The notes under the pieces were generated by a model. That model ran no database searches. It worked only from the letters and a program-made list of their open reading frames with translations, and was not told the origin of the DNA. From contig JABHXU010000004.1 in NCBI GenBank assembly GCA_018657065.1, positions 1 through 64,000 of the forward strand: a DNA stretch of 64,000 bases, in the 5' to 3' direction. Shown in pieces: positions 1 to 64,000 of this stretch. Position numbers and translations under genes: made by a program. The DNA is from an archaeon. GTDB taxonomy: Archaea; Nanobdellota; Nanobdellia; Woesearchaeales; GW2011-AR15. Numbering within the stretch: position 1 is the first letter of the stretch; every line of letters begins with the position of its first letter.

Positions 1-2092
1 CTGCAACTGTGTTAGCACATGGACCACCGACAACGATCATGTTCTTTGACATTGAACCTGCTTCACTGTCTAGAACTGCTAATCCTACTGAGAATGGATT
101 AACTTTATCCGCCATAACACTGTCTGATCCACCTGATGTGACATCTGAATCCATTGGTAAGACAAATACATTACCAAAGACATCTTCGCCTGGGTGCATA
201 ACTCTTAACCAATATCCATCTTCTTCTCTTTCTACTGTAGATCCTCTTAGAGTGTGCCAGAATGAACTACTGTCGTCATCATTGTCTACATCTACTCCAC
301 CACCCAAAATTCCTGTTGGTTGACTTGCTTGGAATCCATCATCTGCATCATAAACAATTGCAAATGTTCCGACATCTGGTGTTTCTCCACTATCATCATA
401 TTCAGTCAATACAAAGGTTTCATTATCTAAACCACTTAATACTGCTTCATACTTTGTTTGGAATTCTCCGTCACCAAATCCTGGATAGTCACCAAAGACC
501 AAAGTTGTGTTATCATATCCTACTCTAACACTTCCTAATGATCCTAGATCTACTGAGTTGTTAGCTCCATCACATGCATAGGTATACTCGTCTGCAATTG
601 CGTCATTGTCGTAAGTGACATCATTAATTGTGATACCATCTGTACAATCAATTTCTTCAATTTGAAGAACGTGTATTTCGTCTGTATCTGTTGAGTACAA
701 CAAGTAAACATCTTCTGGACCTTGTGTTGTTGATTCTCCAACTTGTAGCATTGGTTTTTCTGTTGCTTCACCAAAATGTGCTGTTGAGTCATCATAAGCC
801 CACATTAATGTTACTTCTTCATCATCATTGTTCAGGAAAACTAATTCTGCATCGTCACCGCTTGCATCAAAGTATAATTCTTCGTACATTCCAGTGGTAC
901 CTGCAAATTCAACTTTCCAGTTTCCAAAGACTGGGTCTGTCCATGCTTCTCCTGCTGCAAGATATAAATCATCTTGATTTATTCCTGTATCTTCTTTACC
1001 TGCATCATAATTAACAGTAAATCCTGTCCAGTCTCCACTTGAACCTGTAAAGGTTACAGTTGAACCATCTAGATCTACATCATTAATAGATACTTTTTCA
1101 CCGTCTTCAAGAACAATTTCATATGATCCTAGACTTAATTCACAGGTATCTGCGTCATAATCTTTTGTGTAGACTGCTACAACATCTAAGACACCTACTG
1201 ACATGTCTCCAAATTCTTCTGTTGTTCCGTCATCAATCCAGATTGTGACTCCATCAACATTAACACCACATTTTGTTTCACCTGAGTCAACGTCTACGAC
1301 TGTGACTGTGTGTGATCCAATTGTGTAAGGTTGATCTTGTACAAGCCATAATGTACTATCGCCTGCAACTACTGTCAATTTATCTACACCTGTTCCTGAT
1401 GTATCTGCTCTTGCATCTGTAATGGTATAGGTGTTTCCTTGGATATCCAAAGTGTTTCCTTCCATATCTGCTGCATTATCTACATCAACACCTGAATCTA
1501 ATAATAAGGTGTATGTGTATACATCAGCATTTTTTGCTAAATGCAAATATGTTCCAAATGGTCTTCCATCTTCATAAACATCACTGTCGTCTGGTTGTTC
1601 CATCATTAATTCAAATGTATCATCTGATGTGGTTCCAAATGCTAATGTTTGTGTAAAATCTGTTTCACCAGTATTATCACCTTCATTATCATCAAAAGTT
1701 CCATCTGATAACAAATCTAGATCACTATCATCTAAATCTGTTGTTTGAACATCTGTCATTTGATCATTGATGTTAAATGGGGCTCCATTTTTTTCAATTT
1801 TCAAACCATCTTCAGTTGTTGGTGCTACTGCTGTTGAAACTTCAACTGCTGTTTGTGATACTGCTGCTGCTTGAAGAGCTGCTGCAATGTCAATTGCACC
1901 TAAGACATCTGCTGTCTGTGCTGCTGCACCCACGACAAGTACTGTGTCGTCTAGCTGACCATCCGCAACGAATGGTGCTGGGTAATCCATTAGGTCCCAC
2001 GTTGCTGCAGTTGCACCCAAAATGGTTGCTCCAAGCATTAACGCTCCGGTTCCAAGGGCCACTATTCTTTTTGCCCAATTTTTCTTTTCCAT
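1..2092 (-). CDS. S-layer protein, N-terminal part (runs off the left edge)
   Basis: The frame is open from the ATG at 2092 to the window edge, about 697 codons, so the C-terminus lies outside. The protein starts with a basic end (MEKKNWAKRIVALGTGA) and a hydrophobic Ala/Gly segment, a secretion signal. A conserved-looking stretch follows (WDLMDYPAPFVADGQ, then VVGAAAQTADVLGAIDIAAAL), which I recognise from archaeal S-layer proteins of the MJ0822-like family. The remainder is rich in Asp, Thr, Gly and Val, as expected of a beta-domain exported coat protein. A strong ribosome site GGAGGTG lies 8 nt before the start. The product should assemble the paracrystalline cell envelope. The family call rests on N-terminal motifs and composition. 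Confidence 0.85.
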   Translation of the reverse strand, partial: MEKKNWAKRIVALGTGALMLGATILGATAATWDLMDYPAPFVADGQLDDTVLVVGAAAQTADVLGAIDIAAALQAAAVSQTAVEVSTAVAPTTEDGLKIEKNGAPFNINDQMTDVQTTDLDDSDLDLLSDGTFDDNEGDNTGETDFTQTLAFGTTSDDTFELMMEQPDDSDVYEDGRPFGTYLHLAKNADVYTYTLLLDSGVDVDNAADMEGNTLDIQGNTYTITDARADTSGTGVDKLTVVAGDSTLWLVQDQPYTIGSHTVTVVDVDSGETKCGVNVDGVTIWIDDGTTEEFGDMSVGVLDVVAVYTKDYDADTCELSLGSYEIVLEDGEKVSINDVDLDGSTVTFTGSSGDWTGFTVNYDAGKEDTGINQDDLYLAAGEAWTDPVFGNWKVEFAGTTGMYEELYFDASGDDAELVFLNNDDEEVTLMWAYDDSTAHFGEATEKPMLQVGESTTQGPEDVYLLYSTDTDEIHVLQIEEIDCTDGITINDVTYDNDAIADEYTYACDGANNSVDLGSLGSVRVGYDNTTLVFGDYPGFGDGEFQTKYEAVLSGLDNETFVLTEYDDSGETPDVGTFAIVYDADDGFQASQPTGILGGGVDVDNDDDSSSFWHTLRGSTVEREEDGYWLRVMHPGEDVFGNVFVLPMDSDVTSGGSDSVMADKVNPFSVGLAVLDSEAGSMSKNMIVVGGPCANTVA

Positions 2093-2100
2093 TTATTTAA

Positions 2101-2218
2101 CACCTCCGTGTTAATATTATTAACATAAACGTATTCTCTCTCATCTCTTAAAAGTAAACTCTGTCATCTCTGTAAACGTGACTATATACCCCAATGAGAC
2201 CAATTTCACTTTATAAAG
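2101..2218 (-). promoter_or_regulatory. S-layer gene promoter and untranslated leader
   Basis: On the minus strand there is a TATA box CTTTATAAAG (2209-2218) and a second TATA-like run at 2183-2190. An 8-bp inverted repeat TGTTAATA/TATTAACA with a one-base centre (2109-2125) sits immediately before the ribosome site GGAGGTG (2101-2107). Two imperfect 20-bp direct repeats (2131-2150 and 2154-2173, 15 matches) lie within the leader. A long structured leader could stabilise an abundant mRNA; that role is inference. Confidence 0.6.
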
Positions 2219-2400
2219 TTTTCGCAAACATACCTAAAATAAGTATTGTTTTCAAAAACAGAAACTCTAAAACCCTTGATTTCAGAGGCTTTAGAAAGTA
2301 GTAACTTTTTAGTGAAAAAAAGTAAAAAATCAGTCTTTTTTTTTCTTTTCAATAAACTTTATAAACCATGAACATGAATACCTATACTAATATCAGAAAG

Positions 2401-2558
2401 CTTTAAATATTATCCGAATCTATATATTATTATGAGATCAACATCGAGTTCTATAAGCTAACTGCTCTACATTGACTTTAATCTTAACATAATACTGTTT
2501 GAAAATTTTGATAAAATATTAATACTAATATTAATTAAACAAATAAAGGTGATATTAC
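2401..2558 (+). promoter_or_regulatory. serS promoter and leader region
   Basis: A TATA box TTTAAATA (2402-2409) lies 26 nt before the ATG of a nine-codon serine-rich ORF (2432-2461). Downstream are a small A/T hairpin ATTAATA/TATTAAT (2518-2535) and the serS ribosome site GGTGAT (2549-2554). The leader from the predicted transcript start to serS is about 127 nt. No strong GC-rich terminator is visible, so control could act on termination at weak T-runs or on translation. The Ser-codon content is direct observation; regulation is inference. Confidence 0.6.
2432..2461 (+). CDS. Putative serine leader peptide upstream of serS (MRSTSSSIS)
   Basis: This nine-codon ORF encodes MRSTSSSIS followed by TAA. 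Five of its nine residues are serine, written with five different codons (TCA, TCG, AGT, TCT, AGC), so it samples nearly the whole serine codon set. Its ATG sits 26 nt downstream of a TATA box, the spacing used by leaderless genes throughout this window. It ends 97 nt before the seryl-tRNA synthetase start. By analogy with bacterial attenuator leader peptides, ribosome stalling here under low Ser-tRNA could regulate serS. Such a short ORF could still be chance. Confidence 0.65.
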   Translation: MRSTSSSIS

Positions 2559-3839
2559 ATGCTTGATATGAAACTAATAAGAGAAAATCCAGATATAATA
2601 AAAAAAGATTTACAAAAAAGAGATAGACCTGACTTGATTAAAAAGTTAGATGAAGTTAGAGAACTTGATGTTTTATGGAGAGAATCTCTTCAAAAAACTG
2701 AAGACTTTAAACGTCAAAGAAATGTTTTAAGTAAAGAAATAGCTGAATTAAAAAAACAAGATAAGGATGCTTCTGAAAAATTATCTTTAGTTAAAGAGAT
2801 CCCAATTAAAATCAAACAAGAAGAAGAAAAAACTCTTACAATAAAAGAAAAAATAGACATTATTAGATTTGATATACCTAATATATTACATGAATCTGTT
2901 CCTGTTGGAATAGATGATACACAAAATAAAGAAGAAAAAGTTTGGGGTAAAAAACCAAGTCCAGATTTTGAAATTAAAAGTCATGTAGATTTACTTGAAG
3001 AATTTGATTTAGCTGACACAAAAAAAGCAAGTGAAGTAGCAGGAAAAAGATTTTATTATCTAAAAAATGAACTTGTTATGTTAGATTTTGCTTTACAAAA
3101 ATTTGCTTTAGACATACTCTATAAAAAAGGTTTTATTTTAGTTCAACCACCTTTAATGTTAAGGAAATCTTCATACGATACAATGGTTTCAATGGGAGAT
3201 TTTGAAGAAGTTATGTATAAAATAGATGATGAAGATCTTTATTTAATTGCTACATCAGAACATCCACTTGGAGTTTATCATTTAAATGAAACAGTAGACG
3301 CAAAAAAACTCCCATTAAAATATGCTGGAATTTCTCCTTGTTTTAGAAAAGAAGTAGGAAGTCATGGAAAAGACACTAAAGGAATATTTAGAGTTCATAA
3401 TTTTAACAAAATTGAACAATTTGTATTTTGTCGACCAGAAAATTCTTGGAAAATCCATGAAGAAATAACTGCTAACGCTGAAGAAATATTTCAAAAACTT
3501 GAACTGCCTTACCACATTGTAAATGTTTGTACTGGTGACATGGGTGGAATTGCATCTAAAAAATACGATATTGAAGTGTGGATGCCAGGCCAACAAAAAT
3601 ATAGAGAAGTTGTTTCATCAAGTAATTGCACGGATTATCAAGCAAGAAGGCTTAATACTAAATATGAAGAACATGGAAAAAGACAACTTGTTCATACATT
3701 AAATAGTACTGCAATTGCTACAAGTAGAGTAATTGTAGCAATAATGGAAAATTTACAAAATAAAGACGGAAGTTTTAATGTTCCTAAAGCACTTATGCCT
3801 TACATGAATGGGATTAAGGTAATTGGAACAAAAAAATAA
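2559..3839 (+). CDS. serS: Seryl-tRNA synthetase
   Basis: This 426-residue class II synthetase charges tRNA-Ser with serine in the cytoplasm. The N-terminal third (about residues 1-110) is the charged coiled-coil arm that contacts the long variable arm of tRNA-Ser. The catalytic domain shows motif 2 (FRKEVGSHGKDTKGIFRVHNF, about residue 263), the TSEHPLG stretch (about 229) and motif 3 (LNSTAIATSRVIVAIMENLQ, near 385). Length and sequence match the common SerRS found in bacteria and many archaea, not the rare methanogen type. GGTGAT precedes the ATG by 4 nt. It follows a serine-codon leader peptide, and a tRNA-Ser gene lies at 59.46 kb. Confidence 0.96.
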   Translation: MLDMKLIRENPDIIKKDLQKRDRPDLIKKLDEVRELDVLWRESLQKTEDFKRQRNVLSKEIAELKKQDKDASEKLSLVKEIPIKIKQEEEKTLTIKEKIDIIRFDIPNILHESVPVGIDDTQNKEEKVWGKKPSPDFEIKSHVDLLEEFDLADTKKASEVAGKRFYYLKNELVMLDFALQKFALDILYKKGFILVQPPLMLRKSSYDTMVSMGDFEEVMYKIDDEDLYLIATSEHPLGVYHLNETVDAKKLPLKYAGISPCFRKEVGSHGKDTKGIFRVHNFNKIEQFVFCRPENSWKIHEEITANAEEIFQKLELPYHIVNVCTGDMGGIASKKYDIEVWMPGQQKYREVVSSSNCTDYQARRLNTKYEEHGKRQLVHTLNSTAIATSRVIVAIMENLQNKDGSFNVPKALMPYMNGIKVIGTKK

Positions 3840-3841
3840 AA

Positions 3842-4354
3842 TTAGGCATTTAATGCCTTTTTTACTTCTTTTAATACTAAATTATATTGTTTATCTAATT
3901 TAAATCCAGACATAGGCGAAACTCTAGCATCTGCACTTCCAGCAATATCTGATCCACGTTGATAATGAAACCAGTCACCTGATTTTGCTTCTGACCTAGG
4001 TTTATAGTATTCTCTAAAAGTATCTAATTTTCCATTAATTCCCGTGTCTGTAAGTGACATACCTATTGAAGTCATTGAAGGATTAGGAGGCATGTCTACA
4101 ATTATTTCAAGTCTTGAATTAGGCATAACATTAAAAAAAGAATCTCTAAGTTGTCCATAATATGAAACCTTAAATGGTGAATCATCAGACATCATACCTT
4201 CAAGGTGATAATTACAAAATTGATAGCCACCTCTAAAATCAGGTGTAGTATTTTCTTTTCCTTCCCCATGCTCAACAACATAATCTCTTAACTGTCTAGC
4301 TAAAAAAAAGTTTTGAGCTATTATCATACCGTGACTTAATTTGTTTTCTTTCAT
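3842..4354 (-). CDS. Hypothetical protein, 170 aa
   Basis: I do not recognise this protein. It is soluble, with no signal peptide or membrane segment, and has a run RLEIIVDMPPNPSMTSIGMSLTDTGINGK in its middle and a basic C-terminal helix. It is convergent with serS, the two stop codons lying 2 nt apart. No clear ribosome site precedes the ATG. Confidence 0.6.
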   Translation of the reverse strand: MKENKLSHGMIIAQNFFLARQLRDYVVEHGEGKENTTPDFRGGYQFCNYHLEGMMSDDSPFKVSYYGQLRDSFFNVMPNSRLEIIVDMPPNPSMTSIGMSLTDTGINGKLDTFREYYKPRSEAKSGDWFHYQRGSDIAGSADARVSPMSGFKLDKQYNLVLKEVKKALNA

Positions 4355-4454
4355 TTTATCTCAATTAAAAATAGGCAAAAGCTTATTTTGAAGCTAACGT
4401 AGATATAGTATAAGGTAGTCAATATGCATATATATGTTCGAATGTGAAAAAAAA

Positions 4455-5453
4455 TTATGAGTTAGTTTCTCTTAAACATTTAGGAAAGTATGTGTATTTG
4501 TATTCTTTTAATATTAAATTCAAATCATGTTGTTTTAAATCTTCACCTAATAATGATCTAATTTCCATCAAGACTTCGTTTAATTCATCCCCTGTTTTAA
4601 GTCTAATTTCAAAACCAAAATCATGTTGACCTATCAATTCATAAATATAAGTAACATTAGGATTTGTCTGAAGATATGTGTTTAAAGATTTTAATTTTTG
4701 TTTTGTTAATTGTTTAAATTTTAATGTAATTAAATACCAACTATAACCCACAGATTTACTACCAGACCATGCACTAGGTCTATATTTCACAATTATTTTT
4801 TTATCTTCAAGTTTTTTTAAATGATACTTAACTAAATCTCTTGAAACATTTAGTTTAATTGCTAAATCTGATAATTGGATTCTTGACTCTTTTGCTAATG
4901 ACTCAAGAACTTGAATATCTAAATTAGATACTTTTACAACTCCTTCTTGTTTTTGTTCAGGTATAAATTTATGTTTTAAAGGAGCATACAAAAATGGAAC
5001 TGGAACCAAGTGTTCTGTTTCAATATGATCTGATTCATAATTATCAAAAAACTGGTCATATTTTGATTCAATATTTTTTAAAATTTTATTTAACTCTAAA
5101 ACATTTTTTACAAAGAATTTTAGAACTAAATCATAGTTTCCAATACATTTTATCACCCACGCAGTGTTTGGATGTTTTGTTAAAAATTCAATTATTTCTG
5201 TTTTTTTGTTATTATTTATACTCTTTAATTTCAAAAAAACCATATAAGATTGCCACCCTATTCTTTGAACATTATATACTGAGTTAAATCCTATTAAGAG
5301 ACCTAAATCATGCATTCTTTTGATTCTATAATGAACAACTTGTTTACTTAAACCAACCTTTTTAGCAATCTTTGAATAATGCATTCTACCGTCGACAAAA
5401 AGTTCTCTTAAAATTCTTTTGTCTTTTAGGGAAACTTTAATATCAATAGTCAT
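4455..5453 (-). CDS. Tandem Lrp/AsnC-family transcriptional regulator
   Basis: This 332-residue protein contains two consecutive Lrp/AsnC units. The first HTH is at about residues 8-55 (KIAKKVGLSKQVVHYRIKRM) with an alpha/beta ligand-binding RAM domain at about 65-150. The second HTH is at about 178-225 (LAIKLNVSRDLVKYHLKKLE) with a second RAM domain to the C-terminus. Single-unit Lrp proteins are about 150 residues, so this is an internal duplication or fusion. The promoter has a TATA box 28 nt before the ATG, so the mRNA is probably leaderless. A palindrome TTTGTCAAA is centred 45 nt upstream, suggesting autoregulation. The paralogue at 13271 has the same arrangement. It is divergent from the asparaginase-fold gene. 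Confidence 0.88.
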   Translation of the reverse strand: MTIDIKVSLKDKRILRELFVDGRMHYSKIAKKVGLSKQVVHYRIKRMHDLGLLIGFNSVYNVQRIGWQSYMVFLKLKSINNNKKTEIIEFLTKHPNTAWVIKCIGNYDLVLKFFVKNVLELNKILKNIESKYDQFFDNYESDHIETEHLVPVPFLYAPLKHKFIPEQKQEGVVKVSNLDIQVLESLAKESRIQLSDLAIKLNVSRDLVKYHLKKLEDKKIIVKYRPSAWSGSKSVGYSWYLITLKFKQLTKQKLKSLNTYLQTNPNVTYIYELIGQHDFGFEIRLKTGDELNEVLMEIRSLLGEDLKQHDLNLILKEYKYTYFPKCLRETNS

Positions 5454-5493
5454 AATTTTACAGGTAGTGTAATTCTATATATAAAGTTTACCA

Positions 5494-5502
5494 TTTGTCA
5501 AA
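5494..5502. promoter_or_regulatory. Palindromic operator candidate TTTGTCAAA (lrp at 5453)
   Basis: The 9-bp palindrome is centred at 5498, exactly 45 nt from the A of the ATG at 5453, just upstream of the TATA box (about 5476-5486). The same word with the same spacing precedes the second tandem Lrp gene. Confidence 0.6.
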
Positions 5503-5585
5503 AAAATTAAGCATAAATTATAGATTATTTAGGTGAATAATTAACACCAAACACTTTTGTCGACTTTAACAATCTTTCTATTTCC

Positions 5586-5631
5586 TTTGACAAAAACGTA
5601 AAAATTAGCATAAAAATTATTTTTTGTCAAA
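5586..5631. promoter_or_regulatory. Two further copies of the Lrp-type palindrome before the asparaginase-fold gene
   Basis: TTTGACAAA (5586-5594) and TTTGTCAAA (5623-5631) flank an A/T-rich spacer containing ATTAGCATAAA. A related ATTAAGCATAAA follows the copy at 5494. The second copy lies about 20 nt upstream of the TATA-like TTTATTATATTTATAA (5647-5662) for the gene starting at 5717. They could let the divergent Lrp protein control both genes. Confidence 0.5.
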
Positions 5632-5716
5632 AAAAAAGCTAAAACATTTATTATATTTATAACTCCTTTCTAGTAACAACACATAAAATATGTGATTAAA
5701 CAAAAGGTGATATGAA

Positions 5717-6757
5717 ATGAAAAATAATAATTTAGGAATACATACAATAATAACCGGCGGAACAATGGATTTTCAGTTTAATCCAAACTTTGAGATCGAA
5801 CAAGGTACTGTTGATTCATTAGTTCCAAGAAAACAATCCGTCGTTCCAATGTTTCTTAAAAATAAAGTCAAGATGAGAGGTGATGAAATTTTATTTGATC
5901 GTGTTTCTTTAAAAGATAGTAGGAATATGAATGAAGAAGATTATCAAAAAGTTTTAGATATGGCTGCGAAAAGTCCATATGAAAAAATTCTAATTACAAC
6001 TGGAATTGTTGAAATGGACACATTTAAAGAATTTTTAAGTGCAAATGCAGAAGTGCTTGACGGTAAAGTAGTTGGACTTGTTGGGTCTAGACTACCCTTA
6101 TCTGAATATAGATCAGATGCAGGATTTCATTTAGGATACTCAATAGGAAATATTCAAAACTCAGAACCTGGAATATTTTCGTTTCACCCCGAATCTACAA
6201 GAGAATCTTTGGAAAACTTGCTTCCAGATATGGTCATCCATATAACTGGGGGAACAATTGACTCTTCTTATAGTGAAAGCGCTGACACAGCAAGACCATA
6301 TGAACATTCAAGGATCGCCGAATACTTTGCTGAAACTTTAGGTGTTAAATTACCAGAACCTGAGTTGACCTTCAATGAAATTACTATGAAGGACAGTAGA
6401 GAACTTACAGAAACAGAGATAAGAGAACTTATGGATCAAATCAAAAATAATAGCCATAAAAACCAAATTGCTACTGCAGGAACTTATGCTTTGCCAGACC
6501 TAGCCAGTAGTTCAGATAAAATGATGCAAAGTGGTGAGATGCAAAACAGTACAGTAACTTATGTTGGAGCAATGTTACCTGATGATGTTATATTCAATGA
6601 TGGGTATTTTAATTTAGGTTTTGCATTGGGAAAAACACCACATGTTGATCCAGGAGTATATGTTGCAATGCATGGTTGGATGACTCATCCTGATAACGTT
6701 ATGAAACAACTCCAAAAAGCTGAGTTTGTTCCTTATGATTTGGATAACAGAGTATAA
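5717..6757 (+). CDS. Tandem asparaginase-fold protein with degenerate active sites
   Basis: The 346 residues are two copies of the L-asparaginase/glutaminase N-terminal fold. Copy 1 (about 8-158) has ITGGTM at 12-17, LKDSRNM at 65-71 and RLPLSEYRSDAGFHLG. Copy 2 (about 172-322) has ITGGTID at 176-182, MKDSREL at 224-230 and MLPDDVIFNDGYFNLG. Real asparaginases have TGGTI, DSRDM and HGTDT motifs in one domain, followed by a C-terminal domain. Here the HGTDT site reads TTGIVEMDT in copy 1 and TAGTYALPD in copy 2, and the usual C-terminal domain is absent. It may therefore bind but not hydrolyse amide amino acids, or act on another substrate. GGTGAT precedes the ATG. The divergent neighbour is an Lrp regulator. 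Confidence 0.75.
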   Translation: MKNNNLGIHTIITGGTMDFQFNPNFEIEQGTVDSLVPRKQSVVPMFLKNKVKMRGDEILFDRVSLKDSRNMNEEDYQKVLDMAAKSPYEKILITTGIVEMDTFKEFLSANAEVLDGKVVGLVGSRLPLSEYRSDAGFHLGYSIGNIQNSEPGIFSFHPESTRESLENLLPDMVIHITGGTIDSSYSESADTARPYEHSRIAEYFAETLGVKLPEPELTFNEITMKDSRELTETEIRELMDQIKNNSHKNQIATAGTYALPDLASSSDKMMQSGEMQNSTVTYVGAMLPDDVIFNDGYFNLGFALGKTPHVDPGVYVAMHGWMTHPDNVMKQLQKAEFVPYDLDNRV

Positions 6758-6799
6758 TATTCAAGAAGATATGTTGATTTCAAATCTTTTTTTTCATTT

Positions 6800-7216
6800 T
6801 TACTTAGGCAATTTCAACAATTTCCATAGACCAATAGTAAAATAACTAAAACCAACAAAAACAAGAACTATTCTACCAAATCCTGAAGTTATCAATGATT
6901 TTAATAATTGAGAAGTACTTGCAAACCCATATAATGAAGCTAAAATTGCTGAAACAAAAATAGATGTTCCAAAAATTATTTTTAACAAACTCTCAATTTT
7001 TTCTGCAAAAATATATGCTGGTTTGACTAAAACAGTTGAACCAAACCAGTCTACTTCCTTAAGTGGCCTAGGTATTTTTTTCTTTTTAAAAACATCAACA
7101 AAATCTTCAAAAAAATCTTCAGCTTCATCAAATAATTCTTCAAAAGCTTTTCCTAAATATTTAAATGGTCTTCCTTTTAAAAAAACTTTTTTTAAATATT
7201 TAAAAAATTTTGTCAT
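6800..7216 (-). CDS. Small membrane protein with basic N-terminus, 138 aa
   Basis: I do not recognise a family. Residues 1-50 are Lys/Phe/Glu-rich (FKYLKKVFLKGRPFKYLGKAF, then acidic FDEAEDFFEDFVDVFKKKK). Two or three hydrophobic helices follow (about 68-90 and 105-130), ending LWKLLKLPK. It is probably an integral membrane protein with a cytoplasmic amphipathic tail. A TATA box TTTATATA lies about 32 nt upstream. It is convergent with the asparaginase-fold gene. Confidence 0.55.
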   Translation of the reverse strand: MTKFFKYLKKVFLKGRPFKYLGKAFEELFDEAEDFFEDFVDVFKKKKIPRPLKEVDWFGSTVLVKPAYIFAEKIESLLKIIFGTSIFVSAILASLYGFASTSQLLKSLITSGFGRIVLVFVGFSYFTIGLWKLLKLPK

Positions 7217-7288
7217 CTTATAAAATTAAATCTAAATCATTCAATATATAAAATTTATTATTGATGCAAGCTCATTAGAAATTTGTAT

Positions 7289-8635
7289 CTATTTTTTTAC
7301 TACTTTTCGTCTAAATGTTATCAATCGATTAATTATACCCATTGTTGGCATAGTACTTAAAACATTATATGCTAACCTATGATAAGATATTGTTTTAACT
7401 TTTCTAGGCTCTTGCAATTTTGGTAAAAACCATAAAGCGACTACTGATCTAGCAATACCACTAATTAAAAATACAAACAAATGTTTTGACCAAAAAAAAG
7501 TATTATATTTAACAATTATTGCACCAATCATTGGTCCTAAAAATAGACCTATCCCATTTATAACATTATTAAAAGATATTAACCTTGTTCTAGTCCTTCT
7601 ATCAGTTAAATTATATAAATAATTAAAGGCAGATATTTCATATGCAGCCCAAATAATACCTGCAAAAAATTGAATCACAAGTAAATAAAATAAATTCCCG
7701 CTTATAATCCATAAAACTGGAATAATTGGAAGAAAAATTGATGCAAAAGAAATGATTTTTTTTGAACCGTACTTATCACATGCTGATCCCCAGAGTGACA
7801 TTGTTAAATATTTCGCAATAATAGATGTTGCATTAACAATTGTAAAAATTATGTAACTCATTTTCAAATCATTTAACATGTATGAAACAAAAAAAGGACT
7901 AGAAATGTAAACTGCAAAACTTATAAACCCTAAATAAAAAACAAGTTTTCTATATTCTCTATATTTATTATAAGACAAAAATTCCTTAAAACCCAATTTT
8001 ACATTCTTTTTTACATCATAAGAAGGTTCATATTTTTTTAATAGAAAATATAATGATAAAATTCTTGATAAAAATGCTAAGGAAAAAATAATTGCAAATC
8101 CTAAATACTTGTTGTTAAAAAAATTAGCTTGATTCAAAATTAACCCAGCGACAATATAAGATAGAAAAGTTGACATTCCTGTGAACTTATATCTTATACC
8201 AAAGTATTTTCCTCTGTTTTTAGAGTCAACTAAATCACCCATCCAACTATTCCAAGATGGATTGGTTATTCTTCCAAAAACCCAATACAATGATACAAAA
8301 ATTAGCAAATAAAATGGTTTAAATGTTCCTAATAAAAATATTAGTGTTATAGGAATGTACATCAAAGCTTCAAAAATAGCAAAAAAAGAAATTAATTTTT
8401 TCCTAGATTTAAACAAAAACAATAATTCATTTGACATTAATTGAAATAGTGAAGACAATAAATTTGGAACAGAACTAATTAAACCAATCATTTGTGCTGA
8501 ACTATTAAGTAATACAGCAAAAGCTAAGAAAAAAGATTCACCAAGACCAATGGAAGCAGCGTAAAAACTACCATCAAATATTGAGTATTTTAAACTCTTT
8601 TTCTTTTGTTCCTTTAATTCTTTACTCTCTTTCAT
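7289..8635 (-). CDS. MFS-type transporter
   Basis: This 448-residue polytopic protein has about 12 hydrophobic segments separated by short basic loops. The layout fits the major facilitator superfamily: an N-terminal bundle with the loop GRITNPSWNSWMGDLVDSKNRGKYFGIRYK around residue 120-150 (the MFS loop region) and a C-terminal bundle with YNLTDRRTRTRLISFNNVINGIGLFLGP. Substrate cannot be inferred. AAGAGGA precedes the ATG as ribosome site, and a TATA box CTTTATAAA lies further upstream. Confidence 0.8.
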   Translation of the reverse strand: MKESKELKEQKKKSLKYSIFDGSFYAASIGLGESFFLAFAVLLNSSAQMIGLISSVPNLLSSLFQLMSNELLFLFKSRKKLISFFAIFEALMYIPITLIFLLGTFKPFYLLIFVSLYWVFGRITNPSWNSWMGDLVDSKNRGKYFGIRYKFTGMSTFLSYIVAGLILNQANFFNNKYLGFAIIFSLAFLSRILSLYFLLKKYEPSYDVKKNVKLGFKEFLSYNKYREYRKLVFYLGFISFAVYISSPFFVSYMLNDLKMSYIIFTIVNATSIIAKYLTMSLWGSACDKYGSKKIISFASIFLPIIPVLWIISGNLFYLLVIQFFAGIIWAAYEISAFNYLYNLTDRRTRTRLISFNNVINGIGLFLGPMIGAIIVKYNTFFWSKHLFVFLISGIARSVVALWFLPKLQEPRKVKTISYHRLAYNVLSTMPTMGIINRLITFRRKVVKK

Positions 8636-8763
8636 GTTTTTCCTCTTAAAAACACGTAGAGTTTTTCTTCATAGTTTATAAAGACTTGTGTTATAAAAAA
8701 GAACTATTTTAACATAACTAATAAATCCAGATTAAATACCATAAAAAACATTCAAAATCAAGT

Positions 8764-9294
8764 TCAAATAATCTTTTTTTTTTGAAAACAAAAGTTTAAA
8801 TTGTATTTATTTAGGTAATTCAAAATATCTTCATCCTTCCAAAACCCAATTGGTTGAGATATTCCTTTGTTATATGAGTTACAAGTTAAATTTAAATACG
8901 CTTGCTCAATTTTTTTGTTTTTCCAAGCAATATTTCCTAGAATTAATTTTTTATTTGAGGTTACCATGAATTTTTCTAAATATTTATTTATTGTATCATG
9001 ATTATTAATATTAAATTCATTTTTCTTGTCATTTGAATTAATTATGGTTAAGTTAGAACATTTCATTACGTGTTCTTTGATTTCTGATTTTGTATCAATA
9101 AAAATCGCTTCAACGTCTGGAAATATATTTCTAACTAAATCAAGTAAGACTATTGATTTTTTTCCACCACTAAAACAAACAGTTACTTCCCCATCAAAAT
9201 AATTATAAAATCTTCTAATTCTAATATTTGACAATGCAATTTTAATACTTAAAGGTAGACTTTGTCTTTGTTTTAATTGCCAGGATTCCAACAT
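8764..9294 (-). pseudogene. PAPS-reductase-like PP-loop protein, probably degenerate and truncated
   Basis: The N-terminal part matches the phosphoadenosine phosphosulfate reductase-like PP-loop family (LPLSIKIALSNIRIRRFYNYFDGEVTVCFSGG). The family motif SGGKDS reads SGGKKS (residues about 42-47), replacing the conserved Asp. Sequence continues through PIGFWKDEDILNYLNKYNLNF, where related proteins carry on with a C-terminal part containing cysteines. Here the frame ends 7 codons later, just after a run of ten A residues (minus strand), a classic slippage site. A missing catalytic residue plus lost C-terminus argue for a decayed gene. A short functional variant remains possible. Confidence 0.6.
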
Positions 9295-9322
9295 TTATAT
9301 CACTAATACCCAAATTATTTTT

Positions 9323-10609
9323 TTAAGAAAAATACTCTTGCAATCCCATTTGCTTATTTTTAATTTTAGAAGGTTCAAAAATTTCAGGTTCTGGAATTAT
9401 AGTGTCTCCTAAAACAGGAACTCCATAAACTCCATCATATCCAGGAATAACTTTAATTTGTTGATTTCTATTTTTAATTATAGCATCAACAATTTTTTTA
9501 TCTAAATATTTTTCAAGCTTTTCTTTAGGTGTACTCCTTAAAATTTCGTACTCATTTCCAATTTTTCCTACAACTTTATTATACTGCGTCCAAACAGATT
9601 TAGTTGCCACACCTTTTTCTAAAACTAATGAAATCATGTCTGAAAGAGGAATATATTTTTTATAACTCGGAGCATCTTCAAGTTTATAGCCGATAGGTCT
9701 TTTTGCTAATTCTTCAACTCTATTTTCTACTCCTATAATTAAAGGCCTACCACATTTAGGACACATTTTATTTAATTTATTTGATTCACTAGGACTTAAA
9801 CTAACATTACAATTTCTATGACCGTCATAATGGTACTTACCATATCCTGGATCTACTTCAATTGTTTCTTTTAACCCTTCCTTTGTTTTAATTGCTTTTA
9901 ACACATTATCATATGTTAATTCATTTAAATCAAAAACTGTTGCTTCTCTTCCAAGTCTCCATGGCCAGTAACTATGAAGATCTGAGAAACTTAATAGAGT
10001 ATAATCATCTAATTCTGGAATTCTAAAATTCATATCTGGATCACTAGATAGACCAGTTTCAACTGCATGAATGTCTTTAGTTCTTTCAGCAAATGCTTCT
10101 TTAACAGAATTAAATCCTCCCTTACTTCCAAGAAGTCCAAAATGCGGAGTCCAAATATGTGCTGGAACAATTTCAATATCTTTATCTACTCCTTTCATAA
10201 TATCAACAAATTCAGGACAAGACATTCCAAATATTGGTCGGCCATCATAATCTATTCTTCCTATTTTTAACAATGCTTCACTTACTTGAGCTGCTATTTC
10301 TAGACTTCTGGCAAAAATAACATTATGAACCTTTCTTCCTTTTCCATCTTGTGTATAGATTAAAGAAATTTCACTAGAAAGTAAAAATGGAAAATTGTTT
10401 TTTGTTCGTAGAATTCCAGTATCATCTTCTGTTAAATGTTCTTTTAATTCCTCTTGCCACTTAAGATGTTGGAAATCTCCAGTTCCCATGAGATTAACTC
10501 CTTTAATTTTTGCATATTCTTCAAGATGAGGAATGTCAAGTGTTTTAGAACAAGCTCTACTATATTTTGAATGAATGTGAAGATCTGAAATATATTCGAT
10601 ATTATGCAC
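9323..10609 (-). CDS. Endonuclease Q (PHP-domain DNA repair nuclease)
   Basis: The N-terminus is a PHP domain with metal-binding ISDLHIHSKYSRA, GTGDFQH, AHIWTPHFG and SFSDLHSYWPW motifs. A zinc finger (CNVSLSPSESNKL, then CPKCGRP) and a helical C-terminal region follow. This order matches endonuclease Q, which nicks DNA 5' of deaminated bases. The last residues QMGLQEYFS form a PIP box for binding PCNA. The frame can extend to a TTG at 10633, but a TATA box TTTAAATA (10635-10642) lies inside that extension and 29 nt before GTG 10609. A leaderless GTG start there (428 aa) is therefore preferred. Neighbours are unrelated. Confidence 0.88.
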   Translation of the reverse strand: MHNIEYISDLHIHSKYSRACSKTLDIPHLEEYAKIKGVNLMGTGDFQHLKWQEELKEHLTEDDTGILRTKNNFPFLLSSEISLIYTQDGKGRKVHNVIFARSLEIAAQVSEALLKIGRIDYDGRPIFGMSCPEFVDIMKGVDKDIEIVPAHIWTPHFGLLGSKGGFNSVKEAFAERTKDIHAVETGLSSDPDMNFRIPELDDYTLLSFSDLHSYWPWRLGREATVFDLNELTYDNVLKAIKTKEGLKETIEVDPGYGKYHYDGHRNCNVSLSPSESNKLNKMCPKCGRPLIIGVENRVEELAKRPIGYKLEDAPSYKKYIPLSDMISLVLEKGVATKSVWTQYNKVVGKIGNEYEILRSTPKEKLEKYLDKKIVDAIIKNRNQQIKVIPGYDGVYGVPVLGDTIIPEPEIFEPSKIKNKQMGLQEYFS

Positions 10610-10658
10610 CCCTCCCTTGATAAATAAAGGCAATTATTTAAATTTTGTGTGCATCATT

Positions 10659-11312
10659 TTAATCTATTAATCCAAGCATCCTATATCTTTCTAATCCAAC
10701 TTGATAATTATTTTCTAGTGCAGTTTCTAAGTGTAAAAATTGTGCTTCAATTCTTCGTAGGCCACTGATTGTCAATATCTTATTTTCAACACCAATTTTT
10801 GATAACTCAGATTCGGGAATTTCTTGGATGTAATCTCTTGCATATGAAAAACATTCTTTAATTGTCCCAACATCATCTATAAATTGGCTTCCAAATACTA
10901 TCTCTTCTTGAATTGCTTTTTCCAAAGATTTACCCATAGTAAAAAATGCAACAATTCTTTGCCCTAAATTATAAAATGTTTTTTCAACTAAAAACTGAAA
11001 ATCATTCATTTCTTTAGATAATTTCATTGCTTTTAGCATCTCAGTATTTTGATAAAGTGATTTTTGAACATATGATCTAGCAAATGAAATTAAATCTTCA
11101 TACATTTTCATTTGAGGTGCTTGTTCTGCTACAAGCAATTCATAATCTGTGTCCTCTGGATCATACTCAAGAGCTAGATTTCCATCTTGAACTACAAGCT
11201 CTAAAAATTCTCCTTTTTTTGTTGCTTGCAAAAAAATCTTATCCAAAGATAAATATGCAACAAGTTCATCAAGTAGCATTCCTTCGAAAAGAACTATCTT
11301 ATTTTTAAGCAT
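10659..11312 (-). CDS. Hypothetical protein, about 217 aa
   Basis: I do not recognise this mostly helical, acidic, soluble protein. It shows alternating amphipathic helices (LISFARSYVQKSLYQNTEMLKAM, IEAQFLHLETALENNYQVGLERYRML). No cysteines, signal peptide or membrane segments are visible. The start is uncertain: ATG 11312 is given, but TATATAAA (11322-11329) would place transcription near 11298, downstream of it. ATG 11279 is the first canonical start after that point. Confidence 0.6.
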   Translation of the reverse strand: MLKNKIVLFEGMLLDELVAYLSLDKIFLQATKKGEFLELVVQDGNLALEYDPEDTDYELLVAEQAPQMKMYEDLISFARSYVQKSLYQNTEMLKAMKLSKEMNDFQFLVEKTFYNLGQRIVAFFTMGKSLEKAIQEEIVFGSQFIDDVGTIKECFSYARDYIQEIPESELSKIGVENKILTISGLRRIEAQFLHLETALENNYQVGLERYRMLGLID

Positions 11313-11369
11313 TCCCAAAAATTTATATAGTATCTTTTGTCCTAAAATAATAATTAAAAGGGTGAATAA

Positions 11370-12611
11370 ATGGAAATCGCAGGAATGTTTGCTATTGCAG
11401 GAGTTATCTTGTTTGTAGGATTTTTAGGAGAATTAATCTTTCAAAAAACAAACATTCCCGACGTTATCTGGTTAATGATTATTGGTGCGCTTTTAGGATA
11501 TTTCTTTGATATTGCAAATGCACCAGGGTTTAATCAAATAGCACCAATATTTACTACATTTGCTTTAATTTATATATTATTTGAAGGAGCAATAAACATT
11601 GATATAAAAAAATTAGTCAAAGGAGTTATAGGTGGATCAAGTTTATCAGTTTTAAGTTTTTTAATTTCAATTATAATTGTTCCATTAATAATGAGTTTTT
11701 TTGGTTGGGGAATTTTGGAAGGAATGCTTTTAGGTGCAATTATTGGTGGAGCCAGTTCTGCAGTTATTATTCCAATAGCTAAAAATATTGACGTTAAACC
11801 TCAAACTGCTCTAGTATTAACTTTTGAATCTGCAATTAGTGATGTTTTATGTATTGTTGGAGCTATCACAATTCTTAATATTATTAATCTAAACATGTTT
11901 AGTTTAGGAAATGTTGTCAAAGAAATCGTATATTCATTTGTTATTGCAATTTTTATAGGAGTTATTAGCGGTCTAATTTGGTCAAAAATTCAAAGTTATA
12001 TGCAAAAAATTTCAAAATCTTATATGACTACAATTGGAGCTCTTTTGCTTCTTTATAGCTTTGTTGAATATTTAGATTCTAATGGAGCTATTGCGTGTTT
12101 ATCATTTGGAATAATTGTAGGAAACACTAAAAAAATATTTTCTTTTATTGAAAAAGGAAATGAATTTAATATGGCTACACCTTCAGCTAAATTCTTTTTT
12201 TCAGAAATTAGTTTTTTTGTAAAAGTATTCTTTTTTGTTTATCTAGGTTTGCTAATTAATTTTGAAAATATTAGTTTAATGCTTATAGGTTTTTTACTAA
12301 CAATACTTTTATTTTTATTTAGACCTCTAGCAGTAAAAATAAGTAATAGACATAATAGTAGTCTTGAACATAAGGATAGAATCTTTATGGAAATTTTAAC
12401 TCCTAAAGGACTCGCAGCAGCTGTTTTAGCTCAGCTTCCAGCTCAATATGGAATAACAAATGGAGAACAATTTTCAACAATTGTTTTATCAGTTATTTTC
12501 TTTAGTATCTTGATTAGTACAATTGCAGTTTTTATGACAGAAAAAGGTAAATTCAATGGTGTAAGCCAAATGCTTGATCTAAGAAAATTAAGAAGAACGA
12601 AAAAACATTAG
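11370..12611 (+). CDS. Cation:proton antiporter (CPA family)
   Basis: This 413-residue protein has about 12 membrane segments and Na+/H+ exchanger signatures. These include IPDVIWLMIIGALLGYF near residue 30, FTTFALIYILFEGAINID near 63-80, GAIIGGASSAVIIPIAKN near 122-138 and FESAISDVLCIVGA near 150, which carries the acidic residue expected in the transport core. It should exchange cations for protons across the membrane for pH or salt homeostasis. GGGTGA lies 4 nt before the ATG. The gene overlaps the convergent acetyltransferase gene by 4 bp. Confidence 0.88.
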   Translation: MEIAGMFAIAGVILFVGFLGELIFQKTNIPDVIWLMIIGALLGYFFDIANAPGFNQIAPIFTTFALIYILFEGAINIDIKKLVKGVIGGSSLSVLSFLISIIIVPLIMSFFGWGILEGMLLGAIIGGASSAVIIPIAKNIDVKPQTALVLTFESAISDVLCIVGAITILNIINLNMFSLGNVVKEIVYSFVIAIFIGVISGLIWSKIQSYMQKISKSYMTTIGALLLLYSFVEYLDSNGAIACLSFGIIVGNTKKIFSFIEKGNEFNMATPSAKFFFSEISFFVKVFFFVYLGLLINFENISLMLIGFLLTILLFLFRPLAVKISNRHNSSLEHKDRIFMEILTPKGLAAAVLAQLPAQYGITNGEQFSTIVLSVIFFSILISTIAVFMTEKGKFNGVSQMLDLRKLRRTKKH

Positions 12612-13174
12612 ATCTCTTTGTTTTTTGGTGCCCTACGTAATAATCTATGCGCATACAATTCCTCTTGTTTAAAATATTCTTGTTCTCCAATTTCTTCAAA
12701 TCCACATGCTCGATGAAATTCTAATGACCTTTCATTTATTACTGGATAAGTGCAAACAAAAGCATATATTGGTAAATTTGGAAATTGATTCTGTAATAAT
12801 GAATATGCTTTTTTTCCTAAACCTTGACCTAAAAAATCTTGATGTATAGCAACTTGATGTACTTTAACTAATGGTAATTCTCCTTTTAATTCTCTAATTA
12901 TCTCTTCTTCTAAAAAAGCACCATTATTTAATATTAATTCATCAACAAATTCTTCAGGCAAATAATCTAACAAACATATATACCCATTAATTTGTTTGTG
13001 ACCATTTCCAAGCACATAGTAAGAATCTCTTGATGCATTAAGTTGCCCAACTAAAAAACCTTGACTCGCATCTCTTTGATCTCTAGGTTTTAGATGATCT
13101 GAATGAATTGCCATAATTTGATCCATATCACTAACTTTCGCCGGTCTAAGTTCTAAAATTTTAGAATGTAACAT
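12608..13174 (-). CDS. GNAT-family N-acetyltransferase
   Basis: The fold is recognised from LELRPAKVSDMDQIMAIHSDHL at the N-terminus and the acetyl-CoA loop VHQVAIHQDFLGQGLGKKAYSLLQNQF near the middle (the Q/R-x-x-G-x-G/A pyrophosphate-binding motif). CTYPVINERSLEFHRACGFEEIGEQEYF follows, a typical GNAT C-terminal strand-helix-strand. Substrate is unknown. The frame extends to TTG 13189, but a TATA-like AAATAAATT 29 nt upstream of ATG 13174 favours a leaderless start there (188 aa). Confidence 0.8.
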   Translation of the reverse strand: MLHSKILELRPAKVSDMDQIMAIHSDHLKPRDQRDASQGFLVGQLNASRDSYYVLGNGHKQINGYICLLDYLPEEFVDELILNNGAFLEEEIIRELKGELPLVKVHQVAIHQDFLGQGLGKKAYSLLQNQFPNLPIYAFVCTYPVINERSLEFHRACGFEEIGEQEYFKQEELYAHRLLRRAPKNKEI

Positions 13175-13221
13175 ATTTTTCTGGATCAAATTACATGAAT
13201 TTATTTTTGACTAGAAAATAT

Positions 13222-13230
13222 TTTGTCAAA
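13222..13230. promoter_or_regulatory. Palindromic operator candidate TTTGTCAAA (lrp at 13271)
   Basis: It is centred at 13226, exactly 45 nt upstream of the ATG, directly before the TATA box TTTAAATA (13241-13248). Word and spacing are identical to the site at 5494-5502. Confidence 0.6.
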
Positions 13231-13270
13231 TCAAAACATATTTAAATAGAAATTACATTTTCACAAAGCA

Positions 13271-14257
13271 ATGAAGATTGTTGCATTAAAAAAAGTAGAA
13301 AAAGGCATTTTAAGTTACTTAGATATTGATTCAAGAACTTCTTTTTCAAGAATTGGGAAAAAAATTAGAAAAAGCCAACAACAAGTCAGTTATACTGTAC
13401 AATCATTAAAAGATAAAGAAATTTTAAAAGGATTTTACACATTAATGGACTATTCGAAAATAAATTACAACCTAATTTTATTCCGAGTATATTTTAAAGT
13501 CATTTATACAAAAGAACAAACATATGAAAACTTAATTGAATATTTAAAAAATGATCCCCATACTGGACTTATTGAAGAATGTTGGGGAAATTATGATCTT
13601 GTGACAACTTACTATGCTAAAAACGCTTCACATTTTAATAAACATATTAGAGAAGTTATGGAAAAATTTCCAAAACATTTGCAAAATTTTTCAGTTTTAA
13701 CAACAGTTGTTCAAAGACACTTTGGAAGAAAATATCTTAATCCAAAAGCTACTTATGATGAAATATTTGTTGGTGGTGACCGAGTTCCTCAAAAAGTTGA
13801 AGATATTGACCTTAAAATTTTAAACATGATTTCAACAAATGCTAGGATAAATTCTGTTGAAATCGCGAGTATTTTAGATGTCACACCTAAAACAATTATT
13901 AATAGACTAAAAAAACTTGAAGAAAAAGAAATTATTCTAGGTTATAAACCATTGATAAATATTAGAAATGTTGGATATTATTCAAATTTATTATTAATCA
14001 AATATCATAATATTACTGCAAAAACTGAAAAAGAATTTATTAATTATCTTAAAGCTCATCCAAGTGTTATTAGTGTAATAAAAACTCTAGGTGAATGGGA
14101 TATTGAAATTAGAATTGAAATTGAAGATTATAATCAAATTAGAAAAACAGAAAGAGAAATTAGAGAAAACTTTGGTTCTATGATTCAAACTATTCAAAAT
14201 TTGCCAACTCATAAAATATTCAAAAATAACTTCTTTCCTAGTTTTTTATTGGAATAA
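13271..14257 (+). CDS. Tandem Lrp/AsnC-family transcriptional regulator (paralogue)
   Basis: This 328-residue protein has two Lrp-like units: HTH 1 at about residues 7-52 (IGKKIRKSQQQVSYTVQSLK) with a RAM domain (VYFKVIYTKEQTYENLIEYL, GNYDLVTTYYAKN), then HTH 2 at about 178-222 (IASILDVTPKTIINRLKKLE) with a second RAM domain. It has the same layout as the protein encoded at 4455-5453, so the two are paralogues. A TATA box is 26 nt before the ATG, implying a leaderless transcript, with TTTGTCAAA upstream. The paralogues may regulate themselves and each other. The next gene on the same strand starts 45 nt later, so co-transcription with the helicase is possible. Confidence 0.88.
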   Translation: MKIVALKKVEKGILSYLDIDSRTSFSRIGKKIRKSQQQVSYTVQSLKDKEILKGFYTLMDYSKINYNLILFRVYFKVIYTKEQTYENLIEYLKNDPHTGLIEECWGNYDLVTTYYAKNASHFNKHIREVMEKFPKHLQNFSVLTTVVQRHFGRKYLNPKATYDEIFVGGDRVPQKVEDIDLKILNMISTNARINSVEIASILDVTPKTIINRLKKLEEKEIILGYKPLINIRNVGYYSNLLLIKYHNITAKTEKEFINYLKAHPSVISVIKTLGEWDIEIRIEIEDYNQIRKTEREIRENFGSMIQTIQNLPTHKIFKNNFFPSFLLE

Positions 14258-14302
14258 TAATTAGGAAAAATATATTAACAGACAAATTTATGAAATAATT
14301 AG

Positions 14303-16216
14303 ATGAAATTCAAAAACTTTACTCTAGATAAATTCCAAGAAGATTCTGTAAAATCAATTGACAAAGGAAATTCTGTTGTAGTTACTGCTGGAACAGGTAC
14401 TGGTAAAACACTAATTGCAGATTATATAATCGATAAGTATATTAAAAAAAATCGAAGAATAATATATACAGCTCCTATAAAAGCTCTTTCTGGACAAAAA
14501 TATAGAGATTTTAAAGCAGACTATGGAGAAGAAAATGTTGGAATCATGACTGGAGATGTTGTTATTAATCCTGAGGCTCCAATTTTAATTATGACTACTG
14601 AAATTTATCGTAACATGCTTCTTACTAAAGACAAAATAATAGAGTATGTTTCTTATGTAGTTTTTGATGAGATTCATTATATTAATGATATTGAAAGAGG
14701 TACAATTTGGGAAGAATCTGTAATTTTCTCTCCTGAACATATACGATTTTTATGTTTATCTGCAACAGTTCCGAATGCTAAAGAATTTGCAAGCTGGATT
14801 CAAAACATAAAAAATCATACTGTTGATACTATCACATACAATAAAAGAGCTGTTCCATTAAATCATTTAGTTTATGATGTATCTTTAGGAATAACAAATG
14901 TTGACGCTGTTATTAAAGACAAATCAACAACTGATTTATATAAATCAAACAGAAGAAAAAAGAAAAACAAAAGACAAAATTTACCTGAAGTAAATCATGT
15001 TGCTTTAATTAAACAAATCCAAGATAAACTACCTTGTATTTTTTTTAATTTTTCAAGAAAAAATTGTGAACAAAAAGCAATTGAACTCTCTAAATCTATA
15101 AATTTCACATCCAATAGTGATAGAAAAAGAATTGTAGAATTATCTAATAAATTAATCAGTTCTGAATATAGAGCACTTCATAGTATTCAAAGATTAAAAC
15201 AAGTTCTTTCAAAAGGTATAGCATTTCATCATGCAGGAATTTTGCCTAAAGCAAAAGAACTAGTTGAATTGTTATTTTCAGAGGGTATAATAAAAGTACT
15301 ATATGCTACTGAAACTTTTGCTGTAGGAATAAATATGCCAGCAAAAACTGTTGCATTTGCCTCACTTGAAAAGTTTGATGGTGTATCATTTAGATACTTA
15401 AATTCAAAAGAATATTTTCAATTAGCTGGAAGAGCAGGTCGTAGAGGAATTGATGAAGTTGGATACGCTATTTCAATGGTTGAAAGAGGATACACTGATT
15501 TACAAAAATTAAAACAAATATCTCTAAGAGATGATATTCCAATAATGAGTCGTTTTAGACTTAGTTATAATACTGTTCTGAATCTTGTTCATTATCATAA
15601 TCCAAAACAAAGAGAAGAAATTTTAAGAATGAATTTTGACTTTTTCCAAAGAAAAATGCAAAGTAATAAGCAAATTAGAATTATGGCCTCATACAATAAT
15701 AAAATTAAAATTTTAAAAAGTATGGGCTATGTTCAAGATGATAAATTAACTGAAAAGGGAATTTTTGCAACTCATATTTATTCAAATGAATTATTAACCT
15801 CTGAACTATTTTCAACTAATCTTTATAAAGAATTTAGTACAAAAGAAATTAATATTTTAGTTGCTGCAGTTATTTATGAACCAAGAAGAAACGACTATTT
15901 CACATTAAAAAATAGCGGAAGAACTGTTGATCATATTATAAGAGCAATTTCAAATAAAAAATATATTTTCAAAAATCTAAATAAATTACATTTAAAAAGA
16001 ATGACTAGAGTTATTGGTGATTTTTCAGATGGAGCTGAATTTAAAGATTTACTTGAACTATGTAGTTTAGATGAAGGAGATTTAATTAGATTAATTAGAA
16101 GAGTGATTGATATGCTTCGTCAAATCGCTAATGCGTCAAAAGATTATGATTTAACAGACAAAATTCATGAATGTATTAATAGCATTTATCGAAGTGTTAT
16201 TAGATTTGAATTTTAG
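14303..16216 (+). CDS. Ski2/Mtr4-like DExH-box helicase
   Basis: This 637-residue superfamily 2 helicase has motif I AGTGTGKT (about residues 30-37), motif Ia YTAPIKALSGQKY, motif II DEIH (about 129-132), motif III LSATVPNAKEFASW, motif IV-V region ILYATETFAVGINMPAKTVAF and motif VI QLAGRAGRRGID. VPNAKEFASW and AGRAGRRGID are typical of the Ski2-like group, RNA helicases linked to exosome-type RNA decay. The C-terminal helical part is short and lacks an evident arch domain. The role in RNA turnover is family-based inference. Confidence 0.85.
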   Translation: MKFKNFTLDKFQEDSVKSIDKGNSVVVTAGTGTGKTLIADYIIDKYIKKNRRIIYTAPIKALSGQKYRDFKADYGEENVGIMTGDVVINPEAPILIMTTEIYRNMLLTKDKIIEYVSYVVFDEIHYINDIERGTIWEESVIFSPEHIRFLCLSATVPNAKEFASWIQNIKNHTVDTITYNKRAVPLNHLVYDVSLGITNVDAVIKDKSTTDLYKSNRRKKKNKRQNLPEVNHVALIKQIQDKLPCIFFNFSRKNCEQKAIELSKSINFTSNSDRKRIVELSNKLISSEYRALHSIQRLKQVLSKGIAFHHAGILPKAKELVELLFSEGIIKVLYATETFAVGINMPAKTVAFASLEKFDGVSFRYLNSKEYFQLAGRAGRRGIDEVGYAISMVERGYTDLQKLKQISLRDDIPIMSRFRLSYNTVLNLVHYHNPKQREEILRMNFDFFQRKMQSNKQIRIMASYNNKIKILKSMGYVQDDKLTEKGIFATHIYSNELLTSELFSTNLYKEFSTKEINILVAAVIYEPRRNDYFTLKNSGRTVDHIIRAISNKKYIFKNLNKLHLKRMTRVIGDFSDGAEFKDLLELCSLDEGDLIRLIRRVIDMLRQIANASKDYDLTDKIHECINSIYRSVIRFEF

Positions 16217-16267
16217 TTGGAAAAATTTTTATACTCAATATATCTAACAAATATAGGGTGATTTAAT

Positions 16268-16621
16268 ATGTCTAAAAACTCGCAAGAAGGAAAAATATGT
16301 GTAATACTCTTATGGTTAACTGGATGGGTAGGCTTAATTTGGTATCTAGTTGACGAAAAAATGAAGAAAAATTCATTTGTTAAATTCCATTTAAAACAAT
16401 GGCTAATGGCATTAATTGTTAGTATGATTTGGTCATTTGTGTTTAGTATTGTATATTTCTTACTTAGTATAGTAACTTTTGGAATATTTGCAATATTTGG
16501 ATGGATTGGATATTTTATCCCAGTTGTATGGTTAATCCAAGGTTTAATCTTTGCAATTAAAGATGAAGAAAAAGAACTTTGGTTGATAGGAAAATACGCA
16601 AAAAAATATTTTAAATTTTAG
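16268..16621 (+). CDS. Small Tic20/DUF4870-like membrane protein
   Basis: The 117 residues hold three hydrophobic segments (about 10-26, 48-72, 76-98). FVKFHLKQWLMALIV resembles the F-x-x-x-Q-x-L element of DUF4870/Tic20-like proteins, and the tail is basic (GKYAKKYFKF). Function is unknown. GGGTGAT lies 5 nt before the ATG, and two hairpins follow the stop codon. Confidence 0.6.
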   Translation: MSKNSQEGKICVILLWLTGWVGLIWYLVDEKMKKNSFVKFHLKQWLMALIVSMIWSFVFSIVYFLLSIVTFGIFAIFGWIGYFIPVVWLIQGLIFAIKDEEKELWLIGKYAKKYFKF

Positions 16622-16690
16622 TAAATGCTTAGCATTTACTAATTAGTACGCTAATTGACTATTCTGTTGCGTACTATTTTAATTTTTTTT
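16620..16690 (+). terminator. Tandem hairpin terminator
   Basis: A 9-bp stem with a 3-nt loop (AGTAAATGC/GCATTTACT, 16620-16640) overlaps the stop codon. A second 8-bp stem (TAGTACGC/GCGTACTA, 16644-16676) is followed by T-rich sequence. It separates two convergent genes. Confidence 0.6.
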
Positions 16691-16698
16691 CTTTATTT

Positions 16699-17124
16699 TT
16701 AATTTAATTTTTCTACTAGACCTGAAACAGCACCAATTCCAGCTCCAACAGCAAAACCTAAAGAAGTTACTCCAAAGGCTTTAGCTTGAAAAGAATAAGA
16801 ACGGTTTTTTTCTTTTTCATCGATTTTATCGCTTGCAGGAGGTACATACTCAGGAAAACCATTTTTTGCAAGATAAATAGCACCACGCAATAATTCGAGA
16901 CCACCACAGAGTGCCAATCCATCTAACATTGGACTAGCCACAGCAACATGATCTTTCATAAAAGTTATAACACCAACATCTCCTTCTGCCAGTCCTCTAC
17001 CTCCAACATATCCACCTGCACCACCAATCAAAAAATCAATTGCTAAATTTTTAATAGTGTAACCATCATATCCTTTTGGAACTACCATTGATTTTGGATT
17101 AGGTCTATAAAATAAATTTTTCAT
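16699..17124 (-). CDS. Hypothetical glycine-rich membrane protein, 141 aa
   Basis: I do not recognise a family. Gly-rich hydrophobic segments (FLIGGAGGYVGGRGL near residue 30, FGVTSLGFAVGAGIGAVSGLVEKLN at the end) and a charged stretch SDKIDEKEKNRSYS suggest a small membrane protein. The frame continues upstream to 17148, but that region contains the TATA box. The box lies 28 nt from ATG 17124, so a leaderless start there is chosen. The promoter shares a 36-bp block with that of the next gene. Confidence 0.55.
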   Translation of the reverse strand: MKNLFYRPNPKSMVVPKGYDGYTIKNLAIDFLIGGAGGYVGGRGLAEGDVGVITFMKDHVAVASPMLDGLALCGGLELLRGAIYLAKNGFPEYVPPASDKIDEKEKNRSYSFQAKAFGVTSLGFAVGAGIGAVSGLVEKLN

Positions 17125-17148
17125 TTTAATGAAACAAATCCGAATCAC

Positions 17149-17190
17149 TATATAAATGTTTTGGTTTTGTAACCACTTACAAGTGACTAG
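17149..17190 (-). promoter_or_regulatory. Promoter with shared upstream element
   Basis: On the plus strand TATATAAA (17149-17156) is followed by TTTTGGTTTTGTAAC and an inverted-repeat-like ACTTACAAGTGACT. Positions 17149-17184 match 18419-18454 with only a handful of mismatches. On the minus strand this is an element immediately upstream of the TATA box, where archaeal activators or repressors bind. Confidence 0.6.
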
Positions 17191-17291
17191 TTATTACTTA
17201 AGGTCCACAATATTGTAAACGTACATCAAATAATTAATATATCAAATTAGAATATGAAAAAACAATTTTTAAAAAAATTCCATCCTTATTT

Positions 17292-18374
17292 TTATTCTGG
17301 TTTAAGGTCAAAACAAAATACTTGATCTGTTGGAATATTTGGAATTTTTAATATTTGTCCTATTGAAAGTCCAGCAGGATCATAATGTCCATTTCCATCA
17401 ATTAAACCACTTGCACTAAAAATTGTATTTTCAAAAGCAGCGTAACTAGGAAAACCTGCTTTTTCAATTGCTTGAGGAATACATTGATAATTATCAATTA
17501 CTCCTCCTCCTGTCCACATCAAAGAAACATTCCCACCTTTTGGAACTGGCCACTCAACAGTTATATAACTAGGCGTTGGAATAGGCGTTACTGTTGGAAC
17601 TGGAGTTGCTGTAGGTAACCAACTCATATCTGGTGTAGGTCTAATTACAAGAATATCATTTCCATCAACTTCCAATTCATAAATACTATTTTTAGGAATC
17701 CAACCATAAACCTCTTTTCCGGTATTATCTTCTACTCCACAATTAACACGATACCATATATTTTTTCCATCTTGAGCACCAACATCCCATTTATAATCTC
17801 CAACACTTGGAACTGATCTTGTAATCTCACAAGTTTCATGACTTGGAATAGTTCTCCACGTACCTGACTTCTCATCAAGTCCTCCCCCAACAAATTCATT
17901 ATGTCCCATTTCTGGATTAAATTCTGCATAACTTGCATCAGTTTTAATTATATCTCCAGGTTTATATTCATGGTCTTCAGGTATTGATGTAACTGGTTCT
18001 TCAGCACCACATCCGGTTAATCCCAATAATGTTGTTCCAGCTAAAAACCACAATGCTTTTGTTGTCAAACTTGAACTCATTGTTCGTTGATAAATTTCAC
18101 CTAAAGTAAAAGAAAAAGCATTCCAAGCTTTTGTTAAAACATTAACTGGATTTTGATAAACATCATTATTAAAAGCAGCTCCAATCATATCTAAACTATG
18201 GATCAGATGTCTTGTTTCTTCTATAAATCTTCCAGGTGTTTCAAGTACATATTCACCAGCTCTTTGTAAATTCTCAGGAATATTTAATTCAAAATTTCTA
18301 TCAAAATTAGGAGTTAAAACAATTGAATCTAATGGTGATCTTTGCCATGTTTGTGCATCTGCAAAACCAGTCAT
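17292..18374 (-). CDS. Modular exported protein with SH3-like, Thr/Pro linker and LysM-like segments
   Basis: The 360 residues begin with about 100 soluble residues. A hydrophobic segment ending LLGLTGCGAEE (near 110-125) looks like an internal lipoprotein signal with its cysteine. A central domain (about 140-240) with WYRVNCGVEDNTGKEVYGWIPKNSI resembles bacterial-type SH3 repeats. A TP-rich linker (PTATPVPTVTPIPTPS, about 258-273) follows, then a C-terminal domain with AGLSIGQILKIPN, similar to the end of a LysM repeat. The membrane segment about 110 residues in suggests a cytoplasmic or unusual N-terminal extension. The GAGGT ribosome site and the element shared with the downstream gene suggest co-regulation. 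Confidence 0.6.
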   Translation of the reverse strand: MTGFADAQTWQRSPLDSIVLTPNFDRNFELNIPENLQRAGEYVLETPGRFIEETRHLIHSLDMIGAAFNNDVYQNPVNVLTKAWNAFSFTLGEIYQRTMSSSLTTKALWFLAGTTLLGLTGCGAEEPVTSIPEDHEYKPGDIIKTDASYAEFNPEMGHNEFVGGGLDEKSGTWRTIPSHETCEITRSVPSVGDYKWDVGAQDGKNIWYRVNCGVEDNTGKEVYGWIPKNSIYELEVDGNDILVIRPTPDMSWLPTATPVPTVTPIPTPSYITVEWPVPKGGNVSLMWTGGGVIDNYQCIPQAIEKAGFPSYAAFENTIFSASGLIDGNGHYDPAGLSIGQILKIPNIPTDQVFCFDLKPE

Positions 18375-18418
18375 ATTTTTACCTCTTTAATTAAATTATA
18401 TTAATTATTTAGAACCCC

Positions 18419-18457
18419 TATATAAATCTTTTGGTTTTGTAACTACTAATAAGTACT
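18419..18457 (-). promoter_or_regulatory. Promoter with shared upstream element and 13-bp motif
   Basis: TATATAAA (18419-18426), TTTTGGTTTTGTAAC, then ACTAATAAGTACT (18445-18457). The last word differs at one base from ACTAATAAGTAGT at 21981. It lies just beyond the stop codon of the truncated helicase gene. Confidence 0.6.
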
Positions 18458-18460
18458 AAA

Positions 18461-19114
18461 TTAATAGAATTCAATCTCGCCTTCTTGATAAATACCTTGA
18501 TGAAGTTTAACTGGTCTCCAGTCATCAATAACTAAATTTGCGTCTAACCATTCTGCTAGTTCTTTAGGATTTCCTATAGTAGCTGAAAGAGCAATAAATT
18601 GAGCTTTTTTTAGAACTTGTCTTAAAATTGTTATAACTATTTCAACTGTAGGTCCTCTATAAGGATCATTAAGTAAATGAACTTCATCAACAACTACAGT
18701 TGCAACATATCTTAAAAATGCAGATTTATGCCTTATTAAAGAATCAAGTTTTTCACTAACTGTGATAATAATATCAAATTTATCTAAATATGAATCTGAT
18801 GAATCTGTGTCCCCAATAGATAACGCTACTTTTAGATCAGGATATTTTTCTTTAAAATATTCGTATTTTTCAGAAGCTAATGCTTTAAGAGGAACAATAT
18901 ACACTCCTTTTCCTTTATTATTATAAATATTTTGAAGCATAGCAATTTCTGCTACAAGTGTTTTTCCTGATGCTGTTGGAGTACAAATAAGTAGATTTTT
19001 TCCTTCTAAAAGTCCTGAATTAATTGCTTTGGATTGTGCAGGTCGAAATGTTTCAAATCCAAGTTTTTTAAATAGATTAGGATGAATTTTATCTTTAACT
19101 AATGAAATTTTCAT
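18461..19114 (-). pseudogene. N-terminal fragment of a Hel308/Ski2-like helicase
   Basis: The 217 residues contain helicase domain 1 only: Q-like FRPAQSKAI, motif I TPTASGKT (about 50-57), PLKALASEKY, motif II DEVH, LNDPYRGPTVE and motif III LSATIGNPKELAEWL, ending HQGIYQEGEIEFY. These motifs match Hel308, a DNA repair helicase normally of about 700 residues, so roughly two thirds is missing, including motifs IV-VI. Start ATG 19114 has a TATA box 29 nt upstream; the longer frame to 19177 is unlikely. The stop is followed at once by the promoter of an accessory gene, as if recombination removed the rest. No remainder is visible in the window. Confidence 0.75.
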
Positions 19115-19269
19115 AGTAGAATAAAAATGAATTATGTTCTTATAGTTTATTAAAAAAAGATGCGGAAAACAGCACACGGAAAAATAAAAAATTCTTTATT
19201 ATATTAAAGATCATATTTAAAAAGACAATCATCTATTTCATAACTATAAAATATTCTGGAGGGATTATT

Positions 19270-19881
19270 ATGAAATTTGAATTACCAAAATTAGATTATG
19301 AATACAATGAACTTGAACCTCATATAGATGCTAGAACCATGGAAATACACCATACAAAACATCACGCAGGTTACACTAAAAACTTTAATGCTGCTCTTGA
19401 AAACATTGATGTTGGAAATAAAACTGCAGAAGAAATTCTTACTGATTTAGATAATTTACCTAGTGAAGTAAAAGTTGCAATAAGAAATAATGGTGGTGGG
19501 TATGTTAATCACAAATTATTTTGGAAAATTATGTCTCCGAGTGGTGGAGGACTTCCAACTGGAGAAATTGCAATTTTAATTGAAAAAACATTTGGTTCAT
19601 TTGAAAATTTCAAAAAAGAATTTTCTAATGCAGCTAAAACTAGATTTGGTAGTGGTTGGGCTTGGTTAGTTGTAACAAATGATAAAAAACTTGAAATTAT
19701 GAGTACCTTAAACCAAGATAATCCATTAAGTATAGGAAAAACTCCAATTTTAGGGCTTGATGTTTGGGAACATGCATATTATTTAAATTACCAAAATAGA
19801 CGACCTGATTATGTTGAAGCTTTTTTTAATGTTATCAACTGGGAAGAAGTTGAGAAAAGATATAAAAAAGCAATTTCTTAA
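19270..19881 (+). CDS. sod: Fe/Mn superoxide dismutase
   Basis: The 203-residue protein has every family landmark: the N-terminal hairpin with metal ligand His ([17 protein letters not shown], about 22-38), the second His in [18 protein letters not shown], and the signature [28 protein letters not shown] carrying the Asp and His ligands. It dismutates superoxide in the cytoplasm. GGAGGG lies 7 nt before the ATG. It is followed 18 nt later by a peroxiredoxin gene, so superoxide and peroxide removal are probably co-expressed. Metal preference cannot be decided. Confidence 0.95.
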
Positions 19882-19899
19882 TAATAGTGGCGATATAAA

Positions 19900-20346
19900 A
19901 TGTTAAAAATTGGAAAAAAAGCTCCTGATTTTGAATTACTTGATCAAAATGGAGTTATGCATAAACTTTCAAATTATAATAAAACTGTAATTTTATATTT
20001 TTATCCTAAAGATGATACTCCTGGATGTACAAAAGAAGCATGTAATTTTAGAGATGATTTTTCAAAATACAAAAAACAAGGTGTAACTATTTTTGGTATG
20101 AGTGGTGATTCTATTGAAAAACATAAAAAATTTTCTGAAAAATATAGTCTTCCTTTTATTTTATTAAGTGATCCTGAAAAATCAACAATTAAAAAATATG
20201 GAGCTTTTGGAGAGAAAAAATTTATGGGAAGATCATTTCAAGGAATTAAAAGAATGACTTATGTTATTAAGAAAGGAATTATAAAACATGTTTTTGAGAA
20301 AGTTAAGGTTAAGGAACATAGTGATGAGATTTTAAGACTTATATGA
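19900..20346 (+). CDS. bcp: Peroxiredoxin, BCP/PrxQ type
   Basis: This 148-residue thioredoxin-fold peroxidase has GKKAPDFELLDQNG, then YFYPKDDTPGCTKEACNFRDDF. The peroxidatic Cys and a resolving Cys five residues later mark the atypical two-Cys PrxQ class. It reduces hydroperoxides using thioredoxin, which the thioredoxin-reductase-like enzyme at 22.2 kb could recharge. It lies 18 nt downstream of sod. The gene ends in TGA and overlaps the convergent HTH gene by 15 bp. Confidence 0.93.
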   Translation: MLKIGKKAPDFELLDQNGVMHKLSNYNKTVILYFYPKDDTPGCTKEACNFRDDFSKYKKQGVTIFGMSGDSIEKHKKFSEKYSLPFILLSDPEKSTIKKYGAFGEKKFMGRSFQGIKRMTYVIKKGIIKHVFEKVKVKEHSDEILRLI

Positions 20347-20847
20347 CAACCAATCAAGAATAGTTTTTACATTATGATGGCTTGCTTTTGTCATAGCTCG
20401 ATCAAGATGAGATGAATATCCTGAATCTTGGTATTTATGAAAAACTTTGACAGCCAAATCAGTCATTTCAAAAACTCTATCTGAACTTTGTTCTGCAATA
20501 ACTAAAGCTTTTTCACCCATTCTAATTTCATGTCTTTCAAGATTTTGCTCAAAAGTCATAAAATCTCTTCTATTTGATCCATAAAAAGAAGAAAATTCTA
20601 GTAATGCATAAATATTATCTACTGAATAAATTCTGCTCTGACTACCTCTCTGAATCTTTCTAACAGGCAATCTACCTTTTAAAGTAGGTATTTTTTTCAT
20701 TTGAGCTTCCCAACTTGTTGTGTGATTATTATATAAAGTACTTTTACTAATACCTAATATCTCTTCGACTTCATGAGGGAGAAACTCTGCGTCAGAGTCA
20801 ATTTTCTCATATTCCGGAACAACAATATCTGAAATACTTGGACTCAT
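20332..20847 (-). CDS. HTH (MerR/excisionase-like) DNA-binding protein
   Basis: The 171 residues start with an acidic segment, then LPHEVEEILGISKSTLYNNHTTSWEAQ (about 23-49), a helix-turn-helix like those of MerR/excisionase proteins. A basic wing RGSQSRIYSVDNIYALLEF and a helical C-terminus follow. A TATA box (20871-20878) lies 27 nt before the ATG, so the mRNA is leaderless. The palindrome ACTACTGAGTAGT (20849-20861) covers the space between them, as in a self-repressing gene. Related words sit at the promoters of nearby exported-protein genes, which makes this the best local candidate for their regulator. That link is inference. Confidence 0.65.
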   Translation of the reverse strand: MSPSISDIVVPEYEKIDSDAEFLPHEVEEILGISKSTLYNNHTTSWEAQMKKIPTLKGRLPVRKIQRGSQSRIYSVDNIYALLEFSSFYGSNRRDFMTFEQNLERHEIRMGEKALVIAEQSSDRVFEMTDLAVKVFHKYQDSGYSSHLDRAMTKASHHNVKTILDWLSYKS

Positions 20848-20848
20848 A

Positions 20849-20861
20849 ACTACTGAGTAGT
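20849..20861. promoter_or_regulatory. Palindromic operator candidate ACTACTGAGTAGT
   Basis: This is a perfect 13-bp palindrome around a central G, starting two bases beyond the ATG of the HTH gene and lying between it and the TATA box. Confidence 0.6.
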
Positions 20862-20902
20862 AATTAAACGTTTATAAATCTTTTGTAGATTTAAAATAAT
20901 TA

Positions 20903-21979
20903 TTAAAAAACACTCATCAAAGAAGCTTTTGCATTATGATAAACAAAAGGTGCTAATTCCTTTGCTTGACTCATAAGATATCCTGGCATTGTTCTTTTAA
21001 ATAATTCCTTTGCCATATCAAAAGCAGAGTTTGCGACTTGTGCAATTGATTGACTTGATCCACCATAAAAAACTAATTGATCTGATAAATTACTTTGCTC
21101 TAAAGATAATGGCCTACAAAAAATATTTCGAATTTCAGGAACATCTAATAATTGCCCTATGGTTACATTATTTACATCTAAATGAGCCAAAAGTGGAGGC
21201 ATTTCACCTTTAAGTTGAATGTTTTTATATGGTGAAATTGGATCACAACCTCCAATCAAATTTTGACTACATTCAATAATACCTCTTAATTCTGTAGTCC
21301 TATCAAATATTTCATTGGTAATTGCTTTATTCCAAGGATCTAACATAGAATAAGCATGATGAACTGCCTCAACAGGTGTCATGTTTGCTGTAAAATTATA
21401 ACCTAAATTTTCACCTTGAGCATTTGGGAGAGCATTATAAAAATCTAAACACGCATCTGTTGCTTGATTAGGTATTGTTAATAATTCTAATGTTGTAGTT
21501 GGCTCTACTATATATCCTTGACTTACATCACTTCCTGGTGTAGATAAAGGTTCTAAAGGTGTTTGCTGAGTAGGTTCAGGAATCTGTGTTTCAGAAATTT
21601 GATCGACAAGTTCACTAATAGGTGTGTATGTTGGTTTAGGAAAATTAGGTACTTCTGCATGATATTGATCACGAAATATATAATTTACCCAAAATCCTAA
21701 TCCTATCAAAACTGCTGTAGCTCCTCCAACAAATAACCAACCAAAAGAATTACTCACAGTATTTCCTGTTTGAACATTAACAACTGGTTCTTTAACAGTA
21801 GTATCTATTCCTTCCATAAATGCAGGTTCATCACCTAGTTTTGGAATTGTATCTAAAACGTTTGAATCATCAGGTTCTACTCTTTCTCCAGGTAAAAACC
21901 CTACATTAATAGAATTATCATGATAACTACCTCCTGTATTTTCATTCATATTTAACCACTCGGGTAAGTCATCAGTCAT
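20903..21979 (-). CDS. Single-pass membrane protein with Pro/Thr-rich stalk
   Basis: The 358 residues comprise an acidic N-terminal segment (1-75), one transmembrane helix (SFGWLFVGGATAVLIGLGFWVNYIF, about 78-102) and a Pro/Thr/Gln-rich stalk (about 110-165). A C-terminal extracellular region has four or five cysteines and the stretch NVTIGQLLDVPEIRNIFC, which resembles LSIGQILKIPNIPTDQVFC near the end of the protein encoded at 17292-18374. There is no signal-peptide cleavage site, so N-in/C-out topology is likely. Function is unknown. It shares the operator word of the neighbouring HTH gene. Confidence 0.55.
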   Translation of the reverse strand: MTDDLPEWLNMNENTGGSYHDNSINVGFLPGERVEPDDSNVLDTIPKLGDEPAFMEGIDTTVKEPVVNVQTGNTVSNSFGWLFVGGATAVLIGLGFWVNYIFRDQYHAEVPNFPKPTYTPISELVDQISETQIPEPTQQTPLEPLSTPGSDVSQGYIVEPTTTLELLTIPNQATDACLDFYNALPNAQGENLGYNFTANMTPVEAVHHAYSMLDPWNKAITNEIFDRTTELRGIIECSQNLIGGCDPISPYKNIQLKGEMPPLLAHLDVNNVTIGQLLDVPEIRNIFCRPLSLEQSNLSDQLVFYGGSSQSIAQVANSAFDMAKELFKRTMPGYLMSQAKELAPFVYHNAKASLMSVF

Positions 21980-21980
21980 A

Positions 21981-21993
21981 ACTAATAAGTAGT
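21981..21993. promoter_or_regulatory. Operator candidate ACTAATAAGTAGT
   Basis: It begins two bases beyond the ATG at 21979, the same placement as the palindrome at 20849. A TATA-like ATTAAATATTTTAAA follows (21994-22008). Confidence 0.55.
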
Positions 21994-22177
21994 ATTAAAT
22001 ATTTTAAAAAACCCTCTTAGTGATTTTTCTCCACATTTAATTAATACAACTATAAATTCTTGAAAAATGACTTTTTATTTTTCATTTCACAAATAGTGCA
22101 TATTCCTCTCCCTCTAATTCACATCTCAACAACATATTTAAATAATCACAATAGTTGTGTAAAATTAGGTGAATATT

Positions 22178-23098
22178 ATGGAAACTTATGATACTATTAT
22201 TGTTGGAGCAGGTGTCACAGGATATGCTGCTGCTATGTATGCTGGAAGACTTGGACTTAAAACACTTGTTATAGGAGAAACACCAGGTGGAACGATTATT
22301 ATAACTGATACTGTAGAAAATTATCCTGGATTTATTAAATTAACAGGACAAGAACTAGCTGACAATATTAAAAATCATGCGCTTGACTATAAAGAATTTG
22401 TTAATTTAAAAGAAGGCAGAGTAACAAAACTAGAAAGAAAAGATGAAAAATTTATTGTTCATGTTAAAGATGAAAAATATCTTGCTAAAACTGTTATTTA
22501 TGCAACAGGCTCAAAATGGAGAGAATTAAAAGTTCCAGGACACGATGAATATAAAAACAAAGGTGTTCACTATTGTGCTCTATGTGATGGATTTTTTTAT
22601 AGAGGAAAAATTGGTGCAGTTATTGGTGGAGCAGATTCAGCTGCTAAAGACGCATTAGTACTATCTGAACACGCAAAAAAAGTTTATATGATTTATAGAG
22701 GTTCTGAAATTAGGCCTGAACCTGTTAATAAAAAAAGAGTTATGGAAAAAGAAAATATTGAACTAATTCATGACACAAATATTATTGAAATACTAGGAGA
22801 TCCTGTCAAAGGAGTAACTAAAGTTAAACTTGATAATCCGTACAAAGGAAAAGATGAATTAGAACTAGACGGAGTGTTTATTGCTATAGGTCACATGCCT
22901 TTATCAGAATTAGCAAAAGAAATGGGCATTAAACTTAATAAAAAAGGAGAAATTATGATTAATAGAAAATCTGAAACAAATGTTCCTGGATTTTACGCTG
23001 CAGGAGATATTGCAGACACCCATTTTAAACAAGCAATAACTGGAGTAGCTGAAGGAGTTACAGCAGCGCATTCAGCATATGAATATATTAGGCGCTAA
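22178..23098 (+). CDS. trxB: Thioredoxin reductase-like FAD/NAD(P)H disulfide oxidoreductase
   Basis: The product has 306 residues. The FAD motif DTIIVGAGVTGYAAAMYAGRLG is at the N-terminus, followed by ATGSKWRELKVPG, the redox-active YCALCDGFF (about 133-141, C-x-x-C), the NAD(P)H motif AVIGGADSAAKDAL and the C-terminal FAD motif GFYAAGDIADTHFKQAITGVAEG. It should reduce thioredoxin or similar partners. The frame reaches GTG 22169, but AGGTGA sits across that codon and is correctly spaced for ATG 22178. Two hairpins follow the stop codon. Confidence 0.93.
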   Translation: METYDTIIVGAGVTGYAAAMYAGRLGLKTLVIGETPGGTIIITDTVENYPGFIKLTGQELADNIKNHALDYKEFVNLKEGRVTKLERKDEKFIVHVKDEKYLAKTVIYATGSKWRELKVPGHDEYKNKGVHYCALCDGFFYRGKIGAVIGGADSAAKDALVLSEHAKKVYMIYRGSEIRPEPVNKKRVMEKENIELIHDTNIIEILGDPVKGVTKVKLDNPYKGKDELELDGVFIAIGHMPLSELAKEMGIKLNKKGEIMINRKSETNVPGFYAAGDIADTHFKQAITGVAEGVTAAHSAYEYIRR

Positions 23099-23112
23099 AA
23101 GCGTATAATAGT

Positions 23113-23160
23113 TAGTAAGCTTTTTTTGCTTACTATAATTTGAGATAATTCTCATTTTTT
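23113..23160 (+). terminator. Tandem hairpin terminator with T-tracts
   Basis: A perfect 8-bp stem TAGTAAGC/GCTTACTA encloses seven T residues (23113-23135). A second stem TGAGA/TCTCA (23141-23154) is followed by six T residues. It lies between convergent trxB and the permease gene. Confidence 0.65.
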
Positions 23161-23161
23161 C

Positions 23162-24448
23162 TTATTTTTCTTCTATTATAAAATATAAAATTACTCCAGA
23201 AATAATTAAACAAATACCATATAGTATTACTTTAATTTCAAGATTAATTAACATTAATAATGATGTTATTAAACCTAGTAATGCCAAAACTGGAAATTTA
23301 CCTATGCTAAAAGGCTCATGAAATTTTTCTTTTCTATGTTTTGAATATCTTAATTCAATTAAAGCTAAATTAATTGTTGCAAAAATAATAAAAACTGCAA
23401 AATTAGTTGTTTCTGCAATCAAATTTATATTCCCCGTCATAACAAATAATCCCATAAGAACAGCAGCGAGTAAAATTGCATAGTTAGGAGTTTGCGTTTT
23501 TTTATTAACTATTGAAAAAAAATTTATTTTCCTATATTTTCGACTCATCCCATAAATCATTCTTGATACTGCAACAATTTCTAAAAGGATAGTATTAAGT
23601 GTTGCAAAAATTGCAATTACTGCAAGTAAAAAACCGGCTTTTGATCCAAGTAATGCTTTAGCAACATCAGCTAGTGGAGAAACTGAACTTGACAAAATAG
23701 AAATATCTAAAACACTAATACTTGCAAATGCTGCAAGACCATAAATAATTGTACTAATTGCAATTGAAATTAAAAGTGCTAAAGGAATATTTTTTCTAGG
23801 ATTTTTAGTTTCTTCAGATAATTGGACAATTGAGTCAAACCCTATATATGCAAAAAAAATTAACGATGAAGCCTTAAAAATTCCCTTTAAAGAAGTATAT
23901 TCAAAAAAATTGTTTTTTCCAAAATAAGGTAATGCTAATCCAATAATTAACAATAAACCTAACACACTTGCAATTGTTAAAAATGCATTAAGTTTCATTG
24001 ATTGTTTAATACCTTTTAAATTCAGCAATGTTAAAAAAAATATTGCTATTAAAGCTGTTACAATCAAATTAGTTTGGCCAATTATCGAACTTAAATATCC
24101 TGCAAATCCTAAAGCTACTGTTGCTGATCCAATAACTCCAGCAAACATAACTAAATATCCAATAATAAACGCAGGCATTCTTCCAAAAGCATGTTCAACA
24201 TAACTATATTCTCCTGAATCTTCATCATATATTGAAGAAAGCTCAGCATAACTTAGACCTGTTAAAAAAGCCACAAATCCTGCAATTAAAAATGATGCCC
24301 AAACCATATTTCCAGCATGTCCTGCTGCTGCACCAATTAAAACATAAATTCCAGCACCTACAATAATTCCTACACCTGCAATCACTGCTTCAAATAAACC
24401 TAAATCTCTTTTAAGAGTTATAGCTTTTCTTTTATGTTTTTTAATCAT
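23162..24448 (-). CDS. APC-family amino-acid permease
   Basis: The 428 residues form about 12 membrane segments. The N-terminal signature LGLFEAVIAGVGIIVGAGIYVLIG (TM1 with the unwound G-x-G motif) and SYAELSSIYDEDSGEYSYVEHAFG (TM2-3) are diagnostic of the amino acid-polyamine-organocation superfamily; FFAYIGFDSIVQLSEETKNPRKNIP is the conserved TM6 to loop region. It should import amino acids; specificity is unknown. A TATA-like ATTTAATA lies 26 nt before the ATG, so the transcript is probably leaderless. Confidence 0.9.
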   Translation of the reverse strand: MIKKHKRKAITLKRDLGLFEAVIAGVGIIVGAGIYVLIGAAAGHAGNMVWASFLIAGFVAFLTGLSYAELSSIYDEDSGEYSYVEHAFGRMPAFIIGYLVMFAGVIGSATVALGFAGYLSSIIGQTNLIVTALIAIFFLTLLNLKGIKQSMKLNAFLTIASVLGLLLIIGLALPYFGKNNFFEYTSLKGIFKASSLIFFAYIGFDSIVQLSEETKNPRKNIPLALLISIAISTIIYGLAAFASISVLDISILSSSVSPLADVAKALLGSKAGFLLAVIAIFATLNTILLEIVAVSRMIYGMSRKYRKINFFSIVNKKTQTPNYAILLAAVLMGLFVMTGNINLIAETTNFAVFIIFATINLALIELRYSKHRKEKFHEPFSIGKFPVLALLGLITSLLMLINLEIKVILYGICLIISGVILYFIIEEK

Positions 24449-24482
24449 TAATAATTAAATTATAAGAAGTAGTATTTAATAT

Positions 24483-25490
24483 TTATTCTCCACTAAAACT
24501 AATTTGTGAATTATCTCCAACATTTAGCTTTTCAACAATATCTTCAACAGTAGCGTTTTCCCCAATTAAAGATTCCTTTAATTGTGCATTTGAGATCAAT
24601 GCATTTTTGTTTACAATACTGTCTTGAATAATACTTGTATGAATTTTTGCATTATCTGCTATTGTTACGTGTGGACCTATAATAGAATTTTTTAGTTCAA
24701 CATTTTTTCCAATATAAACTGGTGGAATAATAATTGTATTCTCCTTTATTACTTTAACAGCACCATTTGCTTTTTTTTCAAGTAAATATCTATTTGTTGA
24801 AAGTAAAGTTTCAGGTTTACCACAATCAAACCATCCCTCCATTTGAAATGTTGTAATATATGCGTCCTTTTCAATCATTACTTTTAATGCATCTGTTAAA
24901 TAAAATTCCCCTTTAGTCATTCTTTTATTTTCAATCATTTCATCTATTGCTTCAAATAAAAGTTTTGTATTTTTAATAAAATAAATACCAATCATAGCGT
25001 CCATAGGTTTGACATAGTCTGGTTTTTCAACAACATCAGTTACTCTATCGTTTTCCATTTCTACTACACCAAATCTTCTTGGATCTTCAACTCTTTTTAC
25101 AGCTAAAGCTGCATCATTTTTTAGTTTTAACCCTTGAGAAAGATCTCCAACAAAAATTGTATCTCCAAAAATAATCAATACTTCATCACCTTCTTCAATA
25201 AAAGGTTTTGCTAGAGAGATTGCATGTCCAGGACCTAGTTTTTTTTCTTGATAAGCAAATGCAAAATTCATGTGACTATATTCTGTTTCTACATATTCCT
25301 TAATTTTACTGCCTAAATACCCTAAAATTAAAACAACTTCAGTTATACCTAATTCTTCAACTTGATCCAAAATATGACCTAAAATTGGCTTTCCTGCTAC
25401 GTGTAAAAGTGCTTTAGGAGTACTAAAAGTATGTGGTCTAAGTCTTGTTCCTTTTCCTGCGACTGGTATAATTGCTTTAATTTTTATCAC
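24483..25490 (-). CDS. Sugar-1-phosphate nucleotidyltransferase (RmlA/GlmU-like, long form)
   Basis: The nucleotidyltransferase domain has the signature IIPVAGKGTRLRPHTFSTPKAL (substrate-binding loop and catalytic Lys), IFGDTIF, VEKP, KGEFYLTDAL and GWFDCGKPETLLSTN. A left-handed beta-helix of hexapeptide-like repeats (IIPPVYIGKNVELKNSIIGPHVTI) forms the C-terminal part. It makes an NDP-sugar for envelope glycans or glycosylation. The start is unclear: GTG 25490 overlaps the only ribosome site. The site AGGTGAT is ideally spaced for ATT 25481, which would give the family-typical MKAIIPVAG start. An upstream duplicate of this site precedes a 19-codon ORF. Confidence 0.85.
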   Translation of the reverse strand: MIKIKAIIPVAGKGTRLRPHTFSTPKALLHVAGKPILGHILDQVEELGITEVVLILGYLGSKIKEYVETEYSHMNFAFAYQEKKLGPGHAISLAKPFIEEGDEVLIIFGDTIFVGDLSQGLKLKNDAALAVKRVEDPRRFGVVEMENDRVTDVVEKPDYVKPMDAMIGIYFIKNTKLLFEAIDEMIENKRMTKGEFYLTDALKVMIEKDAYITTFQMEGWFDCGKPETLLSTNRYLLEKKANGAVKVIKENTIIIPPVYIGKNVELKNSIIGPHVTIADNAKIHTSIIQDSIVNKNALISNAQLKESLIGENATVEDIVEKLNVGDNSQISFSGE

Positions 25491-25536
25491 CTTTGATAAA
25501 AATTGAAGTCTCGAATGCTAATGAGTTCACTTTAAT
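25477..25536 (-). CDS. Possible 19-codon leader ORF upstream of the nucleotidyltransferase
   Basis: An exact 18-bp direct repeat (25475-25492 and 25530-25547) carries AGGTGATAAAAATTAAAG, a ribosome site followed by a candidate ATT start. The upstream copy would start a 19-residue ORF (MKVNSLAFETSIFIKGDKN) whose TAA overlaps the downstream ATT, giving possible coupling. It may instead be a neutral tandem duplication. Confidence 0.3.
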   Translation of the reverse strand: MKVNSLAFETSIFIKGDKN

Positions 25537-25636
25537 TTTTATCACCTAAATATCTCTATTTATCTATGGACAAAAAAAAATTAATATTTAAGTGTTTAGA
25601 ATAGCATACTTTGTACTACTTATAAAAATTAAAAAA

Positions 25637-26203
25637 TTAAGGTGCTTCTTGAACCTGGCTAATCTCAAAAAGATAATCTCCTTCTTCATTTTTTACAACA
25701 TTTCCTGTAATATCCAACTGGGTTTGGTATATGTCTGCCTCAGGTGCATATGTCCTTGGAGATACTGCGATAGGTAAAAAAAGAGGTACACTATTTTTTT
25801 CAGCTACAGCTGTTAAATAAAATCCATCAACAAACTCTTCATTCCAAATTCTATATCTTACTACTCTTTTCTCTGCTATACTAACATTTAACTGCACAGT
25901 TTTTGTAGCAGGATTATAATAAGGTAAAACATAAGTTAATGTTTCTGTATTTTCTCCAACATAATCAGCATATCCACTCAATTGAATTGTTTCTCCTTCG
26001 AATAATTCAGGTTGGTTAATAACATCTTCAAGATTTGCAACAGCAATTTGATTAGTTTCATCAATATATTGACATGTATATGCCGGGTTACCATTTTCTA
26101 AAATTGGTGCCGGTGAGCATGTTACAGGTGCACATCCAGTTCCAATTATTGCAACAAGTCCTGTTGCAATTGTTAAATTTCTAATTAGTTTATTTATGTT
26201 CAT
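25637..26203 (-). CDS. Lipoprotein, 188 aa
   Basis: Starting at ATG 26203 gives a clear lipoprotein signal: MNINKLIRNLTIATGLVAIIGTGCAP, with the lipobox GTGC at about residues 21-24. A Pro/Cys-rich segment and a beta-rich domain follow (about 50-185: LEDVINQPELFEGETIQLSGYADY, RVVRYRIWNEEFVDGFYLTAVAE). The frame could extend to 26389, but that part lies inside the neighbouring gene and across a TATA-like TATATATC (26233-26240) near the proper distance. The protein probably sits on the outer face of the membrane. Function is unknown. The promoter carries the 13-bp island motif. Confidence 0.65.
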   Translation of the reverse strand: MNINKLIRNLTIATGLVAIIGTGCAPVTCSPAPILENGNPAYTCQYIDETNQIAVANLEDVINQPELFEGETIQLSGYADYVGENTETLTYVLPYYNPATKTVQLNVSIAEKRVVRYRIWNEEFVDGFYLTAVAEKNSVPLFLPIAVSPRTYAPEADIYQTQLDITGNVVKNEEGDYLFEISQVQEAP

Positions 26204-26219
26204 TTTTTTCACAATAATT

Positions 26220-26232
26220 ACTAAGAAGTAGT
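26220..26232. promoter_or_regulatory. Operator candidate ACTAAGAAGTAGT
   Basis: It differs at one position from ACTAATAAGTAGT (21981) and lies between the lipoprotein start and its TATA box. Confidence 0.5.
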
Positions 26233-26291
26233 TATATATCAATATTATTATCGAATCATATATATACATATATATGTCAAAAAATAAATAA

Positions 26292-26918
26292 TTAAGTAAA
26301 ACCTTTTGTTGTATATGTCTTATTTCTAATTGGCTGTTGCCATCTTTGAGTTTTTGCTGAGTGAGAAACATATCCTCGAGCGTTAGCACTTATTTTTTGC
26401 TCTAAAGGAAGCATGTTAAAACTTGTTTCACTACTACTGGTGCTATTTTTTAATTGATCAACTTCATTGAAATTTCCATTTCCTATAATATATTCTTGGC
26501 CGGCTTCATCCCACATCATTGCTATGTCTGTAGAAGGAAAATACATTTTTTCAGGAAAAACAAGTGGCCCTCCTTTAATTTTGCAATCAATTGAAGATCC
26601 TCTAAAACTAACATCTTCACCATTTAATGCATCTACTAAACCTGAATTAGTAAAATCTGCAAATGTTTGATTTAAATCCCTATACACATCTCCTTGAATT
26701 TGAACACCATAATCTCCAACATTAAAATCAACTAAACTATCACCAGGATTATATGAACTATCTATTTCACCTGATATTGCTACATAACTTGTGTCTTCAC
26801 ACATTGTTTTAATTTCTTGAGCATCTGCCACAGAACCCAAAATTAAACCCACCAGTCTAGCTGCTGTGTACCCAATAAAAAAAGGTAAAAAACTTATCCC
26901 TGATCTTCTATCCGACAT
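26292..26918 (-). CDS. Hypothetical exported or anchored protein, 208 aa
   Basis: A basic start (MSDRRSG) and hydrophobic FLPFFIGYTAARLVGLILGSVADAQ (residues about 10-34) form a signal or anchor. The rest is acidic and Ser/Asn-rich with two or three cysteines (IKTMCEDTSYVAISGEID, SIDCKIKGGPLVFPEKMYF). I do not recognise the domain; the pattern of a permeability-like beta domain is suggestive only. Its promoter at 26950-26962 carries a variant of the shared motif. It is upstream of the lipoprotein gene on the same strand but has its own promoter. Confidence 0.55.
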   Translation of the reverse strand: MSDRRSGISFLPFFIGYTAARLVGLILGSVADAQEIKTMCEDTSYVAISGEIDSSYNPGDSLVDFNVGDYGVQIQGDVYRDLNQTFADFTNSGLVDALNGEDVSFRGSSIDCKIKGGPLVFPEKMYFPSTDIAMMWDEAGQEYIIGNGNFNEVDQLKNSTSSSETSFNMLPLEQKISANARGYVSHSAKTQRWQQPIRNKTYTTKGFT

Positions 26919-26949
26919 CTTATATCACCAAATATTAATATGTAAAAAG

Positions 26950-26962
26950 ACTCATAAGAAGT
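26950..26962. promoter_or_regulatory. Operator candidate ACTCATAAGAAGT
   Basis: It matches ACTAATAAGTAGT at 11 of 13 positions, upstream of the gene starting at 26918, in the 125-bp region shared with the divergent AbrB/PhoU gene. Confidence 0.4.
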
Positions 26963-27043
26963 TACTTATCGAATTATATATATTAGATTAGATATTCGAA
27001 TTTATCAGATATATTTAAATATAAGAGAATCCTACATATAATT

Positions 27044-27958
27044 ATGAAAAGAAAAGTTGTCAAACAAGGACCTTGTACCTTAATGGTATCATTACCTGCA
27101 GAGTGGACAAAAAAATTTGGAGTAATCAAAGGAGATTCTCTTGATATTGAAGAAATAAATAAAGATTTAATAATTTCAGTAGATAAAGAGGTCAAAATTC
27201 AATCGGTTGAATTTAATGCTAAAGGTCTTGATTCTAAACATCTAAAAAGATATGTTAGAGAAATATATAAAATGGGTTATGATGAAATTAAGATTTATTA
27301 TGATGGTAAAAATACAATTTCAGAACTTCAAGATTATATCAGTAAAGTATTAATGGGATATGAAATAGTTGAGCAACATCCTTCATCAATTGTTATAAAG
27401 TGTATTTCAAAAGTCCTTGACAATGAATTTGAAACAATTCTACGAAGAGCCTTTTTAGTTACAATGGAACTATCAAATGAAATTTTAAATCGAATTAAAG
27501 TGAGTGATTTTAAATCTCTAAAAAATGTTTCAGTTTTAGAAGAAACAAATGATAAACTAACTAATTTTTGTCAAAGAGTTCTAAATAAAAATGGGTATAA
27601 AATGTATGTGAAAACTCACTTTATGTACACTCTAGTTTGGCAACTTGAAAAAATCGCAGACCAATATAATTATATGTGTAAATATTTAATAGATAATTCA
27701 GACATAAAATTAGATAAGGATGTTTTAAATGTTTTTGAAAGAACAAGCAATTTATTTAAAGAATTTTATGAGCTATTTTATAATTACTCAAAAGAAAAAT
27801 TAATGAGTTTTACAAAAAACTCCAAAAAATTAATTGTTGATTTAATGGAACTTCAATCAAACTCAAAAGCTAAACAAGATTATGTTTTAGCACATCTTTC
27901 AGTAATATCTACAAAAATAGCAAATCTAACTGGACCTGTAATTGGAATTATGATTTAA
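27044..27958 (+). CDS. AbrB-like/PhoU-domain regulator
   Basis: The first 50 residues form a swapped-hairpin AbrB-type DNA-binding domain (KRKVVKQGPCTLMVSLPAEWTKKFGVIKGDSLDIEEIN). The C-terminal 170 residues are helical, in the PhoU style (EFETILRRAFLVTMELSNEIL; TLVWQLEKIADQYNYMCKYL). Proteins of this architecture are usually annotated as phosphate-uptake regulators in archaea, but no phosphate transport genes are near. A TATA box TTTAAATA lies 27 nt before the ATG, so the mRNA is leaderless. The gene overlaps convergent galT by 4 bp. Confidence 0.8.
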   Translation: MKRKVVKQGPCTLMVSLPAEWTKKFGVIKGDSLDIEEINKDLIISVDKEVKIQSVEFNAKGLDSKHLKRYVREIYKMGYDEIKIYYDGKNTISELQDYISKVLMGYEIVEQHPSSIVIKCISKVLDNEFETILRRAFLVTMELSNEILNRIKVSDFKSLKNVSVLEETNDKLTNFCQRVLNKNGYKMYVKTHFMYTLVWQLEKIADQYNYMCKYLIDNSDIKLDKDVLNVFERTSNLFKEFYELFYNYSKEKLMSFTKNSKKLIVDLMELQSNSKAKQDYVLAHLSVISTKIANLTGPVIGIMI

Positions 27959-28893
27959 CCTCGATAAAATTCTGCTGCAGTTTCAGGAGGCATTGAATTA
28001 ATTATTGTTCCTGTTGCAAGTTCAAAACCTGCCCATTTAGCTAATCTAGGACAAACAACTAAATGTAATCTCATATTTTTAATTCCATAATGTAAATAAA
28101 AATTATAATCTGCATTTAGTTCCTTTAGTTTTAATAAAATACTTCTAAGTATATCAGACATATCCATTAATTCATTCTCATCCAATTCATCTAATTTTAA
28201 AACATGTCGTTTAGGAAATATTCTAATTTCAAAAGGAAACCTAGAAGCATAAGGAGTAAACCCAACCATTGTTTTATTTTCAAAACATTTTCGATCTGAA
28301 TTTTTTTCAATATTAATTATTTTTTGATATACATCATAATCATACTTAGCAACAGCTTCTTCTTTGTCAATTATGTTTATAGGAACCAAATTATAAGCAA
28401 TTAACTGACAATGTGTATGTTTAATTGAACATCCTGCACCAAGACCTTTATTTTTAAAAACGGTCACATATTTTATTTTAGGGTCATTTAAATTTGCATT
28501 TATTCTTAGAACAAATGTTTTGAACACTTGTGAAATTTCTTGAACAGATAAATCAACCAATGATTTATTTATGTCCGGAGTCTCAACAATTACTTCGTGA
28601 TGACCATATGAATCTGAAAAAGTGAAAAATTCATTATCCGTTTTAATCTCATTATTTCCTTCTGGTTTTACTGCAGAATATTTATTAGGAAAAACTCTAA
28701 TTTTCCAATCTCCAGAATCTTTTGGATATCTGTAAACTTCTTGAGGTGTTTCATTTTCATTTCCTGGACCAAAAACATCTTTTTTTGGCATTGGGTTATC
28801 TACTTCATTTTTGAACTGATGAGGTCTTTTTCCTCGTTCTGTTGCAATTATCACATATCTATTTAATATGTAATCTTTACGTAATTCACCCAT
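27955..28893 (-). CDS. galT: Galactose-1-phosphate uridylyltransferase-like protein
   Basis: The 312-residue HIT-superfamily protein begins ELRKDYILNRYVIIATERGKRPHQF, a GalT hallmark, with RVFPNKYSAV and GHHEVIVETP. The active-site region GAGCSIKHTHCQLIAYNLVP carries an HxHxQ motif holding the nucleophilic histidine. It transfers a nucleotidyl group between hexose-1-phosphate and a nucleotide sugar, in line with the sugar-nucleotide enzyme at 24.5 kb and the glycogen cluster at 54 kb. The exact substrate pair is uncertain in archaea. Confidence 0.85.
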   Translation of the reverse strand: MGELRKDYILNRYVIIATERGKRPHQFKNEVDNPMPKKDVFGPGNENETPQEVYRYPKDSGDWKIRVFPNKYSAVKPEGNNEIKTDNEFFTFSDSYGHHEVIVETPDINKSLVDLSVQEISQVFKTFVLRINANLNDPKIKYVTVFKNKGLGAGCSIKHTHCQLIAYNLVPINIIDKEEAVAKYDYDVYQKIINIEKNSDRKCFENKTMVGFTPYASRFPFEIRIFPKRHVLKLDELDENELMDMSDILRSILLKLKELNADYNFYLHYGIKNMRLHLVVCPRLAKWAGFELATGTIINSMPPETAAEFYRG

Positions 28894-28926
28894 TTTTTCA
28901 CCTCTTGTTTTTAGGTAATAATTAAA

Positions 28927-29088
28927 TTATTCACCTGTTACTTCGCCTAAGATTTTTGAAGCATAATTTCCTTTAACTAAATCAACAGTTCCTTCTTTAC
29001 TACAATAAGGACATCTGACAATTTTTGCTTCAGCTTTTCTTGTGAATTTATATCCACAACTTCCACATTCGTAGTTAATTCTCTCCAT
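28927..29088 (-). CDS. Zinc-ribbon protein, 53 aa (RpoP-like size)
   Basis: This short gene encodes MERINYECGSCGYKFTRK followed by a second knuckle VRCPYCSKEG and a tail ending LGEVTGE. The two C-x-x-C pairs form a zinc ribbon. Size and pattern resemble the archaeal RNA polymerase subunit P (Rpo12), but the typical P-subunit core is not clear, so only a zinc ribbon is claimed. GGAGG lies 7 nt before the ATG and within 12 nt of the MgtC-like gene's stop, so the two are probably co-transcribed. Confidence 0.7.
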   Translation of the reverse strand: MERINYECGSCGYKFTRKAEAKIVRCPYCSKEGTVDLVKGNYASKILGEVTGE

Positions 29089-29100
29089 TTTTTCCTCCAA

Positions 29101-30354
29101 TCATATAAATAAGAGTATGATCCCAATTACAACAATTGGTGCCATTATTTTAACAAATAAATTTCCATATTCTTTTTTTCCAAAAGCTTTTGCAATAAAT
29201 ATTTTTACAATTGTATTTACGAGTGCAGCAAGAATCACTGCAGTAATCCCTACACTTCCTACCTGACCATAATTTCTCGCAACATAAATTGTGATAGCAT
29301 CAACATCTGCAATTCCTGCAACTAAAGCAGTTATTAAAATTCCTTGTGATCCAACATAATGATTTAATGTTGCAGAAAGAAATAAAATAAATCCATAAAA
29401 TAAACCAAACTTAATTGCAGGTTTTAACATTAAAGGTGAATCATACTCAATATTAGCAGATCCTCCGGATTTAGTTCTTTTCCATAAAATTGACACTGAA
29501 ATAAAACCAATAAGTGCTAAAAGTACTAATGGAAATGCTAACATTTCAATAATCGCATAATTCAAGATAGCTACTTCAATTAACATTCTTAAAAACATTG
29601 TTGAACAAGCTAAGGCTGCAGCTCCAACAAGAGGTTTAATTTGGACACTTTCTTTTGATTTATTTGCTAAACTAGTTACTGTAGCTGTGCTTGATAATAT
29701 TCCTCCAAAAAGACCTATTAGATATACTCCTTTATTTGATCCAAATAATTTAATTGAGATATAAGCAATATAACTAAGGCTTGAAACAAATACAACCATT
29801 AACCAAATTTCATACAAATTTATAGAACTAAAAGGCCCAAAACTTTGTATTGGTCTAAGTAAAGGTAAAATAACAAATGCTATTAAAATAAATTTAATTG
29901 TGTCAAAAAATTCTTTAGGCTTGATTGTATAAGCAAATTCATGTAATGGTGATTTAAATGACAATATCAGAGTGTTTAATATTGTAGCTAAGATTGCAAT
30001 TTCTTGTGAAGATTTAAATGAAAGTATTCCAATAATAAAAGCAATTATTGTAGATATTTCTGTTGTCATTCCAATTTGTTTATTCAAAATTGAACCCATA
30101 ACATAAGCTGAAAGAATCACTAAAATAAAACTTCCTAGACCTACCGCTAATAACCAGTCAAAATAAATGCTTGACAAATAAGCTAAAAGTGCTCCTAAAA
30201 AAGTAATTAACATATAAGTTCTAATTCCTGCAAAATCTTTTCCTGAATGATCTTTATGTGTTCTTTCTCTCTCTAACCCCATTAAAGCTCCTAGGGCAAC
30301 AGCTAAAAAAAATTTGTACAAATCAAGAAATAAAGGATTTTCATTAAAGATCAT
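29101..30354 (-). CDS. MgtC/SapB-type membrane protein with DUF4010-like C-terminus
   Basis: The 417 residues carry about 12 hydrophobic segments. The N-terminal quarter matches MgtC/SapB (LAVALGALMGLERERTHKDHSGKDFAGIRTYMLITFLGALLAYL). The rest resembles DUF4010, with repeated Gly/Ala-rich helices such as GLFGGILSSTATVTSLANKS and LVAGIADVDAITIYVARNYG. Bacterial members relate to Mg2+ homeostasis or small-molecule transport; function here is unknown. A TATA box lies 27 nt before the ATG. Confidence 0.8.
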   Translation of the reverse strand: MIFNENPLFLDLYKFFLAVALGALMGLERERTHKDHSGKDFAGIRTYMLITFLGALLAYLSSIYFDWLLAVGLGSFILVILSAYVMGSILNKQIGMTTEISTIIAFIIGILSFKSSQEIAILATILNTLILSFKSPLHEFAYTIKPKEFFDTIKFILIAFVILPLLRPIQSFGPFSSINLYEIWLMVVFVSSLSYIAYISIKLFGSNKGVYLIGLFGGILSSTATVTSLANKSKESVQIKPLVGAAALACSTMFLRMLIEVAILNYAIIEMLAFPLVLLALIGFISVSILWKRTKSGGSANIEYDSPLMLKPAIKFGLFYGFILFLSATLNHYVGSQGILITALVAGIADVDAITIYVARNYGQVGSVGITAVILAALVNTIVKIFIAKAFGKKEYGNLFVKIMAPIVVIGIILLFI

Positions 30355-30421
30355 GAGTAATCTTTTGTTAGAGTAGTATTTAAATTTTACTTTGAGATAT
30401 AACAGCTAAAAAATAAAATTA

Positions 30422-30547
30422 TTAAATTTCAATACATACTCCTAAACTACATTCCCAACCAACTGCACATGCCGCACAATCATCACCATTAGATCCACAC
30501 GTAAAATCTGATTGAGAGGCAATTTCTACACACAGGCCCAAGTTCAT
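30422..30547 (-). other. Cys-rich open extension beyond the in-frame TGA of the upstream gene
   Basis: Immediately after TGA (30548-30550) the same frame continues with ATG and 41 further codons: MNLGLCVEIASQSDFTCGSN, then GDDCAACAVGWECSLGVC and IEI. It holds six cysteines spaced like those of the preceding domain. The candidate ribosome site is directly against the ATG (spacing zero), a poor context for independent initiation. It may be a readthrough extension, or sequence cut off by a nonsense mutation. Confidence 0.5.
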
Positions 30548-31042
30548 TCACCCTTCACAACATATTGACAATGATGAACAATCTGAATCTGCACAATCTA
30601 TTAATCCATCATAATCATCATCAATATTATTATCACATATGGTTTCAATATTGGTGGTTGCATAAGAACCTTCAAACCAATAATAGAGAAAAACTGTCTT
30701 GTCTTGAGATTCTGTACCATTACCTACAAAATAAAGAGTTTCAAGAAATACTTCAGTATTAGGAATAGATGTAGGAGTTGCACCAACACATAACCTATAT
30801 TCATAGGACTCAGGTAAGTACGATCGAATTTGAGAATCAATGACCGTATTTATTGAATTAAAACAACCAGTATTTTCTAAACAAAAATTTCTAAAATTAT
30901 CATTATCTTCCAAACTAATTAATACATCTTTTAAATCATTTTTTAATAAAGATTCTTGCTTAGGCATAATACTTAATAAAAAAATCGTACTGACAACAAT
31001 TACAAGTAACATTTCAATTGTTTTCATATAAGCTTTTACCAT
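30548..31042 (-). CDS. Pilin-like exported protein with Asp/Cys-rich domain (ends in TGA inside an open frame)
   Basis: The 164 residues begin MVKAYMKTIEMLLVIVVSTIFLLSIMP, a class III-like N-terminus of archaeal pilin-type proteins. The C-terminus has CDNNIDDDYDGLIDCADSDCSSLSICCEG, the Asp/Cys pattern of a putative calcium- or metal-binding surface motif. The frame continues open for 41 codons after the TGA. It overlaps the upstream gene by 7 bp, so the two are translated together and may assemble together. Confidence 0.65.
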   Translation of the reverse strand: MVKAYMKTIEMLLVIVVSTIFLLSIMPKQESLLKNDLKDVLISLEDNDNFRNFCLENTGCFNSINTVIDSQIRSYLPESYEYRLCVGATPTSIPNTEVFLETLYFVGNGTESQDKTVFLYYWFEGSYATTNIETICDNNIDDDYDGLIDCADSDCSSLSICCEG

Positions 31043-32265
31043 ATTCTATAATTTACACTAATAGGTGTAAACCCCCCATTGTTTGCTAAAGCATAAGTGT
31101 TTTGAGTTTCTGCGTAAACTCTTTTTCTGTCTGGTACAAAATTCCCAATTTCATATTCCGGATCTGTAATTAATTCAGAAGAATTTTCATAAATACCTAT
31201 GTAAAAATTAGATTCAATTCCCCATTTATCTTTTAAATAAAGATAATTTGTTGAAATATTATCTAAATAAATTCCTTCAATTTCTTTTGAAGATCCTATA
31301 TTTGCAACAGCACTTAATCTTTGTTTATCTTGTCCCTCTGAATGAAACAAAAACTCATACATATAGTCATCAAAAACATCAAATTCAACAATAACTGTTA
31401 AAGTTGAATTAAAATTAGTAATATTAAAATTTGCAGTTCCGTCAAAAAATAATGTTAATGAATCACTTCCAAAAAAAGTAATTTTACTATGACTATAGCT
31501 AATTTGAGTTGAATCATTTCCATAAGTAAAATCTCCAAAATTATTATTGTCTGAATAATATGAATCATAATCATAAAGATCTATTTGAAGAATAATTGAA
31601 TAATTAAATCCTGGCGGACTTGACAATCGCGCATAAGATTGTGAATTTTCATCAAATAAAAAGGTTGTATGATTAATATTTCCTAAATGAGAATTATAAA
31701 AAACAACAAATCCATAAGTGTCATAATCACTTGCATTTGGATTCATTCTATCTCCATTAATAAAATAGTCAATATCTTTTATTCTTTCATCCCCATTATA
31801 TTGAGCATAATTTAATAATGAATTTTCAAAATTAAAACTAGCATTTTTTACTGAAGCAGAATTTGAATCTGTTGAGATTCCTTTATAATTATATGTCTGT
31901 GTATAACTTACACCCTCAAGTATCTCGTATATTTTAGTTTCTCCAGATAAATTTGCTAAAAAAATTAAATCATCCTTCCAAACAATATGATTAGTATCAT
32001 CTGCAAATCTTAAATTATCTGATAAAAAAACATTTTCCATAATTACTGGAACCATTCCAGTATGATTTGATTCAACAAAAATTGGAGTTTTTTTAAGCTG
32101 CCATTTAAATTCATTAAAAAAATCATCTTTAAGATAAGTAATTGTTGAATCTTGATTATCTTGAAAATTAACTTGTGGGCTAATAAAAACAAAAAACCAA
32201 GTTATATACATTAAAAAAAGAGCTAAGCTTACAATCCAATCTATTTGAGATACCCCTTTTTTCAT
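31036..32265 (-). CDS. Pilin-like exported protein, 409 aa
   Basis: The N-terminus MKKGVSQIDWIVSLALFLMYITWFFVFISPQ resembles archaeal class III signal peptides (basic residues, processing region, then a hydrophobic assembly helix). The remaining 370 residues are beta-rich, with Asn/Asp/Tyr-rich stretches and potential N-glycosylation sites (NHT, NAS, NST). It is likely a surface filament or envelope component. The second pilin-like gene follows with overlap. It is divergent from ftsY with 91 bp between them. Confidence 0.6.
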   Translation of the reverse strand: MKKGVSQIDWIVSLALFLMYITWFFVFISPQVNFQDNQDSTITYLKDDFFNEFKWQLKKTPIFVESNHTGMVPVIMENVFLSDNLRFADDTNHIVWKDDLIFLANLSGETKIYEILEGVSYTQTYNYKGISTDSNSASVKNASFNFENSLLNYAQYNGDERIKDIDYFINGDRMNPNASDYDTYGFVVFYNSHLGNINHTTFLFDENSQSYARLSSPPGFNYSIILQIDLYDYDSYYSDNNNFGDFTYGNDSTQISYSHSKITFFGSDSLTLFFDGTANFNITNFNSTLTVIVEFDVFDDYMYEFLFHSEGQDKQRLSAVANIGSSKEIEGIYLDNISTNYLYLKDKWGIESNFYIGIYENSSELITDPEYEIGNFVPDRKRVYAETQNTYALANNGGFTPISVNYRIW

Positions 32266-32356
32266 TAATTATTCTTGAATCCTTTGTGTTTAAATAATTT
32301 TTTAATAAACTCACTGTTTACAAAAATTTATAAACATTTATTCTCTTCAAACAACC

Positions 32357-34279
32357 ATGTTTGGGTTTTTAAAAAAGAAATTAAAAGAAGCTGTTGAAAA
32401 AATAACAAAAAAAACAGGTGAAGAAGCAGACGTAGTTGAAGAAATAAAAGAAGAAGTTGTTGTTAAAAAAGAAATCAAAGAAAAACCTAATAAAATCTCA
32501 AAAACTAAAATTTCTAATGATGATCCTAAACCTAAACCTATTTCCGATAAGGAAGAAGTAAAAGAAGAGACCAAAGGAAAAAAAATAGAAGAAAAAAGAA
32601 AAGAAATCAAAAAAGAACCTACTCAAACTAAAGAAAAAATTTCAATTTCTCAAAAAAATACAAAAGAAAAAAAACTTAGAAAAAAGGAAATCAATGAAGA
32701 AGAATTGTTAATAACTTATTTTGTACATTCAACAACTAATGATAATGAACAAGATAAATTTTCTGGACAAAATCAAGTTGGATTATCTAATCTAGGCAAA
32801 AAACAAGCTGAAGAACTTAAAAATCAAATTGAATATAATTTTGACTATATCTTTTGTTCTGATTTAAATAGAGCAAAAGAAACTACTAAAATTATTTTTC
32901 CTAACTCCAATATTATTTATGATGAAAGATTAAGAGAATGTGATTTTGGAGATTTAACTGGACTAACTCATAAAGATATCTTTGATCAAAAACCTGAATT
33001 AGATGGTATCAAAAATAAGTATCCTAATGGAGAATCATATAAGGATGTTGAAAAAAGAATTAAAGATTTTCTAAATGAATGCTATGAAAAATATAAAGGA
33101 AAACATATTGCAATTATAGCTCATAAATATACCCAACTAGCTATTGAAGTTTTACTCAGTAACAAATCATGGGAACAAGCTATTGAATCTGACTGGAGAA
33201 AAGAAAAAAAATGGCAACCTGGTTGGGAATACATTATGTCTAACAAATTAAAAAAAAGCATATTTGATATTTTCAAGAAAAAACCTAAAGAAGAAATAGA
33301 AATTCAGCCTGAGATTAATAAAATAGTTGTAGAAGAAAAAGAAAAGAAAATCTCAGAAACAAACGTTTCTGATGATGATTCAAAACCTAAAAAAGTTTTA
33401 GATAAAACATTTTTTGAAAAAATAACTGAAACTGTAACTAAAGTATCTTTATCTGACAAAAAATTCGAAGAAATTTTTTGGGATTTAGAAGTAACTCTTC
33501 TTGAAAATAATGTTGCCATTGAAGTTATAGAAAAAATAAAACAAGATTTAAAAAAAGAATTAGTTGAAAATAAAGTTTCTAGAAAAGAAATTGAAAATAG
33601 AATAATTCAAACTTTAACTATTTCAATTTTAGAGTTATTTGATGTTCCAAGTATTAATATTTTAGAAGAATCAAAAAAACATAAACCTTATGTCATAATG
33701 TTTGTAGGCATTAATGGAGCAGGAAAAACAACTACTCTTGCAAAATTTATTCATTTACTTAAAAAAAATAACAAAACTTGTGTTGTAGGCGCATGTGATA
33801 CTTTTAGAGCTGCTGCAATTCAACAATTACAAGAACATACAGATAAATTAGGAGTAAAAATTATCAAACATGATTATGGAGCAGATCCTGCTGCGGTAGC
33901 ATTTGATACAATTTCTCATGCAAAAGCAAAAGATATTGATGTTGTTTTAATTGACACTGCAGGGAGACTTCACTCAAACAAAAATCTTATGCAAGAACTT
34001 GAAAAAATCAATAGAGTTGCTAAACCTCATTTAAAAATATTTATTGGAGAAAGTCTAGCAGGAAATGATGTTGTTGAACAAGTAAAATTATTTAATGAAC
34101 AAATTGGAATAGATGGAATAATTCTTTCTAAAGCTGACACAGATGAAAAAGGAGGCGCAGCTATTTCTGTTTCTTACGTTACAGGCAAACCCATTCTTTA
34201 CCTAGGTGTAGGACAAACATACGAAGATTTGGAAGAATTTGACAAAAATAAAATTCTAAAGAAACTTGAATTAATCTAG
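32357..34279 (+). CDS. ftsY: Signal recognition particle receptor FtsY with inserted histidine-phosphatase domain
   Basis: Residues 1-115 are a Lys/Glu-rich tail. Residues about 117-295 are a histidine-phosphatase (phosphoglycerate-mutase-like) domain: YFVHSTTND (catalytic His124), FCSDLNRAKETTK (Arg172), ERLRECDFGDLTG and AIIAHKY (His256). Residues about 350-640 are the FtsY NG GTPase: GINGAGKTTTLAK (451), DTFRAAAIQQL (481), DTAGR (533), SKAD (591) and GVGQTYEDL. FtsY receives ribosome-SRP complexes at the membrane. The phosphatase lies between two related linkers (ISKTKISNDDPKPKPISDK and ISETNVSDDDSKPKKVLDK), so insertion came with duplication. The usual RHG reads VHS, losing the first arginine. 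A TATA box lies 26 nt upstream of the ATG. Confidence 0.92.
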   Translation: MFGFLKKKLKEAVEKITKKTGEEADVVEEIKEEVVVKKEIKEKPNKISKTKISNDDPKPKPISDKEEVKEETKGKKIEEKRKEIKKEPTQTKEKISISQKNTKEKKLRKKEINEEELLITYFVHSTTNDNEQDKFSGQNQVGLSNLGKKQAEELKNQIEYNFDYIFCSDLNRAKETTKIIFPNSNIIYDERLRECDFGDLTGLTHKDIFDQKPELDGIKNKYPNGESYKDVEKRIKDFLNECYEKYKGKHIAIIAHKYTQLAIEVLLSNKSWEQAIESDWRKEKKWQPGWEYIMSNKLKKSIFDIFKKKPKEEIEIQPEINKIVVEEKEKKISETNVSDDDSKPKKVLDKTFFEKITETVTKVSLSDKKFEEIFWDLEVTLLENNVAIEVIEKIKQDLKKELVENKVSRKEIENRIIQTLTISILELFDVPSINILEESKKHKPYVIMFVGINGAGKTTTLAKFIHLLKKNNKTCVVGACDTFRAAAIQQLQEHTDKLGVKIIKHDYGADPAAVAFDTISHAKAKDIDVVLIDTAGRLHSNKNLMQELEKINRVAKPHLKIFIGESLAGNDVVEQVKLFNEQIGIDGIILSKADTDEKGGAAISVSYVTGKPILYLGVGQTYEDLEEFDKNKILKKLELI

Positions 34280-34308
34280 AAAAATATTAAAAAAATTTAA
34301 TTTTAATT

Positions 34309-34881
34309 TTAAAAAACCCAAGTAATTACATCACTAAAAATTAAAAACCAAACAATATTTGGTAATATGTTTCCTATACCATCAGATAGACAAATAATGA
34401 AATTTTTTCCTAAACCTATTGATTGAAAAATTGCAGCTCCTAAATATAATATTAAACAACCAAGTAATCCTCCTGTCATTAAATCAAATCCTGGAATTAA
34501 AATAAATGGCAATGTTCCCATTATACCTATAGAAATAAAAACATAAGAAATCCAATTCCCTAGACCTCCTACCATTGCTTTAGGCACAAGATAAGCTATT
34601 AAAACAAACAATAGAGTATAAGAAAGTCCATAATACTTTGTAATAACACATTCCAAAAAGAACAGTGGACTAAGATCAATAGGTAAATGATATAATTTTT
34701 GATAATAAACTATTTGATATGTTAATACTGCAAAAATTACAAACAGTGCAGTTTTTTTAGCAAATCTAAATATCAATATAATTACAATTAAACCTACAAT
34801 CCCTTGAAAAATCTTTGATTTTAAGATTTTTTGGATAGGTGTATCTTCCTTTTTTCTGTTTTTTCTAACTACAGCACTCAT
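34309..34881 (-). CDS. Polytopic membrane protein, 190 aa
   Basis: A basic start (VVRKNRKKEDTPIQKILKSK) precedes five or six hydrophobic helices (IFQGIVGLIVIILIFRF, TLLFVLIAYLVP, WISYVFISIGIMGTLPFILIPG and others). No family recognised. It overlaps the upstream CBS-domain gene by 4 bp (ATGA), so the two are coupled in an operon that also includes prefoldin and prs. Confidence 0.6.
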   Translation of the reverse strand: MSAVVRKNRKKEDTPIQKILKSKIFQGIVGLIVIILIFRFAKKTALFVIFAVLTYQIVYYQKLYHLPIDLSPLFFLECVITKYYGLSYTLLFVLIAYLVPKAMVGGLGNWISYVFISIGIMGTLPFILIPGFDLMTGGLLGCLILYLGAAIFQSIGLGKNFIICLSDGIGNILPNIVWFLIFSDVITWVF

Positions 34882-35411
34882 TTTATGTAAATTCTAAGTA
34901 TAAATGTAAATAAATATAATATTAATATTACAAAAACTATCCACAGTGGATACCATGGGTTCCAGAGCAAAGACTTGTATGATTCATATATTTCATTCAT
35001 GCTTTGAATAATATCTGTTTGAGAAAGCATACCAACTAATTTTCCAGAATCATCTACAACAACAAGTTTTCTTACATTAGTTCTTTTCATATAATTTGAC
35101 GCCATTAACATTGTTGCATTTGGGCTAATTTTTTTTGGATTTTCACTCATAATTGATCCAATTTTCATTTTTTTTGGATCCTTTTTAGGAAGCATAACTT
35201 TTTTTATTAAATCTCTTTCAGTTACTATTCCTATTGGCTTTTTATCATCACTAATAACAATCGCGCTAATTGATTCATTACCCATCATATCAATTGCTTT
35301 TTGAACGGGTGATGTTTTTTCTAAACTATAAACCTTAGTTGACATAACATCTTTAACCATAACATTTTTTTTAATGTTCCACAAATTTGACGATACATTT
35401 TTTAGTTTCAT
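34878..35411 (-). CDS. CBS-domain protein with C-terminal membrane anchor
   Basis: Two CBS motifs occupy about residues 15-140 (VKDVMSTKVYSLEKTSPVQKAIDMM, AIVISDDKKPIGIVTERDLIKK, then IGSIMSENPKKISPNATMLMAS, LVVVDDSGKLVGMLSQTDII). A Trp-rich segment and transmembrane helix end the protein (YPLWIVFVILILYLFTFILRIYIK). CBS pairs sense adenosine nucleotides. Together with the coupled membrane protein it may gate or sense at the membrane. Confidence 0.75.
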   Translation of the reverse strand: MKLKNVSSNLWNIKKNVMVKDVMSTKVYSLEKTSPVQKAIDMMGNESISAIVISDDKKPIGIVTERDLIKKVMLPKKDPKKMKIGSIMSENPKKISPNATMLMASNYMKRTNVRKLVVVDDSGKLVGMLSQTDIIQSMNEIYESYKSLLWNPWYPLWIVFVILILYLFTFILRIYIK

Positions 35412-35444
35412 ATTAACACCTTAATCAAATCATATTTAAAAAAT

Positions 35445-35849
35445 TTATGCCTCAAAACCGCTTTGAATCTCTTCAATTCTATTTATTAATACCTTCATTT
35501 GACCTACTAACTGGTCCCTATATTTAGATAATTCAGTTAATTGCCCATCTAATATTTTTGTAACTTGTTTTGGAGTTTTTTCTACTGTAATATTTGATCC
35601 TACATTAATCATTAAATTTTTTGTATCAAGAATTTGAGCTTTTACATAAATTCCAGAAGTTAATGGGACTCTTAGTTCATCTCCCTTATTTAATTCAGAA
35701 AATTTATTGATGATTTGTTTAGAAATTTCTAATTCGCCCATTTGATTATCCATGTTTTCCAAATGTGTATTTAATTTTTTTAATTCTTCATCAAGTGTTT
35801 TAAGTTCTATCATCAACTCTTGGTTATCTTCATTTTTTTGCTTTGACAT
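35445..35849 (-). CDS. pfdA: Prefoldin subunit alpha
   Basis: The 134-residue protein shows the prefoldin alpha layout: N-terminal coiled coil (LMIELKTLDEELKKLNTHLENMD), central beta hairpins (ELRVPLTSGIYVKAQILDTKNLMINVGSNITVEKT) and a C-terminal coiled coil (LDGQLTELSKYRDQLVGQMKVLINRIEEIQ). It forms the hexameric jellyfish-shaped chaperone with beta subunits, handing nascent proteins to the thermosome. The start lies 3 nt after the prs stop, and the GGAGG ribosome site is encoded by the end of prs. Confidence 0.92.
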   Translation of the reverse strand: MSKQKNEDNQELMIELKTLDEELKKLNTHLENMDNQMGELEISKQIINKFSELNKGDELRVPLTSGIYVKAQILDTKNLMINVGSNITVEKTPKQVTKILDGQLTELSKYRDQLVGQMKVLINRIEEIQSGFEA

Positions 35850-35852
35850 TTA

Positions 35853-36791
35853 TTATTCCTCCCAAGAGAATAGTTCTCCTAAAGATTTGTGGCCATGTAT
35901 TCTTTCTATTACTTGAGCCATTAGTTCTGCTAAAGACAATATTTTTAATTTATCAATACGTTTGTTTTCAGGAATTGGTACAGTATCTGTTAAAACAATC
36001 TCTTTAGCTTTACAATTATTTAACTTTGATATTGCATCCCCATTTAAAAGACCATGAGTAGCTGCAATATAAACTTCTTTTGCACCATTTTGAATTAAAG
36101 CATTTGCTCCTGCAGCAATTGTTCCACCTGTATCAATCATATCATCTAATAAAATACAAGTTTTTCCTTTAATGTCTCCAATAACATTAACTACTTCAGC
36201 TACATTATGTTTAGGTCTTCTCTTATCAATTATTGCTAAAGGTGCTTCTAATAATTTTGCAAATTTCCTAGTTTTTTTTACAAACCCTGAATCAGAAGCA
36301 ACTGCTACAACATCTTTTAAATTTTTGTCTTTAAAATATTTAGCAAATAGTGGATATGCTTCAAAATGATCAACGTCAATATCAAAAAATCCAACTAATT
36401 GAGGACTATGCAAATCTACAGTAATAATTCTATTCGCTCCTGCTTTAGTTAGCAAATTTGCAACAAGTTTAGCAGTTATAGGTTCTCTAGCTGAAATTCT
36501 TCTATCTTGTCTAGAATAACCATAATATGGAATAACACAATTAATTCTTTTAACTGAACTTCTTTTCATAGCATCAATCATAATTAAAAGTTCCATTAGA
36601 TTTTCATTTGTTGGTTTACATGTAGGTTGAATTAAAAATACATCATCTCCTCTTACAGGAACATTGCTTTTAACATAGATTTCAGAATCTTTAAATTTTT
36701 TTATTGTCATATCTGAAACTTCTGAATTTAAATATTCACAAACCTTTTTTGCAAATTTTGGATGTGCACTCCCACTAAAAACTTTAATCAT
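35853..36791 (-). CDS. prs: Ribose-phosphate pyrophosphokinase
   Basis: The 312-residue enzyme makes PRPP from ribose-5-phosphate and ATP for nucleotide and histidine synthesis. Landmarks are FSGSAHPKFAKKV at the start, the ATP flexible loop YSRQDRRISAREPITAKLVA (about 103-120), the metal site VDLHSPQ and the PRPP-binding loop CILLDDMIDTGGTIAAGAN (about 213-231). Length and motifs match class I enzymes. GGAGG precedes the ATG. A possible 19-codon ORF fills the gap to aIF-6. Confidence 0.95.
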   Translation of the reverse strand: MIKVFSGSAHPKFAKKVCEYLNSEVSDMTIKKFKDSEIYVKSNVPVRGDDVFLIQPTCKPTNENLMELLIMIDAMKRSSVKRINCVIPYYGYSRQDRRISAREPITAKLVANLLTKAGANRIITVDLHSPQLVGFFDIDVDHFEAYPLFAKYFKDKNLKDVVAVASDSGFVKKTRKFAKLLEAPLAIIDKRRPKHNVAEVVNVIGDIKGKTCILLDDMIDTGGTIAAGANALIQNGAKEVYIAATHGLLNGDAISKLNNCKAKEIVLTDTVPIPENKRIDKLKILSLAELMAQVIERIHGHKSLGELFSWEE

Positions 36792-36794
36792 TTT

Positions 36795-36854
36795 TTACTC
36801 CTCCAAGCTACTTTGCGAGAGGAATTGATTTGCCAAATTACATATCTGTTGCAT
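36795..36854 (-). CDS. Possible 19-aa ORF between aIF-6 and prs
   Basis: A GGAGG embedded in the last codons of aIF-6 is 8 nt before ATG 36854. The ORF reads MQQICNLANQFLSQSSLEE and its final codons (GAG GAG) form the ribosome site of prs. It could couple translation of aIF-6 and prs, or be chance. Confidence 0.35.
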   Translation of the reverse strand: MQQICNLANQFLSQSSLEE

Positions 36855-36857
36855 ATC

Positions 36858-37523
36858 TTATTCCTCCAAAAAACCAAGTCCAATATCAACATTATGAATT
36901 TCAGGACCTCCTGAAAGATCACCAACCAAAAATCCATTTGAATTACATACTATTCCTGAACTAACATAAGGTGAACCAAAATTAACAGTTGCTTTTGTAA
37001 TTTCAAGTTTCAAATTATCTTTTAAAAATTTCAATTCAGATTCTTCAATTTCTGAACTTACAACCATATGTGTTTTATTTCCTTTTGCTAAGGATCCAAC
37101 AATATTAAGACCTGAAATTTGACCTTTTTTTGTTTTAAAAATTTTACTTATTTTTTTTATAACATTATCTTCAAAATCAGGATTTAAAATACAAGAATCA
37201 TTAGCAACAACCATATTATTTCCTAGTGCTGTTAAATCTGAATCAATTACTTGATACTTTATTTTTAATTCATCTAAAACTTTAAGTTCTTTATCAAACA
37301 TAATTTTAGGAACAAATAAGATTTCTTCATTTCCACTAAAAAAAACACCTAATAAATCAGTACCTGCTACTTTAATTCTATGTGCAGGAACATCAAGTGC
37401 TTCTTTAATTTTTTCAACTTCTTTTTCTTGCATACTAACAGGTACTAAACAATACTTATCTGTAGCATAACAAAATAAACCAATATTAGGATTTCCATTA
37501 TAATCTGTTTTTAGTATGTGCAT
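36858..37523 (-). CDS. eif6: Translation initiation factor 6 (aIF-6)
   Basis: The 221-residue protein starts MHILKTDYNGNPNIGLFCYATDKYCLVP, the classic aIF6/eIF6 N-terminus, and shows the repeated pentein units (NDSCILNPDFEDNVIKKISKIF, GSLAKGNKTHMVVSSEI, VNFGSPYVSSGIVCNSNGFLVGDLSGGPEI). It binds the large ribosomal subunit and prevents premature subunit joining. The open frame extends 23 codons upstream, but the conserved Met and a TATA box TTTTAAATAT 28 nt before it show that ATG 37523 is the leaderless start. Confidence 0.95.
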   Translation of the reverse strand: MHILKTDYNGNPNIGLFCYATDKYCLVPVSMQEKEVEKIKEALDVPAHRIKVAGTDLLGVFFSGNEEILFVPKIMFDKELKVLDELKIKYQVIDSDLTALGNNMVVANDSCILNPDFEDNVIKKISKIFKTKKGQISGLNIVGSLAKGNKTHMVVSSEIEESELKFLKDNLKLEITKATVNFGSPYVSSGIVCNSNGFLVGDLSGGPEIHNVDIGLGFLEE

Positions 37524-37581
37524 GTAAGTCAAGGAAGAAGGAGTGATATTTAAAATTACTTGAGAATTATGATCAAAAAAA

Positions 37582-40500
37582 CTATATTTCAAGTTGTGCG
37601 CGCATCAAAAACTTAATAATCTCATTTTTCCAGGCATATGGAACAGCTCCGCTGAGTAAAACAGATAACCAGTCTCTAAATTTCTTTGAAACATATTTTC
37701 TTTTTCCTGCAATAATTTGTTTTCCTTCATAAAATATATCTGTGTCAAACTTAACCTTTTTGTATGCAGATTCCCATTGTTTATTCAGTATATTAGTTAA
37801 AAAATGATCATCTACATATTTAAAAACAAATTTTTTAAGTTTAGAAGGAAAAATTAATTGAAACTCATTTTTTCTTTTCTCTAATTCTTCAATCAATTCT
37901 TGCTCTACTTCAATACCATCAACCATATTTTTAATTGCTAATTTAAGATATGATTCAATGTTTAAATTATCTGCAATATCTTTAATCTCTTGCATGAGTG
38001 CTTCTTTTTCTTTAGATTTTCCTTCTTCCATTTCAATCCAAAGTTCATGATAATTTAATTGAGCTTTTTCTTTAGGATCTTTAATTTTATTCTTTACTTT
38101 TTCATGCATCCTCTTTAAAAACTGCATTTTATCCTCAATTTTAAAAATATCAGAGTAACCTTGCATTACTAAGTGAAAAGCAAAAGGAGAAGGAAAATCT
38201 TTGTAAGTCTCAATAGTTTTAATTTTTTTATTTTCAATATTATCTAAAATTAATTTTGCATTTTTTATATCCATAAGATCTTCTAATACTTCTCTTCTAG
38301 CTTCTCGTAAAATTGGAAAATCTTTAGAAATTCTTTCAACTGCTTTTAATAAAATCATTGAACTTACTTGTTGTTTTCCTACAGTTTTTTTTCTACCCTT
38401 ATAATTTCTTAGAATCATTAAACTTCTAAATGCACAATGTCTAAATCTTCTTCGTAGAACCTCTGTTTTATCTAGTGCAACTTTCATTAATCTTCTTAGA
38501 TCTGTTCCTTTTATTGTGTTTAGGGCTTTAATTGTGTTAAGTGATCCTCTATATGAAAGCATAAACCCATTATCTGAAATTGTTATTTCAACATCTTGTT
38601 TTTGTTTCATAGCTATTGCATATGCCATTGCTCGAGATAACACGTCATTAACTCTTCGTCCATATAATGAATGAAAAACAACATATTTTGTTCTATCTTC
38701 CTTAAAATGTTCAATAACTAACTTTTTATCACTTGGAATTTGAGTATACAAATACTGTTCACTAAAATATTCATAAATAGAATTAGCTCCATATTTATCA
38801 ACATGCAAATAATTGTTAATAAATTTTAAAATTTGATCCTTTTTTTTATTTGCTATAAATTGTTCTTCTAAAAGTCTTCTAAATTTTTGAATATCTACTG
38901 CCAAATCAAAACTTAGTGGAAGCATCTCACTTACCCAACTAGGAACTGTTGGTGGTCTTCCTGCGCTTGTTTTAACTGAAGCCGTCATTCCACGACTATA
39001 TAAAAATTCATAAGTTTCTCCTCCTAAAACAAAAACATCTCCTCGTTTTAATTTCTCTAAAAATCCTTCATCAATTTTTCCTACAACCTCTTCTCCTAGT
39101 TTTACAACGACATATGCTTCATCAGGAATTGTTCCTATATTAGTCATATAAATCATTCTTGCAAGTCTTCCTCGTCTTCCCACATTTCCTGTTTCTTCAT
39201 CTATCCATATTTTTGCATAAACATGTCTATCTTCTAAACTCACATGTTCTCCTTTCAAATAATCAATTATAGAATCAAAATCTTCTCTAGTTAAATTTTC
39301 ATAATTATAACTTCTTTTAATTGTTTCATAAATCGTATCAATATGATAAATATCCTCAATAGCTATACCATAAATTTGCTGAGCTAAAACATCTAAACAA
39401 TTTTTTGGAATTGATACTTTATCTATTTTTTTTTCAATAGCAGATTTTAGTAAAACTGAACATTCAACTAAATCATCTCTATCTAACACAATTATTCTTC
39501 CTTTAGCTGTTTCATGTAACCCGTGACCTGATCTTCCAATTCTTTGAAGAGCTCTAGCAACTGATTTAGGACTTCCTAGAAGAATAACTAAATCTATGTC
39601 TCCAATATCAATACCTAATTCAAGTGATGTTGAGGAAACAATTGCTTTAAGTTTTCCTTCTTTAAGCATATTTTCTATTCTAACTCGATGGCCAGCAGAA
39701 AGTGATCCATGATGTGCTCCAATTAAAGATTTAGAATCTTCTTCACCAATTTTCTCTGTGTAATTTTTAGGAAATCTATTTTTAAGTGTATGAACAACTC
39801 TTTCTGTAGCTGCTCTTGTATTAGTAAAAATTAGTGTTGTTTTATGAGCTTGAATTAAATCATCAATCAAATAATACATCTTTTCATACAATTTATCATG
39901 CGTTGTATTAATAATATCAGGAACAGGACTTAAAACTTTTAAATCCATTTTTTTAATAAATTGTGTATCAATTATTTTACAAGGTCTATATTCTCCTTTA
40001 TTTTTCCCAACTAAAAATTTGGCAACTTCTTCAAGTGGTGAAACAGTTGCTGAAAGTCCAATCCTTGTAAAATTAGTTAGATTTTGTAATCTTTCTAAAG
40101 ATAATGTTAGATGAACTCCTCTTTTTGAAGATGCAAGAGAATGAATTTCATCAATTATTACCCAATCAATATTTTTTAAATGATCTCTAAATTTTTTTGA
40201 TGTAATAACTATTCCTAATGATTCAGGTGTAGTAATTAAAATATGAGGTGGATTTTTTAACATTCCAGATTTTTGAGAGGTTGTTGTGTCCCCAGTTCTT
40301 GTTGCAACTCGAATATTAATCTTTTTATTCTTTTTCTTAGCTATTTCTTTTATGCTAGAAAGTGGATCAGTTAAATTAACTTTAATGTCCCTAGATAATG
40401 CTTTTAGAGGAGAAATATAAACACAATAAACCCTATCTTCTAGTTCTCCTTTATCTGCAAGAATTGTTAGTTCATTAATAACTGAAGTAAATGCTGTTAG

Positions 40501-40683
40501 GGTTTTTCCTGTTCCTGTTGGAGCAAAAATTAAAGTGTTATCTTTATTATGAATAGGCAAAATACCATACTTTTGAGGTGCAGAAAAACTACCAAATTTA
40601 GTTTCAAACCAATTTTTTAAAAATGGATGTAAAACAGTATAAATTTGTTTATCTGTGGATGGTTTCTTTATAAACTCAAACAT
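37582..40683 (-). CDS. lhr: Lhr-type superfamily 2 helicase
   Basis: This 1033-residue helicase has motif I FAPTGTGKT (about 53-61), YISPLKALSRDI, motif II DEIH with SSKRGVHL, LSATVSPLEEVAKFL, TLIFTNTRAATERV, SSTSLELGIDIGDIDLVI and motif VI LQRIGRSGHGLHETAKG. The winged-helix and large C-terminal Lhr-core domain follow (GEEVVGKIDEGFLEKLKRGDVFVLGG; YGRRVNDVLSRAMAYAI). Lhr proteins are DNA repair or recombination helicases in archaea and bacteria. About 1030 residues exceeds the common 850-900 of the archaeal core form by a C-terminal Lys-rich extension. aIF-6 follows with its own promoter. Confidence 0.93.
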   Translation of the reverse strand: MFEFIKKPSTDKQIYTVLHPFLKNWFETKFGSFSAPQKYGILPIHNKDNTLIFAPTGTGKTLTAFTSVINELTILADKGELEDRVYCVYISPLKALSRDIKVNLTDPLSSIKEIAKKKNKKINIRVATRTGDTTTSQKSGMLKNPPHILITTPESLGIVITSKKFRDHLKNIDWVIIDEIHSLASSKRGVHLTLSLERLQNLTNFTRIGLSATVSPLEEVAKFLVGKNKGEYRPCKIIDTQFIKKMDLKVLSPVPDIINTTHDKLYEKMYYLIDDLIQAHKTTLIFTNTRAATERVVHTLKNRFPKNYTEKIGEEDSKSLIGAHHGSLSAGHRVRIENMLKEGKLKAIVSSTSLELGIDIGDIDLVILLGSPKSVARALQRIGRSGHGLHETAKGRIIVLDRDDLVECSVLLKSAIEKKIDKVSIPKNCLDVLAQQIYGIAIEDIYHIDTIYETIKRSYNYENLTREDFDSIIDYLKGEHVSLEDRHVYAKIWIDEETGNVGRRGRLARMIYMTNIGTIPDEAYVVVKLGEEVVGKIDEGFLEKLKRGDVFVLGGETYEFLYSRGMTASVKTSAGRPPTVPSWVSEMLPLSFDLAVDIQKFRRLLEEQFIANKKKDQILKFINNYLHVDKYGANSIYEYFSEQYLYTQIPSDKKLVIEHFKEDRTKYVVFHSLYGRRVNDVLSRAMAYAIAMKQKQDVEITISDNGFMLSYRGSLNTIKALNTIKGTDLRRLMKVALDKTEVLRRRFRHCAFRSLMILRNYKGRKKTVGKQQVSSMILLKAVERISKDFPILREARREVLEDLMDIKNAKLILDNIENKKIKTIETYKDFPSPFAFHLVMQGYSDIFKIEDKMQFLKRMHEKVKNKIKDPKEKAQLNYHELWIEMEEGKSKEKEALMQEIKDIADNLNIESYLKLAIKNMVDGIEVEQELIEELEKRKNEFQLIFPSKLKKFVFKYVDDHFLTNILNKQWESAYKKVKFDTDIFYEGKQIIAGKRKYVSKKFRDWLSVLLSGAVPYAWKNEIIKFLMRAQLEI

Positions 40684-40792
40684 CCAAGTTTGGAATTTTA
40701 GGAGTAATAAATAATTATGCTTTTTATACTATAATAGTGGATAGCTAAAACTCTACGAACCTTTATATATTAGTATTTGCCACTGGACAGTA

Positions 40793-41902
40793 ATGTCATT
40801 ATCTTCAAGAGCAACTGGACATATTGAAACCGTTCCCGTAGAAGGACAATTAAGTCTTCCTGGATTAGAAGTCGGAGATTATTTTGCATTAGATCATACT
40901 GGATCACTCTCTTATCTTGAAACTTTAATTTCAGTTATTAACCAAGAAGAATTCAACTTTTTGAGTTAATTTTGGAAAAATAGATCAACAAAAATAACTG
41001 GCCATCCTATCACAATACATCTATTTGAAGCTGGAAGATATGTTATTGAAGATCGTAAGGGTAAAAAATTCCTTGAAGTAGATAAAAGCACAGGTCTTTT
41101 TTTGGATTTTGTTGCAAGACATAGAAATGTTGCAAAAACAGATTTAGAATATCTTCTCCAAAAAAACCCTGATGAAGTAAATAACTATGTATCTGCCATC
41201 AATAGAATTGGGCTTGGACAAATTCTAGACAATTTTAAACGTGATGGAGTAAAAATAGCAAAAGCAAAAGTTAAAAAATTCATTTTAGATCCTGAAAAAG
41301 TACAACTTCATAGAACTGCTTCAGGACAAAGTTGTCATGGTACGTATTTTCTCCCAGGCACATATTCAGGAGATGAAATTAGTCAAACTGAAGGAGAACA
41401 AATTAAAAGAATTCTAATTAAAGGCTATATTAGCAGAGAAGAATTAACAGAACTTGAGGATAATGATTTAAAAGGTATAAGAAATATTAGACATAGATTA
41501 ATTCCTAGAATTCGCTACGGAGATGGAGGAAAAGAAAAGCCCTCTGAATTAAAAGAAACAGATACTCATTTTTATTTACCTCATTTACCTCATGTTTTTG
41601 AAGATGATCATTGTGTTTACAATGATACAGGTCAAGGATTTAGAAAATCTGATGGAGAAGAATTTAATTTAACAGAAAATGAATTTGCAATCCTTAGATG
41701 GTTAAGAAATTCAACTACAGCATTTCAGCAAAGACCTGAAACCATAATCGAAGTAGTATATAGAATGCCAATCTTAAAAACCACAGAACATGGATATGAT
41801 GCTCAATATGAACTCTTATCACTAGATTTAAGTAGTCTCTCAAAAAAAATCAAGGGTCATACTAAAAATTTATCAAAAAGTGGACTAATTACAGGAATAT
41901 AA
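40793..41902 (+). pseudogene. Hypothetical gene interrupted by one in-frame TAA
   Basis: From ATG 40793 the frame encodes 58 residues (MSLSSRATGHIETVPVEGQL to NQEEFNFLS), meets TAA at 40967-40969, and stays open in the same frame to 41902. The segment after the stop reads FWKNRSTKITGHPITIHLFE, then AGRYVIEDRKGKKFLEV, and shows normal codon use but no ATG. A TATA box TTTATATA (40762-40769) lies 27 nt before ATG 40793, so one promoter served the whole frame. A later start (TTG 41102) would give 266 residues without a ribosome site. The protein family is not recognised; the C-terminal half has basic and helical character (YELLSLDLSSLSKKIKGHTKNL). Confidence 0.65.
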
Positions 41903-41907
41903 TAACT

Positions 41908-42495
41908 CTAAGTCCTACCGCCACAAACTGGACAAAACTTATGCTTTGCTAAAAGCGGTGAACCACACTCTGAACAAAATCCACCAGATTTTGCTCTCTT
42001 AAAAAAACTTGTTTTTTTCTGATTCATTTGATTATGTGTTGGAACTTGAGTTTTTTGATTATCACCATGAGGAAGAATTGGCTTTTGAGGTCTATGCTGT
42101 GCATTATGATGAGTCTGATGATGTTGTCCTAGATGTTGTTGATGTGTTTGATTAACTGCTCCGGAATTAGGCATTTGATTTCTATTTTGAAAATTTTGAT
42201 TATTCATAGCCTCTCTTCTTTTTTGAGGATTATTTCTAAAATCATCAATATCAATCTCTACATCTCTAACGCCTCTTTTTGCTCTTCTATGACCCATTTC
42301 ATCTAAAAGATCTTGTTTAGATCTTGTTGGAAATTTAATTTTAATAAAACCATAAACAATCATTCCTAGTCCAACAACACTCATTAATTGGAAAAAAGGA
42401 GCTGAAGGTATTGGTTTAATAAAGCCTAAATAAAGAGAAAAACCTCCTACAAATAATCCTACACCGACCCAAACTGGTCCAGGTATCTCAGCCAT
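41908..42495 (-). CDS. Membrane protein with His/Gln-rich linker and C-terminal zinc ribbon
   Basis: The 195 residues from ATG 42495 begin MAEIPGPVWVGVGLFVGGFSLYLGFIKP with two hydrophobic helices. A basic segment, then a low-complexity Asn/Gln/His-rich linker (about 90-160) and a zinc ribbon (CSECGSPLLAKHKFCPVCGG) end the protein. The His-rich linker may bind metal. The start is 1 nt after the stop of the upstream small membrane gene, so the two are coupled. The longer frame to 42534 overlaps that gene and is unlikely. Confidence 0.6.
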   Translation of the reverse strand: MAEIPGPVWVGVGLFVGGFSLYLGFIKPIPSAPFFQLMSVVGLGMIVYGFIKIKFPTRSKQDLLDEMGHRRAKRGVRDVEIDIDDFRNNPQKRREAMNNQNFQNRNQMPNSGAVNQTHQQHLGQHHQTHHNAQHRPQKPILPHGDNQKTQVPTHNQMNQKKTSFFKRAKSGGFCSECGSPLLAKHKFCPVCGGRT

Positions 42496-42496
42496 T

Positions 42497-42736
42497 TTAT
42501 ACGTAAATTCTTGGTCTCCAGATTTTATGAACAACTAAATACATTCCACCTAAAAAACTTCCTAAAGCACAAATATAAACTAAAACTGATTCAGGAATAT
42601 AAGGCAAATAGTTCAAACCAATTTTCTTTAGTAATAACAATCCACCAGTTAAAAAAAAAATTAAACCTAATAAAAATTGGGAAGGTAAATGAAATCCGTG
42701 TGAACCGTGTTTTTGCTTAGTTCTAGTATGTTCCAT
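42497..42736 (-). CDS. Small two-helix membrane protein, 79 aa
   Basis: A His/Gly-rich start (MEHTRTKQKHGSHGFHLPSQ) is followed by two hydrophobic helices (FLLGLIFFLTGGLLLL and VLVYICALGSFLGGMYLVVHKIW). Not recognised. It is the first gene of a coupled pair with the zinc-ribbon membrane protein. Its upstream region is shared with the divergent gene at 42830. Confidence 0.55.
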   Translation of the reverse strand: MEHTRTKQKHGSHGFHLPSQFLLGLIFFLTGGLLLLKKIGLNYLPYIPESVLVYICALGSFLGGMYLVVHKIWRPRIYV

Positions 42737-42829
42737 AGTTTTTGCTTAGAATAATATACTATATAAAGATTTCTCTATATGTGGAGGAAAAATTTATATA
42801 TATCTCTTTTATTAATTGTACCTATTGAA

Positions 42830-43675
42830 ATGAATAAAAGCAGGATTGTTTTAGTTACTATTGTATTTCTTTTAACATTAAGTATAGCATTTGCCCAAAA
42901 CTATGCTGATGATTTTGCAACGTTTGCTGAACCTATTGCCGGACTTATTGAATCCTATATGAAGGATGACACTGTGTCTCTAGTTATTGATTTAATAATT
43001 TACATTTGGATATTTGTTAAATTTGTACCCCATCAATTAAAAGATAAATGGGGAGATGGAGCTGAAAAATGGGGTAAAGGTTTAGGATTTATGCTTGCAA
43101 TAGCTATGATTTCAGGAGAATATTCTTTAGGTTTTAGAATTGTTAAATTTTTCCCTGTTGTTATTGGTTTACTTGTTATTTGGGTAATCGATGCAATTTC
43201 AGGTGGTCAAGAAGAATTAAAAAATGTTGTTAACCCATTTAGATTAGCAATTTTAATGTTTGTACTCTCATATTTATTTGAAATACTTCATCAATGGTTC
43301 CAAACAAATCTTATGCTTACCATTTCAACGATACTCCGAATGGTTTCTTGGATATTGTTAACCATGGGTGGAATACATGCCATCATGAAAGCAGTCAACC
43401 AAGGAAGAGCTGAAATGTCTCACAGTGGTGATGCAGGTAGAGCTATACAAAGTGGTTTAGGTGGATTATTTGGAATTGGTGAAGACAAAGGTATGAAACC
43501 TAAAGAAGGAGATCCTAAAGATGGAACACCTGAAAACGATGAAAATAAAAAAGAAAGCACTAATAAAGACGCAAATGAAATTTTTTCTTATTTTAATTCA
43601 TTAACACCAGAAGGAAAAGTACAATTTATACAAATGTTTAATCAATGGGCAGAATCACAAAAGAAAAATGGCTAA
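42830..43675 (+). CDS. Polytopic membrane protein with signal peptide, about 281 aa
   Basis: ATG 42830 gives a good signal sequence (MNKSRIVLVTIVFLLTLSIAFAQN). About five further hydrophobic helices follow, then a Gly-rich turn (GRAIQSGLGGLFGIGEDKG), a hydrophilic linker and a C-terminal helix (GKVQFIQMFNQWAESQKKNG). The preceding in-frame start at 42779 lies in the TATA-box region (TTTATATATAT, 42790-42800). The gene overlaps the next by 8 bp. Function is unknown. Confidence 0.6.
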   Translation: MNKSRIVLVTIVFLLTLSIAFAQNYADDFATFAEPIAGLIESYMKDDTVSLVIDLIIYIWIFVKFVPHQLKDKWGDGAEKWGKGLGFMLAIAMISGEYSLGFRIVKFFPVVIGLLVIWVIDAISGGQEELKNVVNPFRLAILMFVLSYLFEILHQWFQTNLMLTISTILRMVSWILLTMGGIHAIMKAVNQGRAEMSHSGDAGRAIQSGLGGLFGIGEDKGMKPKEGDPKDGTPENDENKKESTNKDANEIFSYFNSLTPEGKVQFIQMFNQWAESQKKNG

Positions 43676-44891
43676 CGCAACACCACAAGGGATGATGGAT
43701 TTAATTTTAAATACTCCTAGATCTCCAGAAGTAGTAGAGACATTTAGAGAACTTTTAAGAACAAATCCAAATTGGAAAAATGAACTTAAAGCTGCAGGTT
43801 TAAATCCTGATGCTGTTCAAACACATGTAAACGTACTTGATAAAGATTTAAATTTATTACAAACGGAGGCTAGAATGACACAAGCAGATGATGAATTCAA
43901 AAAAAATATTGAAGTATTAGAAGAACATATGGGTGACGAATTAAAAAAAGTCGCAGATAGATTAGCAAAATTAACATATATTTTTGCAGATCAACAAAGA
44001 GCACTTCAAAGAGCCGGAGTTAAAGAAGGCGAAACTGAAGAACAATTAAAAAAACTAGAAACTGCATTAGATGCAATCAATCAAAAACATTTATTGAATC
44101 CCGCTGAAGAAAGAAACGCTGAAGCTTCAATTGAAGAAGTACACAATTTTTTGCAAAAAGCTTCTGGAACACTTCCTTATACATTAATCTTTATAAGAAG
44201 AAATGTTAGAAAAGAAAGTAAACTTTTCAAAGAAATTGATGCTGCACATAAACATATGAAAAAATTTAACATTGAAGTTGGAGATAAACTCGATAAGTTA
44301 CATAAAAAAAAGAAAAGTGTAACTGTCAGAAAAAAATTAATGCTTGGAGATTGGGGTAAATCTGAATTACTCTGGAGCAAATTGATTCCAGCTTGGAGAA
44401 AACCTGTTAGAAAAGAAATTAAAAAGCTAATGTTAGACCCAGAATTCATGGATCTACAACTTGATGGATTCATGGAATTAGAAAAACAGCTAAGAGATTT
44501 CAAAAGAGAATTTCAACAAATTTTTTCATATCAAACAGGTTATGCTGGTTTAGCTAAAGTTTATCAAAAAAATATTAACATACTTGTTGGAAATTGTGAA
44601 GATGTTGAAAAAAAGTTAAGAAATGCTTACCGAGATACTGCACCATCTGAAAGACTTGAGGCATTAAAAAAACTATATGCACCAAGTAAAGGTACTCAAA
44701 CTCTTGAAACAAAATTTGCAGCCTTAACTAAAAAAGTATTGCAATTAATTCTTGATCTAGTTAGTGCACTTGATGTTATTCGTGGACATATTGGAAAAAT
44801 TGAAAACCTTATTGCTCAGATAACTAAACATTATGACGAAGGTGATTACAATCCAACAGGCGCAGGAAATAAACCATATTCAACAATATAA
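43668..44891 (+). CDS. Large helical/coiled-coil protein, 407 aa
   Basis: This soluble protein is almost entirely charged helix (ELLRTNPNWKNELKAAGLNPDAV, FKKNIEVLEEHMGDELKKVADRLAKL, KLMLDPEFMDLQLDGFMELEKQLRDFKREFQQIF). It has no cysteine-rich or catalytic motif. Overlap with the membrane-protein gene upstream suggests it works with it at the inner face of the membrane, perhaps as a scaffold. No family recognised. Confidence 0.6.
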   Translation: MANATPQGMMDLILNTPRSPEVVETFRELLRTNPNWKNELKAAGLNPDAVQTHVNVLDKDLNLLQTEARMTQADDEFKKNIEVLEEHMGDELKKVADRLAKLTYIFADQQRALQRAGVKEGETEEQLKKLETALDAINQKHLLNPAEERNAEASIEEVHNFLQKASGTLPYTLIFIRRNVRKESKLFKEIDAAHKHMKKFNIEVGDKLDKLHKKKKSVTVRKKLMLGDWGKSELLWSKLIPAWRKPVRKEIKKLMLDPEFMDLQLDGFMELEKQLRDFKREFQQIFSYQTGYAGLAKVYQKNINILVGNCEDVEKKLRNAYRDTAPSERLEALKKLYAPSKGTQTLETKFAALTKKVLQLILDLVSALDVIRGHIGKIENLIAQITKHYDEGDYNPTGAGNKPYSTI

Positions 44892-44955
44892 TTTTTTCTT
44901 TTTATTTTCTATTTTTTTAATTAACTTTATAAATCTAAAACTACTATTATAATAT

Positions 44956-45345
44956 ATGAAAGTAGAAAATTGTACCCTCCTAAAAGCACTTAATTGTAAT
45001 GTAGATGAAACAATAGTTAATGTAGCAAAAACTCTTAAAGAAAATAAGCAAAGAAGAATCATAATTATAGACGAGAAGAAGTCTCCTGTAGGAATAATTT
45101 CAACTACAGACATTAATAATAAAGTAGTAGCAGAAAACAAGGATTGCAATGAATTAACAGCAGCTAATGTAATGAACAAATTGTACTTAACTTGTGAGTG
45201 CAATGATGACCTAGGTGACATTTATGAAAAAATGATTGAACATAAATCATTTTTTGTTCCAGTTACTAAAGAAACTAAATTATATGCAGTATTAACATAT
45301 GGTGAATTAGTACATAATGTTAAAGAAGCAATTAAAGGTAATTAA
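44956..45345 (+). CDS. CBS-pair protein, 129 aa
   Basis: The residues form two CBS motifs (LNCNVDETIVNVAKTLKENKQRRIIIIDEKKSPVGIISTTDINN and VMNKLYLTCECNDDLGDIYEKMIEHKSFFVPVTKETKLYAVLTYGELV). No fused domain is present, so it may act as a nucleotide-sensing partner. A TATA box CTTTATAAA lies 27 nt before the ATG, indicating a leaderless transcript. Confidence 0.78.
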   Translation: MKVENCTLLKALNCNVDETIVNVAKTLKENKQRRIIIIDEKKSPVGIISTTDINNKVVAENKDCNELTAANVMNKLYLTCECNDDLGDIYEKMIEHKSFFVPVTKETKLYAVLTYGELVHNVKEAIKGN

Positions 45346-45379
45346 TTGTTAAATTCAGTCAATATAGGAGGTCAAAAAA

Positions 45380-46183
45380 ATGCAGCCAAAAATCGATCCA
45401 AAACGAGCAGATTTAGAAGCAATTTTAAAAGCAGTCCCTCAAATTAGAAATATTATAAATAAAGTACCTCTAGATGCATTTAAAGAAGATCTTAGACAAA
45501 AAATTTTATCATACACTGATAAACAGGGTGTAAGTTTACAAAAAAAAGCAGTTAACGCTGGAAGGGGTGACGAATTTTTAACATATGTTGACCATCTTGT
45601 TGATGAAAAATATTCAGTATTATATGGTGCAGATTATGTTTTAGGTCAAATTGAACATGTAATTTTAGGAATAGCAAATAAAAAACCTGGTGGTCTAGGA
45701 AAAATAACAATGAAATTTGCAGGCAGAACTGTACTTCTTCCTGCTTACTTAGCTACTTACGCAGTTCATAAAGTAGTTGATGACATGATGGGACAATGGT
45801 CAGGTCTTTATAGTAGGGATCTAAAAGGGCAATTCACATATCAATTAGATGATTTAATTCGACAAGTTAGAACTGTTGGAGATATTGCTGGAATAACTAC
45901 ATTAGTTGATGGAATAATTCCGGGATCAGTTTCAAAAATATTGCCAGGAATTCCACAAAGAATTGGAAAATCTGCTATTAGAGACGCTAACGGTTGGATA
46001 GAAACAGGACAAGATCCTAGTCCAGGATATAGCAGTGACATTAAATCTCTAATTGAAAAAATGAAAGGTTTAAGACCGCATTTAGGAAAAGTTGTAGATT
46101 ATCATGAAAGATTTAATCAAGATTATAGCGCAGATCATGTTCCAGCTAGTAGTCTTGTTCAAATATATGGTGGCGCAGCTTAA
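45380..46183 (+). CDS. Hypothetical protein, 267 aa
   Basis: I do not recognise this protein. It is helical with hydrophobic helices around residues 105-135 (GKITMKFAGRTVLLPAYLATYAVHKVVDDMMGQW) and a Gly/Pro-rich segment (LVDGIIPGSVSKILPGIPQRIG). A strong GGAGGT site lies 7 nt before the ATG. It follows the CBS gene by 34 nt and may share its transcript. Confidence 0.6.
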   Translation: MQPKIDPKRADLEAILKAVPQIRNIINKVPLDAFKEDLRQKILSYTDKQGVSLQKKAVNAGRGDEFLTYVDHLVDEKYSVLYGADYVLGQIEHVILGIANKKPGGLGKITMKFAGRTVLLPAYLATYAVHKVVDDMMGQWSGLYSRDLKGQFTYQLDDLIRQVRTVGDIAGITTLVDGIIPGSVSKILPGIPQRIGKSAIRDANGWIETGQDPSPGYSSDIKSLIEKMKGLRPHLGKVVDYHERFNQDYSADHVPASSLVQIYGGAA

Positions 46184-46254
46184 TTTTTTCTTTTTATTTT
46201 ATTTACCAAAAATTTATATAATGTATTTATTCTAATTTTATTTGAGGTGTTTTA

Positions 46255-46962
46255 ATGGATATTAAACTTACAAAAAAACCTACTAAAGTGAAAATTATTG
46301 ACGGTTTTCCTGGATTTGGGTTAATTGGAACTATAACAACTGAATTTTTAATTGAACATTTACAAGCTGAAAAAATTGGTTCATTTCATTATGAAGAATT
46401 ACCAGCAACTGTTGCAATCCATAATGAAAAATTAGTTGATCCTATGGGTGTTTTTTATAATAAAAAATACAATTTAGTAATTTTACACACCATTCTTAAT
46501 TCAAATGGACTTGAATGGCAACTTGCTCAAGCTATAATGAAAATGGCTAAAAATCTCCAAGCAACAGAAATTCTTAGTCTAGAAGGAGTATCTAGTCCTC
46601 AAGTAACTAAATCTGAAAAAGTCTTTTTTTATTCAAATAAAGAAAAGAAAAAAGAACTTCTAAAAAAGCAAGGATTAATTCCATTAAAAGAATCAATTAT
46701 TGTTGGAGTTTCAGGAGCATTAATGTTAAGAACTAAAACACCTTTAACATGTTTATTTGCTGAAACAAGATCAGATATGCCTGATAGCAAAGCAGCTTCA
46801 AACATAATTAAAGCACTTGACAATTATTTAGGATTAAAAGTTGATTATAAACCACTTCTTAAACAAGCTGAAAAATTTGAAAGTAAGTTTAAATCTATTC
46901 TTAAACAAAGTTCTTTAGCTAAAAACGAAGTAGATCAAAAAAGACTAAATTATTTAGGTTAA
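46255..46962 (+). CDS. PAC2-family protein (proteasome assembly chaperone-like)
   Basis: The 235-residue protein has the PAC2 opening KVKIIDGFPGFGLIGTITTEFLIEHL, then LPATVAIHNEKLVDPMGVFYNKKYNLVILHTI and the SLEGVSSP and VGVSGALMLRTKTPLTCLFAETRSDMPDSKAASNIIKALDNYLGL stretches. Eukaryotic PAC2 helps assemble the 20S proteasome; archaeal relatives are presumed chaperones. No proteasome subunit gene is in the window. GAGGTG precedes the ATG. Confidence 0.88.
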   Translation: MDIKLTKKPTKVKIIDGFPGFGLIGTITTEFLIEHLQAEKIGSFHYEELPATVAIHNEKLVDPMGVFYNKKYNLVILHTILNSNGLEWQLAQAIMKMAKNLQATEILSLEGVSSPQVTKSEKVFFYSNKEKKKELLKKQGLIPLKESIIVGVSGALMLRTKTPLTCLFAETRSDMPDSKAASNIIKALDNYLGLKVDYKPLLKQAEKFESKFKSILKQSSLAKNEVDQKRLNYLG

Positions 46963-46968
46963 TTTTAT

Positions 46969-47382
46969 TTATTTTTTTAAATTTAATTTTTCAACAGGTT
47001 TTTGTACTTCTTGAAGCCACATTAAACCAATTCTCATCATATCTTTATTGAATTTTTCAGAAATTTTATACACTTTTCCGTAAAGATCATAATCAACAAG
47101 ACCCATGCTTTTCATTGGAGTTAGAATTCTATCATAGAATTGTCTCTTATTATAAGAAATTTTTACTTTTTTGCCTTGATAAGGGGGTTCATCAATTTCA
47201 GCAATTAGTTCTCCATCATGCAATCTAGTTGCAAACAGTGACATTTCAGTTTTACTGATTTGATTACCATTTTCTTTCATATATCTAATTAGAAGTTTAG
47301 CGACAATCTTTTGTTGTTTAGTAGCAAAAATGACTTCAAATACATCTTCTGGCAAATTAAACCTATCATATAGGATTACCAT
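46969..47382 (-). CDS. Probable winged-helix DNA-binding protein, 137 aa
   Basis: ATG 47382 is chosen because GGGGGGAT lies 4 nt before it; the longer frame is unlikely. The central part (AKLLIRYMKENGNQISKTEMSLFATRLHDGELIAEID, RQFYDRILTPMKSMGLVDYDLYGKVYKISEKFNKDMMRIG) looks like helix-turn-helix with a wing and ends in a short amphipathic helix. A 16-bp palindrome in its 5' region suggests autoregulation. No family name can be given. Confidence 0.5.
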   Translation of the reverse strand: MVILYDRFNLPEDVFEVIFATKQQKIVAKLLIRYMKENGNQISKTEMSLFATRLHDGELIAEIDEPPYQGKKVKISYNKRQFYDRILTPMKSMGLVDYDLYGKVYKISEKFNKDMMRIGLMWLQEVQKPVEKLNLKK

Positions 47383-47432
47383 GTTTATCCCCCCGAATAA
47401 CACGTAAAAATGCAAAATATTTTTAGTGCTTA

Positions 47433-47448
47433 AACAGTTTAAACTGTT
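47433..47448. promoter_or_regulatory. 16-bp perfect palindrome AACAGTTTAAACTGTT
   Basis: It lies between the winged-helix-like gene and its TATA-like ATTTAAAT (47474-47482), near the expected transcript start. This is a strong candidate operator. Confidence 0.6.
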
Positions 47449-47560
47449 AATAGTATAGATAGTAGTATACTGATATTTAAATAATTTTCCTTAATTTAGT
47501 AATTGTAGTATTTGTTATAATTTGTAGTTTAGCTTTTACTATCACAAAGTTTAAAAAACA

Positions 47561-47728
47561 TCCCACATTAGTTTTATTTATTGGGAATCCAGGTGTAATT
47601 CCTGGGCTGTGCCGCAACCGTTAATATCAAGTTTGATAAAAACTTGATAGTTGTCACGCAATTTTACTGTTCTGTCGCGTGACATAAAGCCGGAATACCT
47701 AATGTCCTTCGAGCAAAGGTGATAAAAA
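47561..47728 (+). ncRNA. Cobalamin (adenosyl-/methylcobalamin-type) riboswitch
   Basis: The RNA shows the conserved cobalamin aptamer core: TTGGGAATCCAGGTGTAATT (47581-47600), then CCTGGGCTGTGCCGCAACCG (47601-47620), and the B12-box-like AAAGCCGGAATACCTAATGT (47686-47705). The closing helix ACATTAG (47565-47571) pairs perfectly with CTAATGT (47699-47705). CCAGG (47589-47593) pairs with CCTGG (47601-47605). Two strong hairpins sit in the variable middle: TATCAAGTTT/AAACTTGATA (47625-47649) and TGTCACGC/GCGTGACA (47652-47684). Downstream, CCTT (47706-47709) can pair with AAGG (47716-47719), masking the ribosome site AAAGGTGAT of the next gene, which suggests translational control. Such riboswitches are known mainly from bacteria. 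Confidence 0.85.
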
Positions 47729-48073
47729 ATGGAAAAAATAAACGCAACTAAAAGCCCTAATTGTATTGAAATTAGAGGTGAATATCATCCAATAAAAGAT
47801 CTAGTTTTAGATAAATTTGGTTATCTTCTAATTAGACCAAATAAAGAATTAAACTTAATTGAACTAGGTTTTTGTAAAAAAGATAATGTAATTGAAATTG
47901 TAATTAGTGGAAAAACTCCACAAGATATTTACAAAATTGTCTGTGAAAAAAATCTTTTAGCAAAAACAGATCATTATGCATATTTAGGAAAAGAATTACA
48001 AAAAGCTTACTTAGCCCTAAAACATGGACTTGATTATGTTCAAGATGAAGACTTGATCTTAAATAGGAACTAA
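47729..48073 (+). CDS. DUF4346-like protein, 114 aa, behind a cobalamin riboswitch
   Basis: The conserved stretch is VIEIVISGKTPQDIYKIVCEKNLL followed by KTDHYAYLGKELQKAYLALKHGLDYVQDE, which I recall from the DUF4346 family (D-H-x-A-Y-L-G-x-E-L-x-K-A). Some members are fused to or placed near pterin- or corrinoid-type methyltransferases, but the biochemical role is not established. Control by a cobalamin riboswitch suggests a link to B12 use, salvage or B12-dependent methyl transfer. GGTGAT precedes the ATG. The end overlaps the convergent gene by 15 bp. Confidence 0.65.
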   Translation: MEKINATKSPNCIEIRGEYHPIKDLVLDKFGYLLIRPNKELNLIELGFCKKDNVIEIVISGKTPQDIYKIVCEKNLLAKTDHYAYLGKELQKAYLALKHGLDYVQDEDLILNRN

Positions 48074-48427
48074 ATTATTATGGTATGCTCCATAATCTTT
48101 TACTTTTAATCCAAAATTATCTGTTAAAAAATCATCCACAGTAGCCCATACTGGTGGATTACTAGTTGTGGGTAAATTAAACTCTGTTCCTTCAACAAGA
48201 TCTGAAAGTTTGATTAAATTGTATTCATTTACATCCACAATTCCCTTTCTAGCATGTGCTTTTGATTGACTATGTACAGGAATGAGAACACTTAATCTTT
48301 TTTCAGAAAGTTCCCTAGCAAGATAAAATCTATTCTGATATTCAAATTTTTGAGGTAATCCAATATTTCTATCTACTTTAATTGCAAGATGAGTATACAT
48401 TTCATGTCCATGCCAAAATCCAATCAT
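48059..48427 (-). CDS. Hypothetical protein, 122 aa
   Basis: Starting at ATG 48427, 26 nt after a TATA box TTTATATAT, the protein reads MIGFWHGHEMYTHLAIKVDR and continues as a small mixed domain with LARELSEKRLSVLIPVHSQSKAHARKG. No membrane segment or metal motif is present beyond two histidines (HGHE). Not recognised. Confidence 0.55.
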   Translation of the reverse strand: MIGFWHGHEMYTHLAIKVDRNIGLPQKFEYQNRFYLARELSEKRLSVLIPVHSQSKAHARKGIVDVNEYNLIKLSDLVEGTEFNLPTTSNPPVWATVDDFLTDNFGLKVKDYGAYHNNLVPI

Positions 48428-48486
48428 TCTCCTAAGTAGAAACAAGTAATATATAAATAAATAAGAAAAAGATTAAAAAGAAAAAA

Positions 48487-50481
48487 TTAGAATTTAAACT
48501 TAAGTTCTTTATCATCAATATTTTCTCTAAGTTTCTTAATTAATTTTTCTACTTTAACTCCAAACTTAACTTGTCCATCTAAAGTTCTTAATGCAACAGT
48601 ATTGTTTTCAATTTCTTTATCTCCAATAGTAAGCATTATAGGAATTTTTTGAAGTTGAGCTTCTCTAACTTTTTTTGGAATAGATTCTGCTCTATTATCT
48701 AATTCAACTCTAATTCCTGCTTTTTTGAATTCATCAACAACTTTTTGAGCTTTTTTCTCTAGTTTTTGAGAAATTGTCATAATTCTTACTTGAACTGGAC
48801 TTAACCAAATTGGGAATTTCCCAGCAAAATGTTCAATTAAAAATCCAATAAATCTCTCGTGAGTTCCTAATGGAGCTCTATGAATTACAACTGGAACATG
48901 ATCTTTTCCATCTTTTCCAGCATATTTTAAATTGAATTTCCCAGGCATGAATAAATCAATTTGGTTAGTTGATGCTGTAAATTCTCTACCTATAACTGAT
49001 TTAATTTGAAAATCAATTTTAGGACCATAAAAAGCTGCTCCACCTTGTTCAACTTTATATTTTACACCTGATTTTTCCATTGCTTTTCTCATCAGATCTT
49101 CAGCTTCAACCCACATTTCTTCTTCTCCATGATATTTATCATCACTCGGGTCTCTTAAAGCTAGTTCCATTTGATACTCTTTAATACCTAATTTTTTGTA
49201 ATAGTATTCATGAAGTCTAATAACATCAATGAATTCTTTTACTGCTTGCTCTTTTGTACAATAAATATGAGCATCATTCATTTGCATGCCTCTAACCCTC
49301 ATTAAGCCTGTTATTGCTCCACTTTGTTCATATCTATGACATGTACCATACTCTGCAACTCTAAGTGGCAAATCCCTATAAGATCGAGGTCTAGCTGAAA
49401 ATACTTTATGATGAAATGGGCAATTCATTGGTTTAATATAATATTTTTCACCATCAATATTCATTGGTGCAAACATTGAATCTTTATAGTGAGGCAAATG
49501 TTCACTTGTATGAAACAATCCTTCTTTAGTTATCATTGGTGTAGTTACTCTAACATAACCCCATTTTTCTTCAGTTTCTTTAGCCCAATTTTCTAATTCT
49601 TCTTTAATTATATTTCCTTTAGGAAGCCAAATAACAAGTCCAGGTCCAATATCTTCATCAATTTCAAAAATATCTAATTCTCTACCAATTTTTCTATGAT
49701 CTCTTTTTTTAGCTTCTTCAAGCAAGTTCAAATGCTTTTTTAATTCTTTTTTATCTTGAAATGCTGTTCCATATATCCTTTGAAGTTGTTCATTTTCTGA
49801 ATTTCCTCTCCAATAAGCTGAAGCTATACTTAGAAGTTTAACATACCCAACTTGACTTGTTGATCTAACGTGAGGTCCTGCACATAAATCTGCAAATTCT
49901 TCCCCTGTGTAATATATTGTTGCTTTTTCTTTATTTTGTTCAATTTCATCAAGCCATTCTTGTTTATACTTGTTTCCCTTGAAAAGTTTTCTAACTTCTT
50001 TAACTGAAAGTTCTTTTCTAACTATAGGTAAATCTGCCTTGATAATTTTTTTCATTTCTGATTCAATTTTTTCAAAATCTTCTTTGGAAAATCTTTTATT
50101 TGAATCAAAATCAAAATAATATCCTTCGTCTGTTGCTGGACCCATAGCCATTAAAACTCCAGGATATAAATTCAACATTGCTTGAGTTAAAATATGTTCA
50201 GCTGTATGCCAAATTACTTTTTTTCCTTCGTGATCTTTCCCTGTTAATATTTTAAAATTACAGTTTTTATCAATAGGCCTATCTAAGTCCCAGACTTCAC
50301 CATCAACAACAACAGCTAATGATGCTCTTGCTAATCCTTCTCCAATCGATTTAGCGATTTCATAACCACTAACACCTTTTTTATATTCTTTTTTTGATCC
50401 ATCTGGTAATGTAATTTTTATTCCTGGAAAATCTTTAGATTTTCTGGCACTATTAATCTTTGATTGATTTGTGTTTGACAT
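48487..50481 (-). CDS. thrS: Threonyl-tRNA synthetase (bacterial-type)
   Basis: The 664 residues follow the bacterial ThrRS order. A TGS domain comes first (ITLPDGSKKEYKKGVSGYEIAKSIG, about 22-46). A second additional editing domain follows, with HTAEHILTQAM (H-x-x-x-H, about 91-101) and the C/H site YTGEEFADLCAGPHVRSTSQVG. The class II core has motif 2 YRDLPLRVAEYGTCHRYEQSGAITGLMRVRGM and zinc ligands, and the C-terminal anticodon-binding domain ends the protein. Typical archaeal ThrRS has a different editing domain, so the gene was probably acquired from bacteria. GGTGAT lies 5 nt before the ATG. It is preceded by a threonine-codon leader peptide and three hairpins. Confidence 0.96.
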   Translation of the reverse strand: MSNTNQSKINSARKSKDFPGIKITLPDGSKKEYKKGVSGYEIAKSIGEGLARASLAVVVDGEVWDLDRPIDKNCNFKILTGKDHEGKKVIWHTAEHILTQAMLNLYPGVLMAMGPATDEGYYFDFDSNKRFSKEDFEKIESEMKKIIKADLPIVRKELSVKEVRKLFKGNKYKQEWLDEIEQNKEKATIYYTGEEFADLCAGPHVRSTSQVGYVKLLSIASAYWRGNSENEQLQRIYGTAFQDKKELKKHLNLLEEAKKRDHRKIGRELDIFEIDEDIGPGLVIWLPKGNIIKEELENWAKETEEKWGYVRVTTPMITKEGLFHTSEHLPHYKDSMFAPMNIDGEKYYIKPMNCPFHHKVFSARPRSYRDLPLRVAEYGTCHRYEQSGAITGLMRVRGMQMNDAHIYCTKEQAVKEFIDVIRLHEYYYKKLGIKEYQMELALRDPSDDKYHGEEEMWVEAEDLMRKAMEKSGVKYKVEQGGAAFYGPKIDFQIKSVIGREFTASTNQIDLFMPGKFNLKYAGKDGKDHVPVVIHRAPLGTHERFIGFLIEHFAGKFPIWLSPVQVRIMTISQKLEKKAQKVVDEFKKAGIRVELDNRAESIPKKVREAQLQKIPIMLTIGDKEIENNTVALRTLDGQVKFGVKVEKLIKKLRENIDDKELKFKF

Positions 50482-50532
50482 TTATAATCACCTTCAATAT
50501 TATTATTTTTTAATTAAGTACAATAAAAATCT

Positions 50533-50577
50533 TTTGAAAAACAAAGTTTTTCAAAGCCTAGAAAATTTTATTTTCTA
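50533..50577 (-). terminator. Two hairpins of the thrS leader, the second followed by a T-run
   Basis: On the minus strand, TAGAAAAT/ATTTTCTA (50559-50577) is followed by TTTGAAAAAC/GTTTTTCAAA (50533-50555) and then AGATTTTTATTG. The last could act as a terminator. AAAAAC upstream (minus strand, 50580-50585) could pair with GTTTTT and prevent that hairpin, an alternative fold expected of an attenuator. Pairings were read by eye. Confidence 0.5.
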
Positions 50578-50603
50578 ATGTTTTTATAAAATAGTTAAAC
50601 AAT

Positions 50604-50634
50604 GAACACCTAACAAGTCGTTGGTGCCGTGTTC
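50604..50634 (-). promoter_or_regulatory. Hairpin over the Thr codons of the thrS leader
   Basis: GAACAC (minus 50634-50629) pairs with GTGTTC (50609-50604), enclosing Thr codons and the TAG of the leader peptide. A competing inner stem is CACCAAC/GTTAGGTG with a one-base bulge. A ribosome stalled at the Thr codons would disrupt this fold. Confidence 0.5.
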
Positions 50635-50699
50635 GTCGTATCATTATCTAGAATTAATAAAATAAACTCTTCAATATCTCCAAATACTGTTTGTGGCAT
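50610..50699 (-). CDS. Putative threonine leader peptide upstream of thrS, 29 aa
   Basis: The ORF begins MPQTVFGDIEEF and ends DNDTTNTAPTTC before TAG. Six of 29 residues are threonine, five of them within the last nine, encoded by ACG four times and ACT once. A TATA box TTTATATA (50724-50731) is centred 28 nt before its ATG, the spacing of leaderless genes in this window, so the transcript should start at this ATG. Its end overlaps a hairpin, and two more hairpins plus a T-run lie before thrS, whose start is 128 nt downstream of the stop. This is attenuator architecture; regulation is inference. Confidence 0.75.
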   Translation of the reverse strand: MPQTVFGDIEEFILLILDNDTTNTAPTTC

Positions 50700-50736
50700 G
50701 ATGAAAAGATAAGACCTATTTAATATATAAAAGTTA

Positions 50737-50820
50737 CTATTCACTTGATTTTGATGATTCATATGCTCTTTCAACCAAACTAGGTAAAGTTGCTTTGTGT
50801 TCTAATTTTATAAAATTCAT
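50737..50820 (-). CDS. Possible 27-aa ORF upstream of the thrS promoter
   Basis: It encodes an amphipathic-looking peptide (MNFIKLEHKATLPSLVERAY, then ESSKSSE). It ends just before the thrS-leader TATA box. No convincing TATA or ribosome site precedes it, so coding is uncertain. The rest of the interval 50840-50877 shows only the start of the divergent plus-strand gene region. Confidence 0.3.
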   Translation of the reverse strand: MNFIKLEHKATLPSLVERAYESSKSSE

Positions 50821-50877
50821 TTTTCACAACTTTTATTAACCCCCAGCTCATTAAAAATCTCATTGAGGTGTTGAATT

Positions 50878-51453
50878 ATGAAACTTAAAATTGGAGTTAT
50901 GGGAAGTGCTGCAAAAGTTAATGATATTACTTTAAAAGAAAGAGCTAGAGAAGTAGGTAGAGAAATTGCTCGTCACAATTGTATTTTAGTTAATGGTGCA
51001 ACAACTGGAATGCCTAACGAAGCTGCTATTGGATGTAGAGAAGAAGATGGTTTTGTTATGGGAATAAGTCCCGCTATGGATCTAGATGAACATATTAAAA
51101 AATGGAAACTCCCATATAAGGAATATGATCTAATTGTTTATACTGGACAAGGATTTATGTTTAGAGATATTTTAAACATTAGAACTTCTGATGCTGTTGT
51201 GTTTTTAAGAGGATCTGTAGGAACACTTAATGAATTTACTATTGGTTTTGAGGAAGGAAAAGTAATGGGAATTTTAGAGAACATGGGTGGAATTTCTGGA
51301 TTTATTGATGAAATCATCCAAATAGCAAAAAAAGAAACAAATGCCACAGTTATTTACGAAAAAGACCCAAAAAAATTAATTAGAAAACTTGTCCAAGAAG
51401 TTCAAAAACAAAATAGAAGAACACATAAAAAAAGTATAAAGATGGTTGGGTAG
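50878..51453 (+). CDS. LOG-family / lysine decarboxylase-like Rossmann protein
   Basis: The 191-residue protein has the LOG/TIGR00725 layout: KLKIGVMGSAAKVNDITLKERAREVGREIARHNCILVNGATTGMPNEAA at the start and the signature FLRGSVGTLNEFTIGFEEGKVMGIL (variant of PGG-x-GT-x-x-E), placing the catalytic Glu. LOG enzymes release free bases from nucleoside monophosphates, but many family members are uncharacterised. GAGGTG lies 7 nt before the ATG. It is convergent with the interrupted acetyltransferase. Confidence 0.75.
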   Translation: MKLKIGVMGSAAKVNDITLKERAREVGREIARHNCILVNGATTGMPNEAAIGCREEDGFVMGISPAMDLDEHIKKWKLPYKEYDLIVYTGQGFMFRDILNIRTSDAVVFLRGSVGTLNEFTIGFEEGKVMGILENMGGISGFIDEIIQIAKKETNATVIYEKDPKKLIRKLVQEVQKQNRRTHKKSIKMVG

Positions 51454-51456
51454 ATT

Positions 51457-52425
51457 TTATTTACTATTGCTTGTAGATCTTAAGTGAGCAATGGTATAAT
51501 TTCCACCATGTTCTGGATGCATTTCTTTAGAAGCTTCAAATTGAATAGGTGAGATTAAACCAATTTTCCTATCTTCTTCATCATAGGTCATTAAAGGATG
51601 TCCTGCAATTAATTTTCCAGAAATATGATAAGCTGGAGCTGTAGCGCTTCTTGGATCTCCAAATTCATATTTACTTGACCTCATTCTACCAGATACTAAC
51701 AAAGAAGTTGTTAGATCTGAAAATATATCTTCAAATTGTTCATTTGTTATAACAACTGGATGTTCTCCTGTTTCATCTCTTTGATTAGCTAGTGCTGTAA
51801 GATCTGATGGATCATACCCGTTTTTAGAAATCATATCAGCCATTCTCATACCATAATCTGTTCTATTATCATTATCAATAACTCTTAATGGACCAACATT
51901 TGTAATAAATGCTGCATCTGCCTCATAACCTGCGTCTTGCATTTGCCTAATAAAATCAACTGAAGCATAGGTTAATCCTTGAGCTATTTTTTTCCCTCTA
52001 TATTCCGGTTTTACTAACCAACCTCCAAGTTCTACAATATTCGTAGCATTTTGCATAAGTTCTTGAGCCGTAATAACAACAACTCCTTTTTCAGTTTCTT
52101 TATATTTTGGTTTTGTAAAATTATTACCATGCCAAGTTTTAATATATGATCATCCCATTATCTCGTTTGTTTGTGAATCAACAGCTACAAATCCTACAAC
52201 ACCTTTTGCTCCTGGTTCAAAAGTATAACCCACCTCAGATAAACTTTCCAAGGTATGAACATCTAATTGTTCAGCTAAAGAAGGATCTGTAAATGAAGCA
52301 ATTTCTTCAAAATCTGATTGAATCCAAGGTCTAATTACATAGTCACCCATATTATAATGTGGGACTTTAATTGTCTCTTCTTCACCAAATAAATTTAATG
52401 TCAAATCTTCTAATTGTATCTCCAT
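51457..52425 (-). pseudogene. GNAT-like acetyltransferase interrupted by an in-frame TGA
   Basis: One frame runs from ATG 52425 to TAA 51457 with a single TGA at codon 92 (52150-52152). Before it: MEIQLEDLTLNLFGEEETIK to VGFVAVDSQTNEIMG. After it: SYIKTWHGNNFTKPKYKETE to ELGGWLVKPEYRGKKIAQGLTYASVDFI, a GNAT acetyl-CoA loop (V-K-P-E-Y-R-G-K-K-I-A). The N-terminal part carries the preceding GNAT strands, so the domain is split by the stop. Downstream starts exist (ATG 52056) but would lose the fold. It is either a recent nonsense mutation or a readthrough codon. Substrate is unknown. Confidence 0.7.
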
Positions 52426-52547
52426 TAAATCTTAAAAATAACTTGTTCTTTATAAATATTCCTATTTGTTATCACTATACAGTAATAATATAAACTAAAA
52501 TAAAAGAGACACACATAATTCTAAAAAATTTCAATTTAAAAAAAAGA

Positions 52548-52618
52548 GGGCCCATGGAGATTCCAACGAGTTTACGAGTGGCACGAGAACGATAGTGACC
52601 GTGTGTTCAAATCTCCAT
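52548..52618. repeat. tRNA-Ile 3'-end copy plus inverted fragment
   Basis: Plus-strand 52548-52567 matches the 3'-end region of the tRNA-Ile gene (52661-52680) at 17 of 20 bases in the same orientation. An inverted copy GTTCAAATCTCCAT (52605-52618) pairs with ATGGAGATT (52554-52562). Between them ACGAG recurs three times at 8-9 nt spacing. No complete tRNA can be folded. Duplicated tRNA ends are typical of integration sites or gene decay. Confidence 0.55.
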
Positions 52619-52659
52619 AAGAATTCTAAAACCAGTTAATTTGTAAAAAAGAAAAGAAG

Positions 52660-52779
52660 TGGGCCCAAGGAGATTTGAACTCCCGACCACTGGCTTTCCT
52701 AGAAAAGCTTTGTGTTCGTAACAATGTACGAAGCGTAGCCATATAAGACCAGCGCTCCACCAGACTAAGCTATGGGCCC
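52660..52779 (-). tRNA. tRNA-Ile (anticodon UAU) with intron
   Basis: On the minus strand: acceptor stem GGGCCCA/TGGGCCC with discriminator A, D-stem GCTT/GAGC, anticodon stem CTGGT/GCCAG, loop CTTATAA with U33 and anticodon UAU, and T-arm GGGAG-TTCAAAT-CTCCT. A 46-nt intron (52696-52741) separates position 37 from 38; its first bases TGGCT can pair with AGCCA at the start of the 3' exon, as expected for a splicing-endonuclease substrate, although I cannot place a perfect bulge-helix-bulge. UAU reads AUA directly, unlike the usual archaeal CAU-agmatidine tRNA-Ile2. CCA is not encoded. Confidence 0.85.
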
Positions 52780-52836
52780 AAAAATTTAATCTGGTTATGA
52801 ATAACAATAAGAAAAAAATTAATTTTAAATACTTTA

Positions 52837-53124
52837 CTAATGCTTGATTGTTTTTTCCTTATTTAAATTCGTAACAAAGAAACTTAAACAATCTAAACCA
52901 CAAAAACCCGCTCGTTTCTTAAAATCTTCTCTCCCAAATTCAAGGGAATAAGGTGGCTTTTTTAAAGTAGTTCCACAGGTTGGACAAATTCTTTTACTTA
53001 TTGAATCTGTTTTATCAATGTTCTTTTTAATTAAATTTCCTATATTTCCCTCGTATAAATCTCTTTGCAAAGATTTTAAGTCTCTGTAGTCCATTGAATT
53101 TATAATTGTAGCTAGTTTATTCAT
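52837..53124 (-). CDS. Small cysteine-rich (zinc-binding) protein, 95 aa
   Basis: ICPTCGTTLKKPP and FCGLDCLSFF give two C-x-x-C-like pairs that could bind zinc. The N-terminus is helical (LATIINSMDYRDLKSLQRDLYEGNIGNLIKK). It overlaps the stop of the ArsR-like gene by 4 bp (ATGA), so the two are translationally coupled. It may be a co-factor of that regulator. Confidence 0.6.
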   Translation of the reverse strand: MNKLATIINSMDYRDLKSLQRDLYEGNIGNLIKKNIDKTDSISKRICPTCGTTLKKPPYSLEFGREDFKKRAGFCGLDCLSFFVTNLNKEKTIKH

Positions 53125-53774
53125 GTTCCACCTTTTTTTAGATTTGACATAAAGTTTTCCTTATCCCATAAAATAAACACTTTATGAAGTATTGATTTGA
53201 AATAAGTGTCGTTGTTATTTATCCCATTTACAAAAGCATCTTTAGAATGAATATGAGCATTTATACCATATTCTTTTCCTTCACTAGTAATCTTTTTATT
53301 GTTTAATATTTGATATTTTTCAGTATTCTCAGAAATTATTAAAATTTCTAATATTCCCTCACTTTTCCCTATAAACCCTATTGTTATTGTTTCTCGAAAA
53401 AGATCTTCTTCTTGGAAAAATAATTTAACTAACAAATAACCGGCTTTTTGTTCAGAAATTAATAATGAACTAAAAAAAAATTTAGAATCAGAATTTAATT
53501 TAATCATTCTTTTTCCTACAGCATTTTTTGTTCCAACAATCACATATGCAAATTCTTTTTTTAATGAATAAATTTTTCTAGGATTCCCTTTTCCAACATT
53601 ATTTAATTTATTTTTTTCAACAAAATCTAATGCCTCAAGCAATTTTAGCTGTGTACTAATATTAGGTAGAGACGTTCCTGTTTTTTTTGCAAGATTAGTT
53701 GGAGAAAGAGAGTTATGAGAAAGTTCAGTTATAATTCTCCATTTTGAGTCGGTAAAAATTGATTCTAACTCCAT
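53121..53774 (-). CDS. ArsR-like winged-helix regulator, 217 aa
   Basis: The N-terminal 80 residues are a winged HTH (SKWRIITELSHNSLSPTNLAKKTGTSLPNISTQLKLLEALDFVEKNKL, then a wing GKGNPRKIYSLKKEF). The C-terminal 130 residues form an alpha/beta domain of unknown ligand. A TATA-like box TTTAAATA lies 29 nt before the ATG, so the transcript is leaderless. It is coupled to the small zinc protein downstream. The arsenic link of the family name is not implied. Confidence 0.75.
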   Translation of the reverse strand: MELESIFTDSKWRIITELSHNSLSPTNLAKKTGTSLPNISTQLKLLEALDFVEKNKLNNVGKGNPRKIYSLKKEFAYVIVGTKNAVGKRMIKLNSDSKFFFSSLLISEQKAGYLLVKLFFQEEDLFRETITIGFIGKSEGILEILIISENTEKYQILNNKKITSEGKEYGINAHIHSKDAFVNGINNNDTYFKSILHKVFILWDKENFMSNLKKGGT

Positions 53775-53991
53775 AAAATATTTAATTAATTTTATACTAT
53801 TTAAATATTTCTATAATTAATAAACTTATTATATTTTATAAGTTATATAACGATTTAACTACATACCATTTCAAAATAAAAGAGTGTGAAAAAATGCGAC
53901 AAATTCAGAAACATTTTTAAAGGTCAGCCAACATCAAAATATCTAAAGGCAAATATATAACATATTACCTAGGGAAAAAAGAGGTGTAATT

Positions 53992-54045
53992 TTGGTACAT
54001 TACCTAGTTAAGAGTAGAAATAAGAATATCGGGGTTAACTTATGA
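53992..54045 (+). CDS. Micro-ORF 1 of the glycogen operon leader (17 aa)
   Basis: TTG 53992 follows a GAGGTG ribosome site by 5 nt and a TATA-like AAATATATAA (53951-53960) by a consistent distance. It reads MVHYLVKSRNKNIGVNL and its TGA overlaps the ATG of the next micro-ORF in ATGA. Confidence 0.4.
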   Translation: MVHYLVKSRNKNIGVNL

Positions 54046-54104
54046 AATTACTAAAAACTCCTAGAACTTTTAACATTACAAGTTGTGGGGTGAAAATAGA
54101 TTGA
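54042..54104 (+). CDS. Micro-ORF 2 of the glycogen operon leader (20 aa)
   Basis: ATG 54042 overlaps the previous stop and the ORF reads MKLLKTPRTFNITSCGVKID. Its TGA overlaps the TTG start of the glycosyltransferase in TTGA, and the GGGGTGA ribosome site of that gene lies inside it. The rest of the 53775-53990 interval holds only A/T-rich promoter sequence and a duplicated ATTACCTAG. Confidence 0.4.
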   Translation: MKLLKTPRTFNITSCGVKID

Positions 54105-55342
54105 AAGTTCTTATGTTTGGATGGGAATTCCCACCAAATAATAAAGGAGGACTTGGAACTGCTTGTTATGGTTTAACTAGAGGTCTAAGTAAACAAGGTA
54201 TTGATATAACTTTAGTTCTACCTAAAAAAAATGAACCTCATGACCATGTTGAAATAATTCCTGCTGATACACTCTATATTGGTAATCAAAAAATTAAACT
54301 CCAATATGTAAACTCACTTCTTACTGCTTACATGGATAATTGTGAATATTCAAAAGAAATTAAAAATTATGAAGAGAGTTTTAAACGTTTAATAACTGGA
54401 AATACTAGTGATTCTGATTTATATGGAAAAGATTTGTACTCAGAAGTTCATAGATATGCTAAAAAAGCTAAAATAATTGCTCTTTTTGAAGATTTTGATG
54501 TTATACACTGCCATGATTGGATGACTTTTAAAGCTGGAATTGAAGCTAAAAAAGCTACTGGAAAACCTCTTGTTGTTCATGTTCATGCAACTGATTTTGA
54601 TAGAACGGGAGGAAATCCAAATCAACATGTTTATGATATTGAAAGACAAGGCATGCATGAAGCAGATAAAATTATCACAGTTAGTGAATTTACAAAAAAT
54701 ATGATTATAAAACATTATGGAATTAATAACGAGAAAATTAAAGTTGTTCATAATGGTATTGAATATAGTAAACCTAAAAAAACTGAAAAATTTGGTTCTA
54801 ATGAAAAAATTGTATTATTCTTAGGAAGATTAACTTTACAAAAAGGACCTGAATATTTTATGGAAGCAGCAAAAAAAGCTCTTGATATAAGATCAGATAT
54901 TAAATTTATAGTTGCCGGAACTGGTGACATGTATGGAAAAATGATTAATAAGGCTGCTGAACTAGGAATAGCAAAAAATGTCTTATTTACAGGTCATTTA
55001 CGTGGGGACGATGTGGACAAAGCATACCAGATGGCGGATTTATATGTTATGCCTTCTGTTTCTGAGCCTTTTGGAATTACACCTCTAGAAGCTCTTAAGA
55101 ACAATACACCTGTTCTAATTTCCAACACCTCTGGGGTGTCTGAAGTCCTAACCAATGCTCTAAAAGTTGATTTTTGGGATGTTGACGAAATGACTAACAA
55201 GATAGTATCAGCAGTAAGCTATGGTAGCCTTAACAAATCATTAGTAAAAAATGGAAACAAAGACATCAAAGCAATTACATGGGACAAAGCAGCAAAAAAA
55301 TGTGTAGATGTGTATCACACTGTTAGAGGGATAGAAAAATGA
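54101..55342 (+). CDS. GT4-family glycosyltransferase (glycogen/maltodextrin metabolism)
   Basis: The 413 residues have the GT-B opening KVLMFGWEFPPNNKGGLGTACYGLTRGL and the C-terminal nucleotide-sugar site LFLGRLTLQKGPEYFMEAAKKAL and PSVSEPFGITPLEALKNNTPVLISNTSGVSE, as in GT4/GT5 synthases. The start is TTG 54101, which gives MKVLMFGWEF and has GGGGTGA 7 nt upstream; the extended frame to 54083 would overlap that site. It overlaps the GH57 gene by 4 bp. Within this operon it probably acts on alpha-glucan. Confidence 0.85.
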   Translation: MKVLMFGWEFPPNNKGGLGTACYGLTRGLSKQGIDITLVLPKKNEPHDHVEIIPADTLYIGNQKIKLQYVNSLLTAYMDNCEYSKEIKNYEESFKRLITGNTSDSDLYGKDLYSEVHRYAKKAKIIALFEDFDVIHCHDWMTFKAGIEAKKATGKPLVVHVHATDFDRTGGNPNQHVYDIERQGMHEADKIITVSEFTKNMIIKHYGINNEKIKVVHNGIEYSKPKKTEKFGSNEKIVLFLGRLTLQKGPEYFMEAAKKALDIRSDIKFIVAGTGDMYGKMINKAAELGIAKNVLFTGHLRGDDVDKAYQMADLYVMPSVSEPFGITPLEALKNNTPVLISNTSGVSEVLTNALKVDFWDVDEMTNKIVSAVSYGSLNKSLVKNGNKDIKAITWDKAAKKCVDVYHTVRGIEK

Positions 55343-56559
55343 AATCTATTTGTTTTTATTTTCAAGTTCATCAACCCTTTAGATTAAAACAATACAAAGT
55401 ATTTGATATTGGTAAATCTACTGACTATTTTGATGATACACTAAATGCAAAAATTATGCAAAAAGTAGCTAAAAAATGCTATTTACCTACAAATAATCTA
55501 ATGCTTAATTTAATTAAAAAACATAAAGGAAAATTCAAAATTGCCTATTCAATAACTGGAACTGCTTTAGATCAATTTGAAAAATATGCTCCAGACGTAT
55601 TACAAAGTTTTATTGAATTAAGCAAAACAGGCTGCGTTGAATTTTTGTCTGAAACATATTATCATAGCCTTTCATTTTTATTTTCAAAAAAAGAATTTAA
55701 AGAACAAGTTGAGCTACATAAAAAAAAAATCAAAGAACTTTTCAATCAAACTCCTAAGATATTTAGAAACACTGAACTGATTTATAATAATGAATTAGCT
55801 CACCATATCGAAAACATGGGTTATGATGGAATTTTAGCTGAAGGAGCGGACCATGTTTTAGGTTGGAGATCACCAAATATTAATTATAAAGCTAAAACAA
55901 CAGAAAATCTAAAATTATTATTAAAAAATTATAAACTAAGTGATGACATTGCATTTAGATTTTCAAATAAAGGATGGAAAGATCACCCATTAACAACAGA
56001 AAAATTTGTTTCTTGGGTACATAAAACTGAGGGTAAAACAATTAATCTTTTTATGGATTATGAAACATTTGGTGAACATCAATGGGAAGACACAGGAATT
56101 TTTAATTTTATGAAACATTTGCCTGATGAATTATTTAAAAAACATATTAAATTTAGAACACCTAGTGAAACTGCAAAAGATCTTCCAATCGCTGAACTAG
56201 ATGTCCATGTTCCAATGTCTTGGGCAGATGTTGAAAGAGATTTATCTGCGTGGCTAGGAAATGAAATGCAAAACGCTTCAATTAAAGAATTATATGCTAT
56301 TGAAAATGCTGTAAAAAAATCAAATGACAAAAAAATTATTGAAGATTGGAGAAAGCTAACAACTTCGGATCATTTTTATTATATGTGTACAAAATGGTTT
56401 TCAGATGGAGATGTTCATAAATATTTTAATCCTTATGACACACCTTATGACTCTTACATTAGTTTCATGAACGTACTTAATGATTTAGTTATTAGAATTA
56501 CAAAAAAACAAGACAAACATATTATAACAGAAAAACCAAGTTTATTGATACAAAATTAA
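55339..56559 (+). CDS. Glycoside hydrolase family 57 (amylopullulanase/alpha-amylase type)
   Basis: This 406-residue enzyme opens SICFYFQVHQPFRLKQYKVFDIG, the conserved GH57 strand with HQP. IFRNTELIYNNELA carries the catalytic nucleophile Glu, and LFMDYETFGEHQW the acid/base Asp. It hydrolyses or transfers alpha-1,4 (or 1,6) glucosidic bonds of glycogen. It is coupled to the GT4 gene by an ATGA overlap. Two DUF5752-like genes and glycogen synthase follow on the same strand, so it belongs to a glycogen operon. Confidence 0.9.
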   Translation: MKSICFYFQVHQPFRLKQYKVFDIGKSTDYFDDTLNAKIMQKVAKKCYLPTNNLMLNLIKKHKGKFKIAYSITGTALDQFEKYAPDVLQSFIELSKTGCVEFLSETYYHSLSFLFSKKEFKEQVELHKKKIKELFNQTPKIFRNTELIYNNELAHHIENMGYDGILAEGADHVLGWRSPNINYKAKTTENLKLLLKNYKLSDDIAFRFSNKGWKDHPLTTEKFVSWVHKTEGKTINLFMDYETFGEHQWEDTGIFNFMKHLPDELFKKHIKFRTPSETAKDLPIAELDVHVPMSWADVERDLSAWLGNEMQNASIKELYAIENAVKKSNDKKIIEDWRKLTTSDHFYYMCTKWFSDGDVHKYFNPYDTPYDSYISFMNVLNDLVIRITKKQDKHIITEKPSLLIQN

Positions 56560-56586
56560 ATTTTGTATCAATTGTAGGGGTGAAAA

Positions 56587-56883
56587 ATGACAAAAAAGAG
56601 GATCACAAAAAAAACAATTAAACCAAAAAATGCTAAACCTGAAAATTATTTCATACTTGTAACTGGAGTTCCACTCAAAAATTTAAAAGAACTTGCTAGT
56701 GCAGCTCAAATGATGAATGATTGGGTTTTTAATCATCATGTAAATGATAGTAGAAATGATTTTGCAACATGGTGTGAACATGTTTTAAATGAAGAAGATC
56801 TTGCAAATGAATTAGTTATTGCAAGAAATCCAAGAGATTTAGAGGTAATAATCTTAAGACATATAGTAAATAAATACTTATAA
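56587..56883 (+). CDS. DUF5752-family protein, 98 aa
   Basis: The core FILVTGVPLKNLKELASAAQMMNDWVFNHHVNDSRNDFATWCEHVLNEEDLANEL matches the DUF5752 pattern (small helical domain with H-V-N-x-x-x-N-D-F-A-x-W). Basic start (KKRITKKTIKPKN). Located between GH57 and glycogen synthase genes, with a second copy next to it, it may regulate or scaffold glycogen enzymes. Function is unknown. Confidence 0.65.
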   Translation: MTKKRITKKTIKPKNAKPENYFILVTGVPLKNLKELASAAQMMNDWVFNHHVNDSRNDFATWCEHVLNEEDLANELVIARNPRDLEVIILRHIVNKYL

Positions 56884-56898
56884 AAAAGGGGTGTAAAA

Positions 56899-57498
56899 AT
56901 GGGATATCTTGATAAGATACCGGAGGATAAAGCTTTTGTACTAGGAAGCAAGAAACTGCTAAGTATTAAAGATTTATCTATGGAATTAGAATCAGTTTCT
57001 GATGAAGAATATAGTCACTATGCTAGTGAAAGTCATAATTATTTTGCTGATTGGGTTATGCATGTTATTAAACATGATAAACTAGCTGCAGATCTAATAA
57101 ATGCGAATAATAGAAAAGATGCTGTTAAAGCTCTTGAAAAACATATAGCTAAACTTGAGAAAAAAAATGAACCAAGAAAATTCTTAAGCAAACCTTTTGT
57201 TTCTAAAAAAACAGAAACAACTAAGGATGACGAACTTGTTAAAGAAGTTTTAAAAACAGCAGAAACTAATGTTGAAAAAAAACAAGAAGAACAAAATTCT
57301 AACACAGATGTTGAAACTTCTGATCATTCAATTCACGAAATTGAAGACATGTTAAAATCTTTATCTAAAGAAGACACTGAAATTCGAAGCGTTATATGGA
57401 AACATTTTAAATGGGAACTCGCTAAAGAATTTATGTACGGAATGGCTATTGGGATATTAATGGGTTTTGTACTATCAAGAATTGTGATGCCGTGGTAA
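56899..57498 (+). CDS. DUF5752-like protein with C-terminal membrane helix, 199 aa
   Basis: Residues 10-90 repeat the DUF5752 core (FVLGSKKLLSIKDLSMELESVSDEEYSHYASESHNYFADWVMHVIKHDKLAADL). A charged linker follows and the C-terminus FMYGMAIGILMGFVLSRIVMPW is a membrane anchor. It is a paralogue of the preceding gene. It could tether glycogen enzymes at the membrane. Its stop lies 2 nt before the glycogen synthase start. Confidence 0.65.
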   Translation: MGYLDKIPEDKAFVLGSKKLLSIKDLSMELESVSDEEYSHYASESHNYFADWVMHVIKHDKLAADLINANNRKDAVKALEKHIAKLEKKNEPRKFLSKPFVSKKTETTKDDELVKEVLKTAETNVEKKQEEQNSNTDVETSDHSIHEIEDMLKSLSKEDTEIRSVIWKHFKWELAKEFMYGMAIGILMGFVLSRIVMPW

Positions 57499-57500
57499 AA

Positions 57501-59291
57501 ATGAAAACTAAAGCAAATTATTTTTTTGAAGTATCTTGGGAAGCATGCAACAAAGTTGGTGGAATATACACAGTTATAACTTCAAAAGCGCAACAAATGC
57601 TTGATAATTACAAATTTAATTATTTTGTAATTGGTCCTTATTTTCCTGGAAAGCAAATTTCAGATAAATTTAGTCAGATGACACCCCCTGACTTTTTAAA
57701 AGACGCTTTTGAAAAACTTCATAAACTAGACATTAATTGCTATTTTGGAAGTTGGCTTATAGAAGGAGAACCTAATGCAATTTTAATAGATTATTCTGGA
57801 TATACTAGTAATATTAATCAAATCAAAGCAAGTTTATGGGAAAAACATCAAATTGATTCACTTAACACCCAGTTTCATGATTTTGATGAACCTATATTAT
57901 GGAGTACTTGTGTTGGAATTCTTTTAGAAGCAATAAAAGAAAAACTTCCAGAAAAAAAAATAGTTGCACAATTTCACGAATGGCTTGCTGGAGGCGCATT
58001 ATTACATTTAAAAAATAATAATGTGAAAATAGGAACTGTTTTTACTACTCATGCCACAATGCTAGGAAGAACATTAGCAGCTAATAATGTTGATTTATAT
58101 GGTCAACTTGAAAATTTAGACCCTAAAGCAGAAGCATATAAATATGGAGTTCAACCTAAATTCTTAACTGAAAAAGCTTGTGCAAATATTGCAGATGTCT
58201 TTACAACTGTTTCAGAAATAACAGGTATTGAAGCCACTCATTTACTAGGAAAAAAACCTGATGTCTTACTTCCAAACGGTCTTGACACACATTTATTTCC
58301 TACTTTTGATGAAGCGTCTATAAGACATAAACTTCTAAAAGGGAAATTAAAGAGATTTTTGATGTTTTATTTTTTCCCATATTATTCCTTTGACTTAGAA
58401 AATACATTAATATTTTTCTTAGCTGGAAGATATGAATATCAAAACAAAGGAGTAGATGTTTATATTGAAGCTCTTGGAAAACTAAATCAAGAACTAAAAA
58501 AACAAGAAAATAGCAAAAATGTTGTTGCTTTTGTTTGGGTTCCTACAAGTGTTAAAGAAATAAAACCTGAAATCATGAAAAATAAAACATTCTATGAAGA
58601 TATTGAAGATTCAATCAAAGATATGAGTGAAGAAATTAAAAATAGAGTAATTTATGGTATTGTTGGAGACAAAGAAATAGATGTTAATTTTTTACTAGGT
58701 GAAACACTTGTTAAACAAAGTAAAAAAAGAAGTGCTAGATTAAAACGTGAAGGTCTTCCTCCACTAAGCACACATAATCTCTATAATGAAGAAAATGATG
58801 CTGTAATAAATGCTTTTAAAGCTAATGGACTCAATAATACTAAAGAAGACAAAGTTAGAGTTATATTTTATCCAATATATCTAACCGGAGCAGATCGTCT
58901 TTCGGATCTAAACTATTATGAAGCTATTACAGCGTCTCACTTAGGTGTATTTCCTTCATACTATGAACCTTGGGGTTATACCCCTATGGAAACTGGAGCA
59001 TTAGGTGTAGCATCTGTTACTACAGATTTAGCAGGTTTTGGAAGGTATATTAAAAAATTCGAAACAAAAAACAAAACTAAAGGAATTTACATAGTACCTA
59101 GACAAGATAAACCTTATAATGAGATTGTTGACAATTTATATTCTGTATTTAGTAGTTTTGTTAAACTAAATAAACAAGAAAGAATTGAAAACAAACTCCA
59201 AGCTAAAAAGCTAGCAGACAGTGCAGACTGGAATATTTTATCTGAATTCTATATTAAAGCACATAATTTAGCTATAGAAAGGCTAAAATAA
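57501..59291 (+). CDS. Glycogen synthase, eukaryote/GT3-like
   Basis: The 596-residue protein starts KANYFFEVSWEACNKVGGIYTVITSKAQQML, the GT3 (animal/fungal GYS) hallmark K-V-G-G-I-Y. IVAQFHEWLAGGAL, TVFTTHATMLGR, LPNGLDTHLFPTFDE, FFLAGRYEYQNKGVDVYIEAL and PSYYEPWGYTPMETGALGVASVTTDLAGFGRY (the C-terminal sugar-nucleotide site with E-P-W-G-Y) follow. It elongates glycogen from UDP- or ADP-glucose. With GT4, GH57 and GalT-like genes nearby, the cell probably stores alpha-glucan. GTG 57492 is possible but overlaps the previous gene. Confidence 0.9.
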   Translation: MKTKANYFFEVSWEACNKVGGIYTVITSKAQQMLDNYKFNYFVIGPYFPGKQISDKFSQMTPPDFLKDAFEKLHKLDINCYFGSWLIEGEPNAILIDYSGYTSNINQIKASLWEKHQIDSLNTQFHDFDEPILWSTCVGILLEAIKEKLPEKKIVAQFHEWLAGGALLHLKNNNVKIGTVFTTHATMLGRTLAANNVDLYGQLENLDPKAEAYKYGVQPKFLTEKACANIADVFTTVSEITGIEATHLLGKKPDVLLPNGLDTHLFPTFDEASIRHKLLKGKLKRFLMFYFFPYYSFDLENTLIFFLAGRYEYQNKGVDVYIEALGKLNQELKKQENSKNVVAFVWVPTSVKEIKPEIMKNKTFYEDIEDSIKDMSEEIKNRVIYGIVGDKEIDVNFLLGETLVKQSKKRSARLKREGLPPLSTHNLYNEENDAVINAFKANGLNNTKEDKVRVIFYPIYLTGADRLSDLNYYEAITASHLGVFPSYYEPWGYTPMETGALGVASVTTDLAGFGRYIKKFETKNKTKGIYIVPRQDKPYNEIVDNLYSVFSSFVKLNKQERIENKLQAKKLADSADWNILSEFYIKAHNLAIERLK

Positions 59292-59354
59292 TTTCTTTTT
59301 TTTATTTTTTCATAAAGAAAGATATAAAAACAAAATGATTTTCTTAGAGCATAA

Positions 59355-59427
59355 GCCGCGGTCGCATAATCCAAACCTTTACAAAGGTTAGAATCCAAAT
59401 ATATGCGACGTGCGCCAAAAATGGCTT
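59355..59427 (+). other. Structured RNA-like copy of the tRNA-Ser 5' end
   Basis: GCCGCGGTCGCATAATC (59355-59371) is identical to the first 17 bases of the tRNA-Ser at 59457. What follows cannot form a tRNA but is rich in complementarity: GTCGCAT/ATGCGAC (59361-59367 with 59403-59409), AACCTTT/AAAGGTT with a short loop, and AAGCC with GGCTT at the outside. It could be a decayed tRNA, an integration scar, or a small RNA. Confidence 0.45.
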
Positions 59428-59456
59428 AGTCCCATTCAAAAAAACTAAACTTTAAT

Positions 59457-59539
59457 GCCGCGGTCGCATAATCTGGTATTGCGCAGGATTGCTAATCCTG
59501 TTCCTTACGGAATTGTGGGTTCAAATCCCACCCACGGCG
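59457..59539 (+). tRNA. tRNA-Ser (anticodon GCU)
   Basis: Acceptor stem GCCGCGG/CCACGGC (one C-A mismatch at pair 5-68), anticodon stem CAGGA/TCCTG with loop TTGCTAA (GCU reads AGC/AGU), long variable arm TTCC-TTAC-GGAA and T-arm GTGGG-TTCAAAT-CCCAC. Discriminator G, standard for serine. CCA is not encoded. The serine leader peptide of serS contains both AGC and AGT codons served by this tRNA. Confidence 0.93.
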
Positions 59540-59618
59540 TTTTTCATTTTTCTTTTATATGTGCTTGAGTATACAATACGAAACACATAGCGTGTCAACC
59601 GAGCTACCAGTTGGTGAG

Positions 59619-59636
59619 AATCCCGCCCACGGCGTT
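59619..59636 (+). repeat. Copy of the tRNA-Ser 3' end
   Basis: AATCCCGCCCACGGCGTT differs at one base from AATCCCACCCACGGCGTT at 59524-59541, the T-arm/acceptor end of tRNA-Ser. It is preceded by a tRNA D-arm-like fragment. Together with the 5' copy it makes the tRNA gene flanked by its own partial copies. Confidence 0.55.
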
Positions 59637-59705
59637 CTTTTTTCTAATATTTCAGAAATTAAACCATCTATCTTATATACAACTACTTAACCCTAAATTA
59701 ATAGA

Positions 59706-60989
59706 ATATCAGAAAAACACTTTAAATCACTCAAATTAATAGAACCTTTACTTCGTGCTCTTGAGGAAAAAGGATACTCAACTCCAACACCTATTCAGGA
59801 ACAAACCATTCCTCCACTTCTAGAAGGAAAAGATATGATGGGTATTGCTCAAACAGGTACTGGGAAAACTGCAGCTTTTCTTTTACCAATATTACAACAT
59901 CTTTCAAAGGATGATATTAGAACTCCTGGACGTGCTCCAGCAGTACTTATTTTAGCTCCAACTAGAGAATTAGCTGCACAAATTGGTGCAAGCTGCAAGG
60001 TATATGGAAAATTTCTTAACATTGAGCACACAGTAATTTTTGGAGGAGTTAAACAAGGATCTCAAGTAAAAGCGTTAAAAAGTGGAATCGACATACTTGT
60101 TGCTACACCTGGTAGACTTTTAGATTTAATCCAACAAGGATACATTTCACTAGAATATATTGAAATTTTTGTTCTTGATGAAGCAGATCGAATGCTTGAT
60201 ATGGGTTTTATTCATGATGTAAAAAAAATAATGAATTTAATTCCAAAAAATACACAAACACTTTGTTTTTCAGCAACAATGTCAAAAGAAGTTGAAACTC
60301 TAACAAGAGGACTATTAAATGACCCTGTACATGTTGCAGTAACTCCACAAGCAACAACAGTTGAATTAATTGAACAAAGTGTACTCTTTGTAGATCAAGT
60401 GGATAAAGAAGAAGTATTAATTGATTTATTAAAACAAGAACATCTAAAGAGAGTACTGATTTTTATAAGAACTAAAAGTCGTGCCAATAAACTTTGTAAA
60501 AAATTAACATTACAAGGGATTAAAGTAGATGCTATCCACGGAAACAAAAGTCAAAAACAAAGAACTCAAGCACTTTCTAATTTCAAAAAAGGTAGAAGTA
60601 GAGTTTTAGTTGCTACAGATATTGCTGCTCGTGGAATTGATGTTGAAGAAATAAGTCATGTTATTAATTTTGATTTACCTAATGAACCCGAAAATTATGT
60701 TCATAGGATTGGAAGAACTGCAAGAGCAGGAGCAAAAGGAAGAGCATACAGTTTTTGCGCTGCTGAGGAACGTGGATATCTTTCAGATATTGAAAAACTA
60801 ATTAAACAAAATATTGAAATTATTAAACATAAAAAACATAGCAACAAAGCTCAAAACTCAAGAGGACCTTTCTCTAGAAGTGCACATAAGCAAAGAAACA
60901 GAAAAGGTGGATTTAGAACAAATAGATCTAGAAAAAGCAAAGGACAAGGAGGATTTAGAAATAAAATTTCTAGACCTCGACGTCAATGA
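59706..60989 (+). CDS. DEAD-box RNA helicase
   Basis: The conserved Q motif region FKSLKLIEPLLRALEEKGYSTPTPIQEQTIPPLLEGKD precedes the first ATG (59835), so translation begins earlier. The frame is open from 59697; ATA 59706 is the best placed, about 30 nt after TTATATAC (59673-59680). Motifs are AQTGTGKT, PTRELAAQIG, TPGRLLD, DEAD, SATM, DIAARGIDVEE and HRIGRTARAG. The C-terminus is a basic Arg/Gly/Ser-rich tail, as in cold-induced RNA helicases. The gene ends in TGA. A second DEAD-box gene begins at 63344. Confidence 0.85.
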   Translation: MSEKHFKSLKLIEPLLRALEEKGYSTPTPIQEQTIPPLLEGKDMMGIAQTGTGKTAAFLLPILQHLSKDDIRTPGRAPAVLILAPTRELAAQIGASCKVYGKFLNIEHTVIFGGVKQGSQVKALKSGIDILVATPGRLLDLIQQGYISLEYIEIFVLDEADRMLDMGFIHDVKKIMNLIPKNTQTLCFSATMSKEVETLTRGLLNDPVHVAVTPQATTVELIEQSVLFVDQVDKEEVLIDLLKQEHLKRVLIFIRTKSRANKLCKKLTLQGIKVDAIHGNKSQKQRTQALSNFKKGRSRVLVATDIAARGIDVEEISHVINFDLPNEPENYVHRIGRTARAGAKGRAYSFCAAEERGYLSDIEKLIKQNIEIIKHKKHSNKAQNSRGPFSRSAHKQRNRKGGFRTNRSRKSKGQGGFRNKISRPRRQ

Positions 60990-61156
60990 ACTTTCAATAC
61001 TAGCTAGACAAAAAAAACAAAATAATAATCTCTCTATCTCATCAACAATTCTTATCTTTTTTAATTATTGTTTTCTTATTAAACTAATTTAATTATACAT
61101 TTTAATTAAAGAATAGTTTTTAATAAAAATTCATTTCCTAAAAAATAGGTGAAAAT

Positions 61157-61399
61157 ATGAAACAAATACATGGACATGAAGTTATGAAAATGATGATTGA
61201 ATCTGAAAAATCATATTCTAAAGATGAACTTAAAAAAGCTATAATTAACAAATTTGGAGAAGATGCAAGATTCCATACTTGCAGTGTAAATAATATGGAC
61301 GCTGATGAAATCATTGTTTTTTTAGAAAAAAAAGATAAATTTACTCATTCTAAAGACGGTGTTTCATTAGATGCATCTAAAATGTGTAGTCATGAATAA
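61157..61399 (+). CDS. YecH-like metal-binding protein, 80 aa
   Basis: MKQIHGHEVMKMMIESEKSY, KFGEDARFHTCSVNNMDADEIIVFLEKKDKF and the C-terminal KMCSHE match the bacterial YecH/DUF2492 family, with conserved H-G-H, H-T-C and terminal C-x-H residues that could bind a metal. Function is unknown. GGTGA precedes the ATG. It is convergent with the radical SAM gene, overlapping by 10 bp. Confidence 0.8.
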   Translation: MKQIHGHEVMKMMIESEKSYSKDELKKAIINKFGEDARFHTCSVNNMDADEIIVFLEKKDKFTHSKDGVSLDASKMCSHE

Positions 61400-62724
61400 T
61401 TAAGTATTTGTTCTTTACAAGAATTAATTACTTTAGGCACTTTATTTATTGAATGAATTAAATGCATATTTTTCCTTTTTAATTTCATTATTTTCTCTTT
61501 ATTTATTCCTTCATTAACACTAAATCCAATTTTATCACCTAGTAATGTCCTCTTTTTAGTTATAATAGTTCCAATTTCATATTTTTTAGGGTCATTATAA
61601 ATTCTGCTTTCTTTTTGAAGACCAAAAACAGCTGCAGAAATTAAATCAATATTTTCATTATTATCTTCTAAAAAATTAATTGTTTCATTAAACTCTTCAA
61701 TTGTTTCAGTTGGAAATCCAAACATAATGTAAATTTGATTTTTTATTCCAACTGTTTTTGCGGTTTCCAATACTTTAACAACATCCATAACTTTAGTTCC
61801 CTTTTTCATAAAATCTAAAATTCTTTGATTTCCAGATTCAACACCCCAAGCTACACTTCTTAAACCTGAATTATACAATTGAGGTAAAATTGAAACAAAA
61901 TCAATTGTTGGTCTTAGTTGACACCAAAATTCAATATTCAGATCTTTTAATGCTCTAGACATCTCTTCAAGTCTAATACTTGTAAATGCATCATCAATAA
62001 AACATATTTTTTTTATTTTGTTTTTTACTATTGATTTTTTTATAAATTCTAAACTAATGGTACTATACTTTTTATTACCATGATGGGTGCAAAATGTACA
62101 AAGCTTATATGGACACGAATGTGCAGTCCTTAAAGGGTAAATTAAATCTTTTGTAAAATAGTGCTTAGGAACATAATCTGAAAAATCCAAAACTGCATCT
62201 AATATTTCCTTTCTTTTTTTTGCACCATTTTTAATTAAAAAATCTAAAAACAATTCATAATTATTTAGTCGTTTTGCTTTAATAGATAATTTAGAATTAT
62301 CTGCAGGTCCACCTATTATCACTTTAATATTGTTTTTTTCTAATTCCTCAATTATTCCATTCGCAAAAAAGATTTGACTATTATAAGTTAAACTAAATGC
62401 AACTACATCTGGATTTTGGCTAATTATGTCTTTTAATATTTTATCATGATGAAGAGGGGTTTTTCCTAAAATTGCATTTTTTGAAATCGATGGATAAAGT
62501 TCTCGTGTTTTGTTTACAAACTCTTCTAAAAGATCAAAGAAATTTTCACCTCTATTTTTCCTCTCATAATACTCTTTAAATTCTAAATAATGAAACTTTG
62601 AATTTAAATCCAAACAAACAATTTCTTCATCTAAATTTGAAGATAAGACACATTTCATCATAGTTAGTGAATAAGGCATAACCGTAGGAATATGACAAGG
62701 CAAATTGACTAAAACTATTTTCAT
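61390..62724 (-). CDS. B12-binding-like radical SAM protein
   Basis: The first 160 residues are a cobalamin-binding-type Rossmann domain (MKIVLVNLPCHIPTVMPYSLTMMK; PDVVAFSLTYNSQIFFANGIIEELEKNNIKVIIGGP). The radical SAM core has AHSCPYKLCTFCTHHG, where C-x4-C-x2-C replaces the standard C-x3-C-x2-C, then RPTIDFVSILPQL, VAWGVESGNQRILDFMKKG and QIYIMFGFPTETIEEFNETINFL. B12-dependent radical SAM enzymes methylate or rearrange unactivated carbons. Product and substrate are unknown. With the cobalamin riboswitch it indicates that this organism uses cobalamin. Confidence 0.8.
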   Translation of the reverse strand: MKIVLVNLPCHIPTVMPYSLTMMKCVLSSNLDEEIVCLDLNSKFHYLEFKEYYERKNRGENFFDLLEEFVNKTRELYPSISKNAILGKTPLHHDKILKDIISQNPDVVAFSLTYNSQIFFANGIIEELEKNNIKVIIGGPADNSKLSIKAKRLNNYELFLDFLIKNGAKKRKEILDAVLDFSDYVPKHYFTKDLIYPLRTAHSCPYKLCTFCTHHGNKKYSTISLEFIKKSIVKNKIKKICFIDDAFTSIRLEEMSRALKDLNIEFWCQLRPTIDFVSILPQLYNSGLRSVAWGVESGNQRILDFMKKGTKVMDVVKVLETAKTVGIKNQIYIMFGFPTETIEEFNETINFLEDNNENIDLISAAVFGLQKESRIYNDPKKYEIGTIITKKRTLLGDKIGFSVNEGINKEKIMKLKRKNMHLIHSINKVPKVINSCKEQILNYS

Positions 62725-62836
62725 AAATTCTAGAATACTAGATTTCTTTTAATATTTATCATTAAGTAGAATTTGTTAGAAAAATTATAAAAAAATTAAA
62801 ATTGATTGAGTGAAATAAAATAAGCATAATACTTAA

Positions 62837-63034
62837 TTATTCTTGTGCTAATGCAACATTAACAGCTTTTGGTCCTCTATCTCCGTCTTCAACGTCAAAT
62901 GTTACTTTGTCGTTTTCTGAGATTGAAGTTCCTTCAACTAGGCCTGATTCGTGTACAAAGTATTCTTTGCCGTCTTCGCCTGCAATAAAACCAAATCGTT
63001 TCATTGTGTTAAAAAATTTTACAGTTCCTTCCAT
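62837..63034 (-). CDS. Cold-shock-domain protein
   Basis: The 65-residue OB-fold protein has the RNP1 motif KRFGFIAGEDGKEYFVHESGL and the start MEGTVKFFNTMKRFGF, as in bacterial CspA. Bacterial-type cold-shock proteins occur in some archaea, probably by transfer. It binds single-stranded nucleic acid. GGAGGAT precedes the ATG by 7 nt. A DEAD-box helicase gene is divergent from it, a classic cold-response pair. Confidence 0.93.
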   Translation of the reverse strand: MEGTVKFFNTMKRFGFIAGEDGKEYFVHESGLVEGTSISENDKVTFDVEDGDRGPKAVNVALAQE

Positions 63035-63343
63035 TTTTTAAGATCCTCCTTTAATTTTATACCATCTTAGTAAAAATCAAGGTTGATATTGTACTAATAT
63101 TTCTAAGAATTATCTCATGCTATATAAATGTAGAGTTTTCATATTCAATACAAATTTGTTAAAAAAGACCCATAGTTTTAAATAAACCTTCTTAACTCTA
63201 AGAGAGATACAGAAAAAAAAAATTAGTACAAAGGCTAAAAAGAAAGAGCAGTTGTCTTCAATTTCATTATTAACTTGATCAAACGTGACTTTTTCTTAAA
63301 TAATTTAACTTTTAACGATACTAATTAAAGAGGAAAGTATAAA
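63035..63343. other. Intergenic region between cold-shock and DEAD-box genes
   Basis: It contains the cold-shock gene's ribosome site and long untranslated leader (TATATAAAT at 63120-63128 is a candidate TATA box for the minus strand) and, on the plus strand, an A/T-rich stretch ending in the AGAGGA site for the helicase. Nothing else is recognisable. Confidence 0.4.
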
Positions 63344-64000
63344 ATGAATAAATTTGAAAAGTTAGGTATTTCTAAAGAAATACTTAAAACAATAACTGAA
63401 AAAGGATTTGAAAATCCAACAGAAATACAAGAAAAATCAATTCCTGTTATTTTAAAAGGTAATGATTTAATTGCAGGAAGTGCAACTGGATCAGGAAAAA
63501 CACTAGCATTTTCATGTGCTATAATTGAACATTGTGAAAAAGGACAAGGAGTTCAGTCAATTGTTTTGACTCCAACTAGAGAACTTTGTGTACAAATAAC
63601 AAAAGAAATGCAACTTTTTTCAAAATATAAAGGTCTTAAAATTACTCCAATATATGGTGGAGTATCAATTAATCCTCAAATGGATGATTTAACAACAACA
63701 GATGTTGTTATTGGTACACCTGGAAGAGTACTTGATCATTTGTCAAGAGGCACTTTAGATTTAAGTAAAGTTAGAGTAGCTGTTTTAGATGAAGCTGATA
63801 GAATGCTTGATATGGGTTTTATTGATGATGTAAAACAGATTTTAGGTGAATGTCCTCAAGATAAACAAACCTTACTTTATTCAGCAACAATTTCTACAGA
63901 TATTTACGAAATTGCTGAACAATACATGAACAATCCAAAAAAAATATCCGTTGAATCATATGTTGATCCTAGTTTACTTAAACAAGTATATTATGATGTT
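63344..64000 (+). CDS. DEAD-box RNA helicase, N-terminal part (runs off the right edge)
   Basis: The visible 219 residues include the Q motif FEKLGISKEILKTITEKGFENPTEIQEKSIP, motif I GSATGSGKT, PTRELCVQITKEM, GGVS, TPGRVLDHL, DEAD and motif III SATIST. The C-terminal helicase domain lies outside. It is a paralogue of the helicase at 59706. AGAGGA lies 8 nt before the ATG. Confidence 0.92.
   Translation, partial: MNKFEKLGISKEILKTITEKGFENPTEIQEKSIPVILKGNDLIAGSATGSGKTLAFSCAIIEHCEKGQGVQSIVLTPTRELCVQITKEMQLFSKYKGLKITPIYGGVSINPQMDDLTTTDVVIGTPGRVLDHLSRGTLDLSKVRVAVLDEADRMLDMGFIDDVKQILGECPQDKQTLLYSATISTDIYEIAEQYMNNPKKISVESYVDPSLLKQVYYDV

Follow-up and report, generated by a model that had tools for sequence, protein, structure and literature searches.

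A candidate ribosome-mediated attenuator with a threonine leader peptide upstream of thrS in a woesearchaeal archaeon, and cognate leaders at other genes

The threonyl-tRNA synthetase gene thrS lies on the minus strand of the window (the whole 64,000-nucleotide stretch of DNA analysed here), separated by 128 nt from the stop codon of a short ORF rich in threonine codons. In the order of transcription, the locus comprises the following elements:

50724-50731, minus strand: TATA box TTTATATA of the leader promoter, starting 32 nt upstream of the leader ATG
50610-50699, minus strand: Thr leader peptide ORF MPQTVFGDIEEFILLILDNDTTNTAPTTC, 29 codons, stop TAG, Thr in 5 of the last 9 codons
50604-50634, minus strand: hairpin region, the inverted repeat GAACAC...GTGTTC over the last Thr codons and the stop
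50598-50606, minus strand: motif TTCAKTGKY, here TTCATTGTT, with 5 nt between the stop and CATTG
50560-50576 and 50534-50554, minus strand: two A/T inverted repeats, with a short T-run (region 50521-50576), a possible local terminator not kept in relatives
50521-50531, minus strand: GATTTTTATTG, 3' of both inverted repeats
50487-50494, minus strand: Shine-Dalgarno sequence AAGGTGAT of thrS, complementary to the 16S 3' end of this genome, ATCACCTCC
48487-50481, minus strand: thrS, threonyl-tRNA synthetase, 664 aa (TIGR00418; TGS, SAD, class II core and HGTP anticodon-binding domains)

The first-pass annotation had pointed to the TATA box ahead of the ORF, to the Thr codons at its end and to thrS as the next gene, all of which are confirmed in the sequence. 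The hairpin it had placed over the Thr codons exists as well; the minimum-energy fold at the leader end pairs CACCAAC with GTTAGGTG (50607-50626) in place of the GAACAC and GTGTTC arms. Folded as a whole, the thrS leader of the window gains little over shuffled sequence (z = −1.7, not beyond chance), and its stop hairpin alone is not above shuffles. A terminator scan of this region of the window returned 0 sites, and Rfam covariance models at gathering score gave no T-box or leader-family match in the window, only two tRNAs. Three things were absent from the earlier description: the TTCAKTGKY motif past the leader stop, a second leader in the same window, at serS, and the regulon to which both may belong. 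Two neighbouring features were recorded on the way: the gene of a SLOG cluster 4 (LDcluster4) protein at 50878-51453 on the plus strand, divergent to the Thr leader promoter, and a 120-nt Rfam tRNA match missed by ARAGORN at 52660-52779 on the minus strand, whose length suggests an intron-containing tRNA.

The serS locus, on the plus strand, has the same arrangement:

2402-2409, plus strand: TATA box TTTAAATA of the serS leader, 30 nt upstream of the leader ATG
2432-2461, plus strand: Ser leader peptide ORF MRSTSSSIS, stop TAA
2468-2476, plus strand: motif TACATTGAC past the leader stop, CATTG at 2470-2474
2545-2553, plus strand: Shine-Dalgarno sequence AAAGGTGAT of serS
2559-3839, plus strand: serS, seryl-tRNA synthetase (TIGR00414)

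We scanned the window's genome (G000), as joined stretches of 1.48 Mb, in two ways, with gene names checked against NCBIfam and Pfam. Short ORFs with CAKTG soon past their stop and ahead of a gene gave 35 raw matches, most of them chance; short ORFs whose ATG follows a TATA box by 28-33 nt, whatever the amino acid, gave 33 candidates, six of which bear CAKTG and precede valS, serS, leuS, thrS, the cysS operon and PEP carboxylase. Both scans, the one based on CAKTG and the one based on the TATA box, point to the same gene set. The valS leader ends in ..FVVVVN and the leuS leader in ..LKLLL. Two tandem Cys leaders (C18 ~16800-17000, L205), MYLDCCC with CAGTGG and then a longer one, ..ILCCCC, with CATTG, precede a BshB/PIG-L-like gene followed by cysS. 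The PEP carboxylase leader ends in ..NNDGNCSVIDCDNN, which would fit Asp/Asn supply. Leader-like ORFs lacking CAKTG were seen at tyrS (..YFSYGFYKYY), glyS (..LMGNGN) and a gene for a HisC-like aminotransferase (..SSYYYF). Past the glyS leader (C9 ~55100-55262, L222) come AAAGACACAAC, TGTCTTT and GTTGTGTCTTT, for which alternative hairpins are possible, an individual case resembling the antiterminator/terminator pair of a classical attenuator. No leader was found in this genome at argS, asnS, metS, lysS, trpS or alaS; by inspection, a TATA-like box lies close to the ATG of these genes themselves, and a Shine-Dalgarno sequence is lacking. Elsewhere (C9 ~20400-20716, L221), a short ORF with CATTG, MLTNNNLNIESWC, which may or may not be a leader, stands before a tRNA-like sequence (anticodon CCA, Trp) and a 105-aa gene.

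We then compared ~122 thrS upstream regions within the same order, most of them from draft assemblies; the set includes two pairs of identical loci (L053 = L141 and L048 = L127). A leader ORF stands at thrS in every one of the ten genomes of the window's family; it is Thr-rich in most (ends such as ...LTTATTTTTC, ...TTDSTTTTTTTC and ...SDTTTTTC) and degenerate in two (PRTATY in G002, ATAAAQ in G007). About ten further families carry one. A wider contig search gave mainly bacterial loci and a few useful archaeal ones, among them L048, which has a leader. Comparison among relatives bears out the ORF and, in most genomes, its Thr-rich character, but not the downstream hairpins. A short ORF whose last ten codons include four or more Thr stands ahead of 15 of 122 thrS genes; at the ~148 other genes examined (other aminoacyl-tRNA synthetase genes and PEP carboxylase), there was none. 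The Leu counterpart of this count gave 11 of 23 leuS genes. Fixed rules underlie these two counts, as well as the TATA scan and the comparison of CAKTG with other ORFs given below. In the non-Thr part of the thrS leaders of close relatives, pN is 0.22-0.30 and pS 0.7-1.2 (synonymous sites being saturated); with pN well below pS, the leader ORF appears to be translated as a peptide. In families f1 and f7 (L001, L003, L009, L012, L048, L114), a GD[IV][ED]EFILL-like pattern persists in the leader's N-terminal half through many synonymous changes, and the peptide may itself matter there. In family f10 (L020, L125, L143, L148), the Thr leader is kept, the Shine-Dalgarno sequence of thrS is missing and a TATA-like box lies close to the thrS ATG, which suggests a second, internal promoter and perhaps a different wiring.

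Thr leaders are not confined to thrS: one ending in ..TTSTTTTTTTC precedes an aspartokinase gene (L504), whose product catalyses the first step toward threonine, and another, ..TTPTTTTA, precedes a gene for a protein with the archaeal-type ThrRS N-terminal domain (L502). A further candidate, L501, was dropped, its sequence being inside an RNA polymerase subunit gene. When the phylum was searched with the Thr-leader pattern, there was no convincing match in other orders of the class.

Leaders for other amino acids recur in the relatives, at leuS in 10-11 genomes (e.g. LLLLLVL, ALLLLL, LLLVLLL), valS in six and ileS in five (SIIII, SIIIM, SVIII, GIII); candidate cysS leaders occur in three genomes besides G000 (CCCW, ALCCNS, CFCCC), and a pheS leader in one (HIFFFI), with a strong hairpin after it. 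Among the relatives examined, the Tyr, PEP carboxylase and serS leaders are not clearly conserved outside G000, and no leader was found at hisS. Cognate leaders at serS, cysS, tyrS, glyS, pheS, PEP carboxylase and aspartokinase are each found in one or a few genomes, and many aminoacyl-tRNA synthetase genes and genomes have none. The occurrence of cognate leaders at thrS, leuS, valS, ileS, aspartokinase and other genes indicates that the amino acid of the leader tracks the function of the gene and not ancestry. As judged from these comparisons, the thrS leader is one case of a larger set of predicted cognate leaders, a regulon. Conservation of the leader and the cognate leaders at many other genes lend strong support to the core idea of the first-pass annotation, a putative leader peptide that senses Thr and controls thrS in an archaeon.

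The shared anatomy was described on a curated set of 40 leaders at thrS, valS and leuS, picked by eye together with their start codons. In most of them, with start codons so assigned, a TATA box TTTAAATA or TTTATATA stands 28-33 nt before the leader ATG; from this spacing of ~30 nt, the leader mRNA is predicted to be leaderless. Over the curated leaders and six further peptides, the share of cognate residues is highest from −2 to −5, counted from the stop (89, 83, 67 and 65%), and is down to about one in ten at −11. CAK(T/C)G occurs within 28 nt past the stop in 30 of the 40 curated leaders, at 3-10 nt in 29 of those 30, and is lacking over this distance in the other ten; the consensus is TTCAKTGKY, with a pyrimidine at the last position in 30/30. 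CAKTG lies near the stop of 22 of 34 cognate leaders; for the other short ORFs of these regions, the count is 19 of 380 (Fisher p = 4e-17). Past the stops of ordinary genes, it shows no enrichment (11/1349), and the idea of a general terminator signal of ordinary genes was dropped on this count. A T-box-like pairing of UGGN to tRNA ends was likewise dropped because many motifs read CATTGTT. In the DNA, the 20 nt past the motif contain 51% T versus 29% A (p = 4e-5); the T-runs are short (mean longest run 4.4, versus 3.8 in shuffled sequence). Shine-Dalgarno sequences are present at 35 of 45 leader-bearing main genes versus 23 of 129 without a leader (p = 7e-13; curated list against all other loci), as would be expected if ribosomes read the former from mRNAs that begin with a 5' leader.

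A short hairpin holds the stop codon in its loop in many leaders at thrS and in some at leuS (e.g. ACCTGC-TGA-GCAGGT, ACCTCT-TAG-AGAGGT, ACAGC-TTAA-GCTGT, TGCTC-TAAA-GAGCA); it is missing from valS leaders and from some thrS and leuS leaders. These stop hairpins exceed shuffles at thrS overall (p = 0.001), weakly at leuS (p = 0.07) and not at valS. Their arms covary across genomes (41 compensated cells over 15 distinct hairpins), a result reported with caution because the arm register was chosen by hand; the shuffle comparison is the unbiased test. Between the motif and the main gene, folding is no stronger than in shuffles (mean z = −0.05, p = 0.66, 37 leaders), and a competing hairpin pair is hence not a general feature; individual loci such as L181 come close to an intrinsic terminator (GC hairpin and U-run). 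The hairpins and T-run described downstream of the window's leader are thus present in the sequence, but they are not kept in relatives, where such hairpins are no stabler than shuffles. With the empty terminator scan, this speaks against the full bacterial attenuator layout proposed at first, with competing antiterminator and terminator hairpins and a T-run.

Building on the observed anatomy and conservation, the cognate match for several amino acids, the peptide-level selection and the presence of FttA/aCPSF1 in the host (TIGR03675, E = 3e-194), we consider it likely that the thrS leader is a ribosome-mediated attenuator sensing charged tRNA-Thr and a member of the regulon. In this scheme, the promoter would fire at or just before the leader ATG, and a ribosome would load at once on the leaderless mRNA and trail RNA polymerase. 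With Thr-tRNA plentiful, the ribosome would reach the stop and leave, exposing the stop hairpin (where present), TTCAKTGKY and the U-rich tract, upon which RNA polymerase would stop, either intrinsically or with FttA/aCPSF1. With Thr-tRNA short, it would stall on the Thr codons 2-5 positions ahead of the stop, its front edge, by our estimate, covering the hairpin or the motif close behind the polymerase; termination would be blocked, and transcription would enter thrS, translated from its own Shine-Dalgarno sequence. The cognate codons are placed such that a stalled ribosome would, by our estimate, cover the stop hairpin and reach the motif, which points to codon-based sensing of charged tRNA, and the U-rich tract and the motif point to termination as the controlled step. 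We infer the stalling, the termination and its direction from this arrangement, together with the role of the motif, which could signal a pause or termination, or bind a protein. Mutual exclusion of the ribosome and FttA on Spt5 of the elongation complex is so far a proposal (PMC8116511, PMC11616081).

The same leaders might instead act on translation, the leader RNA masking the thrS Shine-Dalgarno sequence and a Thr-stalled ribosome freeing it, with transcription uninterrupted. The start would indeed be maskable, given the Shine-Dalgarno sequence at most leader-bearing genes; we nevertheless regard such control as improbable, as the leader pairs with the Shine-Dalgarno sequence of the main gene no more strongly than shuffled leaders do (mean z = +0.22, p = 0.13, 30 loci), the distance from the leader stop to the main gene varies widely and no conserved structure lies in between. 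It also seems unlikely that a second promoter just past the leader is the main one, on which leader transcription or the motif would act by interference or as a DNA-binding site. The TATA-like boxes lying 28-58 nt ahead of the main gene do outscore shuffles (8.4 versus 6.3, p = 2e-7), with perfect ones at L386, L388 and L400, and the four f10 loci lacking a Shine-Dalgarno sequence fit this scenario, such a promoter perhaps being in use in some genomes; these gene-proximal boxes are, however, weaker and variably spaced, whereas leader promoters are near-perfect at a fixed ~30 nt, the narrow distance between leader stop and motif would be unneeded by a DNA site, and the cognate codons would be unexplained without translation.

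The peptide-level selection seen among close relatives outside the Thr residues of the thrS leaders would also be compatible with a nascent peptide that senses the free amino acid in the ribosome tunnel by TnaC-like arrest, instead of through codons. We give this very little weight: the leaders otherwise vary greatly in sequence, runs of cognate residues for several amino acids suit codon sensing, and most of the regulated genes encode synthetases, which produce charged tRNA. That the ORFs are functionless products of chance or low complexity is hardly credible. AT-rich DNA is rich in short ORFs, and the Thr enrichment of the single window ORF taken alone is moderate (p = 1.4e-4 before multiple testing), but chance is contradicted by the conservation across families, the cognate match for several amino acids and the selection on the peptide.

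Regarding ribosome-mediated attenuation of transcription, which we prefer, no transcription attenuation or antitermination was known in archaea according to a 2021 paper (PMC8448881), and we found no later archaeal example of attenuation in the open-access literature. We lean, if only slightly, towards seeing here its first archaeal case: a woesearchaeal amino-acid regulon of many synthetases and some biosynthetic genes, with leaderless leader peptides and a new signal composed of TTCAKTGKY and a U-tract (the stop hairpin being optional), in which the stalled ribosome would exclude FttA or intrinsic termination and no hairpins would be swapped. If true, archaea sense amino acids via the translating ribosome, and the leaders offer a natural case, defined in sequence, on which to test whether transcription and translation are coupled and whether ribosome and FttA exclude each other as proposed. 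It would also predict regulated genes in DPANN archaea, which are mostly uncultured, supply a new termination or pause motif, and suggest that archaea either evolved attenuation independently or rebuilt it with their own machinery.

The closest parallels are the bacterial ribosome-mediated attenuators (thrL, leuL, ilvL, pheL, pheST), in which a short ORF with cognate codons likewise precedes biosynthesis or synthetase genes and a stalled ribosome is the sensor, as proposed here; the Thr leader before aspartokinase parallels thrL-thrABC. The archaeal leaders differ from them in the predicted leaderless start ~30 nt from the TATA box, in cognate codons that abut the stop, in a shared TTCAKTGKY and U-rich tract in place of a conserved antiterminator/terminator pair, and in the reuse of one system for many synthetases. 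As in Rho-dependent occlusion of the tnaC type and blocking of the pyrBI type, a ribosome near the leader stop would decide on access to termination; the signal in those systems is an arrest peptide or the UTP level, whereas here it would be a shortage of charged tRNA, and the expected factor would be FttA/aCPSF1 or an intrinsic U-tract. T-box riboswitches also control synthetases in cis by tRNA charging, but the archaeal leaders would sense it via translated codons and have no Rfam T-box match. The translational operator of E. coli thrS controls the same gene through a tRNA-like structure bound by ThrRS, whereas no masking of the Shine-Dalgarno sequence is seen here. Finally, termination by FttA/aCPSF1, encoded in this genome, targets U-rich RNA and has been proposed to be excluded by the ribosome (PMC11616081, PMC8116511); there it serves as quality control, whereas the version at the archaeal leaders would be a regulated, gene-specific switch.
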